This document shows positions 1 to 52,087 of a stretch of 52,087 nt of DNA, piece after piece. How positions within the stretch are numbered: the first letter of the stretch is position 1; every line of letters starts with the position of its first letter. Below the pieces are notes generated by a model that searched no databases, was not told the DNA's origin, and saw only the letters and a list, made by a program, of their open reading frames with translations. The position numbers and the translations under genes were made by a program. Source of the stretch: Chloroflexota bacterium (GTDB lineage Bacteria > Chloroflexota > UBA6077); assembly GCA_021845945.1 (NCBI GenBank), contig JAJZRD010000004.1:1-52087 (forward strand), read 5' to 3'.

Positions 1-30
1 CCCCGCAGACGATCCAGGCAACAAAAGCGA

Positions 31-95
31 CCTGTAGTAACGACTTCAGTCGTTCGCGACCCGAATGGACGAACGACTGAAGTCGTTACTACAGG
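31..95. repeat. Perfect inverted repeat, copy 1
   Basis: The arms at 31-55 and 71-95 are exact 25-base reverse complements around a 15-base loop. The core of the arm reads GTAGTAACGACTTCAGTCGT. A second, slightly degenerate copy lies at 16,056-16,114 between livH and livM, so this is an interspersed element and not a feature of the rRNA operon. It lies 3' of the hairpin that follows the 23S gene. Confidence 0.9.
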
Positions 96-112
96 GTTCT
101 CACGCAAGCGAA

Positions 113-144
113 GGGGCTCCGCCTGCTGAGGCAGGCGGAGCCCC
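113..144 (-). terminator. Strong hairpin after the 23S gene, probable operon end
   Basis: A perfect 14-bp stem (113-126 with 131-144) closes a TGAG loop; the stem begins GGGGCTCCGCCTGC. It lies about 50 bases after the 23S 3' end in the direction of transcription. There is no T-tract after it, so it is not a textbook intrinsic terminator; its position and strength make it the likely 3' boundary of the rRNA transcript. Confidence 0.6.
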
Positions 145-150
145 TCTCCA

Positions 151-176
151 CACCTTCACAACCAGATAACTTCCAT
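151..176 (-). other. 3' arm of the 23S precursor processing stem
   Basis: This 26-base stretch is complementary to 3,199-3,224, upstream of the 23S 5' end, with only two positions that form G-U pairs. In bacteria the sequences around 23S pair to form the RNase III substrate, so the two arms mark a processing stalk that is still intact. Confidence 0.8.
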
Positions 177-194
177 CCCGTCGAGCACCAGCTC

Positions 195-3177
<2,983 letters not shown>

Positions 3178-3322
3178 TACTGCTGACTCGTGAGCGGAAT
3201 GGAAGCTATCTGGTTGTAAAGGTGCGGGCCGACAGTGGTGAGAGGGCGAGGCGCCTCGAGAGAGGCGTGAGGGATTACTCGAACTGTCCGGCAACACGAG
3301 CGGGACTTAGCCCGTCGTGCCG
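3178..3322 (-). other. 16S-23S internal transcribed spacer, no tRNA
   Basis: This spacer of about 145 bases has no tRNA-like cloverleaf on either strand. It holds one arm of each precursor stem. 3,199-3,224 pairs with 151-176 around the 23S. 3,232-3,248 (ACAGTGGTGAGAGGGCG on the plus strand) is an exact 17-base complement of 4,889-4,905 in the 16S leader, and the pairing continues imperfectly toward the 16S ends (3,249-3,275 with about 4,865-4,888). Confidence 0.75.
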
Positions 3323-4865
3323 GAAAGGCACTTGCCGGCCGCACCTTCCGGTACGGCCACCTTGCTACGCCCGTATCCCTGATTACCGTCTCCACCCTCG
3401 CCCCACCGTCCTCGCTAACCTCACGGTTAGCGGGGGCAAGCAGGCCTTCGGGGGAGTCGGCATTCGGGACACGGCGGACTAGATGTGCGAGACCTAGGGA
3501 CACATTCACCGCCGTATGGCTGACCGGCGGTTACTAGCGGCTCCACGTTCATGCAGGCGAGTTGCAGCCTGCAATCCCAACTGAGACCGGCTTTTTGGGT
3601 TTAGCTCCGCCTCGCGGCTTGGCATCCCTTTGTACCGGTCATTGTAGCACGTGTGAAGCCCAGGGCATTAAGGCCATGCCGACTGGTCGTCGTCCCCTCC
3701 TTCCTCCGGGTTTCCCGGCGGTCCCGCTAGAGGGTCCCTCACTGAGGAGGGACAACTAACAGCGAGGGTTTCGCTCGTTCTGGGGCTGAGCCCAACGTCT
3801 CACGACACGAGCTGACGGCAGCCATTCAGCCCCTGTGTCGGCTCCCGCCTTTACGGGTCGTTCCCGTTTCCGGGTCCTACTTCCGGCATCCAGCCCTGGT
3901 AAGGTTCTACGGTCAGGTTCGGATTAACCCACGTGCTCCGCCGCTGGTGTAGATCTTCGTCAATTCCTTTGGGTTTCAGCCTTGCGGCCGTAGTTCCCCA
4001 GGCGGGGCACTTAGCGCGTTAGCTGCGACCTAGAGGGGGTCAACGCCCCCCGGGTCTAGTGCCCATCGTTTACTGCGTGGACTACCGGGGTTTCCTAATC
4101 CCGTTCGCTCCCCACGCCTTCGCGCCTCAGCGTCAGGAACAGTCTAGGAGGCCGCCTTCGCTACTGGGGTTCTTCCCGGTATCATCGCATTTCACCGCTA
4201 CTCCGGGAGTTCCACCTCCTCCGGCTGCCCTCATAGCGATACGGTATCGGCCGCCCTTCCCCGGTTGAGCCGGGGGCTTTCACGGCCGACGGGTACCACC
4301 GCCTACGCGCTCTTTACGCCCAGTTAGACCGGACAACGCTTGCCCCCCACGTATTGTCGCGAATGCTGACACGTAGTTGTTCGGGGCTTATTCGCCGGGT
4401 ACCGTCAAGCCCCAACGGGGGCCTTCTTCCCCGGCAAAAGGAGTTTACGACCCGAAGGCCTTCCTCCTCCACGCGGCGTCGCTGCGTCAGGCTTTCGCCC
4501 ATTGCGCAAGATCCCCTGCTGCTGCCTCCCGTAGGAGTCGGGGCCATGTCTCAGTCCCCGTCTGGCTGGCCGTCCTCTCAGACCAGCTACCCGTTATCGG
4601 TTTGGTGGGCCGTTACCCCGCCAACTGCCTGATGGGGCGCGGGTCCCTCCCCAAACGCCGTCTGGGCTTTAGCCGCCGGGCCTAGTACCCGGAGGCCACA
4701 TGGGGGATTTACCGGCCTTTCGGCCGAATGTCCCCCGCTTGGGGGCAGGTTGCCCACGTGTTACTCAAACGTCTGCCACTGGCCGGCTTTCACCGGCCCG
4801 TTCGACTTGCATGCATGAAGCACGCCGCCAGCGTTCGTCCTGGGCCAGGATCGAACCCATCAGAG
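3323..4865 (-). rRNA. 16S ribosomal RNA (divergent, non-canonical decoding centre)
   Basis: The reverse complement aligns along its whole length with 16S: a 27F-like start (GGTTCGATCCTGGCCCAG), the 338 and 785 primer regions, and helix 45 with its GGAA tetraloop. Length is about 1,540. Sites that are normally invariant differ. The 530 loop reads GUGUCAGCAUUCGCGACAA (C518U, G524U, C525U, G530A, U531C), with G506A and C507A restoring the pseudoknot pairs. The 1404-1412 strand reads CGCCGUGUC and the 1488-1497 strand GAUACGGGCG, so A1492 and A1493 become C and G while the flanking pairs covary. The 964-972 loop reads AACCUGACC for AUGCAACGC. The 3' tail after GGUGCGGC is CGGCAAGUGCCUUUCC in place of UGGAUCACCUCCUUUC, so the CCUCC anti-SD is absent. 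Numbering is by eye against E. coli. Confidence 0.9.
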
Positions 4866-5306
4866 TGACGCCTCTCGTCGAGATGCCGCGCCCTCTCACC
4901 ACTGTTCGGCTGTTAAGGTTCGCGCCGGTCGCTCCGGCGACCGTTGCGTCTTATGTCAAGCGCACGTCCCGTGCCACCGGTTCCCTCTGCCGCTTCCCCC
5001 TCGCGGGGGTTTCTCGTCCCCCCCATTCGGGGGATCCTGACCGCCAACCGGTGCCGGAAAAACCCCCAGTGTCGCACAGGCCATGCCATGGGATTCGCCG
5101 CGATTCCCGGGGTTTCCATCGCACGGTGGCTCGCCCTCCCGCCTCCTCGGTCGCGGGGGTGGCATGAGACTGGGCCAGGTGCTAGGATCGTGGGTGCCCC
5201 CGCCTCCTCGGTCGCGCGGGTGGCATGCTCGTTGCTCAGCAGCTTTCTGCCTTCAGCGGTCAGCCTGGATCCCCTGCTGAAAGCTGATGGCTGAACGCTG
5301 ACAGCT
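4866..5306. promoter_or_regulatory. rRNA leader and divergent promoter region
   Basis: This 440-base gap separates the 16S 5' end (minus) from the BON gene (plus). It holds the leader arm of the 16S processing stem (4,889-4,905), a hairpin with 7-bp arms CGGTCGC/GCGACCG at 4,926-4,943, and a TTGACA hexamer on the minus strand at 4,954-4,959. No convincing -10 element lies 16-18 bases from that hexamer, so I do not call the promoter. A direct repeat lies at 5,140-5,227, and a GCTGATGGCTGAACGCTGAC-type interspersed repeat at about 5,283-5,306. Confidence 0.5.
5140..5227. repeat. Two 27-bp direct repeats, 61 bp apart
   Basis: 5,140-5,166 and 5,201-5,227 differ at one base; both contain GCCTCCTCGGTCGCG followed by GGGTGGCATG. 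They are upstream of the rRNA leader and upstream of the BON gene. They could be a duplicated protein-binding site for the rRNA promoter region or a plain tandem duplication; nothing in the sequence decides this. Confidence 0.7.
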
Positions 5307-6008
5307 GTGGAAACGCCGATGGCTGAACGGTTGACGGACGATAAGATAGCCTCTGAGGTACGGCACGCCCTGGACCACGATTCCCGCCTCCGACCGGAGG
5401 GGATATCGGTCCAGGTGCAGCGGGGTGTGGTGACCCTAACCGGAACGGTCGGCCGCTACGTCGACAAGATGGTGGCCGCCGAGGATGCCTGGCGGACCAA
5501 GGGAGTGGCCGAGGTGAGGAACGGGCTCCAGGTCAAGCCCGACCTGCTCCGGCCGGCCGACGAGATCGCCGCGGACATCGCCACGGCTCTGGCCGGCGAC
5601 CCCCGAGTGGATGATCGGGGCGTGGTGGTCAATGTGGCCGAGGGGATAGTGCGGCTGTCCGGCACCGTCTCCAGCGAGGCGGAGCGCAGGGCCGCCGAGG
5701 ATGACAGCTGGCGAACGGACGGGGTGGTGGACGTCTCCAACGAGCTCACCATCTCCGCGGACCGGCGGCGCCCGGATCACGAGATAGAGCAGGACGTGAG
5801 GGCAGCGCTGGATAGCGACGCCCGCATCTCCGATCCCACCCAGATCACGGCGAAATCGGTGGCCGGCACCCTCCGCCTTCAGGGCACCGTGGCCAGCGTC
5901 GAGGAGCGCCAGGCGGCCGAGAGGGATGGCTGGTACACCGCCGGAGTCGTCTACGTGGAGAACCTGCTGACCATCGCTGGAAGACGGCAGCGGCCGGCGG
6001 CGGCCTGA
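5307..6008 (+). CDS. Triple BON-domain protein
   Basis: This 233-residue protein consists of three consecutive BON domains (about residues 10-75, 83-150 and 156-226). Each follows the pattern of a charged helix, then V-x-G-x-V-x-L-x-G-T-V and a second helix ending in G-V-x-x-V-x-N. BON domains are thought to bind phospholipid or other surfaces; OsmY-type proteins carry two and act in the envelope under osmotic stress. No signal peptide is visible, so this copy is probably cytoplasmic. The listed start is GTG; an ATG at 5,319 is equally possible, and neither has a good ribosome binding site. The gene ends 10 bases before dcd on the same strand, so the two are probably cotranscribed, divergently from the rRNA operon. 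Confidence 0.85.
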   Translation: METPMAERLTDDKIASEVRHALDHDSRLRPEGISVQVQRGVVTLTGTVGRYVDKMVAAEDAWRTKGVAEVRNGLQVKPDLLRPADEIAADIATALAGDPRVDDRGVVVNVAEGIVRLSGTVSSEAERRAAEDDSWRTDGVVDVSNELTISADRRRPDHEIEQDVRAALDSDARISDPTQITAKSVAGTLRLQGTVASVEERQAAERDGWYTAGVVYVENLLTIAGRRQRPAAA

Positions 6009-6018
6009 GAGGACGAGC

Positions 6019-6531
6019 ATGTCGATACTGACCCACGACGAGATCCTGAGGCTGATCCGGGAGGGATCCATCCGGATAGAGCCCTTCTCCGAGGATCAGG
6101 TAGGCCCGGCCTCGGTGGACCTGCACCTGGACAACAAGTTCCGGGTCTTCCGGGCCCTGCCCCACATCCACCCGGTCACCGAGGACGCCAGCTTCGAGGA
6201 CCTCACGGAGCTGATCGAGGTGGACGACCATCTGCTGCTGATGCCGGGCCAGGCCGTCCACGGGATCACCGTCGAGCGGATAACCCTACCCGACAGCCTG
6301 TGTGGCTGGCTGGAGGGGCGGAGCCGCTTCGCCCGGGTGGGGCTGATGGTCCACATGACGGCCAGCTTCATGCAGCCGGGCATCTCCAACAAGCAGGTGC
6401 TGGAGATGATCAACGTGGGACCGGTACCCCTGGCCATCTACCCTGGCACCGCCATCTGCCAGTTCATCTTCCAGGAGTGCAAGGGGCGTGCCCACTACCA
6501 CGGCCGCTTCGAGAACCAGGTGATGCCCTGA
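6019..6531 (+). CDS. dcd: dCTP deaminase
   Basis: This 170-residue protein matches the trimeric dCTP deaminase/dUTPase fold, which converts dCTP to dUTP plus ammonia and so feeds dTMP synthesis. Visible signatures are VGPASVDLHLDN near residue 28, LEGRSRFARVGLMVHMTA near 98 (the GRSS-type phosphate-binding motif), VLEMINVG near 128 with the catalytic-type Glu, and PGTAICQFIFQ near 142. The GISNKQ insertion before the Glu resembles archaeal and deep-branching bacterial enzymes. Start chosen: ATG behind AGAGGACGAGC. Whether it also hydrolyses dUTP (bifunctional type) cannot be told by eye. Confidence 0.9.
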   Translation: MSILTHDEILRLIREGSIRIEPFSEDQVGPASVDLHLDNKFRVFRALPHIHPVTEDASFEDLTELIEVDDHLLLMPGQAVHGITVERITLPDSLCGWLEGRSRFARVGLMVHMTASFMQPGISNKQVLEMINVGPVPLAIYPGTAICQFIFQECKGRAHYHGRFENQVMP

Positions 6532-6809
6532 CCGGACGCGGGGACACGGAGACGCGGAGAAGGACGAACAGGATAGACAGGATTGTCAGGATTGTCAGGA
6601 TAGACACCACTGCTTCGCCACGGTGAAGGTGATGGGTACTGTCATGCTGAGCGAAGCGAAGCATCTCCCTGCGGCCGGAGATCCTTCGCTATCACTCAGG
6701 ATGACACCTAATTGCTCAGGATGACACCTATCAGGATCTACGTGTCGGAGCAGTACGGCTTATTCCTGAATATCCTGCATATTCTGTTTGGTTTCTCCTC
6801 CGTCGGGAG
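6532..6809. repeat. Intergenic repeat cluster between dcd and tctA
   Basis: No gene is seen. It contains short tandem units (GGATAGACAGGATTGTCAGG near 6,570-6,605), an element GTCATGCTGAGCGAAGCGAA near 6,643 whose relatives occur at 33,290-33,405, and a doubled CTCAGGATGACACCTA at about 6,696-6,731. A weak hairpin (GAATAT/ATATTC, about 6,767-6,783) lies after the convergent tctA stop and could help end both transcripts. Confidence 0.6.
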
Positions 6810-8306
6810 CTACGCCGCTTCGGTCTTCCGGCCCCTGCTCATCAGCTTCGGGTAGACCGGGGTCAGCCAGATGGCTATGGTGATGAGCCCCAGCACGGCC
6901 GCCACCGGCCGGCTGAAGAAGAGCGTCATGTCCCAGTTAGTCTTGATCATGCTGAACATGAAGTTCTTTTCCAGGATCGGCCCCAGCACCAGCCCCAGCA
7001 CCACCGGCGCCACAGGCACCCCGTTGATCTCGAGGTAGTACCCCACTACCCCCATGGCCAGCATCACCCCCACGTCGAAGAGGGAGTTGTTGATGGCGAA
7101 GGCGCCCACGATGCAGAACATCACGATGGCTGGCAGCAGAACGTTCCGCGGCACCCTCAGGATGTAGGTGGAACCCTTGATGGCCAGGTAGCCGAAGAGA
7201 ACCATCAGGATGTTCGCCAGGATGAAGGAGAAGTAGACCGAGTAGATGATGTCCGGGTGCTCGTCGAAGATCGCCGGTCCGGGCCGCAACCCCTTCATGA
7301 ACAGCACGCCGATCACGATGGCGGTGATGGAGTCGCCGGGGATGCCGAAGACCAGGGCAGGCACCCAGGCGCCACCGAGGGCCGAGTTGTTGGCGGTTCC
7401 GGCGTCCACGATGGGCTCGATGTGGCCGGTGCCGAACTTCTCCGGCTCCTTCGTGCGCTGCCGGGAGATGGCGGTAGCCAGCCACGCGGCGATGTCGGCA
7501 CCGGCGCCGGGCATGATGCCGACGATCACACCCAGGATGCCCGAGCGCAGCATGTTGCCCCGGTATCGCCAGAGGACCTTCCCCACCCCTTGGAATATGT
7601 TCTCGGCCTTCACCTTGACCGGCTTAAACGTCACGTCCCCGCTCAGTACGTTGCGGATGACTTCCGCCACCCCAAAGAGGCCGATCATGGCGGGAATGAA
7701 GTCGACGCCGTTCAACAGCTCCACCTCACCGAAGGTGAAGCGAGGAAACCCCAGGGTGATGTCCAGCCCGACCGTGGAGAACAGCAGCCCCAGCAGTACG
7801 GCGATACCGGCCTTAGCCTGAGACTCCGAGGCCACCATGATGGTAGCCGACAGCCCCATGGCCGCCATCCAGAAGTACTCGAAGGAGGTGAACTGAAGGG
7901 CCACCTCCGCCAGCAGCGAGGCCGCCACCATCAGGCAGATGGCACCTCCGAGGCCTCCGATCGCCGAGCTGACCACGTCGACCCCCAGGACCAGTTCCCC
8001 ATGGCCCCTCTGGGTCATCTTGTAGGACTCGTCCGTGTAGGCCGCTGAGGCAGGAGTGCCCGGTATGCGCACCAGGGCGGCCGGGATATCGCCCGCGAAG
8101 ATCGCCATGGCCGACACCGTAACCATGGCGACCAGGGCCGGAATGGGATCCATAAAGAAGGTAAAGGGCACCAGGAGGGCCACCGCCATGGTGGCGGTGA
8201 GACCTGGGATGGCGCCGAAGAGCAACCCCAGCGCCGACGCTAGAACGATGGTGATGATTATGGTGGGATCCGCCAGATGGCTGATCCCGCTCAGAGCAGC
8301 CTCCAT
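6810..8306 (-). CDS. tctA: Tripartite tricarboxylate transporter, large permease TctA
   Basis: The product is 498 residues long, the usual TctA length, with about 11-12 hydrophobic segments across the whole chain. The N-terminal ALGLLFGAIPGLTATMAVAL and the later MPGAGADIAAW are characteristic TctA loops that resemble the duplicated halves of the family. It is the large membrane component of a secondary transporter that takes up citrate-like or other carboxylates from the binding protein TctC. The gene follows tctB after 1 base (tctB stop at 8,308), so the two are translationally coupled. It ends the operon in TAG. The substrate cannot be predicted from the permease. Confidence 0.95.
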   Translation of the reverse strand: MEAALSGISHLADPTIIITIVLASALGLLFGAIPGLTATMAVALLVPFTFFMDPIPALVAMVTVSAMAIFAGDIPAALVRIPGTPASAAYTDESYKMTQRGHGELVLGVDVVSSAIGGLGGAICLMVAASLLAEVALQFTSFEYFWMAAMGLSATIMVASESQAKAGIAVLLGLLFSTVGLDITLGFPRFTFGEVELLNGVDFIPAMIGLFGVAEVIRNVLSGDVTFKPVKVKAENIFQGVGKVLWRYRGNMLRSGILGVIVGIMPGAGADIAAWLATAISRQRTKEPEKFGTGHIEPIVDAGTANNSALGGAWVPALVFGIPGDSITAIVIGVLFMKGLRPGPAIFDEHPDIIYSVYFSFILANILMVLFGYLAIKGSTYILRVPRNVLLPAIVMFCIVGAFAINNSLFDVGVMLAMGVVGYYLEINGVPVAPVVLGLVLGPILEKNFMFSMIKTNWDMTLFFSRPVAAVLGLITIAIWLTPVYPKLMSRGRKTEAA

Positions 8307-8307
8307 G

Positions 8308-8754
8308 TCACCCTCCCAGGATACCAGGCGGTAATGGGACTCGCAGCACTTTCTCGAAGAGCACCATGCTGAACAGTGCTATGGCCACGGCGGCCGGCAA
8401 TCCGACCCGAAGGCGGACCTTCATCATCAGCATCATGCCCAGCATGATGACGGTAGCCGTGATCAAGAAGCCCAGCTTATGCACGAAGGCCACGTATAGG
8501 GCGATACCCACCAGCACCCCGCCGGCCTTGAGAATCGCTACCGGTTCGTAGTGATTCTCCTCCGCTGCATGAGGCCGCGTGGATTGCACGATGACAATGA
8601 GCCCAAAGATGACCAGGAGCACCCCGAGGATCTGGGGGAAGAGGGCCGGCCCGGGCGATCCATCGGCCATCTTTGGAAAGCTCAGGGTATCCAGGAAAGC
8701 GGCAGCGCCCAGGACTGCAGCCGCGCCCCCAAGAATTGTGTCGGAAAGCTTCAT
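8308..8754 (-). CDS. tctB: Tripartite tricarboxylate transporter, small permease TctB
   Basis: The product has 148 residues and four predicted membrane segments, starting MKLSDTILGGAAAVLGAAAF. The open frame extends further upstream, but this ATG has a GGGAGAA ribosome binding site and the upstream residues look non-coding. TctB is poorly conserved in sequence; the call rests on size, topology, the FPQILGVLLVIFGL segment and position between tctC and tctA. It partners TctA in the membrane. Confidence 0.9.
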   Translation of the reverse strand: MKLSDTILGGAAAVLGAAAFLDTLSFPKMADGSPGPALFPQILGVLLVIFGLIVIVQSTRPHAAEENHYEPVAILKAGGVLVGIALYVAFVHKLGFLITATVIMLGMMLMMKVRLRVGLPAAVAIALFSMVLFEKVLRVPLPPGILGG

Positions 8755-8877
8755 CGTAGTTCTCCCAGCTGGCCAGGCCGAATGTCTGAGAATCATTCCA
8801 GCGAATCCGTCTTGTGCCCCCCGGGGCCATGGCAAGGAGTCCTTGCCATGGCCCCGACAGGAAGGCAAGCTTTCCTC

Positions 8878-9954
8878 TTAGCTGACCAGCCCGGTCTCCT
8901 TCATGATCTTGCCCATGGTGTCGTCGGTCTCGTTCATGAACTTGCCGAACTCCTTGGAGTCGCGCCACTTCACGCCGAAGCTGCCCTTGGTCATGAAATC
9001 CTTGAACTCGGCCGAGTTGAACACCTTCTTCAGCGCCGCCTCGTAGCCGGCGACGATCTCGGGCTTGGTGTTCTTGGGAAGGCCGAAGCCGCGCCAGGCA
9101 CCCATCACCCAGTTGATGCCCTGCTCCTTGAGGGTCGGGACGTCGGGGAAGTTGGGCAGCCGGTCATCCGCCATTATGCCCAGCGCCCTGACCTTCTTGG
9201 CCTCGATCAGCGATCGGCCCTCCGGCAGGCTGGCCGTTACCACCTGGATGCCGCCGGAGATCAACTCCTGCAGGGCCGGAGCTGCCCCTTCGGATGGAAC
9301 CCAAGGCATGGCATCCACCGGAAGCCCGGCGGTCTTGAGCATGCCCGCTCGAGCCAGGTCCCAGATACCACCCTTACCGGTACCCGAGCCCTTCAGCTTG
9401 CCGGGGTTCGCCTTCGCTTCATCCAGCAACTCCTTGACGGTCTTCCAGGAGGCTTCGGCCTTCACCTGGACGCCCGCCGCGTCGAAGTTCACCTGGCCGA
9501 TGGGGGCGAAGTCCTTGGGTCCCACCTTGGCCAGACCCATCCAGTGCATCATGGCGATCTCGACGGTCACGATGGTGAAGGTGTGGCCGTCGGGATCGGC
9601 CGTGGCACCGGCCGTGTGGCCCACGGCACCGCCGCCGCCGGTGCGGTTCACCACGTTGACCGGCTGGCCGAACTCCTTCTCCAGGAGAGTCGCCACCATT
9701 CGGGCCACCTGGTCGGTGCCTCCGCCCGCCGCCCAGGGGCAGATCATGGTAACGGGCCTGGTCGGCTTGAAGGTGGCTGCTGCAGCCGCGGGGGCAGAAG
9801 TAGCAGCAGGCGCCGCGGGCGCCGACGTGGCAGCCGGCGCGGCGGCCTTGGCAGCGGTAGGCTGCGCTGCGGGTGCGGCGGCCTGGCTGCACCCAGCCAG
9901 GATCACGCCACCCGAGCCCAGTGCGAGCAGCCGGATAAAGTCTCGGCGCGTCAT
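8878..9954 (-). CDS. tctC: Tricarboxylate-binding lipoprotein TctC
   Basis: This extracytoplasmic solute receptor of the Bug/TctC family is about 358 residues. It begins MTRRDFIRLLALGSGG, a twin-arginine-type leader, followed by the lipobox LAGC (Cys 22), then an Ala/Pro/Thr-rich linker of about 45 residues, a surface tether typical of Chloroflexota lipoproteins. The binding domain starts at RPVTMICPWAAGGGTDQVAR, the family hallmark. Start is uncertain: in-frame ATG at 9,981 and TTG at 9,966 lie upstream. The TTG has a GAGGAGG site 6 bases before it; the listed ATG has AAGGA 4 bases before it and gives the cleanest signal peptide. It is first in the tctCBA unit, with a 123-bp gap before tctB. 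Confidence 0.92.
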   Translation of the reverse strand: MTRRDFIRLLALGSGGVILAGCSQAAAPAAQPTAAKAAAPAATSAPAAPAATSAPAAAAATFKPTRPVTMICPWAAGGGTDQVARMVATLLEKEFGQPVNVVNRTGGGGAVGHTAGATADPDGHTFTIVTVEIAMMHWMGLAKVGPKDFAPIGQVNFDAAGVQVKAEASWKTVKELLDEAKANPGKLKGSGTGKGGIWDLARAGMLKTAGLPVDAMPWVPSEGAAPALQELISGGIQVVTASLPEGRSLIEAKKVRALGIMADDRLPNFPDVPTLKEQGINWVMGAWRGFGLPKNTKPEIVAGYEAALKKVFNSAEFKDFMTKGSFGVKWRDSKEFGKFMNETDDTMGKIMKETGLVS

Positions 9955-9981
9955 TGAGTCCTTCAACGGTAACCTCCTCAT

Positions 9982-10595
9982 GGTATTTTCGGCAGGATGT
10001 GACCTTGATGCGAAAACCGCGAAGAGACGCTACCTCCTCGAGGTTGATGCCGGGATCCCAGGGCCGAGAGGACGGCACCGTGGAGGAGGCCGGGGGATAG
10101 CGGTCGACCAAACGTCGCGGGGACGCTGCAGGGGAAGGTGACCCGGGGTGATCGCAACCGCTAGCCTGCACCCGTGTGGCTGATGCGGGACGGATTCCAC
10201 CGTCCGCCCATCGACGCCGGCACTGGAGGTGTGATTACCCGTTGCGCCCCGAGGCACCTGGACCATCCGCTGTCGGGACCTCCTTGAAAGAAGGGGGTGC
10301 AATGAGGTAGGGCCAACTCCGGCGGGTGAGGGAAGAGTCGCGCGGACCCTACAGGAATGATGACAGCTTAGTCTTGGTCGCGATGTGCAGCTGCGAGTGA
10401 GCGTAGCAGGTTCATTTACTCTGGTCAACCTGCGGATCCAGGGGAAAGCATCCCGTCCAGAGGGATGCGATTGCCCCCCTTCGGTAGTCCATTCCACCGT
10501 CCGGATGGACGGGACGAAACCCTGCCGGTGCAATCGCCGATGGGTGCCTCGCCCGCCGCGCCCTCAGCTCTCGCCTCCTGGAAAAAGGAAACCGC
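9982..10595. other. Long gap between ftcD and tctC
   Basis: I see no gene in these 610 bases. On the minus strand it would be the 5' region of tctC. A 12-base motif, GGACGGTGGAAT, occurs twice (about 10,192-10,203 and 10,496-10,507, minus strand), and CCCTAC/GTAGGG ends bracket about 10,305-10,354. Both may belong to structured leader RNA, but I could not match a known riboswitch class. Confidence 0.4.
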
Positions 10596-12203
10596 CTAGC
10601 TTGCGCTTCTTGCCAGCGTCAAGCTCTCCGACAGCAGGGTCGCAGCCCTCTGCTCCAGGGATGCCACCTCGGCCTCCAGGGCCTCCGGCTTCTGCTCGGG
10701 ACTCAGAGAGGAAAGGTTCACCCGAACGTTGAGGCAGGCACCCAGGACCGCCGCATGAGCCGCCAGTGCCGCCACGCATCCATCGGTTCGAGCCACCGGG
10801 TTCCCCAGCCTGCACGCGTCCAGAGCCAGCTCCATGGCCTCCAGGGAGGTGCGGGCGCTCTCCAGCGGCACCAACGCCGCCCGCAGGGAGGCCTCCTGCA
10901 GCTGCTTGGAAGCCTCGGGGCCCCCGTCTCTCGCCTTACGGAATGCCTCCATGTAGCACCGGTAGGCAGCGGAGTCCTCCTCAACCAACTCCAGAAGCCG
11001 AGCCCGCAGCGGCTCCGCCCGCCCCTCGAGCCCCTTCATCTTCCCTTCCACGGCGACGAACCGCTTCCGGCCCAGGGTCAGGCGGGAGACCATCGCGACC
11101 AGGGCGGAGGCCAGGGCGCCCATCAGGGCGGAGACGCTGCCGCCCCCCGGGACCGCCTCGGAGGAGGCCACCCGGGCGCTGAAGCCGGCCACGGAGTCGT
11201 CAATAAGGGCAGGGGCGACGTCTCCCTCACCCTTCGAGGATAGGCGGGAATCGGTGGGAGAGCCCTCACCCTGACCCTCTCCCAAAGGGAGAGGGGAATA
11301 GAGGTCCTCCAGTAACCGGTACTCCAGCACCTGGGAGCGGGAGAAGGAGTTGAGCTGCAGGTAGTGCTCCGCCGCATCCAGAAGGGCTTCGGCCGAGACG
11401 AGGCCCACCACCTCGCTCTCCACGGTGGTGACGCCGTAGCGAGCGGCCTCGGACCGGATCATCTCCATCACTCGATGGATCGGGGTGCCCGAGCTGTTGA
11501 CCAGGTTCATGGAGACGTGGACCCGCCCCGCCTCGTTGGGTGCGATGCCCAAAGCCTTGACGTAGCGCAGCCCGCCGGTCTGGTGGCGCACCGCCTTGGC
11601 GATGGCCTTGGCGATGGATTGGTCCGGGGTGTCCAGGTAGACGTTGTAGGCCACCAACAGGTGGCGAGCGCCCACGGCCGCGGCGCCGGCGGAAGGGTGC
11701 AGGGCGTTGGGGCCGAAGTCGGGGGTCCTGGAGGGATCGGTGCCCACCAGTTGAAGGAGCCCCTCGAACTGCGGGCCGCGCACTTCGGCCAGGTTCTTTC
11801 GATCCGGGCGGGTCGCCGCCTCCTCGTACAGGAAGACGGGGACGGACAGCTCGCGACCGATCCGCTCCCCCACCTGCCGGGCCAGTGCCACGCAGTCGGC
11901 CATCTGGACCCCACGGATGGGGATGAAGGGGACCACGTCCGCGGCGCCCATGCGGGGATGCTCCCCCTGGTGATGGCGCAGATCGATCAGCTTCGCCGCC
12001 TCCGCCACCCCGCGAAAAGCCGCCTCGCCCACGGCCTCAGGGCCCCCGATGATGGTGACCACCGACCGGTTGTGGCCGGCGTCCATGCTCTTATCCAGCA
12101 GACGGACCCCCGGCACCGCGATCATGGCGGCGACGATCCGATCGACGACGGCAGGATCCCTGCCCTCGCTGAAGTTGGGTACGCACTCTACCAGGCCCGC
12201 CAC
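10596..12203 (-). CDS. ftcD: Glutamate formiminotransferase / formiminotetrahydrofolate cyclodeaminase
   Basis: This 535-residue bifunctional enzyme has the formiminotransferase domain in residues 1-300 (VECVPNFSEGRD at the start; GEHPRMGAADVVPFIP) and a cyclodeaminase domain from about 330 (VASSEAVPGGGSVSALMGAL). It moves the formimino group of N-formiminoglutamate to tetrahydrofolate and then releases ammonia to give methenyl-THF, the last steps of histidine degradation. Start chosen: GTG at 12,203, seven bases after AAGGAGG (12,211-12,217); a TTG at 12,209 would leave one base. That site overlaps the hutI stop codon, so translation is coupled. Residues about 302-327, the linker between the domains, are encoded by a repeat element (see 11,221-11,297). 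Ends in TAG. Confidence 0.95.
   Translation of the reverse strand: MAGLVECVPNFSEGRDPAVVDRIVAAMIAVPGVRLLDKSMDAGHNRSVVTIIGGPEAVGEAAFRGVAEAAKLIDLRHHQGEHPRMGAADVVPFIPIRGVQMADCVALARQVGERIGRELSVPVFLYEEAATRPDRKNLAEVRGPQFEGLLQLVGTDPSRTPDFGPNALHPSAGAAAVGARHLLVAYNVYLDTPDQSIAKAIAKAVRHQTGGLRYVKALGIAPNEAGRVHVSMNLVNSSGTPIHRVMEMIRSEAARYGVTTVESEVVGLVSAEALLDAAEHYLQLNSFSRSQVLEYRLLEDLYSPLPLGEGQGEGSPTDSRLSSKGEGDVAPALIDDSVAGFSARVASSEAVPGGGSVSALMGALASALVAMVSRLTLGRKRFVAVEGKMKGLEGRAEPLRARLLELVEEDSAAYRCYMEAFRKARDGGPEASKQLQEASLRAALVPLESARTSLEAMELALDACRLGNPVARTDGCVAALAAHAAVLGACLNVRVNLSSLSPEQKPEALEAEVASLEQRAATLLSESLTLARSAS
11221..11297. repeat. Palindromic repeat inside ftcD, in frame
   Basis: A 9-bp stem CCCTCTCCC/GGGAGAGGG with loop AAA (11,275-11,295) adjoins CCCTCACCC motifs. 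The same element is intergenic at 13,486-13,518, 17,027-17,131 and 18,376-18,480. Here it is translated as SPLPLGEGQGEGS and neighbouring residues in the inter-domain linker, without breaking the frame. Confidence 0.85.
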
Positions 12204-12215
12204 AGTCAAGCCTCC

Positions 12216-13481
12216 TTATGCTTCCCACACCAAGCGGCCGTCCTTGAGGACGGTGCGGACCAGGTTCCGGCCGAACCAGTAGGCCAGGTGGAGGTGGGAG
12301 GGCGCCTCCAGGATCACCAGATCGGCCCGCTTGCCCGGCACCAGGCTGCCCACCTCCTCCCCCAGCCCCACGGCGTAGGCCGCGTTCAGGGTCCCCGCTA
12401 CCACGGCCTCCGCGGGGGTCAGCAACCGCCGCAGGCAGGCGAGCCCCATGATCAGGGGCATCGACAGCATCGGGCAGCTGCCGGGGTTGAAGTCGGTGGC
12501 CAGGGCCACCGGCACCCCCGCCCCGATCAGCCGACGGGCGGGCGCCCAGGTGGTCTCCATCAGCATCAGCGCTGCCCCCGGGAGCAGCACGGCGACGGTC
12601 CCGGCCTCGGCGAGGGCGGCGATCTCCTCCTCGGTGGCGTGCTCCAGATGGTCGGCCGAGACGGCGCCGAGATCGGCGGCCAGTCGAGCGCCCCCCAGGG
12701 AGGACTTCTGCTCGGCGTGGATCTTGGGCGCCAGCCCGTGAGCCAGGCCGGCCTCCAGCACCCGCCGGCTCTGCTCCACCGAGAAGGCTCCCCGCTCGCA
12801 GAAGACGTCGCAGTAGCGGGCCAACCCCTCGGCGGCGACCCGGGGGATCATCTCCTCGACGACCAGGTCGACGTAGGCCTCCGGCCGGCCCCGATACTCG
12901 GGCGGGACGGCGTGGGCACCCAGGAAGGTCGGCACCACCCTCTGGGGCCCCTTCCGCCCGAGGGCAGCGGCCACCCTCAGCATCTTCAGCTCGTCCTCGG
13001 TGGAGAGGCCGTAGCCGCTCTTGATCTCCACCGTCGTGGTGCCGTGGCGGAGCATCTCCTCCAGGTAGCCCCGCGCACGCAGCTCCAGCTGCTCGGCGGA
13101 GGTGGCCCGGGTCGCGCGAACGGTGCTGAGGATCCCTCCCCCCTTGGCCAGGATCTCCAGGTAGCCGGCCCCCTCCAGCCGCCGAGCGAACTCGTCGGCC
13201 CGGTCGCCGGCGAAGACGGCGTGGGTATGCGGATCCACGAAGCCGGGGAGCACCGTCCTTCCGGAGGCATCGATCACCCGAGCCCCGGCCGCCACCTCCA
13301 CCGAGGCGCGCACCTCGGAGGTGGCGCCCACGGCCAGGATCCGACCGTCCTCCCCGGCGGCCAGGGCACCGTCCGGTATCAGCCCCAGCTCGCCCTGGGC
13401 CGCCCCCTTCCGGGGGCCGGCCGGTCCCGCCAGGGTGATCATCTCGGCAGCGTGTTCTATCAGGAGGGCTGCCTGGCTCAT
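12216..13481 (-). CDS. hutI: Imidazolonepropionase
   Basis: This 421-residue amidohydrolase opens imidazolone-5-propionate to N-formimino-L-glutamate, step three of histidine degradation. Visible motifs are GFVDPHTHAVFAGDRADEF (metal His pair and substrate loop), TVEIKSGYGL, FLGAHAVPPEY, FCERGAFS and KIHAEQ, with SADHLEHATEEE toward the C-terminus. The open frame runs 43 codons further upstream, but those read through a repeat (NLPLPLGEGRGEG) and are not conserved; the ATG at 13,481 gives MSQAALLIEHAAEM and is preceded by GAGGG supplied by the repeat. It follows livF after a repeat-filled gap and is coupled to ftcD downstream. Confidence 0.95.
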   Translation of the reverse strand: MSQAALLIEHAAEMITLAGPAGPRKGAAQGELGLIPDGALAAGEDGRILAVGATSEVRASVEVAAGARVIDASGRTVLPGFVDPHTHAVFAGDRADEFARRLEGAGYLEILAKGGGILSTVRATRATSAEQLELRARGYLEEMLRHGTTTVEIKSGYGLSTEDELKMLRVAAALGRKGPQRVVPTFLGAHAVPPEYRGRPEAYVDLVVEEMIPRVAAEGLARYCDVFCERGAFSVEQSRRVLEAGLAHGLAPKIHAEQKSSLGGARLAADLGAVSADHLEHATEEEIAALAEAGTVAVLLPGAALMLMETTWAPARRLIGAGVPVALATDFNPGSCPMLSMPLIMGLACLRRLLTPAEAVVAGTLNAAYAVGLGEEVGSLVPGKRADLVILEAPSHLHLAYWFGRNLVRTVLKDGRLVWEA

Positions 13482-13485
13482 AATG

Positions 13486-13595
13486 CCCTCACCCCGACCC
13501 TCTCCCAGAGGGAGAGGGAGATTTCGAGCGCAGGGCGGGACCCTGTGCCCGCCGCCCGCCCAGCACTCGTAGGTTCGGGCGGCAGGGCAGAGCGC
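13486..13595. repeat. Two palindromic repeats between livF and hutI
   Basis: 13,498-13,518 is CCCTCTCCC-AGA-GGGAGAGGG, the family also found inside ftcD and around livK. About 13,571-13,593 is a second type (GGCAGGGCAGAGCGCCCTGCC) that recurs near 24,402-24,424. The first also supplies the hutI ribosome binding site. Confidence 0.8.
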
Positions 13596-13614
13596 CCTGC
13601 CCCAGATCATCTTC

Positions 13615-14327
<713 letters not shown>

Positions 14328-14331
<4 letters not shown>

Positions 14332-15095
14332 TCGTCGTCCTCGCGACCCAGGTAGGCCTCGATCACCTTGGGGTCGGCGCTGACGCCGGCGGGATCCCCC
14401 TCGGCGATCTTCGCCCCGTGGTCCAGCACCACCACGTGGTCGCTGTGCCCCATGACCAGCCCCATGTTGTGCTCGATAAGCAGAACGGTCATTCCCCGCC
14501 TGCGAAGGTCGTCGATCAGCCTCAGCAGATCTTCGATCTCCGCCTGCACCAGCCCCGCCGTCGGCTCGTCCAGCAGCAGCAGCCGCGGCTCCAGGGCCAC
14601 CGCTCGGGCCAGCTCCAGACGTCGCTGCATCCCGTAGGGTAGCTCCCTGGCCACCTCCCCAGCCTGCCTCTCCAGCCCCACGAAAGCCAGCAGCTTCTCT
14701 GCCTCCTTCACCAGCTTCGGGTCCTGGCTGCGGCGCAATCCGCCGAAGAAGCCGCGGTTCATCCGAGCGCCCAGGGCCGCGATCACGTTCTCTCGAGCCG
14801 TGAGGGTGCCAAACAGCCGCATGTTCTGGAAGGTCCGGGCCAGCCCGGCGCGGGCCAGATGGTGGGCTCCCCACCCGGTCACGTCTCGGCCCTCGAAGAC
14901 CACCCGGCCGCCCGTGGGCCGGATGATGCCGGTGACCACGTTGAAGAGGGTGGTCTTGCCCGCCCCGTTGGGGCCGATCAGCGAGGTGATGGAGCCGGCG
15001 GCCACCCCGAAGCTCACCTCGGAGAGGGCGGTGACACCACCGAAGCGGCGGGTGAGGCCATGGATCTCCAGGAGGACCGGTAGAGGCTCAGCCAT
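14328..15095 (-). CDS. livG: Branched-chain amino acid-type ABC transporter ATPase LivG
   Basis: This 255-residue ATPase has Walker A GPNGAGKTTLFNVVTG, signature LPYGMQRRLELARAVAL (the usual Ser and Gln of LSYGQQ are replaced), Walker B LLLLDEPTAGL and switch region LLIEHNMGLVM. The FQNMRLFGTLTARENV segment is typical of LivG. Start overlaps the livM stop by eight bases, so the genes are coupled. The unusual signature start (LPYG) is worth noting but still within ABC variation. Confidence 0.95.
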
Positions 15096-15990
15096 GCTTC
15101 GCCCGCCACTTGAGGGATCGAGCCCGCAGCCGTCGGGCGACCCAGGAGCGCTCGCCCAGCAGACCGCCCGGCTGGAAGACCATGACGGCCACGATCAACG
15201 CGCCGTACACCGACATCCGGTATTCGGCCAGGGGCCGGAACAGCTCGGGCGCCATCCCCAGCAGCAGCGCCCCCAACAGCGCCCCGCGGACGGTGCCCAT
15301 GCCCCCGACCACGATCATCGCCAGCGCTGTGATGCTTTCGTTGAAGCCGAAGTTGTAGGCGATGATGAAGCCCAGGTGGTGGGCCAGCAAAGAGCCGGCC
15401 AGCCCCGCGTAGCCCGCCCCGATGGCGAAGGCCAGCACCTTCAGCCGGGTGACGTCCAGCCCCATGGCTCGGGCGGCCAGCTCGTCGTCCCGCAGCGCCC
15501 GCCAGCCGAGGCCTATCCAGGAGCGGTCCAGCCAGAGGCTCAGCGCCACTCCCAGGGCAGCCAGGATCGCCACCATGAGAAAGAAGGTGTCGGTGCCGAA
15601 GCTGAAGCTGCCGACGGAGGGGTACGGGATGCCGCCGATCCCCAGGGATCCGCCGGTGAAGGGCAGGTAGAGGGCCAGGCTCTGGGTAACCAGGCCCAAA
15701 CCCAGGGTGACGATGGCCAGGAAGTCCTCCTTCAGCCGGAGGCTCGGCAACCCCAGCAGCACCCCCAGTCCGGCCGCCACCACCACCGAAAGGGGCATGG
15801 TGACGAACCAGGACCAGCCCAGGTTCGTCGTCAAGATCGCCGTGGTGTAGGCACCGAAGGCGTAGAAGGCTGCGTGGCCCAGACTCACCTGGCCGGCGTA
15901 GCCGGTGATGATGTTGAGGCCCAGGGCCATCAGGACCCAGATACCCACCACTATCCCAACCGTGAGCGCGTAGCTGTCCAGCCCTACCAA
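15088..15990 (-). CDS. livM: Branched-chain amino acid-type ABC permease LivM
   Basis: This 300-residue permease has about eight membrane helices and the conserved NIITGYAGQVSLGHAAFYAFGAY segment of LivM (the first helices) and GGMGTVRGALLGALLL near the C-terminus, which contacts the ATPases. The start is TTG, with AGAGG eight bases upstream; no ATG or GTG in frame fits the family start. It is separated from livH by 134 bases holding a palindromic repeat. Confidence 0.93.
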   Translation of the reverse strand: MVGLDSYALTVGIVVGIWVLMALGLNIITGYAGQVSLGHAAFYAFGAYTTAILTTNLGWSWFVTMPLSVVVAAGLGVLLGLPSLRLKEDFLAIVTLGLGLVTQSLALYLPFTGGSLGIGGIPYPSVGSFSFGTDTFFLMVAILAALGVALSLWLDRSWIGLGWRALRDDELAARAMGLDVTRLKVLAFAIGAGYAGLAGSLLAHHLGFIIAYNFGFNESITALAMIVVGGMGTVRGALLGALLLGMAPELFRPLAEYRMSVYGALIVAVMVFQPGGLLGERSWVARRLRARSLKWRAKHG

Positions 15991-16055
15991 AGGGATAACC
16001 TCTTCGTGTACTCGACCTCGGCCCCGAGGACCGGGCTAACCGATACGAGCCGCGC

Positions 16056-16114
16056 GTAGCAACGACCTCAGTCGTTCGTAACCACGAGGAACCAACGACT
16101 GAAGTCGTTACTAC
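16056..16114. repeat. Inverted repeat, copy 2
   Basis: The arms (16,056-16,076 and 16,094-16,114) pair over 21 bases with two mismatches and belong to the same family as 31-95 (right arm AACGACTGAAGTCGTTACTA). Copy 1 is perfect; here the left arm carries two transitions, so this copy looks older or less constrained. Confidence 0.88.
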
Positions 16115-16124
16115 AATGAGCTAC

Positions 16125-16991
16125 TCACACCTTGTCCACGGACCGCCCGAACAGCCCCTGGGGACGGAAGAGCAGGATGGCGATCAGCAGCACGAAGGCG
16201 ATGGCGTCGCGCCCCAGGGGCAGGTTGAAGTAGCCCGTCGCCAGGGTCTCCACCAACCCGAGAGCCAGCGCGGCCACCACGGCGCCGGGGACGCTCCCGA
16301 GCCCGCCCAGCACCACGATGGCGAAGGCCTTCATGCCGGGAATGGCGCCCATCCCGGGCTCCACGGCGTTGAAGTACATCCCCACCAGCACGCCCGCCAG
16401 CCCGGCCAGGGCGCTGCCAACGAAGAAGGTGAGGGCCACCACCCGGTTCACGTCGATCCCCATGGAAGCCGCGGTCTGGCTGTCCTGGGCTACGGCCTGG
16501 AGGCCGAGGCCCACCTTTGTTCCGCGGATCAGGTACACCAGCAGGGCCAGCCCCAGCAGGCTCGCGGCGAAGACCAGCCCCTGCTTGAAGGTCAACTGCA
16601 CGGGGCCGAAGATCACGCTGCCGGGGAAGTCGGTCGGAAACGGCCTGGTATAGGGGCCGGCGGCTCGACGCAGCATGTCCTCCAGGAAGATGTACACCCC
16701 GACGCCTGCGATGAGGGGTGCGATGGGCGACTCCCCCCGCAACCTCCGGTAGACCAGTCTCTCGATCAACACGCCCAGGACGCCTGCCACCACCAGCGCC
16801 AGGGCCAGCGCGGGCCAGAAGGGCAGGCCGCTGGCCACCATCAGAAACAGCGCCACGTAGGCCGTCACCATGTAGACGCCGCCGTGGGCGAAGTGGAGTA
16901 CCCGCAGCACGCCGTAAACCAGGGCGAGCCCGGTGGCTATCAGGGCGTAGACGATGCCTATTGTCAGACCATTCGCAAGTTGCTGAAGCAT
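16125..16991 (-). CDS. livH: Branched-chain amino acid-type ABC permease LivH
   Basis: This 288-residue permease has about eight membrane helices, starting MLQQLANGLTIGIVYALIA, with LRVLHFAHGGVYMVTAYV (helix 2, LivH hallmark) and VVLGGLGSVPGAVVAALALG (ATPase-coupling loop). It pairs with LivM to form the channel. ATG with AAGGA nearby. The gene lies just downstream of livK across one copy of a 105-bp repeat. Confidence 0.94.
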   Translation of the reverse strand: MLQQLANGLTIGIVYALIATGLALVYGVLRVLHFAHGGVYMVTAYVALFLMVASGLPFWPALALALVVAGVLGVLIERLVYRRLRGESPIAPLIAGVGVYIFLEDMLRRAAGPYTRPFPTDFPGSVIFGPVQLTFKQGLVFAASLLGLALLVYLIRGTKVGLGLQAVAQDSQTAASMGIDVNRVVALTFFVGSALAGLAGVLVGMYFNAVEPGMGAIPGMKAFAIVVLGGLGSVPGAVVAALALGLVETLATGYFNLPLGRDAIAFVLLIAILLFRPQGLFGRSVDKV

Positions 16992-17026
16992 CTTGTCCTT
17001 ATGACGGGGGACGGGGTTGTCTCTCT

Positions 17027-17131
17027 CCCTCTCCCTCTGGGAGAGGGTCGGGGTGAGGGCCGTTTGGTTGGCAACGTCTCAGCCCTCACCCGCCCTCGCT
17101 GCGCTCGGTCGGCCTCTCCCAAAGGGAGAGG
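17027..17131. repeat. 105-bp composite palindromic repeat, copy A
   Basis: It is bounded by two hairpins, CCCTCTCCC-TCT-GGGAGAGGG (17,027-17,047) and CCTCTCCC-AAA-GGGAGAGG (17,113-17,131), with GGTGAGGGC and GCCCTCACC as an inner inverted pair. Copy B at 18,376-18,480 has the same length and orientation and differs at five positions. The two copies flank livK directly. Confidence 0.92.
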
Positions 17132-17165
17132 CGATCGTGCGTCTCCCACTCTCCGCGTCTACACC

Positions 17166-18350
17166 CTACTTAGCGGCCGGATCGAACTTGTCCACGTACT
17201 GGAACTCGCCGTTCTGCACCTTCACCAGGAAGATGGTCTTCACCACCTCGCGGTCCTTGTCGAACTTCACGTTGCCCGCTATGCCCTCGATGTTGGTCGC
17301 GGGCAGCGCGCCCTTGATCTGATCGGGGGTGGTCCCACCCCGCTTCATGGCGTCGGCCAGGACGGCCACGGAGTCGTAGGCCGAGGCGGCAAGGAAGTCC
17401 GGGGTGCCTCCGCCGTACTTGGCCTTGTAGTTCTTGATGAAGTCCTGGACCTTCGGGCGAGGATCCTGCCGCGAGAAATCGGTGGTCAGGATGACGCCCT
17501 CGGCGTCCTTGCCCGCCAGCTTGGGGAACTCCGGAGAGTCCACGCCGTCGGTGGACACGATCGGCTTGGTGAAGCCCATCTGCCGGGCCTGCTGGACTAT
17601 CAGGGAAGCCTCGGCATAGTACCCGACCACGTACAGGGCATCGGGGCTGGAGTCCTTCACCGCCGTGATCAGGGGTGCGAAGTCCTTCTGGCCGATGGAG
17701 TAGGTCCGGGCGATGGGCACAGTCCCTCCGCCGCTCTTCATCGCCGCGTCGAAGCCTTCGGCGATGCTCTTGCCGTAGTCGTTGTCCACGTTCAGCATGG
17801 CGATCTTCTTGTAGTTCAGCTTCTTGGTGGCGTAGTCCGCCATCGCCTGGCCCTGAACCTGGCCCACGTAGATGATCCGGTAGATGTAGTCGCCGGCCTT
17901 GGTGATCTCAGGGTGCACCGCGTAGGCGACTACCATGGGGAGCTTGGCCCGCTGGAAGATCGGACCCGCCGCCCGAGAGGGCGTGCTGTAGGAGCCGTCC
18001 ACCACGGCCGCAACCTTGTCCTGCTCGATCAGCTTCTGGGCAACGCTGGAAGCCTGCTCCGACTTGTTCTGGTCGTCGTAGGGGACCAGAACGAGCTTGA
18101 CGCCGGGGATCGCGTTGGCCGCGTTCAGCTCGTTGATGGCCATCTCAGCGCCGTTCTTCGCGCTGGTGCCATCGGAGGCCGAGTCGCCCGTCAGCGGGCC
18201 GAAGAAACCGATCTTGACATCTTTCGCTCCTCCCGCCGCCGTGCCTCCCGCGGAGCTCGACGGCTGCGACTGGCACGCGCTCAGCGCAACGACCGCGACC
18301 ACCGCGAGCGCGGCTAACCCAACCAATGGCCATCGTAGCGACATCCTCAT
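17166..18350 (-). CDS. livK: Branched-chain amino acid-type ABC substrate-binding lipoprotein
   Basis: This 394-residue receptor has a leader of 25 residues ending in the lipobox LSAC (Cys 26), a short Ser/Gly-rich linker, then the peripla-BP-6 fold starting VKIGFFGPLTGDSASDGTSAKNGAEMA. GSYSTPSRAAGPIFQRAKLP and NVDNDYGKSIAEGF mark the two lobes. Start chosen: ATG at 18,350, seven to eight bases after GAGGAGG; a GTG at 18,359 overlaps that site. It is the only receptor in the cluster, between hutU and livH, so its ligand is probably histidine, urocanate or another imidazole compound; this is inferred from context only. Confidence 0.93.
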   Translation of the reverse strand: MRMSLRWPLVGLAALAVVAVVALSACQSQPSSSAGGTAAGGAKDVKIGFFGPLTGDSASDGTSAKNGAEMAINELNAANAIPGVKLVLVPYDDQNKSEQASSVAQKLIEQDKVAAVVDGSYSTPSRAAGPIFQRAKLPMVVAYAVHPEITKAGDYIYRIIYVGQVQGQAMADYATKKLNYKKIAMLNVDNDYGKSIAEGFDAAMKSGGGTVPIARTYSIGQKDFAPLITAVKDSSPDALYVVGYYAEASLIVQQARQMGFTKPIVSTDGVDSPEFPKLAGKDAEGVILTTDFSRQDPRPKVQDFIKNYKAKYGGGTPDFLAASAYDSVAVLADAMKRGGTTPDQIKGALPATNIEGIAGNVKFDKDREVVKTIFLVKVQNGEFQYVDKFDPAAK

Positions 18351-18375
18351 CGTGGGCACCTCCTCTTCATTGTCT

Positions 18376-18480
18376 CCCTCTCCCTTTGGGAGAGGGTCAG
18401 GGTGAGGGCTGTTTGGTTGGCAACGTCTCAGCCCTCACCCGCCCTCGCTGCACTCGGTCGGCCTCTCCCAAGGGGAGAGG
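18376..18480. repeat. 105-bp composite palindromic repeat, copy B
   Basis: It is five differences from copy A (17,027-17,131), with the same orientation and the same outer hairpins (CCCTCTCCC-TTT-GGGAGAGGG at 18,376-18,396). It lies between hutU and livK. A folded transcript of this element would sit between two operon genes and could affect mRNA stability. Confidence 0.92.
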
Positions 18481-18492
18481 CGGTACGAGCAC

Positions 18493-20160
18493 CTACTCCT
18501 CCAGACTGGGGAGCCGGATGCCCAGCTCCCGGGCCGTCTCGATCGCCTCGGGATACCCCGCGTCGGCGTGGCGCACCACCCCCATGCCGGGGTCCGTCTT
18601 CAGCACCCTGGCCAGCTTCCGCTCCGCCCGCTCGCTGCCGTCGGCCACGATCACCAGGCCGGCGTGCAGACTGAAGCCCATCCCCACACCGCCGCCGTGA
18701 TGGACGCTCACCCAGCTTCCGCCGGCCGAGCAGTTGATCAGAGCGTTCAGGATCGCCCAGTCGGCGATGGCGTCTGACCCGTCCCGCATCGCCTCGGTCT
18801 CGCGATAGGGGGAGGCCACGGAACCGGCGTCCAGGTGATCGCGGCCGATCACGACCGGCCCTTTCAGCACCCCCTCCCGGACCATTCGGTTGAACTCCAG
18901 ACCCGCCCGGTCCCGCTCCCCATAGCCCAGCCAGCAGATGCGGGCGGGCAAACCCTGGAAGTGGATCTTCTGGCGGGCCAGGGTCAGCCACCGCTTCATG
19001 CTGGCGTTCTCGGGGAAGAGCCTCAGGAGAGCCTCGTCGGTGCGATAGATGTCCTCGGGATCGCCGGAGAGGGCGGCCCACCGGAAGGGCCCCTTGCCCC
19101 GGCAGAAGAGCGGCCGGATGAAGGCGGGGACGAAGCCCGGGTAGCTGAAGGCGTCCTCCACGCCGGCCTCTTTGCCCCGCTGCCGCAGGTTGTTTCCGTA
19201 GTCGAAGACCACGGCGCCCCTCCGGACGAACTCCAACATCGCCTTCACGTGCTCGGCCATGGAGCGATAGGCCAGTTCCACGTAGCGGGCCCGATCTGTG
19301 CGCCGCAGCTCCTCGGCCTGGGCAACGCTCATCCCCTGAGGCACGTACATGGAGGGGTCGTGGGCCGGGGTCTGGTCGGTGACGATGTCCGGGGTGATCC
19401 CCCTCCGGATCAGCTCGTTGGTCACGTCGGCGGCGTTGGCCTGCAGGGCGATGGAGAGGGGCCGCCCTGCCTCCTGGGCCTCGCGCGCCTTCGCCAGCGC
19501 CTCGTCCAGGCTCGCGGTCCAGCTATCCAGGTAGCCGGTCTCCAGCCGCCGCTGGATCCGGCGCTCGTCCACCTCGGCTATGATGGCGACGCCCTCGTTC
19601 ATGGTGATGGCCAGGGGCTGGGCGCCCCCCATGCCGCCCAGGCCGGCGGTCAGCACCAGCCTCCCGCGCAGGGTGCCGCCGAAGTGCCGATCCGCGGCCG
19701 TGGCCAGGGTCTCGTAGGTCCCCTGGACGATCCCCTGGCTCCCGATGTAGATCCAGCTGCCGGCGGTCATCTGGCCGTACATGGTGAGACCCATCGCCTC
19801 GAGCCGGTCGAACTCCTCCCAGGTGGCCCAGTGGGGAACCAGGAGGGAGTTGGCGATCAGCACCCGGGGCGCATCCTCGTGGGTGCGGAACACGGCCACC
19901 GGCTTTCCGCTCTGCACCAGCAGGGTCTCGTCGTTCTCCAGCCGCCGCAGCTCGCGGACTATGGCGTCGAAGGCCTCCCAGGAGCGGGCGGCTTTCCCCC
20001 GCCCGCCGTACACCACCAGATCCTGCGGGCGCTCGCCCACCTCGGGATCCAGGTTGTTCATCAACATGCGGAGAGCCGCTTCCTGCTCCCACCCTTTGCA
20101 GCTGAGCTGACCGCCGCGGGGAGCCCGAATCACCCGCGGTCCCGTCGTGGTTGTCGCCAT
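18493..20160 (-). CDS. hutU: Urocanate hydratase
   Basis: This 555-residue urocanase, normal length, adds water to urocanate to give imidazolone propionate using tightly bound NAD as an electrophile. Signatures are [21 protein letters not shown] near the N-terminus, [38 protein letters not shown] (NAD-binding region) and [19 protein letters not shown] at about 470. ATG behind AAGGAGGG. It is the first enzyme gene after the regulator, 23 bases from the iclR stop, so both are on one transcript. The catalytic Cys region should be checked in an alignment. Confidence 0.96.
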
Positions 20161-20183
20161 GGCTGTCCCTCCTTAGCCAGACA

Positions 20184-20993
20184 CTAGCTGCCCGAACGCA
20201 CCCGATGATCGGCGGAATGGCTCACCCGCAACCCGTGGGCGAAGCCCTCCGGCCAGATGGCCATGATCTCCTCCCCCGCCGCCTGCAGGGCACGGAGAAA
20301 CTCGAGCCGGCGTTCCAGGGGGAACCGGAAGGTCGGCGCGACGATGTCGATGGCGCCCAGCGGCGCCCCAGTCACCCGGTGCCTCAACGGCACGGCGACG
20401 GCAGCCACGTGGGGGATCAACTCCTCCTCCTGGGTTGCGTAGCCGAGGGAAGAGGCCCGCTCCAGCTCGGCCCGCAGCGTGCCCAGATCGGTGATGGTGC
20501 GATCGGTCAGGGCCTGGAGCCCCTGCCGGGCCACGATGCCCGTGGCCTCATCCAGGTGGAAGGCGCTGAGCCACGCCTTTCCGGCGGCGCTGGCGTGCAG
20601 GGCCATCACCCGCCCCATCAGCGACTTCACCGCGATCCGGGCATCCCCCTCGGCCTTGGCGATGACGTACAGCTGCTCGCCGTCGCCCGCCGACAGCTGC
20701 ACCAGCTCCCCCACCTCGGCCGCCAGCCGGCTGAGGATGGGCTGGGAGCTACCGGGGAAGCCGAGCCGGTCGGTGAGGCGGTTGACCAGGGCCAGCAGCT
20801 TCAGGGTTAGCTCGTACCGGCCGGTGATGGGGTTCTTGACCAGGTAGCCGGCGCCCTCGAGGGTGCTGAGGAGCCGGAAGGTGGAGCCCTTGTTGATCTC
20901 CAGCCGTAGGCTCAGGTCGCTCACACCGATACCGTCGGGGGAATCCACCAGGATCTCGAAGATCTCCATCACCTGGCTAACAGCACCAACCAT
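20184..20993 (-). CDS. IclR-family regulator of the histidine utilization operon
   Basis: This 269-residue IclR-family protein has an N-terminal winged helix (about 1-65, with GVSDLSLRLEINKGSTFRLLSTLEGAGYL as helix-turn-helix) and a C-terminal ligand-binding domain (about 80-255, HASAAGKAWLSA and AVPLRHRVTGAPLGAIDIVAP). Start chosen: ATG at 20,993 with AAGGG upstream; the 35 codons before it read through the operator. As the first gene of the operon, behind a good promoter and palindromic sites, it probably regulates itself and the hut genes, with urocanate or an imidazole compound as the likely effector (inference). Confidence 0.93.
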   Translation of the reverse strand: MVGAVSQVMEIFEILVDSPDGIGVSDLSLRLEINKGSTFRLLSTLEGAGYLVKNPITGRYELTLKLLALVNRLTDRLGFPGSSQPILSRLAAEVGELVQLSAGDGEQLYVIAKAEGDARIAVKSLMGRVMALHASAAGKAWLSAFHLDEATGIVARQGLQALTDRTITDLGTLRAELERASSLGYATQEEELIPHVAAVAVPLRHRVTGAPLGAIDIVAPTFRFPLERRLEFLRALQAAGEEIMAIWPEGFAHGLRVSHSADHRVRSGS

Positions 20994-21029
20994 CGTGACC
21001 CTTCCCGGAAGCCGCGGCGGCGAGGATGC

Positions 21030-21060
21030 GCAACAGGATTGCACCATGCAACCGAGTTGC
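21030..21060 (-). promoter_or_regulatory. Probable IclR operator array
   Basis: Three overlapping palindromes share GCAA/TTGC half-sites: GCAACAGGATTGC (21,030-21,042), TTGCACCATGCAA (21,039-21,051) and GCAACCGAGTTGC (21,048-21,060). The last two are perfect 5-bp arms around 3 bases. They lie between the promoter and the iclR start, where a bound repressor would block transcription. Confidence 0.75.
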
Positions 21061-21069
21061 TTCGGACGG

Positions 21070-21098
21070 ATTGTAGGAGGAATCGAGGGCGGCGTCAA
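21070..21098 (-). promoter_or_regulatory. Sigma70-type promoter of the iclR-hut-liv operon
   Basis: On the minus strand, TTGACG (21,093-21,098) and TACAAT (21,070-21,075) are separated by exactly 17 bases. The transcript would start near 21,063, at the edge of the operator array. Confidence 0.8.
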
Positions 21099-21383
21099 GC
21101 CCCAGACGACCGGCGTCCTTCGCCCCGCAATCGCACGACCGAGACTGGTCCTTCGCCGCCGTGGCCTGCGGCGGCGTCTCAGGAGGCCCGCTCCACTCCC
21201 ATCGCCCGCGGCCTCTTCGGTGCCCCGCGGGGTGGGCCAGGATCCGGCCCGCTACGCCGCCTCTTTTCCCCGATCCTCGGAGGGCGGCTCGGCCTCCTGA
21301 TCGATCCCCGTGAAGATTATGCCCGGGCTCCACGGGGTACCCAGGAGGGGCAGGAGGAGAAGTGCCGAAAAGAGGCCACCATC
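21099..21383. other. Gap between the hut promoter and sbcC
   Basis: I see no gene in these 285 bases. A hairpin with 7-bp arms CGCCGCC/GGCGGCG lies at 21,154-21,176 and could end the sbcDC transcript. No T-run follows. Confidence 0.4.
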
Positions 21384-23090
21384 CTACGGCCGGGGCAGGC
21401 TGCTATCCACCACCCGCCCCTCCCGCATCACGAGCCGGTGCTGGAAGGCGGCCAGGTCGAAGGAGCGATTGTGGGAGATGACGAAGATCTGGCTGAAGCT
21501 CTCCGCTACCCGGCCGGAGGTGAGTAGCTGAACCAGGGCCTCCGTCCGGGGTCCGTCGAAGGAGCTGAGGGGCTCGTCCAGGAAGAGGAAGCCCGGCGTG
21601 GCCCCCAGCTCCTGGGGCAGGGTGGCCAGGGCGAAGGAGAGGCGGAGCGCCAGGGAGAACTGGTCCCTGGCTCCTCCCGAGAAGACGCTCTTGGAAACGT
21701 AGCGACCGGCAGCGTCGTCCCACACCTCGGTCTGGTAATCCTCGGCGATCCGCGCCTCGTGGTACCGGCCGGCGGTCAGCAGGGGAAGGATCTGCCCCAG
21801 GTTTCGTTCGGTGTTGGGCAGCACCATGCGAACCATGCGCTCCACGGCCCCCTCCACCAGGAGGGCGGCCCGGCGCCTCACCTCCAGCTCGCGGGCCAGC
21901 TTCCGCAGATGGAGCCGGCACGCCTCCACCTCGGGGGCGCCCAAGTCTCCCATCCTCTCCCCCAGTCTCCTGTGCCGGCCCTTCAGCTCGCCCATCTTCG
22001 CCACCAGAAGGTCCCGCTGCAGGGCCAGCTGGGACTCCCCTTGGGCCGCCTTGCCGGCCAGCTCGCCCATGGAACGGAAAGAGACCACCGCCATCAGCAC
22101 CGGCACGACCATCGGGGGGAGCACCCAGAGGGCAGCCTGGCGACCCGAGGCGAAGAGGGCCGCGGCGAGAAGCAGTATCAGCCCGCTCCCCGCCAGGGCG
22201 AGAATACCCCGCCGCCTAAGCGAGGCCCGGGAGGTCCGGACGGCCGCGAGGTCGGCAGCGATCTTTGCCCAGGCTCTCTCCCCAGCTTCTGCCGATCGAG
22301 GAATCGAGGCTTCAGCCGGATCGTCCCCATTCATTTGGGAGGGCGAGGCTCCTGCCGAGCCGGTCGACGGCCTCGTCGGGGATGGCTCGGGAGGACCCTC
22401 GCCCTCCCGCCGTGGCAACGGAGCGCCTCGCAGCGCCGCCTCCAGATCGGCCCTCTCCGAGGCCACGTCGGGCAGCTGAGCCGCCACCTCGGCCATCTCC
22501 AAACGATCCCTGGCCTCGGCCAGCATCCGCTCGTCCTGGAGGGTGACCTTGAACCGGTCGGCCAGCTCCGTCAGCCGCTCCAGGTTCAGCAGCTTCCGCA
22601 GCGAGTCCCTCCGCTGCCCGCCGGCCAGGTCCTCAAGCTTGGAGAGCTTCTTCTGCTCCACGAAGCAGGAGTTCAGCAGCGCCTCGCCGTCCAGCCCGCC
22701 CAGCTCCTCGACCACTCGGGCGTTGACGGCCAGAACCCCGGCCACCCGCTCCTCCGGCGCCCCGGCAGGACGCACCACCAGGCTAGCCTGGCTGGGCTTC
22801 CCCCGGGCCAACCCGCGGCGGACCTCCAGCTCGGTCTCGCCCACCTCCAGCAGCAGCTCGACGGTAGCGGACTCCGCCTCGTAGTGGATCACGCTCTCCA
22901 GGTTCCCCCTCCCCCTGCCCTCGGTGGCCAGGGGGACGCCGTAGAGGGCGTAGAAGACGCTCTCGAAGAGGGTGGACTTGCCCGATTCGTTCAGACCCTC
23001 CACCAGCACGCTCCCCTGCCGAGGGAAGGCCAGATCCAGCTGCCGCAGCAGCTTGAAGTTCTCGACCCGAAGCCTCTTGAGAAGGATCAC
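21384..23090 (-). CDS. SbcC/Rad50-like AAA ATPase with a membrane hairpin (YhaN-like)
   Basis: This 568-residue ATPase has an ABC-type head split in two: Walker A GLNESGKST (residues 32-40) at the N-terminus, and signature FSGGARDQFSLALRLSFA plus Walker B FLFLDEPLSSFD near the C-terminus. It is short for the family, and the middle has no CxxC zinc hook. In place of the hook region there are two adjacent hydrophobic segments (about residues 300-345, ILALAGSGLILLLAAALF and WVLPPMVVPVLMAVVSF), as in Bacillus YhaN. The GTG start overlaps the stop of the nuclease gene (GTGA). Residues about 228-251 are encoded by a hairpin-forming repeat. Likely role: ATP-gated partner of the nuclease in DNA-end processing, possibly at the membrane. 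YhaN-like is a topology-based guess. Confidence 0.85.
   Translation of the reverse strand: MILLKRLRVENFKLLRQLDLAFPRQGSVLVEGLNESGKSTLFESVFYALYGVPLATEGRGRGNLESVIHYEAESATVELLLEVGETELEVRRGLARGKPSQASLVVRPAGAPEERVAGVLAVNARVVEELGGLDGEALLNSCFVEQKKLSKLEDLAGGQRRDSLRKLLNLERLTELADRFKVTLQDERMLAEARDRLEMAEVAAQLPDVASERADLEAALRGAPLPRREGEGPPEPSPTRPSTGSAGASPSQMNGDDPAEASIPRSAEAGERAWAKIAADLAAVRTSRASLRRRGILALAGSGLILLLAAALFASGRQAALWVLPPMVVPVLMAVVSFRSMGELAGKAAQGESQLALQRDLLVAKMGELKGRHRRLGERMGDLGAPEVEACRLHLRKLARELEVRRRAALLVEGAVERMVRMVLPNTERNLGQILPLLTAGRYHEARIAEDYQTEVWDDAAGRYVSKSVFSGGARDQFSLALRLSFALATLPQELGATPGFLFLDEPLSSFDGPRTEALVQLLTSGRVAESFSQIFVISHNRSFDLAAFQHRLVMREGRVVDSSLPRP
22337..22408. repeat. Palindromic element inside sbcC, in frame
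   Basis: The arms at 22,337-22,361 and 22,384-22,408 are 25 bases long and pair with two mismatches (arm core GGGAGGGCGAGG). The element adds 24 codons to the coiled-coil part, read in part as GSAGASPS, a peptide style typical of repeats read through as protein. Confidence 0.75.
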
Positions 23091-24280
23091 TGGTACTCCT
23101 CCAGGATCGCTCGGGTGGCTTCCTCGATGAGAGCCCTCTCCTGCTCGCTGGTGGCCGCTTCCCACTGCTCCCGGGCGTACCGGGCCAACTCCTCCCGCTG
23201 GGAGAGCCTGCCGCCTCGAGCAATCGAGGGGATCTGCGCGTCCTCCACGTACAGGCCGGTGGTGTCCAGATCCAGGAAGAAGCAGCGAGCCGCACCGTAC
23301 TCGGCGATCTCCCTCAACCGAAGGTCGTGGTAGCGCTGGCGGGAGATGGGGCCCTCCAGCGACACCCGCACCATGGCCTCCCGCCGGCAAACCTCTTCCA
23401 TGCGGGCCATCACCCTCTCGGCGGGATCTTCCTCCAACTCCGAGGTGGGGATCACCAACTGCTCCCGGGGCTGGCACTCCACCGGTAGCTGCTGAAGCTT
23501 CGGCGGCCGGCCCGGCTCGGCCTCTACGTAGACGAAGCCCGGACGAGCCTCCACCTCGGCGAAGGTCATCCGCTCCGTCGCACCGGGCACCACCACCGTC
23601 CTTTCGCCCCAGCGGAAGGCCGCGAAGCGGTGGACGTGGCCCACCAGCAGGCAGTCGACGCCCTCCAGCTTCTCCACCGTCTGCCGCCGCACGATCGGCT
23701 CCGGGGCACCCGGGTACACGTGTCCCTCCAGGCTGCCGTGGAGCAGCAGGAGGGTCACGTCGGCCTCAGGCCGCCACTCCAACCCCTCCAGAGGATCCGA
23801 TCCGGCCGGTGCGGTAGGGTCGGGTGGCATCCCACCCACGGCGACCCGCATCCCCTCGATCTCGAAGGTCTCGGCATCCACCCACGTCGTAGAGACGCGA
23901 CATGTCGCGTCTCTACCATCCCCAGCCGGATCGCCCAGCAGTCGCAGGCCGCCGAGACGGGCGAAGCTCCCCTGAGGGGTTGCCGGGGACCGGCCGTTCC
24001 GCATCCGAGTGGTATCGTGGTTGCCGCCGATGCCCAGGGAGCGCACTCCCGCCGCCCGCAGGCGGGCGAGCTGCTCGGCCACGAACTGCCGCTCCACGTT
24101 GCGGGGCTCGGGGGAATCGAAGAGGTCGCCCACCTGAAGGAAGAGGTGGGCCCGCTGCTCCAGGGCGTAGTCCACCGCCGCGGCGAAACCCCGGCGCAGC
24201 CATGTCCGCCGCTCTTCCAGCCTCTGAGGGAACATCCTGTCGTAGTGCCGGCCCAGGTGGTTGTCGGCCGTCACCACCAT
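23087..24280 (-). CDS. SbcD/YhaO-like metallophosphoesterase (DNA nuclease subunit)
   Basis: This calcineurin-like nuclease has about 397 residues. Metal-binding motifs in order: TADNHLGRHYD, VGDLFDS, GGNHDTTR, LLLHGS and VGHVHRF, the classical five blocks of Mre11/SbcD. It should cut DNA ends with Mn, gated by the ATPase encoded directly downstream (four-base overlap). The start is uncertain: ATG at 24,280 (MVVTADNHLG) is used, although a GGAGG lies 18 bases upstream; the open frame reaches a TTG at 24,337. Residues about 121-131 (GRDATCRVST) come from a 28-base palindrome inserted in frame between the nuclease core strands. Confidence 0.9.
   Translation of the reverse strand: MVVTADNHLGRHYDRMFPQRLEERRTWLRRGFAAAVDYALEQRAHLFLQVGDLFDSPEPRNVERQFVAEQLARLRAAGVRSLGIGGNHDTTRMRNGRSPATPQGSFARLGGLRLLGDPAGDGRDATCRVSTTWVDAETFEIEGMRVAVGGMPPDPTAPAGSDPLEGLEWRPEADVTLLLLHGSLEGHVYPGAPEPIVRRQTVEKLEGVDCLLVGHVHRFAAFRWGERTVVVPGATERMTFAEVEARPGFVYVEAEPGRPPKLQQLPVECQPREQLVIPTSELEEDPAERVMARMEEVCRREAMVRVSLEGPISRQRYHDLRLREIAEYGAARCFFLDLDTTGLYVEDAQIPSIARGGRLSQREELARYAREQWEAATSEQERALIEEATRAILEEYQ
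23889..23916. repeat. 28-bp perfect palindrome inside sbcD, in frame
   Basis: Each half is 14 bases (GTAGAGACGCGACA and its reverse complement). It is translated as part of GRDATCRVST. A perfect 28-base palindrome within a coding region is a typical sign of a mobile palindromic element. Confidence 0.85.
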
Positions 24281-24398
24281 GCGGATGGCGATGGCTATCC
24301 TCCGGAAGTCGATGATCGGTGCTGAGGAAACCCGCAACCCCGCGGATTCTACGGGATTCTAGCACTTTCGTTCGAGTACCGTAGGGGGCGTCGACGAT

Positions 24399-24526
24399 GT
24401 AGGGCAGGGCGCTCTGCCCTGCCGCCCGGACAGCGGCCGGCCCGGCATAGGGCGGGGTCTTGTACCCCGCCGCCCGGACAACCACGACCGGCGGGCGGCG
24501 GGGGATAAACCCCCACCCTACGTCAT
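24399..24526. repeat. Composite palindromic repeats before sbcD
   Basis: It contains GGGCAGGGCGCTCTGCCCTG (also near 13,571), GGCGGGGTCTTGTACCCCGC and GGGGGATAAACCCCC; the last two recur together at 31,115-31,188 after malQ. No gene is seen in 24,281-24,581 apart from these repeats, which lie between the zinc-ribbon gene and the nuclease gene on the same strand. Confidence 0.8.
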
Positions 24527-24581
24527 CGAGGCCATCGACCGGGGGCGGGCGAGGACGCGTGCTCCCGGCAAGAGACGGCCG

Positions 24582-24773
24582 CTACCTCGTCGGGTGCATC
24601 GAGCAGCCGGTGCAACCCTCGCAGCTCCTCCCGGGCACCAATCCCCAACAACGGGGGCAACGGGTCACCATCGGATCGTCGACCGCGTAGCCGCACTGAG
24701 GGCATCGACGCAGGCCGCAGGCCTCGACGACCGTCTCGTCTATCCGCTGGGATCGTTCTTCCTTCTTGGCCAT
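24582..24773 (-). CDS. Small zinc-ribbon protein downstream of feoB
   Basis: This 63-residue protein has nine cysteines: two CPxC knuckles (CPQCGYAV and CPRCWGLVP) and a C-terminal CEGCTGCSMH. The knuckles form a zinc ribbon; the tail could be a second metal site. It starts 20 bases after feoB on the same strand, so it is probably expressed with the iron transporter. Feo operons often carry a third small gene (FeoC or Cys-rich types); this one does not look like the winged-helix FeoC. I do not know its function. The ribosome binding site is weak. Confidence 0.7.
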   Translation of the reverse strand: MAKKEERSQRIDETVVEACGLRRCPQCGYAVDDPMVTRCPRCWGLVPGRSCEGCTGCSMHPTR

Positions 24774-24793
24774 GGCTTACATCCAGCACCCCG

Positions 24794-26671
24794 TTAGATC
24801 AGCAATTGGGAAATCACCCCGCCCACCGCGAAGGCGGCCACGAGGCAACCGACCCACACCACCGCGGCCTCCCGCCAGCCCCGCTCCTTGAACAGCATCA
24901 TCACCGAGGCGATGCAGGGAACGAACAGGGTCACGGTGACCAGGGCCACCAGGGTCTGCTGGGGCGTCAACTGCATGTTCAGCAGCCCGGCGGCGCCGTA
25001 GTCCCGGCGGACGAAGCCCATCACGAAGGCCGTGGCGGCTTCCTTGGGCAGCTGCATCCACCCCACCGTCAGCGGCGACAGCAGATCCTGAACCCCCTGG
25101 AGCCAACCGGTGATCTGGGCGACGCTCAGCAGCACCGACCCGATCGCGAAAAGGGGCCCGGCATCGGAGAGGAACATCTGCACCTTGCTGAGGGTCTTCC
25201 GCAGCACGTTCCCCGTGCGGGGTATCCGCAGGGGTGGCAGATCGATCAGCAGCCCGGTGGATTTCCCGGGCATCATCTGGTTCAGCAGGGTCCCCACGAT
25301 CACCAGGATGGCCACGATGATGGCGCTGTAGAGGAGCGCGAAGCCCGGCCCCAGGGCCGCCAGCATCGCCGTGATCACCGCCAACTGGGCGGAGCATGGG
25401 ATGGTGAGCCCCAGCAGCGCCACGGCGATCCGCCGCTCCCGCTGCGAGCCGAGGATGCGGGTGGTCATGGTGGCCATGGTGACGCAGCCCAGCCCCAGGA
25501 TCATCGGCACGATGGCCCGGCCGTTCAGCCCCAAGCCTGTCAGCGCCCGGTCCACCAGGGTCGCGAGGCGGGGCAGGTAGCCGGAGTCCTCCATCACCGC
25601 CAGCGCCAGGTAGAAGCCGATCACCAGCGGAAGCAGCAGCCCCAACAGGTAGGTGACCGTCATGGTGAAGAGACCGAACTCGCCCGCCAGCACCGTGGCG
25701 AGAGGGGAGTCGGGCGCCAGGAAGCGCTCCACCAGCCCCCGGACGAAGGGCTCGTAGACGCCCTTCATGACCGTCTTCTCGGTGAAGCCCACCACCTGCT
25801 GGGCTACCAGGAAGCCAATCAGGTAGTAGAGGACCACCAGCACGCCGCCGAGGATGGGGATCCCCGTGAGGGGCTGCACCATCCATCGACCCAGCCTCTC
25901 CGCGAAGCCCCCCTCCTCACGGGTATCGAGCACCACTCGAGAGACCAGATCGTTGACCCGCTGCCGCCGGTGGAGGTACAGCTCCTCCCGAGCGCCCTGG
26001 GGCTTCAGGCCGGCCCTGGCCGCCACCTCCAGGTCCCCCTCGGCCGCCAGCAGCAGCTCCGGGTTGGGAGCGGTGGAGCCGTACCAGGACTTCAGCTTCG
26101 CCAGCAGGCTGGGATCGACCCTTCCCGGTCGGGCGTGGCAAATGACGTCCTTCAGTTCATCCATGCCCCGCCCCTGAACGGCAACGGTGGGAACCACCGG
26201 CACCCCCAGCGTCTCCTCCAGCTGCCCCACGTCTATCTTGAGCCCCTGGGCCTCCACCTCGTCCATCATGTTCAGGGCCACCACCAGGGGTATCCCCATG
26301 TCGATCAGCTGCTGGGTCAGGAAGAGGTCTCGCTCCAGGTGGACGGCATCGACGATGTTCACCACCAGGTCGGACTTCAGGATGATGTCGCGGGCGACCC
26401 GCTCCTCGTCGTTGAAGGAGGCGACGCCGTAGATGCCGGGGGTGTCGACGATCAGGTCGTCCCCCCAGCGTCCCTGGGCGATGTCGACGGTGGTTCCGGG
26501 GAAGTTGGAGACGTCTACGTAGATTCCGGTGAGGGCGTTGAAGAAAACGGACTTGCCGGTGTTGGGGTTGCCGACCAGGACGATCCGCCGGGCCGGCGAG
26601 AAGAGAGGTCCACGCCCCCCATGGTGTCTGTGCCCGTGGCCCAGGGTCACACCGCCGTGGTGGGCATGCAT
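24794..26671 (-). CDS. feoB: Ferrous iron transporter FeoB
   Basis: This 625-residue protein has an N-terminal G domain (G1 GNPNTGKS, G2-region FPGTTVD, G3 DTPG, G4 NMMD), a spacer helical domain to about 240, and a polytopic membrane domain with two Gate motifs (LPLVIGFYLALAVMEDSGYLPRL and VPCIASVMMLFKERG). It imports Fe2+ under GTP control. Before the G domain is an unusual His/Gly-rich stretch (MHAHHGGVTLGHGHRHHGG) that could bind metal. It is short compared with E. coli FeoB (773) but normal for this group. The feoA stop and feoB ATG overlap (TAATG). Confidence 0.96.
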   Translation of the reverse strand: MHAHHGGVTLGHGHRHHGGRGPLFSPARRIVLVGNPNTGKSVFFNALTGIYVDVSNFPGTTVDIAQGRWGDDLIVDTPGIYGVASFNDEERVARDIILKSDLVVNIVDAVHLERDLFLTQQLIDMGIPLVVALNMMDEVEAQGLKIDVGQLEETLGVPVVPTVAVQGRGMDELKDVICHARPGRVDPSLLAKLKSWYGSTAPNPELLLAAEGDLEVAARAGLKPQGAREELYLHRRQRVNDLVSRVVLDTREEGGFAERLGRWMVQPLTGIPILGGVLVVLYYLIGFLVAQQVVGFTEKTVMKGVYEPFVRGLVERFLAPDSPLATVLAGEFGLFTMTVTYLLGLLLPLVIGFYLALAVMEDSGYLPRLATLVDRALTGLGLNGRAIVPMILGLGCVTMATMTTRILGSQRERRIAVALLGLTIPCSAQLAVITAMLAALGPGFALLYSAIIVAILVIVGTLLNQMMPGKSTGLLIDLPPLRIPRTGNVLRKTLSKVQMFLSDAGPLFAIGSVLLSVAQITGWLQGVQDLLSPLTVGWMQLPKEAATAFVMGFVRRDYGAAGLLNMQLTPQQTLVALVTVTLFVPCIASVMMLFKERGWREAAVVWVGCLVAAFAVGGVISQLLI

Positions 26672-26889
26672 TACAGGGCCTCGACGCTGATGCTGCGGGC
26701 GATGCCGCGGCCGATGGCGATCTCCTGCCGGCCCCGACGTATGACTACAGGTCCGGCCGGGAGCTTCTCGGCGCAGCGCACGTCGGCGCCCTCGCCGATG
26801 CCGAAGCGGATAGCCTGGAACCGAACCTGGGGATCGTCGATCTTGAGAATGCGAACGCGGTCGCCGCGTCGAACCATGTCCAGGGTCAT
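26671..26889 (-). CDS. feoA: FeoA SH3-like protein
   Basis: This 72-residue SH3-like domain (MTLDMVRRGDRVRILKI at the start; AIGRGIARSISVEAL at the end) is the cytosolic partner of FeoB. ATG with GGAGGGACAACG upstream; the 25 codons before it are upstream leader. It is first in feoA-feoB-zinc ribbon and is preceded by a promoter overlapped by a Fur-type half-site (26,936-26,964). Confidence 0.93.
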   Translation of the reverse strand: MTLDMVRRGDRVRILKIDDPQVRFQAIRFGIGEGADVRCAEKLPAGPVVIRRGRQEIAIGRGIARSISVEAL

Positions 26890-26935
26890 CGTTGTCCCTC
26901 CTTCAGAGTGGGCGGCCCCGCGCCTGCCTGAAGCC

Positions 26936-26964
26936 AGTGTACTGCTATTGCGATCCATTTGCAA
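26936..26964 (-). promoter_or_regulatory. feoA promoter with overlapping Fur-like site
   Basis: On the minus strand, TTGCAA (26,959-26,964) and TACACT (26,936-26,941) are 17 bases apart. The -35 region is part of TTGCAAATGGATCGCAA (26,948-26,964), whose TTGCAAATG half is repeated exactly in the fur promoter region. A regulator shared by both genes, most simply Fur itself, would bind here. Confidence 0.65.
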
Positions 26965-27061
26965 CTACCTGGCGACGGATCCCCATCGCCGCCGGCGATG
27001 GTCCTCTTGATGGCCGGCGGCGTTGACCCCTGCGGGGACGGTCGCCGGCAGGAACCGACTG

Positions 27062-27526
27062 CTACGAGAGCTGTCTCCCCGCCACGGCCCCACGGCAGCC
27101 GTTGCAGACGCCGACGAAATCGATCTGTCCCCGCTCGATGGTGAAGTCGTGGGGCTTCGCCGCCAGCGTCTTCATCCTCTCCACCACCGCTCCCGACACC
27201 TCCGTCACCCCGCCGCACACCCGGCACAGCAGGTGGCAGTGCTCCTGGGGGCTCCTGGATTCGTAGTGGTGGTGCTCGTCCCACAGGTGGAGCTCGTCCA
27301 CCAGCTTCAGCTGCTTCAGCAGTCCCAGGGTCCGGTACACCGTGGAGAGGCTGATCCTCTCCCCCCGATCCCTCGCCCGGCGATGGATCTCCTCGGCATC
27401 GAGGTGCTCCTCGGACTGCTGGATGATCTCCAGGAGGGCCGCCCGCTGGGACGTCATCCGCCGCCCCGTGGTGTTGATGGCCCGCCGCGCCGTCGAACTC
27501 AGCTGTTCCGTCGACTCCGTTGTCAT
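27062..27526 (-). CDS. fur: Fur-family ferric uptake regulator
   Basis: This 154-residue regulator has a winged helix with RMTSQRAALLEIIQQSEEHLDAEEIHRRA and STVYRTLGLLKQLKLVDELHL, followed by the dimer domain with HHHYESRSPQEHCHLLCRVCGGVTEV (regulatory metal and one CxxC) and CNGC near the C-terminus (second CxxC; structural zinc). Start chosen: ATG at 27,526 behind GGGGAATGGG. It lies upstream of feoAB on the same strand with its own promoter. Fur is favoured over Zur or PerR by the adjacent feo operon, but the paralogues cannot be separated by eye. Confidence 0.9.
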   Translation of the reverse strand: MTTESTEQLSSTARRAINTTGRRMTSQRAALLEIIQQSEEHLDAEEIHRRARDRGERISLSTVYRTLGLLKQLKLVDELHLWDEHHHYESRSPQEHCHLLCRVCGGVTEVSGAVVERMKTLAAKPHDFTIERGQIDFVGVCNGCRGAVAGRQLS

Positions 27527-27539
27527 CCCATTCCCCTTG

Positions 27540-27589
27540 TTGCAAGGAGTTTTCATTTGCAATTGTACCACCCGGCGCGAAGTTGTCAA
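27540..27589 (-). promoter_or_regulatory. fur promoter and autoregulatory site
   Basis: On the minus strand, TTGACA (27,584-27,589) and TACAAT (27,562-27,567) are 16 bases apart, close to consensus. TTGCAA flanks the interval 27,540-27,562 on both sides, and its TTGCAAATG start overlaps the end of the -10 element and the likely start site. Position and match with the feoA site suggest autoregulation. Confidence 0.75.
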
Positions 27590-27768
27590 GATCTTGAACC
27601 AGGGTCTTCCGATGGAGCTCGGCCGGCCGGCCGGCCCGAAACGTGCACCTCCGACTGTCGAACCTTTCCGGCCCGACGGACCTTCGGCGGTGGCCGCCCT
27701 GCGGCAGCAGGACGGCTAGGCCGGCAGCTCCGAGCCGCCGGGCCCCCGGGTCCTCAGGAGTCCGATCC

Positions 27769-28029
27769 GTGGGGAGAAAAGCCGAAGAGCGGCAACCGAA
27801 ATTCGACCTATCGGAGGCAGCCGACATCATCGGCGCCGACGCGGCCGACCAAACCTCCGGCACGCCGGAGACGCCCGATGAATGGATAGAGGAGCAGCCG
27901 CTGGTCGACGAGCCGACTCGCCCCCTGGACGCCGGCGAGCCCTCTCCCTTCCAGCCGGCGGCCGCCACCCCTGCTTCCGAGGAATCCCCTGAGCCGGAGC
28001 GCGGGGACGAGAAGCACGATCAGGGTTAG
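27769..28029 (+). CDS. Small acidic low-complexity protein
   Basis: This putative 86-residue protein is rich in Asp, Glu, Pro and Ala (DEWIEEQPLVDEPTRPLD, SEESPEPERGDEKHD), with no hydrophobic core after the first 35 residues, so probably disordered. GTG start with AGGAG eight bases upstream. Codon use fits the neighbours. I recognise no family. The upstream gap (27,590-27,768) holds a run of GGCC units at about 27,621-27,638 and nothing else I can name. Confidence 0.45.
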   Translation: MGRKAEERQPKFDLSEAADIIGADAADQTSGTPETPDEWIEEQPLVDEPTRPLDAGEPSPFQPAAATPASEESPEPERGDEKHDQG

Positions 28030-28118
28030 CCTTGGGCGGCCCGTCTGGAGGGGGCACCCACCCCTGAGGCTCCCAATTTGCGGTAGATGGCCTATGTCTT
28101 CCGGAAAAGGGGGCCAAG

Positions 28119-28997
28119 ATGCTGCGATTCTCGGGAGGAAGGGCAGTATTCGGCAAGGCTATCAGGGTAGCCCTGGCGCTGGCCCTGTGCGCGTCCTGCC
28201 TTGTGGCACCGGCACCAACGGCAACCGCCGCCTCGGCCGGCAACGGCCCGGAGGATCGGGAACTGGAAAGCAGCCTGACAGACTACCTTTCGGGCCTGGA
28301 CGGGGTCTGCGGGGTCGCGGCCGTCAATCTGAAAGATGGTCGAACCGTGTCGATCGACGCGGACAGCTCTTTCCCCACGGCAAGCATGTACAAGCTGTTC
28401 GTGATGTACCGGGTGTTCCAGGCCTTGGATAGGGGTAGCCTCTCCCCGAACGACACTGTGACCATCGAAGAGGACGACGTGATCCAGGATGAGCCCGACG
28501 GGGGGTTCGCCCCAGACGACACCCCGACGGTCAGCAAAGCCCTCGAGGCCATGATCACCCTCAGCAGCAACGCGGCGGCCCTCGCCCTCACTCGCGACAT
28601 CGGCGGGTGGCCGGAGGTCGAGTCGGCTGCCCGGGAGTTGGGGATGACCAACACCACCACGGTGGACGGCGACCTCTGGAGCACCCCCAGCGACATGGCT
28701 CACTTCTTTCAGCTGCTGGCGAGCCAATCCCTGGTCGGCAAGAGCGCCAGCGTGAAGATGATCGGCCTGCTGCTCCAGCAGACGGTCAACGACCGGCTGC
28801 CTGCGCTGCTACCCCCCGAGGCCGCCGTCGCACACAAGACGGGAGAGCTGGACGACGTGTGGAACGACGCCGGCATCGTCTATGGAACCGGGGGGAGCTA
28901 CGTCATCGTGGTGATGAGCCGTGGGGGCACCCCGGAGGACGAGATACGGGCCGAGGCGGAGCTATCCCAAATGGTGTACGCCCAGTACGGGAAATAG
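28119..28997 (+). CDS. Class A beta-lactamase-fold serine hydrolase, exported
   Basis: This 292-residue protein has a signal peptide (about 1-38) and the penicillin-recognising fold: Ser-x-x-Lys at S89-K92 (ASMYK), SSN at 149-151 in the place of SDN, and KTG at 240-242. The omega loop that would carry the general base Glu (ExxLN) is not visible; that segment reads TTTVDGDLWSTPSDMA. It may therefore be a peptidoglycan enzyme or a weak hydrolase and not a true resistance lactamase. The ATG is preceded by AGGGGG. It lies between the acidic ORF and Usp, all on the plus strand. Confidence 0.85.
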   Translation: MLRFSGGRAVFGKAIRVALALALCASCLVAPAPTATAASAGNGPEDRELESSLTDYLSGLDGVCGVAAVNLKDGRTVSIDADSSFPTASMYKLFVMYRVFQALDRGSLSPNDTVTIEEDDVIQDEPDGGFAPDDTPTVSKALEAMITLSSNAAALALTRDIGGWPEVESAARELGMTNTTTVDGDLWSTPSDMAHFFQLLASQSLVGKSASVKMIGLLLQQTVNDRLPALLPPEAAVAHKTGELDDVWNDAGIVYGTGGSYVIVVMSRGGTPEDEIRAEAELSQMVYAQYGK

Positions 28998-29099
28998 AAC
29001 CGAAGGTGGGTTGCGATTCCATGCTGATGCCATCACAATTGCAGCGGATGGAGCCCTCACACGGTGGGGGACTCAACCCTAGCCGAGGAGGTGGCTGGC

Positions 29100-29573
29100 A
29101 TGTACCATCGCATTCTGGTCCCGTTGGATGGATCCACCCTGGCTGAAGCTGCTTTACCCCACGCCGTTGCCGTCGCCCGTCGCTTCGAGGCGAGCCTCAC
29201 CCTGCTGCAGGTGGTCACCACCCTGCCGGTGGCGGCCGCCGTTGACGCGGGGGCCACCGCCGGAGCCGAGGTGGTGATGTCGGTGGAGGCCATGGAGGCC
29301 AGCGAGCAAGCCGCCCACGAGTACCTCGACCAGGTCGCCCAACGGCGGGAGCTGGTCGATATCCCCGTCCAGGCGAAGGTGGTCCGGGGCCGCCCGGCCC
29401 GAGAGATCGTCCGCCTCGCCCGGGGGGAAGGGGTGGATTTGATCGTCATGTCCACCCATGGCCGGTCCGGCCTGGGGCGGCTGGTGTTCGGCAGCGTCGC
29501 AGACCAGGTGCTCCGGGAATCGGGGATCCCGATCCTGCTGGTTCGCCCTCAGGGGCAAACGGCGGCCTCGTAG
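29100..29573 (+). CDS. Universal stress protein (UspA family)
   Basis: This 157-residue single-domain Usp starts MYHRILVPLDGSTLAEAALP and has the ATP-binding pattern STHGRSGLGRLVFGSVADQVL (G-2x-G-9x-G-S), so it is probably of the ATP-binding type. Start chosen: ATG at 29,100 with GAGGAGG eight bases upstream. It lies 18 bases before malQ, and the two are likely cotranscribed. Confidence 0.93.
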   Translation: MYHRILVPLDGSTLAEAALPHAVAVARRFEASLTLLQVVTTLPVAAAVDAGATAGAEVVMSVEAMEASEQAAHEYLDQVAQRRELVDIPVQAKVVRGRPAREIVRLARGEGVDLIVMSTHGRSGLGRLVFGSVADQVLRESGIPILLVRPQGQTAAS

Positions 29574-29591
29574 AAGAGAGGAATCCCGTTC

Positions 29592-31103
29592 ATGACCAAG
29601 AGGCACGCCCCCGACTACCTTCGTCGGGAGGCCGGCATCCTGCTGCACCCTATCTCCCTCCCTGGCCCTCACGGCATCGGGGACCTGGGCACCGAGGCCC
29701 GAAGGTTCGTCGACTTCCTCGAGGCGGCGGGCCAGAGGCTGTGGCAGATGCTCCCCCTGGGCCCCACCGGTCACGGCAACTCCCCCTACGCCTCGCCCTC
29801 GGCCATGGCGGGCAATCCTCTCCTGATCTCCCTGGAGATCCTGGCCAAGGAGGGTTTCCTCTCCCGGGAGGACTTGGACCAGGCTCCGGCCCTCCCCGCA
29901 GCTCGGGTCGACTACGACGCCGTGGCCGCCTTCAAGCTGCCCCTTCTTCACCTGGCCTGCCAGCGATTCGGGGACAGCGCCAGCGGCCAGCAGCGAGCGG
30001 AGTTCGAGCGGTTCTGCCGGCTGAATGGCTCCTGGATGGAGGACTACGCCCTCTACGCGGCGCTCAAGGAGGCCCACGGCGGAGCGGCATGGAGCCGGTG
30101 GGAGCCGGAGATCGCTGCCTGCCAGCCCGAGGCGCTGGAGCACTGGCGCCGGCGGTTAGAGGGGGAGATCCGGTTCCACCGCTTCGCCCAGTTCGAGTTC
30201 TCTCGACAGTGGGCGGTGCTGAAGCGCTACGCGAACGAACGGGGCGTCCGCATCGTCGGGGACATCCCGATCTTCGTAGCCCTGGACAGCGCCGACGTGT
30301 GGTCGAGGCCCGAGCTGTTCCACCTGGACGAGAAGGGCAACCCCACCGTCGTCAGCGGGGTGCCGCCCGATTACTTCGCCAGGACGGGCCAGCGCTGGGG
30401 GAATCCCCTCTACCGGTGGAACATCCTGGTTCAAGAGGGGTACGGCTGGTGGGTGCAGCGCTTCCGGGTGATCCTATCTCAGGTGGACCTGGTGCGGATC
30501 GACCACTTCCGAGGCTTCCAGGCCTACTGGGAGGTGCCGGCCCAGTACAAGACCGCCGAACGGGGTCGCTGGGTGGAGGGCCCGGGCGAGCCCTTCTTCC
30601 GCGCCCTGGAGCGGGCGCTGGGCCCCCTGCCGGTGATCGCGGAGGACCTGGGGATCATCACCCCGGAGGTCGAGGCGCTGCGGGATACCCTGGGCTACCC
30701 CGGCATGAAGGTGCTCCAGTTTGCCTTCGGCGGGGACGCCCGCAACCCTTACCTGCCACACAACTTCGAGCGCCGCTGCGTGGTCTACACCGGCACCCAC
30801 GACAACGACACCACCGTGGGATGGTTCAACTCACGGCCCCGCCAGGAGAGGGCCTCGATCCTCCGCTACCTGGGGAGGGATGGCAGCGAGATCCACTGGG
30901 ACCTGCTGCGGCTGGCCTTGGCCTCGGTCGCCGACGTGGCGGTGGCGCCCCTTCAGGACGTGTTGGGGCTCGGCAGCGAAGCCCGCATGAACCTGCCGGG
31001 CCAGCCCAGCGGCAACTGGAACTGGCGATTCACCGCCAACCAGCTGAGCCCTCAGCTTGCCGCTCGACTTGGGGAGCTAGCGGCCACCTACGGCCGGACC
31101 TAA
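29592..31103 (+). CDS. malQ: 4-alpha-glucanotransferase (amylomaltase)
   Basis: This 503-residue GH77 enzyme transfers glucan chains between maltodextrins. Visible motifs: REAGILLHPISLPGPHGIGDLG at the N-terminus, GDIPIFVALDSADVW, VRIDHFRGF (nucleophile Asp), VIAEDLGIITPEV (acid/base Glu) and YTGTHDNDTTVGW (third acidic residue). Length and order match bacterial MalQ. No other glycogen or maltose gene is nearby, so the substrate source is not evident. It ends in TAA before a repeat at 31,115-31,188. Confidence 0.96.
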   Translation: MTKRHAPDYLRREAGILLHPISLPGPHGIGDLGTEARRFVDFLEAAGQRLWQMLPLGPTGHGNSPYASPSAMAGNPLLISLEILAKEGFLSREDLDQAPALPAARVDYDAVAAFKLPLLHLACQRFGDSASGQQRAEFERFCRLNGSWMEDYALYAALKEAHGGAAWSRWEPEIAACQPEALEHWRRRLEGEIRFHRFAQFEFSRQWAVLKRYANERGVRIVGDIPIFVALDSADVWSRPELFHLDEKGNPTVVSGVPPDYFARTGQRWGNPLYRWNILVQEGYGWWVQRFRVILSQVDLVRIDHFRGFQAYWEVPAQYKTAERGRWVEGPGEPFFRALERALGPLPVIAEDLGIITPEVEALRDTLGYPGMKVLQFAFGGDARNPYLPHNFERRCVVYTGTHDNDTTVGWFNSRPRQERASILRYLGRDGSEIHWDLLRLALASVADVAVAPLQDVLGLGSEARMNLPGQPSGNWNWRFTANQLSPQLAARLGELAATYGRT

Positions 31104-31114
31104 GATTCGGTGCC

Positions 31115-31188
31115 GTAGGGCGGGGTCTTGTACCCCGCCACCCGGTGCAGACGTGCGGCCAGCGGCGGGGGATAAACCCCTGCCCTAC
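31115..31188. repeat. Composite palindromic repeat between malQ and fdxA
   Basis: It begins GTAGGGCGGGGTC and ends CCCCTGCCCTAC, with inner hairpins GCGGGGTCTTGTACCCCGC and GGGGATAAACCCC. The same pair of hairpins occurs at about 24,450-24,522. It lies between two convergent genes, where it may act as a terminator in both directions. Confidence 0.8.
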
Positions 31189-31203
31189 CTGAGGAACGAT
31201 CCA

Positions 31204-31464
31204 CTAACTTTTATAGTAGTCGGCGTTCTTCTGGAGGAAGCTCTGCCACTTCTCCGGCAGCTCGGCATCGGAGGTGATGGCGTTCACCGGGCAGACGGAC
31301 TCGCAGGCCCCGCAATCGATGCACTCATCGGGGTTGATGTAGAGCTGCTCCGCGGCCTCGAATCCCTCCTCCTCCCGCGTCGGATGGATGCAGTCCACCG
31401 GGCATACCTCTACACACGAGGTATCCTTCACTCCAATGCAGGGCTCGTTGATAACGTAGGTCAC
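31204..31464 (-). CDS. fdxA: Ferredoxin with [3Fe-4S] and [4Fe-4S] clusters
   Basis: This 86-residue ferredoxin has cysteine spacing of the seven-iron type: CIGVKDTSCVEVCPVDCI (a C-x7-C-x3-C-P start, where an Asp-containing loop replaces the usual CxxC spacing), then CIDCGACESVCPVNAI for the [4Fe-4S] cluster. This matches FdxA of Actinobacteria and Thermus. It carries electrons at low potential. GTG start with AAGGAGG; the upstream part of the open frame is not conserved. It is transcribed from the mcp side with a 123-bp gap. Confidence 0.92.
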   Translation of the reverse strand: MTYVINEPCIGVKDTSCVEVCPVDCIHPTREEEGFEAAEQLYINPDECIDCGACESVCPVNAITSDAELPEKWQSFLQKNADYYKS

Positions 31465-31587
31465 CGGATCCTCCTTTCGCGATCTCCCGCCGGCATCTGC
31501 GAGGGGTGGGTCTGCGCCTCCCGTTGACGACAGGCTGAAGCTGTCATCAATGTACAACTACCGCCTGCCCGCGTGCAACTGGCTGCT

Positions 31588-33090
31588 CTATTCCAGCCGC
31601 CCCGCAGCCGCGATCAACTGGCTCACCGTCTGGGAGATCTGGCTGCTCCCCTCGGCCGATTGGCGGGTGACCTGCTCGATCTGGCGGATGGTGCTGACCA
31701 CCTGCTCGCTGGCGCTCTGCTGCTGCTGGGTCGCCATCAGCATCTCCCTCGCGGCGCCGGCCACCTCCTGGACGGTCTCCACGATCTGGGTGATGGCCTC
31801 CCCGGCCCCTCGACCGAGCCCGGCGCCCACCTCCACGTCCGCCTCGCTCTTCTCCGCCGCCAACACGGTGGCGCTGGCCGCCCGCTGGATCTCCGCCACC
31901 GCCACCCTCACCTGGTGGGCTGCGCTCTTCGCCTCCGTGGCCAGCTCTTTCACCTGGCTGGCCACCACGCTGAACCTGCGCCCATACTCCCCCGCCGCCG
32001 CGCTCTCGATGGCGGCGTTCAGGGCCAGCAGATGGGTGCGGTCGGCGATTTCCGAGATCACCTCGATGATCTCCCCGATGGCCTGGGTCTTCTGCCCCAG
32101 GGTCAGGTTCTTCTCCGCCACGCTGCGCACCTCGGTGCGAATCCGGTCCAGCCCCGCGATGGTCTCCTCCACCGCCTGGTGGCCCGTCTCCGCCGCCTCC
32201 AGTGCGCTGGACACCTGGTGGGATACCGCGGCACTGTTGGAGGCGATCTGGATGGCCGCCCGGCTCAACTCCTCCATGGTGGCCACTATCTCCCCCATCG
32301 CGGCGGCCTGCTCCGTGGAGCCGCTCGCCTGCTCGCTGGAGGTGGTGGCCAGCTCCTTCGCCATGGCCTGGATCTCGGCGGCAACCCCCATGCTCACCTG
32401 GGTCCTGCTCTCGATCTCCCTCTTGGTGGCGGCCAACTCGTTGGCCCGCCGCTCGATCTCGGCCTTGGCCATCTCCAGCTCGCCCGCGTGCCGCTCCGCG
32501 TCCTTCGCTCGGGCATCCAGCTGCGCCATGGCAAAGGCCAGCCGGCTGGAGTACTCGTAGGCCAGCAGGGACAGCAGGAGGATAACGGCCAGCACCGCCA
32601 GAATGCTGCTGACCCTGCTCTCAGCCGGAGTCATGGCCACCAGCCCCGAGTCGATGTGCCCGGTAGCCACCTGGAGCAGGAAGAGGGTCACCGCCACGCC
32701 GGCCGAGGCAATCACCACGGGTCGTCGCAGCAACAGCCCTGCCAGCATCACCGGTACCACGTAGGCTGCAGAGATCACCGGCGTGCCGGCCGACCAGCTG
32801 CAGGCCGCGATGAGCAGCAGTCCGCAAGCCACCAGCAGATAAGCAGCCGACACCGTACGGCCAGCCCTGACCAGCCCTATGCTGGCTAGAGAGGCAGCCC
32901 CGAAGATGGCCGCCGCCAGCACGATGAGGGCATTCCACGGCGAGGGACCCATGAACCACAAGAGGGCGAAAAGCGCGCCGGCCCCCAGAGACGCAAGGGC
33001 GAGAATGCGGGCCAAAGACGCCACCAGCCCGCTCGTCACCTTCATCTCATAGTCGTGTGAATGGCCCATGGCCACCGCGGTCTCAGACAC
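31588..33090 (-). CDS. Methyl-accepting chemotaxis protein with a six-helix membrane sensor
   Basis: This 500-residue protein has about six hydrophobic helices in residues 20-190 with no large extracytoplasmic domain and no HAMP-like module, then a coiled coil and the MCP signalling domain. The hairpin tip reads EIADRTHLLALNAAIESAAAGEYGRRFSVVASQVKEL (canonical QTNLLALNAAIEAARAGE). His replaces Asn at the tip. Start chosen: GTG at 33,090, six bases after AAGGAG. No cheA, cheW or flagellar gene is in the window, so it is an orphan here. The membrane-embedded sensor suggests a signal within the bilayer or cell energy state (inference). Confidence 0.88.
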   Translation of the reverse strand: MSETAVAMGHSHDYEMKVTSGLVASLARILALASLGAGALFALLWFMGPSPWNALIVLAAAIFGAASLASIGLVRAGRTVSAAYLLVACGLLLIAACSWSAGTPVISAAYVVPVMLAGLLLRRPVVIASAGVAVTLFLLQVATGHIDSGLVAMTPAESRVSSILAVLAVILLLSLLAYEYSSRLAFAMAQLDARAKDAERHAGELEMAKAEIERRANELAATKREIESRTQVSMGVAAEIQAMAKELATTSSEQASGSTEQAAAMGEIVATMEELSRAAIQIASNSAAVSHQVSSALEAAETGHQAVEETIAGLDRIRTEVRSVAEKNLTLGQKTQAIGEIIEVISEIADRTHLLALNAAIESAAAGEYGRRFSVVASQVKELATEAKSAAHQVRVAVAEIQRAASATVLAAEKSEADVEVGAGLGRGAGEAITQIVETVQEVAGAAREMLMATQQQQSASEQVVSTIRQIEQVTRQSAEGSSQISQTVSQLIAAAGRLE

Positions 33091-33289
33091 CTTGCGCTCC
33101 TTTCGCCCGGGATACGGGCAGGAGGATAACGGCGTGGGAATCGAAGCGGGGTAGCAGGGAGAATCCAGTACCACATGATAGCACGATCCGGCTTTGCGGC
33201 AAGAGCGACGAGGCTATATAATCTGTTGAGCTATCGACGAACCCTGTCAAAGACGGCACCTTTCCATCGTGATCCTGACCCGGGCGAAG

Positions 33290-33405
33290 GATCCCTGCCG
33301 TCTGAGATGCTTCGCCACCGCTCAGCACGACGGTCGGGTCGACGTCGCGTGCGAGGCGATGGATCTCTCGTCTCAACTGCTTCGCCACCGTTCAGCACGA
33401 CAGCC
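33290..33405. repeat. Direct repeats upstream of lgt
   Basis: CTGCTTCGCCACCGTTCAGC (about 33,376-33,395) is a near copy of a segment at about 33,308-33,327. The family resembles the GAGCGAAGCGAAGCATCTC element at 6,650. The repeat ends a few bases before the lgt ribosome binding site. No gene is seen in 33,091-33,421. Confidence 0.65.
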
Positions 33406-33421
33406 ACCGGGAGGAGCTTCC

Positions 33422-34210
33422 TTGCCCGCTACTATAGTAATCGACATCGATCCCATCATCTTTAGTGGTGGACCCATCACCCTGCGGTGGTATGGGCTGA
33501 TAATCTCCCTGGCTCTCGTGGTCGGGGTGGCACTGGCGGTCCGGGAGGCCGGCCGGCGGGGCATCGCCGAGGACGACGTAATGTACGTGGTGCTGTGGGC
33601 CGTGCCCTTTGCCCTGGTCGGCGCACGCCTCTTCCACGTCATCGACGCCTGGCGCTACTACGCCAACTACCCCCTGCAGATCCTGGCTGTCCAGGAGGGG
33701 GGTCTAGCCATCTACGGCGGACTGGTGGGGGGTCTCGCGGGCGGATTGGTGGCCGTTCACCGCAGGGGGTTGCCTCTCTGGCGGCTGCTGGACGTCGCCG
33801 CCCCCAGCATGATCCTGGGCCAGGCCATCGGCCGAATCGGTTGCTTCATCAACGGCGACCACCAGGGCCCCCCGACGAGCCTTCCGTGGGCGACCTCTTA
33901 CGTTTACCCTGGTAACCTGGCGCCCGACTCGCAGCCCAGGCACCCTGCCCAACTGTACGAGATGCTGTACGACCTGGCCCTTCTCGGCCTGCTGTTGCTG
34001 CTGCGCCGCCGGTTGAGACGAGAGGGGTTGCTCTTCACCATGTACGTGGCCCTCTACGCCTTCGGCCGCTTCTGGATCTCGGCCCTGAGGGAGGACGCCC
34101 CCTTCCTGATGGGGCTGAAGGAGGCGCAGGTAATCAGCGTCGCCGCCTTCCTGCTGGCCCTACCCCTCGCCCTCTACCTCCGGCGGCGAGGACAGCTGTT
34201 GGGTGCGTAG
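33422..34210 (+). CDS. lgt: Prolipoprotein diacylglyceryl transferase
   Basis: This 262-residue membrane enzyme with about seven helices moves diacylglycerol from phosphatidylglycerol to the lipobox Cys of prelipoproteins. Motifs: LRWYGLIISLAL, GGLAIYGGLVGG, GQAIGRIGCFINGD (the Lgt signature, usually GRxGNFxN; here Cys replaces Asn) and RHPAQLYEML. The start is TTG with GGGAGGAG six bases upstream; longer readings run into repeat sequence. Many lipoproteins in this window (TctC, LivK) would be its substrates. Confidence 0.93.
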   Translation: MPATIVIDIDPIIFSGGPITLRWYGLIISLALVVGVALAVREAGRRGIAEDDVMYVVLWAVPFALVGARLFHVIDAWRYYANYPLQILAVQEGGLAIYGGLVGGLAGGLVAVHRRGLPLWRLLDVAAPSMILGQAIGRIGCFINGDHQGPPTSLPWATSYVYPGNLAPDSQPRHPAQLYEMLYDLALLGLLLLLRRRLRREGLLFTMYVALYAFGRFWISALREDAPFLMGLKEAQVISVAAFLLALPLALYLRRRGQLLGA

Positions 34211-34301
34211 TGCGAGCCCGATCCTCGCACCGCGCCCGGCGCACCCCACCATCCCCACAGGCTTGTGCCTTTCGCCTTTTCCCTGTAACCTTTTGGCAAT
34301 C

Positions 34302-34565
34302 ATGGCTCACAGAGCAGTGCTGTACACGAAAGAGGGTTGCTGCCTCTGCGATCGGGCACGGGAGGTGCTTCGTCGACTCCAGGCAGAGTTCGACCTGGAG
34401 ATCGAGGAGGTGGAGATAACCCGAGACCCGGCCCTGGAGGCGCAGTATGGGTGCACTATCCCGGTGGTGGTGATCGACGGCAGGCACCGGTTCGAGTCGA
34501 AGATCGCCGAGTACTACCTCCGCAAGGTGCTGGTGCCCCCCAGGCGATGGCCGTGGCAACGGTAG
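34302..34565 (+). CDS. Glutaredoxin-like protein (DUF836 type)
   Basis: This 87-residue thioredoxin-fold protein has the active-site motif CCLCDRA after the first strand (MAHRAVLYTKEGCCLC), and the cis-Pro in CTIPVVVIDG. It is a thiol-disulfide protein of unknown partner. The ribosome binding site is weak. The end overlaps the start of the DUF2085 gene by 19 bases, so the two are coupled. Confidence 0.85.
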   Translation: MAHRAVLYTKEGCCLCDRAREVLRRLQAEFDLEIEEVEITRDPALEAQYGCTIPVVVIDGRHRFESKIAEYYLRKVLVPPRRWPWQR

Positions 34566-35119
34566 AGGAGACCCGCGATTTCCGCCGGACCCCCCTGGGC
34601 CCGCGGGCTCGGAGGCTGGTGCGGGCTGCCCGGAGCGGCTCCTTCTGGTTTGCCCGCCACTGGCTGGCGCTGGCCAACGGCATCAACCTGCTGGTGCTGG
34701 CGGGTTCGGCGGCGATCCCGGCCATGACGGCGGCTGGTCTCTACGGGCTGGCCAGCCCCCTGTTCGCCTCCTACCGGCTGGTGTGCCACCAGTTGCCCTA
34801 CCGCTCCTTCTTCCTGTTCGGCTACCAGATGTCCATGTGCGAGAGAAACGTGGCGATCTACGCCGCCATGGGGCTGGCGGGGCTCGCCTTCGGGCTGTCT
34901 GGGCGGCGGTGGAAAGCCCTGCCCTGGAGCTGGTACCTGCTGCTCCTTCTACCGATCGCGGTGGACGGCTTCACTCAGCTGTTCGGGCTACGGGAGAGCA
35001 ACTGGCAGCTTCGACTGCTGACCGGCGGCCTGTTCGGGGTCGCCACCGTATGGCTGGCCTACCCCTATCTGGACCGATACGCATCGGAGATCCTGGAAAA
35101 CGAGGGGCAGAGCAGGTAA
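34547..35119 (+). CDS. DUF2085 membrane protein
   Basis: This 190-residue protein has four to five membrane helices and the DUF2085 hallmark SYRLVCHQLPYRSFFLFGYQMSMCERNVAIYAAM (Cys-His-Gln, then Cys-x-Arg). The conserved Cys and His suggest metal or heme binding, but no function is known. It overlaps the glutaredoxin-like gene, which often occurs beside it, so the pair may be a redox module (inference). Confidence 0.85.
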   Translation: MAVATVEETRDFRRTPLGPRARRLVRAARSGSFWFARHWLALANGINLLVLAGSAAIPAMTAAGLYGLASPLFASYRLVCHQLPYRSFFLFGYQMSMCERNVAIYAAMGLAGLAFGLSGRRWKALPWSWYLLLLLPIAVDGFTQLFGLRESNWQLRLLTGGLFGVATVWLAYPYLDRYASEILENEGQSR

Positions 35120-35122
35120 CTC

Positions 35123-35188
35123 AAACGTGAAAGTGCGTCGACCGGTGCGCTCTGCACCCCGAACTCCGAACCGCGCACTTTCACGTTT
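35123..35188. repeat. Inverted repeat with 15-bp perfect arms
   Basis: AAACGTGAAAGTGCG (35,123-35,137) and its exact complement (35,174-35,188) flank 36 bases. It lies between the DUF2085 and DUF1461 genes on the plus strand. Perfect arms and intergenic position fit an interspersed palindromic element. Confidence 0.85.
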
Positions 35189-35205
35189 AGATTGAAGGGT
35201 AACCC

Positions 35206-35928
35206 ATGAGACTCTCAGGCCTATTGAAGGGCGTCGTCGCGGGGCTGTTCATCGTCTCTCTCCCGGTGCTTTTCGGCACCCTCAGCCTTCGCTGGCTGGT
35301 GTCCGACTGCGGCTGGTATCGTGCCGGCTTCGCCAAGTATGGGGTGTCGGCACGAACCGGAATCTCGCCCGACGAGCTGGGGAGGGCGGCGGACGAGATA
35401 AGCCGCTACCTGCTGATGGGGAGGGAGGACATCGACGTCCCGGTGAAGATCGGCGGCGACGTCCGTCCCCTCTTCAACCAGCGGGAGCTGATCCACATGC
35501 GGGACGTGCAGAAGCTGCTGCGCGGTTTCTACGACCTGCAGCTGGCAGCGGCCGGATTCGTCATCCTCTATCTGGGCACCAGTTGGCTGTGGCTCAGGGG
35601 GAGCTACTGGCGATCGCTGGGTCGCCACCTGCGCTGGGGAGGCGGCCTCACCCTGGCGCTGTTCGGGGGCTTCGGGGTGCTGTCGACGTTCAACTTCGAC
35701 CAACTGTTCCTGGAGTTCCATCTGATATCCTTCGACAACGACCTCTGGATGCTGGACCCCACCAAGGACAATCTGATAATGATGTTCCCGCAGGGTTTCT
35801 GGTACGATTCAGCCATCCGGATGGCGCTGGCAACGGGTGCCCAGTCCCTGGGCGCCATAGTGCTGGGCAGCCTCCTCGCAAGGCAGCCCTCGGCCGTCAG
35901 CCATCAGCTGTCAGCTTCCAGGAAATAG
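35206..35928 (+). CDS. DUF1461 (TIGR01906-type) integral membrane protein
   Basis: This 240-residue protein has membrane helices near residues 8-30, 105-125, 145-170 and 205-225 and a conserved extracytoplasmic loop (RELIHMRDVQKLLRGFYDLQ; FEFHLISFDNDLWMLDPTKDNLIMMFPQGFW region) typical of TIGR01906. Function unknown. The last 16 residues (RQPSAVSHQLSASRK) are encoded by an interspersed repeat and are not part of the family, so the ancestral stop was probably overwritten by the repeat. Confidence 0.88.
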   Translation: MRLSGLLKGVVAGLFIVSLPVLFGTLSLRWLVSDCGWYRAGFAKYGVSARTGISPDELGRAADEISRYLLMGREDIDVPVKIGGDVRPLFNQRELIHMRDVQKLLRGFYDLQLAAAGFVILYLGTSWLWLRGSYWRSLGRHLRWGGGLTLALFGGFGVLSTFNFDQLFLEFHLISFDNDLWMLDPTKDNLIMMFPQGFWYDSAIRMALATGAQSLGAIVLGSLLARQPSAVSHQLSASRK

Positions 35929-36064
35929 GATCTGGCTGAGGAGAGGGTTGTGGATTCGGCCAGAAGGATCAGGCGAAGCCCGTTGTGCAGGGAGACTCAG
36001 TCGCAACGGTGCCGGACAGAAGGTCGAAGTGCTGACAGCTGATAGCTGACAGCTGATAGCTCAA
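35886..36064. repeat. CAGCTGATAGCTGACAGCTG-type repeats around the DUF1461 stop
   Basis: Copies lie at about 35,889-35,920 (coding, GTCAGCCATCAGCTGTCAGC) and 36,033-36,064 (tandem GCTGACAGCTGATAGCT). A relative is at 5,283-5,306. The family is a common AT-poor interspersed repeat. Confidence 0.75.
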
Positions 36065-36089
36065 CAATGGGATTGGGGGAAGAACAGCC

Positions 36090-36374
36090 ATGGCAAAACC
36101 GAGAAAGAAGCGACGGCAGCCGCGACAGACCGAAATAACCCTGCCCAAACGACAGTACAAGCGAACCAACCGAATGCTCTACGCCGTCTCCGCGGTCCTG
36201 CTGGTGGTCTTCGGCGGCGGCGCGGCGCTGCTGGGAGCCGGCGCTCCCAAGAGTCCGGCGCCGACTCCGGTGCCCACGGTGGCCCCCGCCACCAGCGGTA
36301 GCGCCGCCGATCAGACCCAGCAGTTCACCGCAACCCCCACCCCCGTCCCGCCCACGGCAACCCCGGGACAATAG
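36090..36374 (+). CDS. Small membrane protein with a Pro/Thr tail
   Basis: This 94-residue protein has a basic N-terminus (AKPRKKRRQPRQTE), one membrane helix (about 30-51) and an Ala/Pro/Thr tail ending TPTPVPPTATPGQ. The positive-inside rule puts the tail outside. The tail style is frequent in Chloroflexota. ATG with GGGGAAG upstream. I know no function. It is the last plus-strand gene before the convergent nitric oxide reductase gene. Confidence 0.7.
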   Translation: MAKPRKKRRQPRQTEITLPKRQYKRTNRMLYAVSAVLLVVFGGGAALLGAGAPKSPAPTPVPTVAPATSGSAADQTQQFTATPTPVPPTATPGQ

Positions 36375-36479
36375 GGTCATGGGATGGGGCGACGATCGAT
36401 GCCGGTTCGTCACCCTGCCCCTCGAGCGGCTGAGCGACCGACCGTGGGGGCGCATTGCGTGCGCCCCCACGGGTCCATC

Positions 36480-38846
36480 TCAGGCGGGAACCCTGAGCCT
36501 CCTTCTCTCCTCCTCGGGGGTCTCACCCTCGGCCGTCGGTGACTCCTCCTGGGCCTTTCGCTGATGGAAGAAAGCGGTCACCGTGAACCAGGCCAGGGGC
36601 ATGACCCCGATCCCGATGAAGACGCTGTCGGGGAGGATCCGCGCCCACAGCAGCGCATGGACCAGCGGCTGCTGGTAGAACTGGAAGCTCCTGGCCGACC
36701 AGAAGCCGTTGGTGAAGCTCTCCCCCACCTGCATCAGCCCGATGGGCAGCAGGGTGATCAGGATCATCCCCGCCAGGCCGAGGTTCAGCCCCCAGAAGGA
36801 GATCTTCAGCAGCCGATCGCTCCACCACCGGGGGTTCACCAGGTCGCGCAGGGCGAACAGCAGCAGACCGATGGCCAGCATCCCGTACACCCCCGCCAGC
36901 GCCCCGTGGCCGTGGGCCGCCGTCAGGAAGGAGCCGTGCTCGAAGTAGTTCACCGCCGGCAGGTTGATCAGGAAGCCCAGCACCCCCGCGCCGACCAGGT
37001 TCCAGACGGATGTAGCGATCAGGAACCAGAAGGAGGCCCTGTAGGGGAACTCCCGGCCGCCCGCCGTCACCATCCTGTACTGGCCGTAGGCCTCCAGCAC
37101 CAGCAGGGTCAGGGGGATCACCTCCAGGGCCGAGAAGACGGCCCCCAGGGAGATCCACATGTCCGGTGCGCCGATCCAGTAGTAGTGGTGGCCGGTGCCG
37201 AGGATGCCGCTGCCCAGCAGGATTATCAGCTGGAAGTAGAGGGCCCGAAGGGTGGAGTTCTTGGTCACCAGTCCCAGCCTCACCATCAGGAAGCCGATGA
37301 CCACCACGGCGAACACCTCGAACATCCCCTCCACCCAGAGGTGGATCACCCACCAGCGCCAGTAGTCCGACATGGTGATGTGGGTGCTGGGATCGAACAG
37401 GAAGCCGAAGCCGTAGAAGAAGGGGATGGCCACGGCGCTGTAGAACAGCAGGTGGGTGAGGCCGCCCTTATCCGACTCGGTCTTCATGGCGGGCCGCAGC
37501 CCCCGGTAGACGATGAAGAGCCACATCACCATCCCGACGGCCAGCAGGAGCTGCCAGATCCTGCCCAGCTCCAGGTAAGCCCAGCCCTGGTTGCCCAGCA
37601 GGAACCAGAGGTTGCCCAGGAAGCCCTTGGCGCCCAGCCACTCGCCCAGCAAGCTTCCCACCACGACCAGCACCAGGGCCCCGAAGAGGAGATCCACCAG
37701 CAGCCCCTGCCGCTTCGGCTCGCGGCCCCCCACCAGGGGCGCCACGAAGATCCCCAGGGCCAGCCAGGCGGTGGCGATCCAGAAGATGGCCAGCTGCAGG
37801 TGCCAGCTGCGGGCGATGTTGAAGGGCAGCAGCGCCAGAATGTCCATGCCGTAGAAGCTGTCGCCCTGGGCGTAGTAGTGAGCCAGCAGCGCGCCCACCA
37901 GGGTTTGGGCCAGGAAGAGCAAGGTTACCACGGCGAAGTACTTGGCGGTCTTCCGCTGGCTGGGGGTCAGCGGAGCGTCGCTCAGCTTGAGCGTCTTGGC
38001 CGCTTCGGGGTTCTCCTCCATGTACATCCGGTAGCGGTGGTAGAGGAAGAGGATCACCCCGACGAACAGCACCAGAAGGGTCACGCTGATGGCGCTCCAG
38101 ATCACCGAGCTGAAGGTCAGGGTGTTGCCCGCCGCGGCGTCGAAGGGCCAGTTGTTGGTGAAGGAGTAGCTGAGGCCCGGCCGATCCACCGTGGAGAGCC
38201 AGGCGGTCCAGGTGAAGAAGTCCGCGATCTGCCGGATCTGGTCCCCCGGCGCCACGTAGGCCCGATCGGTCGCGGGCATGTGCTGCTCCTGGATCAACTG
38301 CGGCGGCAGCGCCCGCTCCGGGTCGCCCTGGGTGAACATCTGCCGGTAGTGAGCCCGCACCTGCTCCAGCCCATAGGCCTGGGCCGCGCTGAGGGTGAGG
38401 GTACCGGTGGCAGCATCGTAGCGATTGGTCTTCAGCTCCTTTTGGACCTTCGCCGTGATGCCGGCCTGCTGCTCGGTACCCAGCCTGGCGAGGTCGACGC
38501 CGTACTGGGCGCGAGCGTAGTAGTCCTGCATGGAGAGGGTCATCACGTGGAGACTGTCGGCGGTGAAGTCGGGCCCCAGGTAGGAGCCATGGCCCAGGGT
38601 GGAGCCGTAGTCCATCAGGTCGTACTTCTGGTACACGGCCTTGCCGCCGGAGATCTCCTGGCCGGTGGAGAGGAGCTTTCCGGACTCGTCGACGATCTTG
38701 TTGGGGATGGGTGCCTGGTCCCGATAGACGGCGAAGCCCCCCATGACGAGGCCTGTGAAGCCGAGGAGGATCACCAGGATGAGGGCGTGCTTCCAGAGAC
38801 CGACCCCGCCCCTCGGCGGGCTTGTCTGCGCAGCGGTAACAGCCAT
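36480..38846 (-). CDS. norZ: Quinol-dependent nitric oxide reductase (qNor)
   Basis: This 788-residue NorB/NorC fusion reduces two NO to N2O with electrons from quinol. The N-terminal extension (about 25-240) has the NorC-like extracytoplasmic domain without CxxCH, as in qNOR. The NorB core keeps all ligand residues: H349 (SWHLQL), H502 and E506 (HLWVEG), H553/H554 (TGHHYYWIG) and H645/H647 (AHGHG), with the cNOR spacing of 51 between H502 and H553. About 14 helices. The product protects against or respires NO; no other denitrification gene is in the window. The gene has its own promoter region (38,896-38,961) below the radical SAM gene. Confidence 0.95.
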   Translation of the reverse strand: MAVTAAQTSPPRGGVGLWKHALILVILLGFTGLVMGGFAVYRDQAPIPNKIVDESGKLLSTGQEISGGKAVYQKYDLMDYGSTLGHGSYLGPDFTADSLHVMTLSMQDYYARAQYGVDLARLGTEQQAGITAKVQKELKTNRYDAATGTLTLSAAQAYGLEQVRAHYRQMFTQGDPERALPPQLIQEQHMPATDRAYVAPGDQIRQIADFFTWTAWLSTVDRPGLSYSFTNNWPFDAAAGNTLTFSSVIWSAISVTLLVLFVGVILFLYHRYRMYMEENPEAAKTLKLSDAPLTPSQRKTAKYFAVVTLLFLAQTLVGALLAHYYAQGDSFYGMDILALLPFNIARSWHLQLAIFWIATAWLALGIFVAPLVGGREPKRQGLLVDLLFGALVLVVVGSLLGEWLGAKGFLGNLWFLLGNQGWAYLELGRIWQLLLAVGMVMWLFIVYRGLRPAMKTESDKGGLTHLLFYSAVAIPFFYGFGFLFDPSTHITMSDYWRWWVIHLWVEGMFEVFAVVVIGFLMVRLGLVTKNSTLRALYFQLIILLGSGILGTGHHYYWIGAPDMWISLGAVFSALEVIPLTLLVLEAYGQYRMVTAGGREFPYRASFWFLIATSVWNLVGAGVLGFLINLPAVNYFEHGSFLTAAHGHGALAGVYGMLAIGLLLFALRDLVNPRWWSDRLLKISFWGLNLGLAGMILITLLPIGLMQVGESFTNGFWSARSFQFYQQPLVHALLWARILPDSVFIGIGVMPLAWFTVTAFFHQRKAQEESPTAEGETPEEERRRLRVPA

Positions 38847-38895
38847 CGTTCAACCTCCCATTGGTGTCGGCGTTGGCCTGCGGGTCATCCCGCAC

Positions 38896-38921
38896 TAATT
38901 CGGCCTTGTTGGTCCGAATTA
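38896..38921 (-). promoter_or_regulatory. Palindrome over the qNOR start region
   Basis: Exact 8-bp arms TAATTCGG and CCGAATTA surround 10 bases. The right half overlaps a TGTAAT -10 element (38,918-38,923, minus strand), and the spacer holds the predicted transcription start, so a protein bound here would block the promoter. A repressor such as an NO sensor is a reasonable guess; the site does not identify it. Confidence 0.65.
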
Positions 38922-38945
38922 CACCATCGGGAGGCCCGTGCCTTC

Positions 38946-38961
38946 TGCGACAAATGTCACA
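38946..38961 (-). promoter_or_regulatory. CRP/FNR-family site of the qNOR promoter
   Basis: TGTGA-N6-TCGCA on the minus strand differs from TGTGA-N6-TCACA at one base. Its centre (about 38,953.5) lies about 42 bases before the start predicted from the -10 element at 38,918-38,923, the class II activator position. Dnr/Nnr or FNR-type regulators use this arrangement for nor genes. Confidence 0.65.
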
Positions 38962-39026
38962 CGGCTGGAAAACCGAGGGGCGGGGCGCGGTTCGCGAACG
39001 ACCAGGTCACCGTGACGCTACACACG

Positions 39027-39058
39027 CTGTAGGGGCGGTTCGCGAACCGCCCCTACAG
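39027..39058. repeat. 32-bp perfect palindrome
   Basis: Each half is CTGTAGGGGCGGTTCG or its complement. It is just downstream of the radical SAM stop (39,074) and may serve as its terminator. It resembles the palindromic elements at 42,710 and 46,454 in size only. Confidence 0.85.
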
Positions 39059-39073
39059 CCACCACACCGACTG

Positions 39074-40219
39074 CTACAGTAGCTCGCCGCCTTTGGGCTG
39101 GTAGAGGCAGCGGGATTCCTCGCCCAGGTAGTCGCCCGTGAGGGCCCAGGCTCGGGCGCGACTGCCGCCGCACACCCGCCGATACTCGCAGGCGCCACAG
39201 CGCCCCTTCAGCAGCGACGGTTCCCGCAGCTCTCGGAACAGCTTCGATTTCCGGTAGATCTCCGCGATGGGGGTCTCCCGGACGTTGCCGGCCGATAGCT
39301 GGAGGAAGCCACTGGGGCAGACGTCCCCGGTGTGGGAGATGAAGCAGAAGCCCTTGCCGTCGTTGACCCCCTGCTGGGGACGGTTCAGGCCGTCCTGGAA
39401 GCTGTAGCCGGCCCCCGTCAGCGCCTGGTGGATCGCCCCGTCCTTCCCCAGCTCGGCCCGGGTCCGCTCGATCACCACCCTCCGGTAGTGCTGGGCCGCC
39501 GTGGTGCGCACGTCGAAGGGCGTCGTCTTGGAGAGGTCGTACATCCAGTGGAAGGTGTCCTCGTGCTCCTGGGCCGTCACCATGTCGTCCTCTTTACCGC
39601 GGCCGGTGGGGACCAGGAAGAAGATGTTCCACATCAGCGCCCCGAAGCCGGAGATCAGCTCGGAGAGGGCGGGCAGATCCGCCAGGTTGCGCCTGGTCAC
39701 CGTGGTGCCGATCTGCAGGGAGAGGCCGATCTCCCGGGCGGCCTCCACACCCCTCAGGGTGCGGGCGAAGGAGCCGTCCACCTGCCGGAAGGCGTCGTGG
39801 ATCTTCGGGGTGGAGCCGTCCAGGCTGAGGTGGATCCGCACCACTCCGGCGTCCTTGGCCCTCTGGAGGTGCTCCTTAGTGAGGAGCGCCGTGGCGCTGG
39901 GGGATAGAGAGACCCTTAGCCCCTTTTCCGCCCCGTGGCGGATCAGGTCGTAGACGTCCCGCCGCATCAGGGGGTCGCCGCCGGTGATCACCAGGATCGG
40001 GTTCCCCATCTCGGTGATCCGATCGATGAGGGTCAAGCCCTCCTCGGTGGTCAACTCCCGGGGGTCGCGCTTGGGCTGGGCCGAGGCCCGACAGTGGACG
40101 CAGGCCAGGGCGCAGGCCTGGGTGATCTCCCAGGCAACGGTAAAGGGACTCATGCCGAAATCTATGTCGGTCAGGGACGGCATCCCGTGATGGCCGGCCA
40201 CTACCTGCGAGCCTCGCAT
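39074..40219 (-). CDS. Radical SAM/SPASM protein, NirJ/AhbD-like group
   Basis: This 381-residue enzyme has the radical SAM cluster motif CALACVHC near residue 36 (after MSPFTVAWEITQ), the GGDPLMRRDVYDLI region and a C-terminal SPASM-type Cys set (FCFISHTGDVCPSGF, then GRCGACEYRRVCGGSRARAW and a last Cys), enough for one or two more clusters. The group includes enzymes of heme and heme d1 synthesis, but the exact subfamily cannot be fixed here. It lies upstream of qNOR on the same strand, so a link to heme supply for NO metabolism is an inference. ATG with AGGAGG. Confidence 0.85.
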   Translation of the reverse strand: MRGSQVVAGHHGMPSLTDIDFGMSPFTVAWEITQACALACVHCRASAQPKRDPRELTTEEGLTLIDRITEMGNPILVITGGDPLMRRDVYDLIRHGAEKGLRVSLSPSATALLTKEHLQRAKDAGVVRIHLSLDGSTPKIHDAFRQVDGSFARTLRGVEAAREIGLSLQIGTTVTRRNLADLPALSELISGFGALMWNIFFLVPTGRGKEDDMVTAQEHEDTFHWMYDLSKTTPFDVRTTAAQHYRRVVIERTRAELGKDGAIHQALTGAGYSFQDGLNRPQQGVNDGKGFCFISHTGDVCPSGFLQLSAGNVRETPIAEIYRKSKLFRELREPSLLKGRCGACEYRRVCGGSRARAWALTGDYLGEESRCLYQPKGGELL

Positions 40220-40441
40220 CTTCGCCTCCTGGGATCATTTTGACGCGGAGAACTGACCGCAACGGCGCGGAGCATCTTAGTTTACTCCGTAAACCATTGG
40301 TGGTCCAGCGATCCCGGGGCCACGGATTCGAGTCAGACCCCCGGGTGACCGTTGGATGCGCACCCAGGGACCGTGGCTATGGCAACGGGATCGATGGCAT
40401 GCTAGACTTGGGTTATCCCCAACCGGCACGGAGAGCTATCC

Positions 40442-41005
40442 ATGTCCATCCATCGAGCCGCCCTCCTCGCGGCGATGCTGTTGGTGCTGGTCACGGTCGC
40501 CGCCAGAACGGTACCGAGGCGGGCCTTCACGGCCCCAGCCGCCCGGGCCTCTTCCGCTGCGCACGCCACGGCCGCGCCCTCGCCTGCCGCCGACGACCCT
40601 CAGGTCGGTCAGATGACCCGCTCCGACCGGGGCGAGGGGGGCGCCAGGGTATCGGTGGTCTGGCTCGCCCCCGAGTACCTGCGGGGGCATCCCGAGGCAG
40701 CTTCGGGCCTGGATCCCCAGCGATACCTGCTCTTCCGGGTGGTCGTCGACGCGCCGGCCCTCGAGATGTCCACCTGGGACCTCAAGGCGATGATCTACCT
40801 GCGGGAGGAGAAGGGCATGGAGTACGGCACCCCCTTCTGGAAACCGATAGAGGAGGGCTCCCGAAAGGCCGGGATCGCTGCCTTCCCCAGGAGGGACGCT
40901 GGGGACAACCCGGTGCCCAGCCTGGAGTCCCGCTACTTCGAGATAGTCATCCGCGACCTGGCAGGGACGAAGGAGAGGGTGTTCCGGTGGAATCTCCAGG
41001 GCTGA
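40442..41005 (+). CDS. Exported protein of unknown function
   Basis: This 187-residue protein starts with a signal peptide (MSIHRAALLAAMLLVLVTVA), followed by a Ser/Ala/Pro-rich linker to about 55 and a domain of predicted beta strands (ARVSVVWLAPEYL, YLLFRVVVDAP, YFEIVIRDLAG). ATG with GGAGAG. I do not recognise a family. It is alone on the plus strand between minus-strand genes. Confidence 0.65.
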   Translation: MSIHRAALLAAMLLVLVTVAARTVPRRAFTAPAARASSAAHATAAPSPAADDPQVGQMTRSDRGEGGARVSVVWLAPEYLRGHPEAASGLDPQRYLLFRVVVDAPALEMSTWDLKAMIYLREEKGMEYGTPFWKPIEEGSRKAGIAAFPRRDAGDNPVPSLESRYFEIVIRDLAGTKERVFRWNLQG

Positions 41006-41426
41006 GGACCAGCCCTGGGTCCTCAGTCCTGAGTCCTGGGATGCCGACCGCCGCCAGAGCAGCGAGCTACACCAAGGCTCTGAAGTCCAGCCGCGCCAGG
41101 TTCAGCTACAGCGGCTGCCCGGCCGCCAGATATGTCAGCTCCACCAGGTCCCGCACCATCACGCTCACCCGGCGAGCCCTGCCGACGACGAACTCGACGC
41201 CGTGGCGCATACGGCCGTCCAGGCCGCTCTTCAGCATGGCCCGCCCTGCCGGAACCGATCCAGTGCCTTCACCCCGTCGGAGCGGCTCCTGCCGGCGATC
41301 CCGGGAACGCAGAGCGGGCGGCGGGCCCAAGACCCCGCCCCACGTCCTGTGGCCGGCAAACCGTAGGAGCCGGCTCCTGCCGGCGATCCCAAGATCGCCG
41401 TGGATGGCGGGACCCGTCCCGTTGGA
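41006..41426. other. Gene-poor gap with a coding-like remnant and a direct repeat
   Basis: GGCTCCTGCCGGCGATCCC occurs twice (about 41,285-41,303 and 41,371-41,389). A minus-strand stretch (about 41,106-41,237) reads MLKSGLDGRMRHGVEF and onward with high GC at third positions, but a TAG and a second TAG further on close it, and I recognise no family. It may be the remains of a gene. Nothing else stands out. Confidence 0.4.
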
Positions 41427-42635
41427 TCAGTCGCGACCGGACTCCGGTCCATAGAGGGGAACACCCCATCGGTCCCGATGGGTCACCAACTCCAGGGGCA
41501 TGCGGTAGCGCTGGGCCGGGGCGTGAGCGGCGGCACCCACCGCTACCAGGCTGACCACCTGCACCCCGTCGGGCACGCCCAGCGTTCGGGCCATCTCCGC
41601 CTCCTTGAACCCGCCGATCCAGCAGCTACCCAACCCCATCTCCGTGGCGGTGAGGATCAGGTTCTGAATGGCCGCCGCCACATCCAGGACCGACCAGCGA
41701 GCGTTGGCGTCGCCATACCGACCGGCCGTCCTACGCCGGTTCACGCCCACGGCGATCAGCAGCGGGGCCTCCAGCAACCAGCTCTGCCGGTTGTCGGGAC
41801 CCGCGAAGTACCCCGAATAGGTGGCGGCTACCGCGGCCTCTCGGGCCTCCCTCCCCTCCAGGACCATGAACTCCCAGGGCTGCATGTTGCCGGCGCTGGG
41901 AGCGTGGATGGCAGCCTCCAGCAACCGTTCCCGCACCCCGGGGGCTAGGGGCTCTCCCGAGTATCGCCTCACGCTGCGCCGTCGGTAGATGGCCGATCGC
42001 ACGCCCGATCCCCCCTCCCCGGGGGTCGAAGGGGCTGCCGGGGCTGCCGGCAACGGCCTCTCGGTGCCCGATGGAGCGGGAGGCGGCGGCTCGTGAACCC
42101 GGCTGAACTCGGCAACGGAGTATCTGGGCGGATACTCCAGGTAGACGTCGGAACAGCCGATGGCCACCAGCGCCACCGGCTCCAGGAACCACTCCAGCCC
42201 CAGGGCCTCTCTCATCCGATCCGGCACGAACTCTCGCACGACCCCTGTGCGCAGCCCCAGGTTGTTGGCCATGAGCCGCAGATTCTGGATGGCCGCCCCT
42301 ACCTCCTGCAGGGCGATCAGACGGCCTGCCTGGCCCAGTCGCGCCGTGGCCCGGCGGATCTCCGCACAGACGGCCAGCACCACCGGCGCTTCGGCCAACC
42401 ATCCCTGGGCCGCCTCGGTCCCCGGCGTCATGAGGGGTTCCAGGGTCGCGCTAACGGCCGCCTGCTTGGCCGACGATGACTCCAGCCGAAGCAGTTCCCA
42501 CGGCTGGCCGGTGGAGGGCGCAGCCCCGAAGGCCACGAGAAGCTGCGCCAGATCCCCCTCGGCGACCGGATCCGGCCGCCAGCGCCGCACGTTGACCACG
42601 TCGGTCATCAGCCGTTGCAGCTGTTCCGATTCCAT
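41427..42635 (-). CDS. Tandem nitroreductase-fold protein
   Basis: This 402-residue protein consists of two nitroreductase domains joined by a Pro-rich linker (about residues 185-215, HEPPPPAPSG). The second keeps the classic start IYRRRSVRRYSGEPL and the flavin loop APSAGNMQPWEF; the first has a degenerate start (VVNVRRWRPD) but keeps APSTGQPWELL. The closely similar ends (AAIQNLRLMANNLGLRTG and AAIQNLILTATEMGLGSCW) show they are a duplication. Nitroreductases are obligate dimers, so the fusion probably makes one polypeptide with two halves. Substrate unknown. Start chosen: ATG at 42,635 with GGAG; the open frame extends further. Confidence 0.88.
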   Translation of the reverse strand: MESEQLQRLMTDVVNVRRWRPDPVAEGDLAQLLVAFGAAPSTGQPWELLRLESSSAKQAAVSATLEPLMTPGTEAAQGWLAEAPVVLAVCAEIRRATARLGQAGRLIALQEVGAAIQNLRLMANNLGLRTGVVREFVPDRMREALGLEWFLEPVALVAIGCSDVYLEYPPRYSVAEFSRVHEPPPPAPSGTERPLPAAPAAPSTPGEGGSGVRSAIYRRRSVRRYSGEPLAPGVRERLLEAAIHAPSAGNMQPWEFMVLEGREAREAAVAATYSGYFAGPDNRQSWLLEAPLLIAVGVNRRRTAGRYGDANARWSVLDVAAAIQNLILTATEMGLGSCWIGGFKEAEMARTLGVPDGVQVVSLVAVGAAAHAPAQRYRMPLELVTHRDRWGVPLYGPESGRD

Positions 42636-42662
42636 TGCTTCAGCTCCCCCCAAACAAAGTAG

Positions 42663-42741
42663 GACGGGTTGGGGCAACCCGCCCGTCAACTGCAAGAGTC
42701 CGCGCTGTTGGGCGAAGCATTCCCGCGGGAATGCTTCGCCC
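42663..42741. repeat. Two palindromes downstream of the M28-like gene
   Basis: GACGGGTTGGGGCAACCCGC (about 42,663) folds as a hairpin. 42,710-42,741 is a perfect 32-bp palindrome (half GGGCGAAGCATTCCCG). The second is a relative of 46,454-46,483. Confidence 0.85.
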
Positions 42742-42747
42742 CTACGG

Positions 42748-44511
42748 CTACTTCAGTTCTGCGAGCACCCGGTTCACCTCGGCCGTGGCCCGGTAGAGGG
42801 CGTCCTCGGTTCGGTTCCGCTGTCGCACCAACCAGGTCCTCAAGAGACGATACTCGCTGCCGGCCGGATCCATCCTGGCCAGCTTCCTGGCGGGATCCAG
42901 GCCCGGTAGCATCGGGGCCTGCAGCGCCGGGTCCTGCTCGTAATCACCGGCCACGGTGTAGAGGACCGGGCTGAGGATTCGGCTGATCCGCATCAACCCC
43001 TCGTTCAGGATGTTCGCCTTGGGACCCGCGGCCCCACCTTTCGCCGATTCCAGCCGCCGGGCGGCCGCCTCGAACCGTTCGGTCGAGGTCAACAGGGGGG
43101 ACAGATCTAGATGGCTCCCGGCCGCTTCCTTCAGGTTGCCCAGCAGCCTCTCGAAGTCCTTCGCGGCCGTGACGAACTCGAAGGGAAGCAGTTCGGCGGT
43201 GCACAACCGCGCCGCGACGGCCAGATAGAGCCCGGTGTCGAAGGCCAGCCTCTCGGGATCCCCCTTGTCCAGGGTGTCCTCCGGACTGTGCCACCAGTAG
43301 CCGTTGCCCGAGCCGCCGACGACGGCTCGGTCGGGGGAGTCGACCGGGATCATGGGGGAAGCTCCAAGGGAGGGCATCCCGATGCCGGAGAAGGATTGGT
43401 CGCCGGCTTTGAAGGGCCGCCGGATCTCCTGCTTCCGGCCGGTCACATCCAGCATCACCCGATCCATGAACTGCTCCACCTCCGCGTGGTTGAAGAAGCA
43501 GTCCCAGAGGGTAGCCCCCCGAACCCCGGGGGAGTCGATGTTCAGGTAGGCGATGCAGCTTCGACGAAGGTCGTCGAAGGCGTTGTCGGCGTACCATGTG
43601 GAGCCGGCGTAGCGGCCGTGGGAATGGGCAGGCCACCAGGCGATGCGGACGCTTCGCCGAAGCTTGTCCCGGTTCAGGTGGAGCACCCTCGCCATCTCCA
43701 GCATGCATCCATTGCCGGTCGCGTTATCGGTGGTGCCGACGAACCAGGAGCAGTGGTGGCCGCCGACCAGCAGGAACTTCTCCGGTTCCACCCGACCCTC
43801 GATAGTGGCCACCGGCAGCAGAACGGTCCTCCAGCCGATGAACACCCTGGTCTTCAGCCTGGCCCGCACGGTGCCCCGCTGGCAGAGCGCCTTCAGCCTC
43901 TCCCCGTCCCTCTTCTTGAGGTCGATGGCCGGAATCTTCGGCAGACGGCCGATGGACTCGGGGGTCGGGGTGCCCCAGATGGAGGTGGTGATCCGCTCGT
44001 GGATCACGTCCTCGTCGGAGGGCCAGACGTGGCAGTGGGCCACGGCCCCCGCGTCCTGGGCGTGCTTGACACCGTCCGGCCCGCCGCTGGCGGTGATGAC
44101 GATCTTCCCGGCGATGCTCTCCCCGCTGTACTCGTCGGACTTGCCCGCCTGGCGGTCGAAGATCATCCCCTCCTTGCTTCCCCTGTCGGCAGCGGAGGAT
44201 TGATAGACCACCTCGGCCTCGATGCCGCCCTCCGGAGTGCTGGCGGCAAAGGCGCCCGGCCGGCAGGGTATGAAGGCGTGCTCGGGCTCCAGGATCTCCA
44301 GCTCGGCCTCCAGGGGATGGCTGACGAAGGCCTCGAACTGATGCAGCTGGGCGGGGACGCCGTACTCGGCCAGCCTGGCCATGAAGTAATCTACGGCCTC
44401 TTTTTCCTCCGGCGTGCCCGCCGTCCTAACTATGGTAGAGAGCCTTTCGACGTGCCTCCAGGCCTCGGCGGCATCGACCTGCTCCCGCAACAGCTTCTCC
44501 AGATCGGCCAT
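42748..44511 (-). CDS. M28-like metallopeptidase-fold protein with altered metal site
   Basis: This 587-residue protein has the M28 fold with a protease-associated domain between the first strand and the catalytic core. In the usual order the metal motifs read GGHHCSW (for H-x-D), TTDNATGNG (bridging Asp), WPAHSHGRYAGS (where GEE is expected), LNIDSPG (Asp) and WWHSPEDTLD (His). The catalytic Glu and its neighbour are therefore His and Ser. It may hydrolyse by a different mechanism or have lost hydrolysis; the cluster suggests peptide or amide substrates. Start chosen: ATG at 44,511, nine bases after GGAGGA; ATG at 44,520 is adjacent to that site and less likely. Confidence 0.75.
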   Translation of the reverse strand: MADLEKLLREQVDAAEAWRHVERLSTIVRTAGTPEEKEAVDYFMARLAEYGVPAQLHQFEAFVSHPLEAELEILEPEHAFIPCRPGAFAASTPEGGIEAEVVYQSSAADRGSKEGMIFDRQAGKSDEYSGESIAGKIVITASGGPDGVKHAQDAGAVAHCHVWPSDEDVIHERITTSIWGTPTPESIGRLPKIPAIDLKKRDGERLKALCQRGTVRARLKTRVFIGWRTVLLPVATIEGRVEPEKFLLVGGHHCSWFVGTTDNATGNGCMLEMARVLHLNRDKLRRSVRIAWWPAHSHGRYAGSTWYADNAFDDLRRSCIAYLNIDSPGVRGATLWDCFFNHAEVEQFMDRVMLDVTGRKQEIRRPFKAGDQSFSGIGMPSLGASPMIPVDSPDRAVVGGSGNGYWWHSPEDTLDKGDPERLAFDTGLYLAVAARLCTAELLPFEFVTAAKDFERLLGNLKEAAGSHLDLSPLLTSTERFEAAARRLESAKGGAAGPKANILNEGLMRISRILSPVLYTVAGDYEQDPALQAPMLPGLDPARKLARMDPAGSEYRLLRTWLVRQRNRTEDALYRATAEVNRVLAELK

Positions 44512-44567
44512 TTCCACCATTCCTCCCCAGTTAGAGCGTCCTGCCGGTTCGCGGCTAGGGCACGACG

Positions 44568-45277
44568 CTAGAGCGATCGCGCTGAGAGAGCAAGACCCAC
44601 TGTCGGCACCAACTCGTTCAAGACGCCCGCCAGGAGGGTTCGAGCCAGGATCACCGGCTTGTCCACCACCTCCTCGACGACCGTCTTCATCGCCTGGTCC
44701 ATCCCGACGCAGGTCATCCACACCAGATCCACGTCCCGAGAACGCAGGAAGGAGGCTGCCTCCCTCGCGGCCGCCAGCCGGTTCTCATCGGTAGAGGGTG
44801 GCGCCGCGGTCACCACCGCCTCGATGCCCAGGTCGGCGTACCTCTTCCTCTCCCTCTCCACCTACCCCGGCGACGGCTTGATGATGCCCAGCCTGCGATC
44901 GCGAGCCAGAGAGGAGATGATGGAGGGAAACAGCTTGCCCGGGTTCACGACCAGGGCCGGGGACCGGATGGCACTCCAATCGGCGCCGCAGAGGATGACC
45001 ACCACCTGGGCGCCCTCCCCCACCAGCCGGTCCGCCACCCGCTGCACCGCCGGCACTGTCTTGGGATGGGACAGCAGGGTCAGGGAACCGTCCCGCAGCT
45101 TGGAGACGATGCCGACTTCGCCGGGGTCCGGCCCCAGAGCGGCTATCCCCTCGGCATCCAGATCGTCCAGGATGCCCCTTTCGATCACCTCCACGGGCCG
45201 CGTAAGGCTCCCCGCAGGAAGGGGATGAGATCCTCCTCGGGGGATTGGCCCACGTTGACCATTCCGATTCGATGCAT
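44568..45277 (-). pseudogene. AroM-family gene, broken by a frameshift and an amber stop
   Basis: Three pieces join into one AroM-like protein: MHRIGMVNVGQSPEEDLIPFLRG (start at 45,277, GGGAGG upstream), SLTRPVEVIERGILDDL through KPSPG, and VERERKRYADLG through VLNELV. A missing base in the GGGG run at about 45,213-45,216 shifts frame, and TAG replaces a codon at 44,862-44,864. All pieces keep family motifs (RLRDG-type KLRDGSLTLLS, LCGADW, MTCVGMDQAM). The protein belongs to the Asp/Glu racemase superfamily and would fit peptide or amino acid catabolism. TAG is a normal stop in other genes here, so recoding is unlikely. A sequencing error could explain the frameshift but hardly the stop. Confidence 0.75.
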
Positions 45278-45384
45278 GGAGACCTCCCAACGATCGTCGC
45301 CATCCTGGGGGCAGACCTGCCTGTCTGCCCTTGGGCATACCGACGTGCACCCCCGCTGGAGGCCGAACGCGGCCGTCACTGCCC

Positions 45385-46429
45385 TTACGCCGGCAGTAGG
45401 TGAAGTGCGTCCACCAGCCGCTCCAGCTCCCGCAGGTTGTCCGTGCTCATGGGCCTGGCGCCCTCCTCGATCTCCTCGATCATCTTGTGCAGCGCGGCGT
45501 TCAGGGGAAGCTCCAACCCCAACTCTCTGCCGCGCTTCACCAGCTCGCCGATCCGGTGGTCCACCTCCGTCTTGCGGCGGCGCACCACCAGGTCTCTCCA
45601 GATCCCCGTGCGCTTCTTCAGCCGGTCGGGCGCCCGCCAGTACTCGTCGGTCATGGCGTCCACCGACTTCACGGCGGCCTGCAGCTCCCCGGGCGTCGTC
45701 GGGTTCATCAGATCGGGCTCGAAGCCATCGAAGGGCTCCAGCTTCACTCGCTCCGCCTCGGCCACCCGCACGGCCTCTCCTAGCAGCGCCACCATCACCC
45801 GCCGGCTCCATTCCGGAGCCAGGATGTCCCCCACGTCGGCGTCCACCAGCGCGGTGGCGTAGTTGAGAGAGGCGAGACACTGCTTGGACCACTTGTACCC
45901 CCAGATGTTCTGGGTGACGATGGCCTCGCAGAACTGGGACAGCTTCCCGTGCAGGGCGATGACTCGGTCGCTCATGGAGCCATCCAGCTCCCCGACGTAG
46001 AAGGCCCCCTCGCTGCCATACAGGATCCGCCCGGGGCCGAGGTAGTCCGACCCAAAGTTCACGTGGGCGCCGAGGGTGCGCTCGGAGCCGATCGTGGCGG
46101 CGACCCGCCGCTCGTTGAAGCCGTTCTGGAGGCACAGGACGAAGGATTTCTCACCCAGGAGGGGCACGATGGGACGAAGCGCCGCCTCGGTGTGCTGGGA
46201 CTTCACCGACAGGAAGACCCAATCCAGCGGACCGGAGAGGTCGTCGGGGGGTGATGGCCGGCACCTGGACGGTGAACTCGTCACGGCCGGTGATGGTCAG
46301 ACCTCGCCGGTTGATGGCGTCCACGTGCTCCTGGACCACGTCCACGAAGAGCACGTCCTCCCCGGCTCTGGCCAAGAAGGCGCCGGTGGTGCCACCGATG
46401 GCCCCGGCACCGACGATCGTGATGCGCAT
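45385..46429 (-). pseudogene. ApbA/PanE-type ketopantoate reductase-like gene, frameshifted
   Basis: The N-terminal part MRITIVGAGAIGGTTGAFLARAGEDV (Rossmann GxGxxG) starts at 46,429 and breaks in a run of six C at about 46,250, where one extra base moves the frame; the rest (DWVFLSVKSQHTEAAL, CLQNGFNERRVAATIG, then the C-terminal helical domain) continues to 45,385. Removing one C restores a single frame of about 347 residues. The family reduces 2-oxo acids with NADPH. The break may be real or an error in the C run. Downstream lies the broken AroM gene. Confidence 0.8.
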
Positions 46430-46453
46430 AGTCCTGCTCCTAGCTTGGCAAGG

Positions 46454-46483
46454 GCGAAGCATTCGCGGCCGCGAATGCTTCGC
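46454..46483. repeat. 30-bp perfect palindrome
   Basis: Half is GCGAAGCATTCGCGG. The arms match those of 42,710-42,741 outside the centre (GCGAAGCATTC), so both belong to one family. It lies between the ApbA-like gene and the SDR gene. Confidence 0.88.
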
Positions 46484-46494
46484 GCCAACAGTAA

Positions 46495-47253
46495 TCAGAA
46501 CATCCAGTGGCCGCCGTCGACCGAGATGGTCTGGCCGACGATGTAGCTGGCCTCGTCGGAGGCAACGAAAGCGATGACGTTGGCGATCTCCATGGGATCG
46601 CCCAACCGCCCGGCGGCGATGGTGCTCAGCGACTCCCGCTTCTCCTCCTCAGTGCGCCGCTCCCAGCCCTCGCGCCCCAGGGGGCTCAGGATGAGGCCCG
46701 GAGCCACCACGTTGCAGGTCACCCCGAAGGGCGCCAGCTCCACGGCCAACTGTCGCATCAGGCCGTGGACCCCCGCTTTGGAGGCGGCGTAGGGTAGAAC
46801 GCGGGTTCGGCTGTGGCTGCGTCCGGCCCCCGAGCCGACGGTGATGATTCGGCCCCGCCGCTGCTCCCTCATCGTTGGCGCCACCGCCAGGCTGAGGTAG
46901 AAGGGGGCGTGGAGGTTGACGGCGACCACCCTATGCCAGTCCTGCAGGGTAATCCCGTCGATGCCCCCGGGCGCTCCGATCATGCCGCCGGCCACGTTGA
47001 CCAGGATGTCGATGCGACCAAAACGCTGGTGGACCTCCCGGACGGCCCGCTGGTCGGCCTCGGCGTCGGTGACGTCCAGCGACATGGCGACGGCGTTTGG
47101 GATGCCGGCCATCACCTGCCCCAACGCATCGGCCTTCAGGTCGATCCCGATGACCCGAGCGCCCCGCTCGGCCAGCTTTCGGGCGGTTGCCTCGCCGATG
47201 CCCTGAGCGGCGCCGGTGACAATAGCTACTCGGTCGGTGAGCTCTATGGTCAT
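46495..47253 (-). CDS. Short-chain dehydrogenase/reductase
   Basis: This 252-residue classical SDR has the cofactor motif TGAAQGIGEA, NVAG, and catalytic Ser (VGSGAG) with YAASK. Asp after the second strand (GIDLKADA) favours NAD over NADP. ATG with GGAGGG. It lies between dppC and the ApbA-like gene. Substrate unknown; a hydroxy acid or alcohol from the cluster's amino acid substrates is possible. Confidence 0.92.
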   Translation of the reverse strand: MTIELTDRVAIVTGAAQGIGEATARKLAERGARVIGIDLKADALGQVMAGIPNAVAMSLDVTDAEADQRAVREVHQRFGRIDILVNVAGGMIGAPGGIDGITLQDWHRVVAVNLHAPFYLSLAVAPTMREQRRGRIITVGSGAGRSHSRTRVLPYAASKAGVHGLMRQLAVELAPFGVTCNVVAPGLILSPLGREGWERRTEEEKRESLSTIAAGRLGDPMEIANVIAFVASDEASYIVGQTISVDGGHWMF

Positions 47254-47319
47254 AGATCTCCCTCCACCCTGCAGAGCAGGGGTAAACTGAGAAGAGTAGG
47301 AAATCTCTTGGACCTGCCG

Positions 47320-48213
47320 CTACTCCTTCTGGTAGGGGCTGAAGGTGTCGCGGGCCGAGTCGCCGATGAAGTTGAAGCTGAGCACGGTCAACAGGATCAT
47401 GATGCCCGGCCACAGGGCCAGCATCGGCGCCGGGAAGAAGTAGCTCTGGGCATTGCTCAGCATGTTGCCCCAGGAGGCCATGGGCGGCTGAACGCCCACC
47501 CCCAGGTAGCTGAGGGCCGACTCGGTCAGGATCGCCTGGGCCACGCCGATGGTCGACGCCACCAGCATGGAGGGGATCGAGGAGGGGACCAGGTGGCGCG
47601 AGACGATCCGCCAGTTCTTGGCTCCCAGGGTCCTGGCCGCAGTCACGTACTCCAGGTTCACCGTCCTCAGCACCTCCGAGCGAACCACCCGCGCCGTCGT
47701 CATCCAGCTGGAGAGGCCGATGGCGACGATGATGGTGGGCACCGAGGAGCCGAAGACGGCCAGCACCGTCAGCAGCAGGAAGAAGATCGGGATCGACAGC
47801 ATGGCGTCGGTGAGCCTCATGGTGATGGCATCGGCGACGCCGCCGAAGAAGCCCGATATCGCCCCGATGATGGTCCCCAGGGTCACCGAGAGGAGCATGG
47901 CCACGACGCCGATGGTCAGGGAGATGCGGGCCCCGTACAGAATGCGGGCGAACTCATCCCGCCCGCTCTCGTCGGTTCCCATCCAATGCTGGGGTGACGG
48001 AGGCAGCAGCTGCTGGCCCAGGATGATCCGGTCCGGGGAGTAGGTCGTTACCAGCGGCGCAAAGACCGCCGCCAGGATGACCAACAGCAGATAGGCCAGG
48101 GAAGCCACCGCGAAGGGGTTGCGACTGAAGCGGCTGAAGGCGCTCCGTCGCTTCCTCAGCGTCGTGGCGGGTTCTAGACCGTCGGCTCTGGAGATGGCTT
48201 GAACTGCTCCCAC
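47320..48213 (-). CDS. dppC: Dipeptide-type ABC permease (DppC family)
   Basis: This 297-residue permease has an N-terminal helix and then the usual five-helix domain; the EAA-type loop reads EYVTAARTLGAKNWRIVSRHLVP. PPSPQHWMGTDESGRDEFARILYGARIS is the DppC hallmark. Start chosen: GTG at 48,213, five bases after GGAGG; a GTG at 48,225 is also open. The gene begins 14 bases after the dppB stop. No binding protein or ATPase genes are in the window. Confidence 0.93.
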   Translation of the reverse strand: MGAVQAISRADGLEPATTLRKRRSAFSRFSRNPFAVASLAYLLLVILAAVFAPLVTTYSPDRIILGQQLLPPSPQHWMGTDESGRDEFARILYGARISLTIGVVAMLLSVTLGTIIGAISGFFGGVADAITMRLTDAMLSIPIFFLLLTVLAVFGSSVPTIIVAIGLSSWMTTARVVRSEVLRTVNLEYVTAARTLGAKNWRIVSRHLVPSSIPSMLVASTIGVAQAILTESALSYLGVGVQPPMASWGNMLSNAQSYFFPAPMLALWPGIMILLTVLSFNFIGDSARDTFSPYQKE

Positions 48214-48226
48214 CCTTTCCTCCACC

Positions 48227-49174
48227 TCACTTCAGCTTCACGCGGGGATCGAGGAACAGGTAGCTGAGGTCGGTCAGGAAGTTGGTGACCACCACCAGCA
48301 GCGACACCAGAAGGGTGATCCCCATCACCACGGGGTAGTCCCGCTGGATCGCTGAGTCGACGGCCAGCTGTCCCATCCCCGGCCAGGCGAAGACGCTCTC
48401 GGTGATGGCGACGCCGCTCACCAGGCGGGGCACCATCAGCGCCACCACCGTCACGATGGGGATGAGGGCGTTCCTCAGTGCGTGGCGAACCATCACCACC
48501 CGCTCCTTCAGCCCCTTGGCTCGGGCCGTACGGAGGTAATCCGCGTTTAGCACCTCCAGCATGCTGGAGCGGGTGTATCGGGCGATCTGGGCCAGATTGG
48601 CCGTGGCCAGGACTATGGCCGGCAGCACCAGATGGGATAACCGGTCCTGCAGCGAAGCCGGAGCCCCCAGGGTGTAGGCGCCGGCCGAGGGCAGCCATTG
48701 CAGATTGATGGAGAACAGGATGATCAGCATCAGCCCCAGCCAGAAGACCGGAACCGACATCCCGAAGAAGGAGAACCCCGTCGCCAGGTGATCGACGATG
48801 GAATACTGCTTCATGGCGGAGACGATGCCGATCAGGATGCCGACGATCACGGCTATCAGCAGGCCGGTGAATACCAGCTCGATGGTTTCGGGCAGCCGCT
48901 TCCCCACCAGCGTCACCACCGGCAGCCCCTGGGTATAGGAGTTCCCCAGGTTCCCCTGGGCCACGTTGCTCAGCCAACGGCCGTATTGGATCGGTAGCGG
49001 CTGATCCAAACCCAGACTCTTCTCGGCGGCTTTGATCTGCTCCTTGGTCATCTCGGGGGCCAGCAGAATGGCGGGTCCGCCGGGCGCCGAGTGAATCAGG
49101 CCAAAGGTCAGCATACTGACGAACAGGATCAGCACTATCGACTGCGCCAGCCGGACGACGACGTAGCTACCCAT
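48227..49174 (-). CDS. dppB: Dipeptide-type ABC permease (DppB family)
   Basis: This 315-residue permease starts MGSYVVVRLAQSIVLILFVSMLTFGLIHSAPGGP, has six membrane helices and the EAA-type loop ADYLRTARAKGLKERVVMVRHALRNALIPIVT. It pairs with DppC. ATG with GAGG upstream. It begins six bases after the MmgE/PrpD gene, in one operon. Confidence 0.94.
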   Translation of the reverse strand: MGSYVVVRLAQSIVLILFVSMLTFGLIHSAPGGPAILLAPEMTKEQIKAAEKSLGLDQPLPIQYGRWLSNVAQGNLGNSYTQGLPVVTLVGKRLPETIELVFTGLLIAVIVGILIGIVSAMKQYSIVDHLATGFSFFGMSVPVFWLGLMLIILFSINLQWLPSAGAYTLGAPASLQDRLSHLVLPAIVLATANLAQIARYTRSSMLEVLNADYLRTARAKGLKERVVMVRHALRNALIPIVTVVALMVPRLVSGVAITESVFAWPGMGQLAVDSAIQRDYPVVMGITLLVSLLVVVTNFLTDLSYLFLDPRVKLK

Positions 49175-49180
49175 GCCGGG

Positions 49181-50557
49181 TCACCTCGACCGGGTCGGTG
49201 GGACGAGGATCGCCACCAACCGCCGCACGTTGTCCAGTCGCTCGAAGGCTCTAATCAACTCCAGGGCCTCCTTAGCTCGAGGATCGCCCAGGGCCAGGAC
49301 AGCGCACTCCAGGAACTTGGCCTCCAACTCCTGGTCGCTCAATGGGTTGGTGCAGTCCCCTCGGGGTACGGTCGTCTCGCCCCGCCTGAGGCTGCCGTCC
49401 CTCAGCAGCACCTCGACTCGAGCGTGGCCCAGCTTCCAGGGTCCGGCCCCCTTCTGCCAGTCGTCGGGAATGCGATACTCCACCCGCCGCAACAGCGCCT
49501 GCACCCCGGGTTGGTTGACCGACTCCTCGGTGAAGTGACCGAGGGCGACCCGACCATCCAGCAGGGCCCTGGCGACGCAGTACTCCAGGCTGAACTTGGC
49601 TGCAAGAGGAGTAGCGGGCCGGTGGTGGATCAGCACCAGGGGTGCGGTGTAGGGAACGTCCACCATCACCCTCTCGATGGCACTTTCGGTGAGGCCACCC
49701 GACAGCTGCAGGGCGGCATCGATCGCGGCGTGGGTGGAGGCGCAGCAGGGATAGGCCTTGAAGTTGATCCCCGGGGATAGGACGTCGTAGGGGTTGCCGA
49801 GGGCCGCGGCCAGGACGTCGCCATCCCGGTTGACCGCACCTCCGAACATGTCCCAGTAGCCGAACATCCCCTCGATGCCGGTCTCGCTGGCGGTAAAGCC
49901 CCGTTGGACCAGCTCGACGGCCAGGATCGCCGACTGGGCCGCCCGCCCGACGTGGAAGGGCTTCGTCATGGTGCCGAAGTTCTGGCGAACACCGCTGGCC
50001 TGCGAGACGGCCATGCCGAGGGCGCGGCTCATAGCAGTCGCGTGTAACCCCATCAGCCGGCCGGCTCCAGCGGTCGCCCCCACCACCCCCAGGGTCGTGG
50101 TGGCGTGCCATCCGGCATCGAACGTCTCCTGGCCGGTGAAGCGGCCGAGCTTACACTCCACCTCCAGCCCCACCGCGAAGGCCTCCAGCACCTCAGCGCC
50201 GGAGGACCCCAACCGCTCCCCCACCGCCATTACCGCCGGGAGGACCGGGACGCTGGGGTGGCCCGGCATGGAGTGGCTGGTATCGTCGTAGTCCAGGGCG
50301 TGGGCAGACGTCCCGTTCGCCAGCGCGGCGTTCTGGGCGCTGACCCGGCTGCCCTCGCCCCAGATAGTGCTCTCCGCAGCGCCGCCCTGGCTCTTCGCCT
50401 GGTCGGCGATGGTCCGTCCGGCGGGCTCCATGGAGCCCGCCAGCGCCACCCCGAGACAGTCCAGGACGGCCCGACGGGCTGCGTGCACCACCGGAGCCGG
50501 CAACGGCTCGCCGCCCCTCCGGGCGGCGAAAGCCGCCAATGCTTCAGTGGGACCCAT
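49181..50557 (-). CDS. MmgE/PrpD-family protein
   Basis: This 458-residue protein has the all-helical N-terminal domain (GVALAGSMEPAGRTIADQAKS; LDYDDTSHSMPGHPSVPVLPAVMAVGER) and the C-terminal alpha/beta domain typical of 2-methylcitrate dehydratase-like proteins. The family also contains cis-aconitate decarboxylase and epimerases, so the reaction is not fixed. ATG with GGAGG. It lies between the dipeptidase and dppB, so it may handle an acid produced from the peptide substrate. Confidence 0.9.
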   Translation of the reverse strand: MGPTEALAAFAARRGGEPLPAPVVHAARRAVLDCLGVALAGSMEPAGRTIADQAKSQGGAAESTIWGEGSRVSAQNAALANGTSAHALDYDDTSHSMPGHPSVPVLPAVMAVGERLGSSGAEVLEAFAVGLEVECKLGRFTGQETFDAGWHATTTLGVVGATAGAGRLMGLHATAMSRALGMAVSQASGVRQNFGTMTKPFHVGRAAQSAILAVELVQRGFTASETGIEGMFGYWDMFGGAVNRDGDVLAAALGNPYDVLSPGINFKAYPCCASTHAAIDAALQLSGGLTESAIERVMVDVPYTAPLVLIHHRPATPLAAKFSLEYCVARALLDGRVALGHFTEESVNQPGVQALLRRVEYRIPDDWQKGAGPWKLGHARVEVLLRDGSLRRGETTVPRGDCTNPLSDQELEAKFLECAVLALGDPRAKEALELIRAFERLDNVRRLVAILVPPTRSR

Positions 50558-50569
50558 AAGGGATGCCTC

Positions 50570-51949
50570 CTACCGACCTGCTAGCTGCTCCCGGGGCATC
50601 GCGGCGAACCGCTGGATCACCGACACGCTCGCCCGTATGCCGTTGAAGAAGGCCTCCAGCGCCAGGTTCTCGTTGGGTGAATGGTTATTCTCGTCGGGCT
50701 GCGCGTAGGCGCTCCAGACGGCCGGTACCTTCAGCACGTTGGTGAACAGATAGTTGGGGCTGGAGCCACCCAGCATCGGCAGCACCACCGGATCCACGTC
50801 GAGAGCGTCGGCCACCGCCTCGATCACCATCCGGGAGACCGGCAGATCCAGGGAGGTCTTGGAGGGTCTGGTGCCGGCCAGCTTCCGGATGGTGATGTCC
50901 GGCGCGTACCGCTGGACGTGCCGCCTGACCTTGGCGTAGATCTCTTCCGGATCCTGGTCCACCACCAGCCGCGTCTCCAGCTTCAGCACCGCCTTGGAGG
51001 GGATGGCCGATTTGGCCCCCTTGCCGGCGTAGCCGCTGGCGAAGCCGGTGACATTCAGGGTCGGCTGGAACATCAGCTTCTCGTAGTAGGAGAGCTCCTT
51101 GGGGCCGGCGAACTCGCTGATGCCCAGATCGGCCTTCACCGCCTGCTCGTCGAATGGAACCCGCCCCATCACCTCCCGCTCGAACTCTGTGGCCGGCTGG
51201 ACCCTCTCGTAGAAGCCCTCGATGGTCGCCCGACCATCCGGGAAGCGCATGGTGCCGAGCAGATCCACCAGCTTCCAGACGGGGTTGGGAACCGGCCCCC
51301 CAAAGTTGCCGGAGTGGAGGTCCCGGTTGGCCCCCGTCGCCTCCAACTCCATCTTCATGTTGCCCCGCATACCAAAGAACACGGTGGGCCGGCCCGAGGG
51401 GTGCTGCGGCCCGTCGGCCGCGTACATCAGGTCGGCCTTCAGCAGATCCAGGTTCTTCTCGACGAAACCCCGCAGGTTGGGGCTGGAGGACTCCTCCTCC
51501 CCCTCCAGCAGGAACTTGAGGTTCACCCTGGGCAGCCGGCCGGTATCGACCAGCAGCTTCACCGCCAGGATGTGAGCCAGGAACTGCCCCTTGTTGTCGC
51601 CAGCCCCTCGAGCGTAGACGCGACCGTCCCGCACCGTGGGCTCGAAGGGCGGCGAGAGCCAGGCCTCGTAGGGCTCGGGGGGTTGCACGTCGTAGTGGCC
51701 GTAGATCAGGAGGGTGTTGGCATCGTCTCCAGCCCAGCGCTCGCCATACACGACGGGAAGGCCGTCGGTAGCCATGATGCGACCGGCGATGTCGTGCTCC
51801 TCCAGCACCTCTTTGACCAGTTGGGCGCACTCCTCAACCCCGACCCCCTGGGTGCTGATGGAGGGCTGACGCAGCAATCGATAGAAGGTGTCCAGGAACT
51901 CGTCCTGCCGGCGCTCCAGGGCCTGCTCGATCTCCGACTGGATAGCCAT
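50570..51949 (-). CDS. M20-family dipeptidase
   Basis: This 459-residue di-zinc peptidase has metal ligands in the order IYGHYDVQPP (His, catalytic Asp), GAGDNKGQ (bridging Asp), LEGEEESSS (catalytic Glu and Glu), ADGPQ (Asp) and HSPNENL (His). RDLHSGNFGG marks the dimerisation domain. It hydrolyses dipeptides or N-acylated amino acids. Start chosen: ATG at 51,949 behind GGGGCTAGGGGCA; a TTG at 51,964 lacks a site. It is first in the visible part of the cluster. Confidence 0.93.
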   Translation of the reverse strand: MAIQSEIEQALERRQDEFLDTFYRLLRQPSISTQGVGVEECAQLVKEVLEEHDIAGRIMATDGLPVVYGERWAGDDANTLLIYGHYDVQPPEPYEAWLSPPFEPTVRDGRVYARGAGDNKGQFLAHILAVKLLVDTGRLPRVNLKFLLEGEEESSSPNLRGFVEKNLDLLKADLMYAADGPQHPSGRPTVFFGMRGNMKMELEATGANRDLHSGNFGGPVPNPVWKLVDLLGTMRFPDGRATIEGFYERVQPATEFEREVMGRVPFDEQAVKADLGISEFAGPKELSYYEKLMFQPTLNVTGFASGYAGKGAKSAIPSKAVLKLETRLVVDQDPEEIYAKVRRHVQRYAPDITIRKLAGTRPSKTSLDLPVSRMVIEAVADALDVDPVVLPMLGGSSPNYLFTNVLKVPAVWSAYAQPDENNHSPNENLALEAFFNGIRASVSVIQRFAAMPREQLAGR

Positions 51950-51964
51950 TGCCCCTAGCCCCAA

Positions 51965-52087
51965 TACTGTTCACTTAAGCGATCAACATAGGAGAAGGGA
52001 CGCCTCCCGTCGAGATTTGTGGCATCCTTGGAAGTGTCAACACCAGGCTGACCACAGCCCTCGAAAGGAACCGTCCCTTGGGATTCA
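51965..52087. other. Upstream region of the M20 gene
   Basis: A TTGACA hexamer lies on the minus strand at 52,035-52,040, but no good -10 follows at 16-18 bases. No gene is seen before the window ends. Confidence 0.35.

Follow-up and report, generated by a model that had tools for sequence, protein, structure and literature searches.

What an rRNA operon could be for when its 16S gene has departed from the universal decoding bases is the question raised at the start of the window, the whole stretch of 52,087 nucleotides of a Chloroflexota contig (JAJZRD010000004.1) analysed here. To our knowledge G530, A1492, A1493, the P-loop and the PTC are fixed in all ribosomes, and in the window the three 16S bases are A530, C1492 and G1493. 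A first-pass annotation had placed this gene at 3323..4865, which is off by one; the 16S itself is genuine and full length, occupying 3324..4866 on the reverse strand (read from 4866 to 3324) and aligning to the whole of the RF00177 covariance model (positions 1-1533 of 1533) with 1239.7 bits at a gathering threshold of 50.

The window 16S was searched in 400 Chloroflexota genomes (the phylum of G002, the Kouleothrix aurantiaca genome), 292 of which matched, and the 30 best of those matches were read together with 8 loci that were fetched. Among the loci read, the genome bins G111 and G215 carry a divergent and a normal 16S, and G159 carries a divergent 16S. These three fall in one order, of 13 genomes, within a class of 29 genomes that includes G095; divergent 16S genes are present in five of the 29, complete in G111, G159 and G215 (the three relatives below) and partial in G247 and G135. 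Against RF00177 the three relatives' divergent copies score 1178.6-1223.8 bits and two normal 16S genes of the class 1464.5 and 1466.7. A signature of the 16S 3' end, which misses copies ending before that point such as those of G247 and G135, was found in 3 of the 400 genomes, all of them carriers already found, and in none of the viral contigs scanned, and a 23S signature was found in none of 199 genomes in the phylum of L001 (Terriglobales). The closest MalQ to that of the window (70%) is encoded by G095, as are six syntenic genes 59-80% identical to those of the window, and the window therefore belongs near this class. No divergent rRNA was matched in G095, nor is there any in the 18 kb read around its pair of BON and NMD3-like genes. 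We note that the divergent 16S of G215 contains long inserts (L048, 753-2513).

The two strands of the decoding region lie at 3471..3484 (-), corresponding to E. coli 1396-1409 and reading A1396 U1397 C1398 U1399 A1400 G1401 U1402 ... C1406 C1407 G1408 U1409, and at 3362..3374 (-), corresponding to 1491-1503 and reading A1491 C1492 G1493 G1494 G1495 ... G1500. The 3' part of the 16S was realigned to RF00177 in shorter stretches, with posterior marks of the highest class across 1487-1500, and this agrees with the first-pass calls of C1406, G1408, U1409, A1491, C1492, G1493 and G1495, and with the pairs 1404/1497, 1405/1496 and 1407/1494 having been described as unchanged. Of three compensated pairs that had been proposed, 1406/1495 and 1409/1491 are indeed new, but the U-A at 1411/1489 is inherited, since normal Chloroflexota copies (L014, L019) already have U1411-A1489. 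An insertion that shifted A1492 and A1493 elsewhere had been named as grounds for abandoning this reading; the alignment holds, and the placement stands because the sole inserted base nearby sits a few positions before the 1487-1500 stretch. A1493 is changed in all four complete copies and A1492 is retained in the three relatives. As judged from the aligned bases, G1408 of the window could perhaps pair with C1492, closing the A-site internal loop and leaving G1493 bulged, and A1408 could pair with U1493 in the three complete relatives.

The altered set reaches far beyond the decoding centre, taking in the 530 loop, the 790 loop, G926, G966, C1054 and the anti-Shine-Dalgarno on the 16S side, and the PTC, P-loop, H69 and GAC, with the SRL in relatives, on the 23S side. 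In the 530 loop and pseudoknot (4351..4382, -) the changes G530A and U531C accompany replacement of 506/525 G-C by A-U and of 507/524 C-G by A-U, such that both sides of each pseudoknot pair are altered and the pairing is kept. A scan of genome contigs for the A530-type 530 loop gave six matches, all chance occurrences in non-rRNA DNA, and the pattern was not encountered in rRNA there. Also altered are A1398, C1399, C1400 and C1402, the 790 loop has gained one base, and the 3' tail (3324..3335, -) lacks the CCUCC anti-Shine-Dalgarno, as do the 16S genes of the three complete relatives.

At 682 columns that are invariant in 29 reference 16S sequences (28 Chloroflexota and E. coli; the partial L030 was left out of this set and of the compensation and tree sets), the window is changed at 77 and G111, G159 and G215 at 65, 67 and 62 respectively, compared with 0-13 for each Chloroflexota reference when left out and 28 for E. 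coli. These changes are concentrated: the window has lost the invariant base at 23 of the 53 sites that we take to form the A/P-site core, versus 46 of 617 elsewhere (p 3.3e-11), and G111, G159 and G215 have lost it at 15, 15 and 14 of 53 versus 43, 46 and 37 of 617 (p at most 1.9e-5). When domains are ranked by the share of invariant sites changed, the 3' minor domain (12-21 of 58) comes first in each of the four copies, and the central domain (4-9 of 148) comes last in three of them.

The 23S gene (189..3179, -) is likewise a full-length divergent paralogue, matching RF02541 over 1-2925 with 2271.7 bits, with changes in the PTC, P-loop and H69. It is separated from the 16S by a spacer (3180..3323, -) in which ARAGORN finds no tRNA genes, and none is found by ARAGORN in the whole window; no 5S is matched in the window, which stops 188 bases past the 23S. 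Within the stretches searched there is no 5S near the operons of the three complete relatives, and those operons have no tRNA either. The PTC bases at 635..636 (-) show C2452A and A2453G, common to the four complete operons, and the P-loop bases G2251, G2252 and G2253 (838..840, -) are all U; G2251 and G2252 pair with the CCA ends of tRNA. Further changes include U2585A, A2602G and A1913C, and among positions 2251/2252, 2451, 2452, 2506, 2585 and 2602 the window keeps A2451 and U2506; A2451 and G2553 are retained in all four complete 23S genes. Over a list of sites that we take to represent the PTC, P-loop and A-loop, the window departs from the invariant base at 16 of 61 and G111, G159 and G215 at 14, 15 and 13, compared with 0 or 1 of 61-62 in five normal 23S genes, each left out in turn. 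With 118-127 of 1289 invariant sites changed in the rest of the 23S of the four divergent copies, the PTC set is altered two to three times as often (p 0.00015-0.0041). In the window the SRL region differs at one of 14 sites with its loop unchanged, and in the relatives at 2 or 3 of 14, loop included; A2058 is kept in the window, and A2058 and A2660/G2661 (SRL) are changed in the three relatives. Pairing in the 23S, which was looked at in the domain V region only, offers a further compensated pair, 2593/2600, which is U-A in E. coli and the five normals and A-U, A-U, G-C and A-U in the four divergent copies. The sequence of G239 was left out of the 23S counts and tree on account of its insertions, and the partial G215C233 served only as a filter in the counts. 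That same-class 23S (L115; G239:C187 24000-31564) has two long intron-like insertions, in the H69 region and near 2501, and a separate insertion of about 68 bases is present in the SRL region of the G111 23S (L044, 5689-8671).

The window and the three relatives form one clade with support 100/100 both in a 16S tree (33 rows) and in a 23S tree (10 rows). In the 16S, 28 of the invariant sites altered in the window are also altered in two or more of these relatives, against 6.2 expected, 19 with the same base; in the 23S the figure is 63 against 15.0 expected, 37 with the same base (five references). That the window operon is real and homologous to rRNA is as good as certain, and it very probably belongs to one old paralogue family. 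An assembly artefact, which the first-pass annotation had allowed for, is very unlikely given the related operons in other genomes; the sequence is likely of metagenomic origin and rRNA is prone to chimeras, but five further genomes carry the family, a BON-domain gene again lying beside it in four of these, and the covariance-model alignments are full length, so that an artefact of assembly or alignment is refuted in practice. In the 16S tree the divergent clade is placed apart from the normal 16S genes of the class (G111, G012), which could reflect an older duplication, acquisition of the copy, or misplacement by a long branch. The normal 16S of G215 groups in the tree with the Kouleothrix set, which makes a mixed bin possible for G215, and in the 23S tree the G111:C100 gene is separated from the rest of the class. 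Two extra 23S genes (L112 and L113, on G111:C100 and G215:C233) join the E. coli side of that tree, perhaps because of binning contamination.

The first-pass argument for structural constraint is supported, with controls, across the 16S and in the relatives. Of 452 helix pairs in the window 16S, 417 are standard, as are 410/447, 404/448 and 404/444 in the relatives, compared with a fraction of 0.897-0.934 in 29 normal Chloroflexota 16S genes and 405/442 in E. coli; these normals are the loci L007-L051 that have both ends, less duplicates and E. coli, and as most come from the 30 best matches to the window 16S they are its nearest normals. Among conserved pairs that have changed, 30 of 38 in the window are still standard, against 15.3 +/- 2.8 expected (2000 draws, maximum 27), and 35/45, 40/50 and 33/44 in the relatives against nulls of 15.9, 20.7 and 16.3, each above all 2000 draws. 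The share of changed pairs that are broken (8/38 in the window; 10/45, 10/50 and 11/44 in the relatives) is larger than in E. coli (4/54) or in six normals (0-3 of 10-29), so that selection on the structure is a little more relaxed than in functional rRNA.

Such figures bear directly on whether the operon is a decaying pseudogene that has retained its helices by chance. Many universal bases have been lost, the broken-pair share exceeds that of working rRNA, insertions are present in the G215 16S and the G111 23S, and in the genome G062 a mere remnant persists, all of which would fit decay. Yet pairing equals that of working 16S and structural constraint has not been lost: the divergent 16S genes of G111, G159 and G215 are 83.8-86.7% identical and their 23S genes 84.0-85.7%, in genomes whose fourfold codon sites barely exceed chance (0.34-0.43 identical in the NMD3-like gene for pairs among these three, chance 0.29-0.31; 0.25-0.43 versus 0.28-0.32 across seven genome pairs). 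Moreover, between genomes the divergent copies resemble each other as closely as normal ones do, at 85.9% for G111 and G215 against 81.3% for their normal copies over about 1000 bases, and the processing stems of the window are intact. Purifying selection is measured in the relatives, and in the window it is seen through pairing and compensation; the divergent operon is in all likelihood selected for structure, and a decaying pseudogene is strongly disfavoured.

The processing stems were identified by an ungapped scan with shuffles, which replaced an earlier duplex-energy test that went beyond shuffles in one of eight flank pairs (the window 23S). A 16S stem of 28 positions joins 4878..4905 (5' arm) with 3232..3259 (3' arm) and scores 60, where the best of 60 shuffles reached 37; the 23S stem joins 3195..3227 with 148..180 (all on the reverse strand) through 33 pairs, G-U allowed and without mismatch, and scores 77, the highest of its 60 shuffles reaching 33. 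In the relatives a 23S stem above all shuffles is present in G159 and G215; none is significant in G111, nor are 16S flank stems in G111, G159 or G215. Immediately after the 23S is a G+C-rich 14-bp hairpin (113..144, -), terminator-like without a T run, which was read from the sequence and is absent from the consensus scan; farther downstream lies an inverted repeat whose 27-bp stem is perfect and encloses an 11-base loop (31..95; 27 pairs versus a maximum of 13 in 100 shuffles), a terminator or a small mobile repeat. The hairpin after the 23S is strong in the window and G159, has 13 pairs in G215, within its shuffles (15), and only 6 in G111. On the operon's strand in the window the consensus scan gave no sigma-70-like promoter.

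Do these cells also hold a normal ribosome? Bins G111, G215 and G135 contain both kinds of 16S, mixed bins being possible, and G159 and G247 gave no match to a normal 16S. When ranked by identity, the closest counterparts of the normal 16S genes in G111 and G215 are other normals from the same class or order, and this holds weakly for a 439-base piece in G135. Shine-Dalgarno-like motifs of at least five bases precede 21 of 45 window ORFs versus 27% in the control (the window counts include some spurious ORFs, among them ones antisense to rRNA), 18/34 in G111 versus 18%, 15/30 in G159 versus 14% and 14/35 in G215 versus 14%; for motifs of at least four bases the excess in the window is slight (76% versus 71%). 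Organisms without an anti-Shine-Dalgarno mostly also lack Shine-Dalgarno motifs (120 of 128 taxids; PMC6107228), and from this pattern and the motifs on the same contigs a normal 16S with an anti-Shine-Dalgarno is expected in these cells. It could be argued instead that the lineage lives on this re-engineered rRNA alone and that the relatives' normal copies are binning errors, as the lack of a matched normal 16S for G159 and G247, the separation of the divergent clade from same-class normals and the placement of the G215 normal 16S with the Kouleothrix set would allow. The motif enrichment, the affinity of the G111 and G215 normals to their own class or order (that of the G135 piece being weak) and the absence of tRNA from these operons and of 5S near those of the relatives make a sole rRNA highly improbable.

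We judge it fairly probable, reading from the rRNA bases themselves, that the product of the window operon is not an ordinary decoding ribosome. One alternative is a specialised translating ribosome that monitors codons in another way and initiates without Shine-Dalgarno pairing, on leaderless or special mRNAs. The retention of A2451 and G2553 in all four copies and of A1492 in the three relatives would suit this, as would the kept fold and the processing stems of the window, and there are precedents in bacteria without an anti-Shine-Dalgarno (PMC6107228) and in Vibrio ribosomes with variant rRNA, which are reported to translate chosen mRNAs (PMC10697612). Set against it are the change of both G2251 and G2252 to U in the window and the changes at U2585, A2602, G530, A1493, C1400 and G926; the divergent copies moreover differ among themselves at these functional sites. 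Nor is there a second ribosomal protein S12: the gene was located in 24 of the 29 class genomes, and every one of these has a single copy. A specialised translating ribosome seems unlikely.

Some of the altered sites are ones that we take to be known drug or toxin targets, namely A1408, changed in the window, A1493, changed in all four copies, and A2058 together with the SRL bases A2660/G2661, changed in the three relatives, raising the idea of a reserve ribosome, poor but resistant, that survives when attacked sites are altered. However, the P-loop and anti-Shine-Dalgarno, which would not be chosen for drug contact, are altered too; the window keeps A2058 and differs at only one of 14 SRL sites; and none of the genes immediately next to the operon was recognised as conferring resistance, a beta-lactamase-like ORF below its family cut-off lying 23 kb away. 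A drug- or toxin-proof reserve is accordingly a very doubtful explanation. The converse idea of an antibiotic decoy was rejected, as several of the sites that we presume to be drug sites are changed and not kept.

On balance we favour a conserved paralogous rRNA operon that makes a ribosome-like, probably non-decoding particle. In this scheme the window carries a paralogous 16S-23S operon of a kind long inherited in one Chloroflexota class, at least some members of which probably also have a normal operon; its transcript would be processed and bound by ordinary ribosomal proteins to give ribosome-like subunits; and these would lack ordinary Shine-Dalgarno-led decoding, given a probably closed A-site loop, changes in the P-loop and PTC, and a missing anti-Shine-Dalgarno. 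More weakly, the particle may serve dormancy or stress by holding ribosomal proteins or hibernation factors.

This last suggestion comes from the NMD3-like and HPF/YfiA genes that neighbour the operon in some relatives. In the window the divergent 16S adjoins, in divergent orientation, a gene for a protein with three BON domains (5307..6008, +; PF04972 in three stretches, 2.5e-41), followed by a dCTP deaminase gene (6019..6531, +; TIGR02274, 1.6e-38). A BON-domain gene adjoins the divergent 16S in this manner in five of six loci (the window, G159, G247, G215 and G135, identified by Pfam in G159 and G215 and by BLAST in G247 and G135), G111 being the exception. Next to BON in G159, G247, G215 and G135 is an NMD3-like BCAM0308 gene, in the place that the dCTP deaminase takes in the window, and an HPF/YfiA gene then follows in G247, G215 and G135. 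The window locus has neither the NMD3-like nor the HPF neighbour, the BON-NMD3-HPF trio of G111 sits on another contig, and G095 has the BON-NMD3 pair. The NMD3-like family occurs in 8 of the 29 class genomes (three over the family cut-off), including all five with a divergent 16S, an overlap that shared ancestry inflates. A dormancy role read from these neighbours is tentative, and we put it at less than even. The fuller picture of a natural pseudo-ribosome, a selected ribosome-shaped RNA that has given up decoding, P-site and peptidyl-transferase functions and is paired with BON, NMD3-like and HPF genes for dormancy or ribosome storage, we regard as evenly balanced.

In G062 a remnant of about 290 bases, consisting of two 23S ends (about 1-87 joined to 3' parts; L139 12282-12570, G062:C288 44281-44569, -), lies just upstream of a BON and NMD3-like pair and may be an operon relic or a small RNA in its own right; its fold is not unusual (z 0.37). 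That only this remnant is kept beside BON-NMD3 indicates that the operon can be lost.

Several known systems invite comparison. The rrnI operon of Vibrio vulnificus is similarly a genome-encoded variant beside normal ones, for which a specialised ribosome is reported, but those I-ribosomes are reported to translate, with preferential synthesis of HspA (PMC10697612), whereas here the decoding site, P-loop, PTC and anti-Shine-Dalgarno are changed. In Scytonema hyalinum the Type 1 operon has divergent 16S and 23S genes with nearly intact secondary structure and is kept across a species group; its within-strain 16S divergence of 7.3-9.0%, termed in 2017 the highest seen without insertions or truncation (PMC5658200), contrasts with the 73.6% identity of divergent and normal 16S within G111. 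Functional centres are not intact in the present family, which sets it apart from divergent intragenomic operons of the Scytonema or Vibrio rrnI type. The 16S genes without an anti-Shine-Dalgarno (128 taxids) share the missing CCUCC tail; 120 of these also lack Shine-Dalgarno motifs (PMC6107228), unlike the enrichment on the contigs studied here. BCAM0308 (lxa locus) NMD3-like and HPF/YfiA proteins belong to known families, here found as neighbours of the divergent operon in some relatives; among the titles and opening abstract lines listed for the open-licence literature searched, we found neither a link of these families to an rRNA operon nor an rRNA operon of this sort.

If the reading is correct, a selected rRNA family with these changes would show that evolution can keep the ribosome scaffold for a different use, or that there is another way to decode, and a pseudo-ribosome would be the ribosome's counterpart of a pseudoenzyme. 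The divergent family makes it testable which parts of rRNA serve folding and protein binding rather than translation. Five common 16S primers, using sequences that we take to be the usual ones, have 2-5 mismatches to the window copy and 0 or 1 to three normal 16S genes, so that standard primers leave a blind spot for such copies.

The remainder of the window resembles an ordinary high-G+C bacterial contig, with TctABC, hut and liv genes, FeoB, MalQ and a NorB-like protein among others. The NorB-like protein (36480-38846; 788 aa) has NorB cytochrome c-like and COX1 domains and is likely a quinol-type nitric oxide reductase. The class A beta-lactamase-like ORF, 23 kb from the operon, lies at 28119-28997 (112.5 bits, under the family cut-off of 200), and short imperfect repeats (ggattgtcaggat-like) follow the dCTP deaminase gene at 6540-6780.
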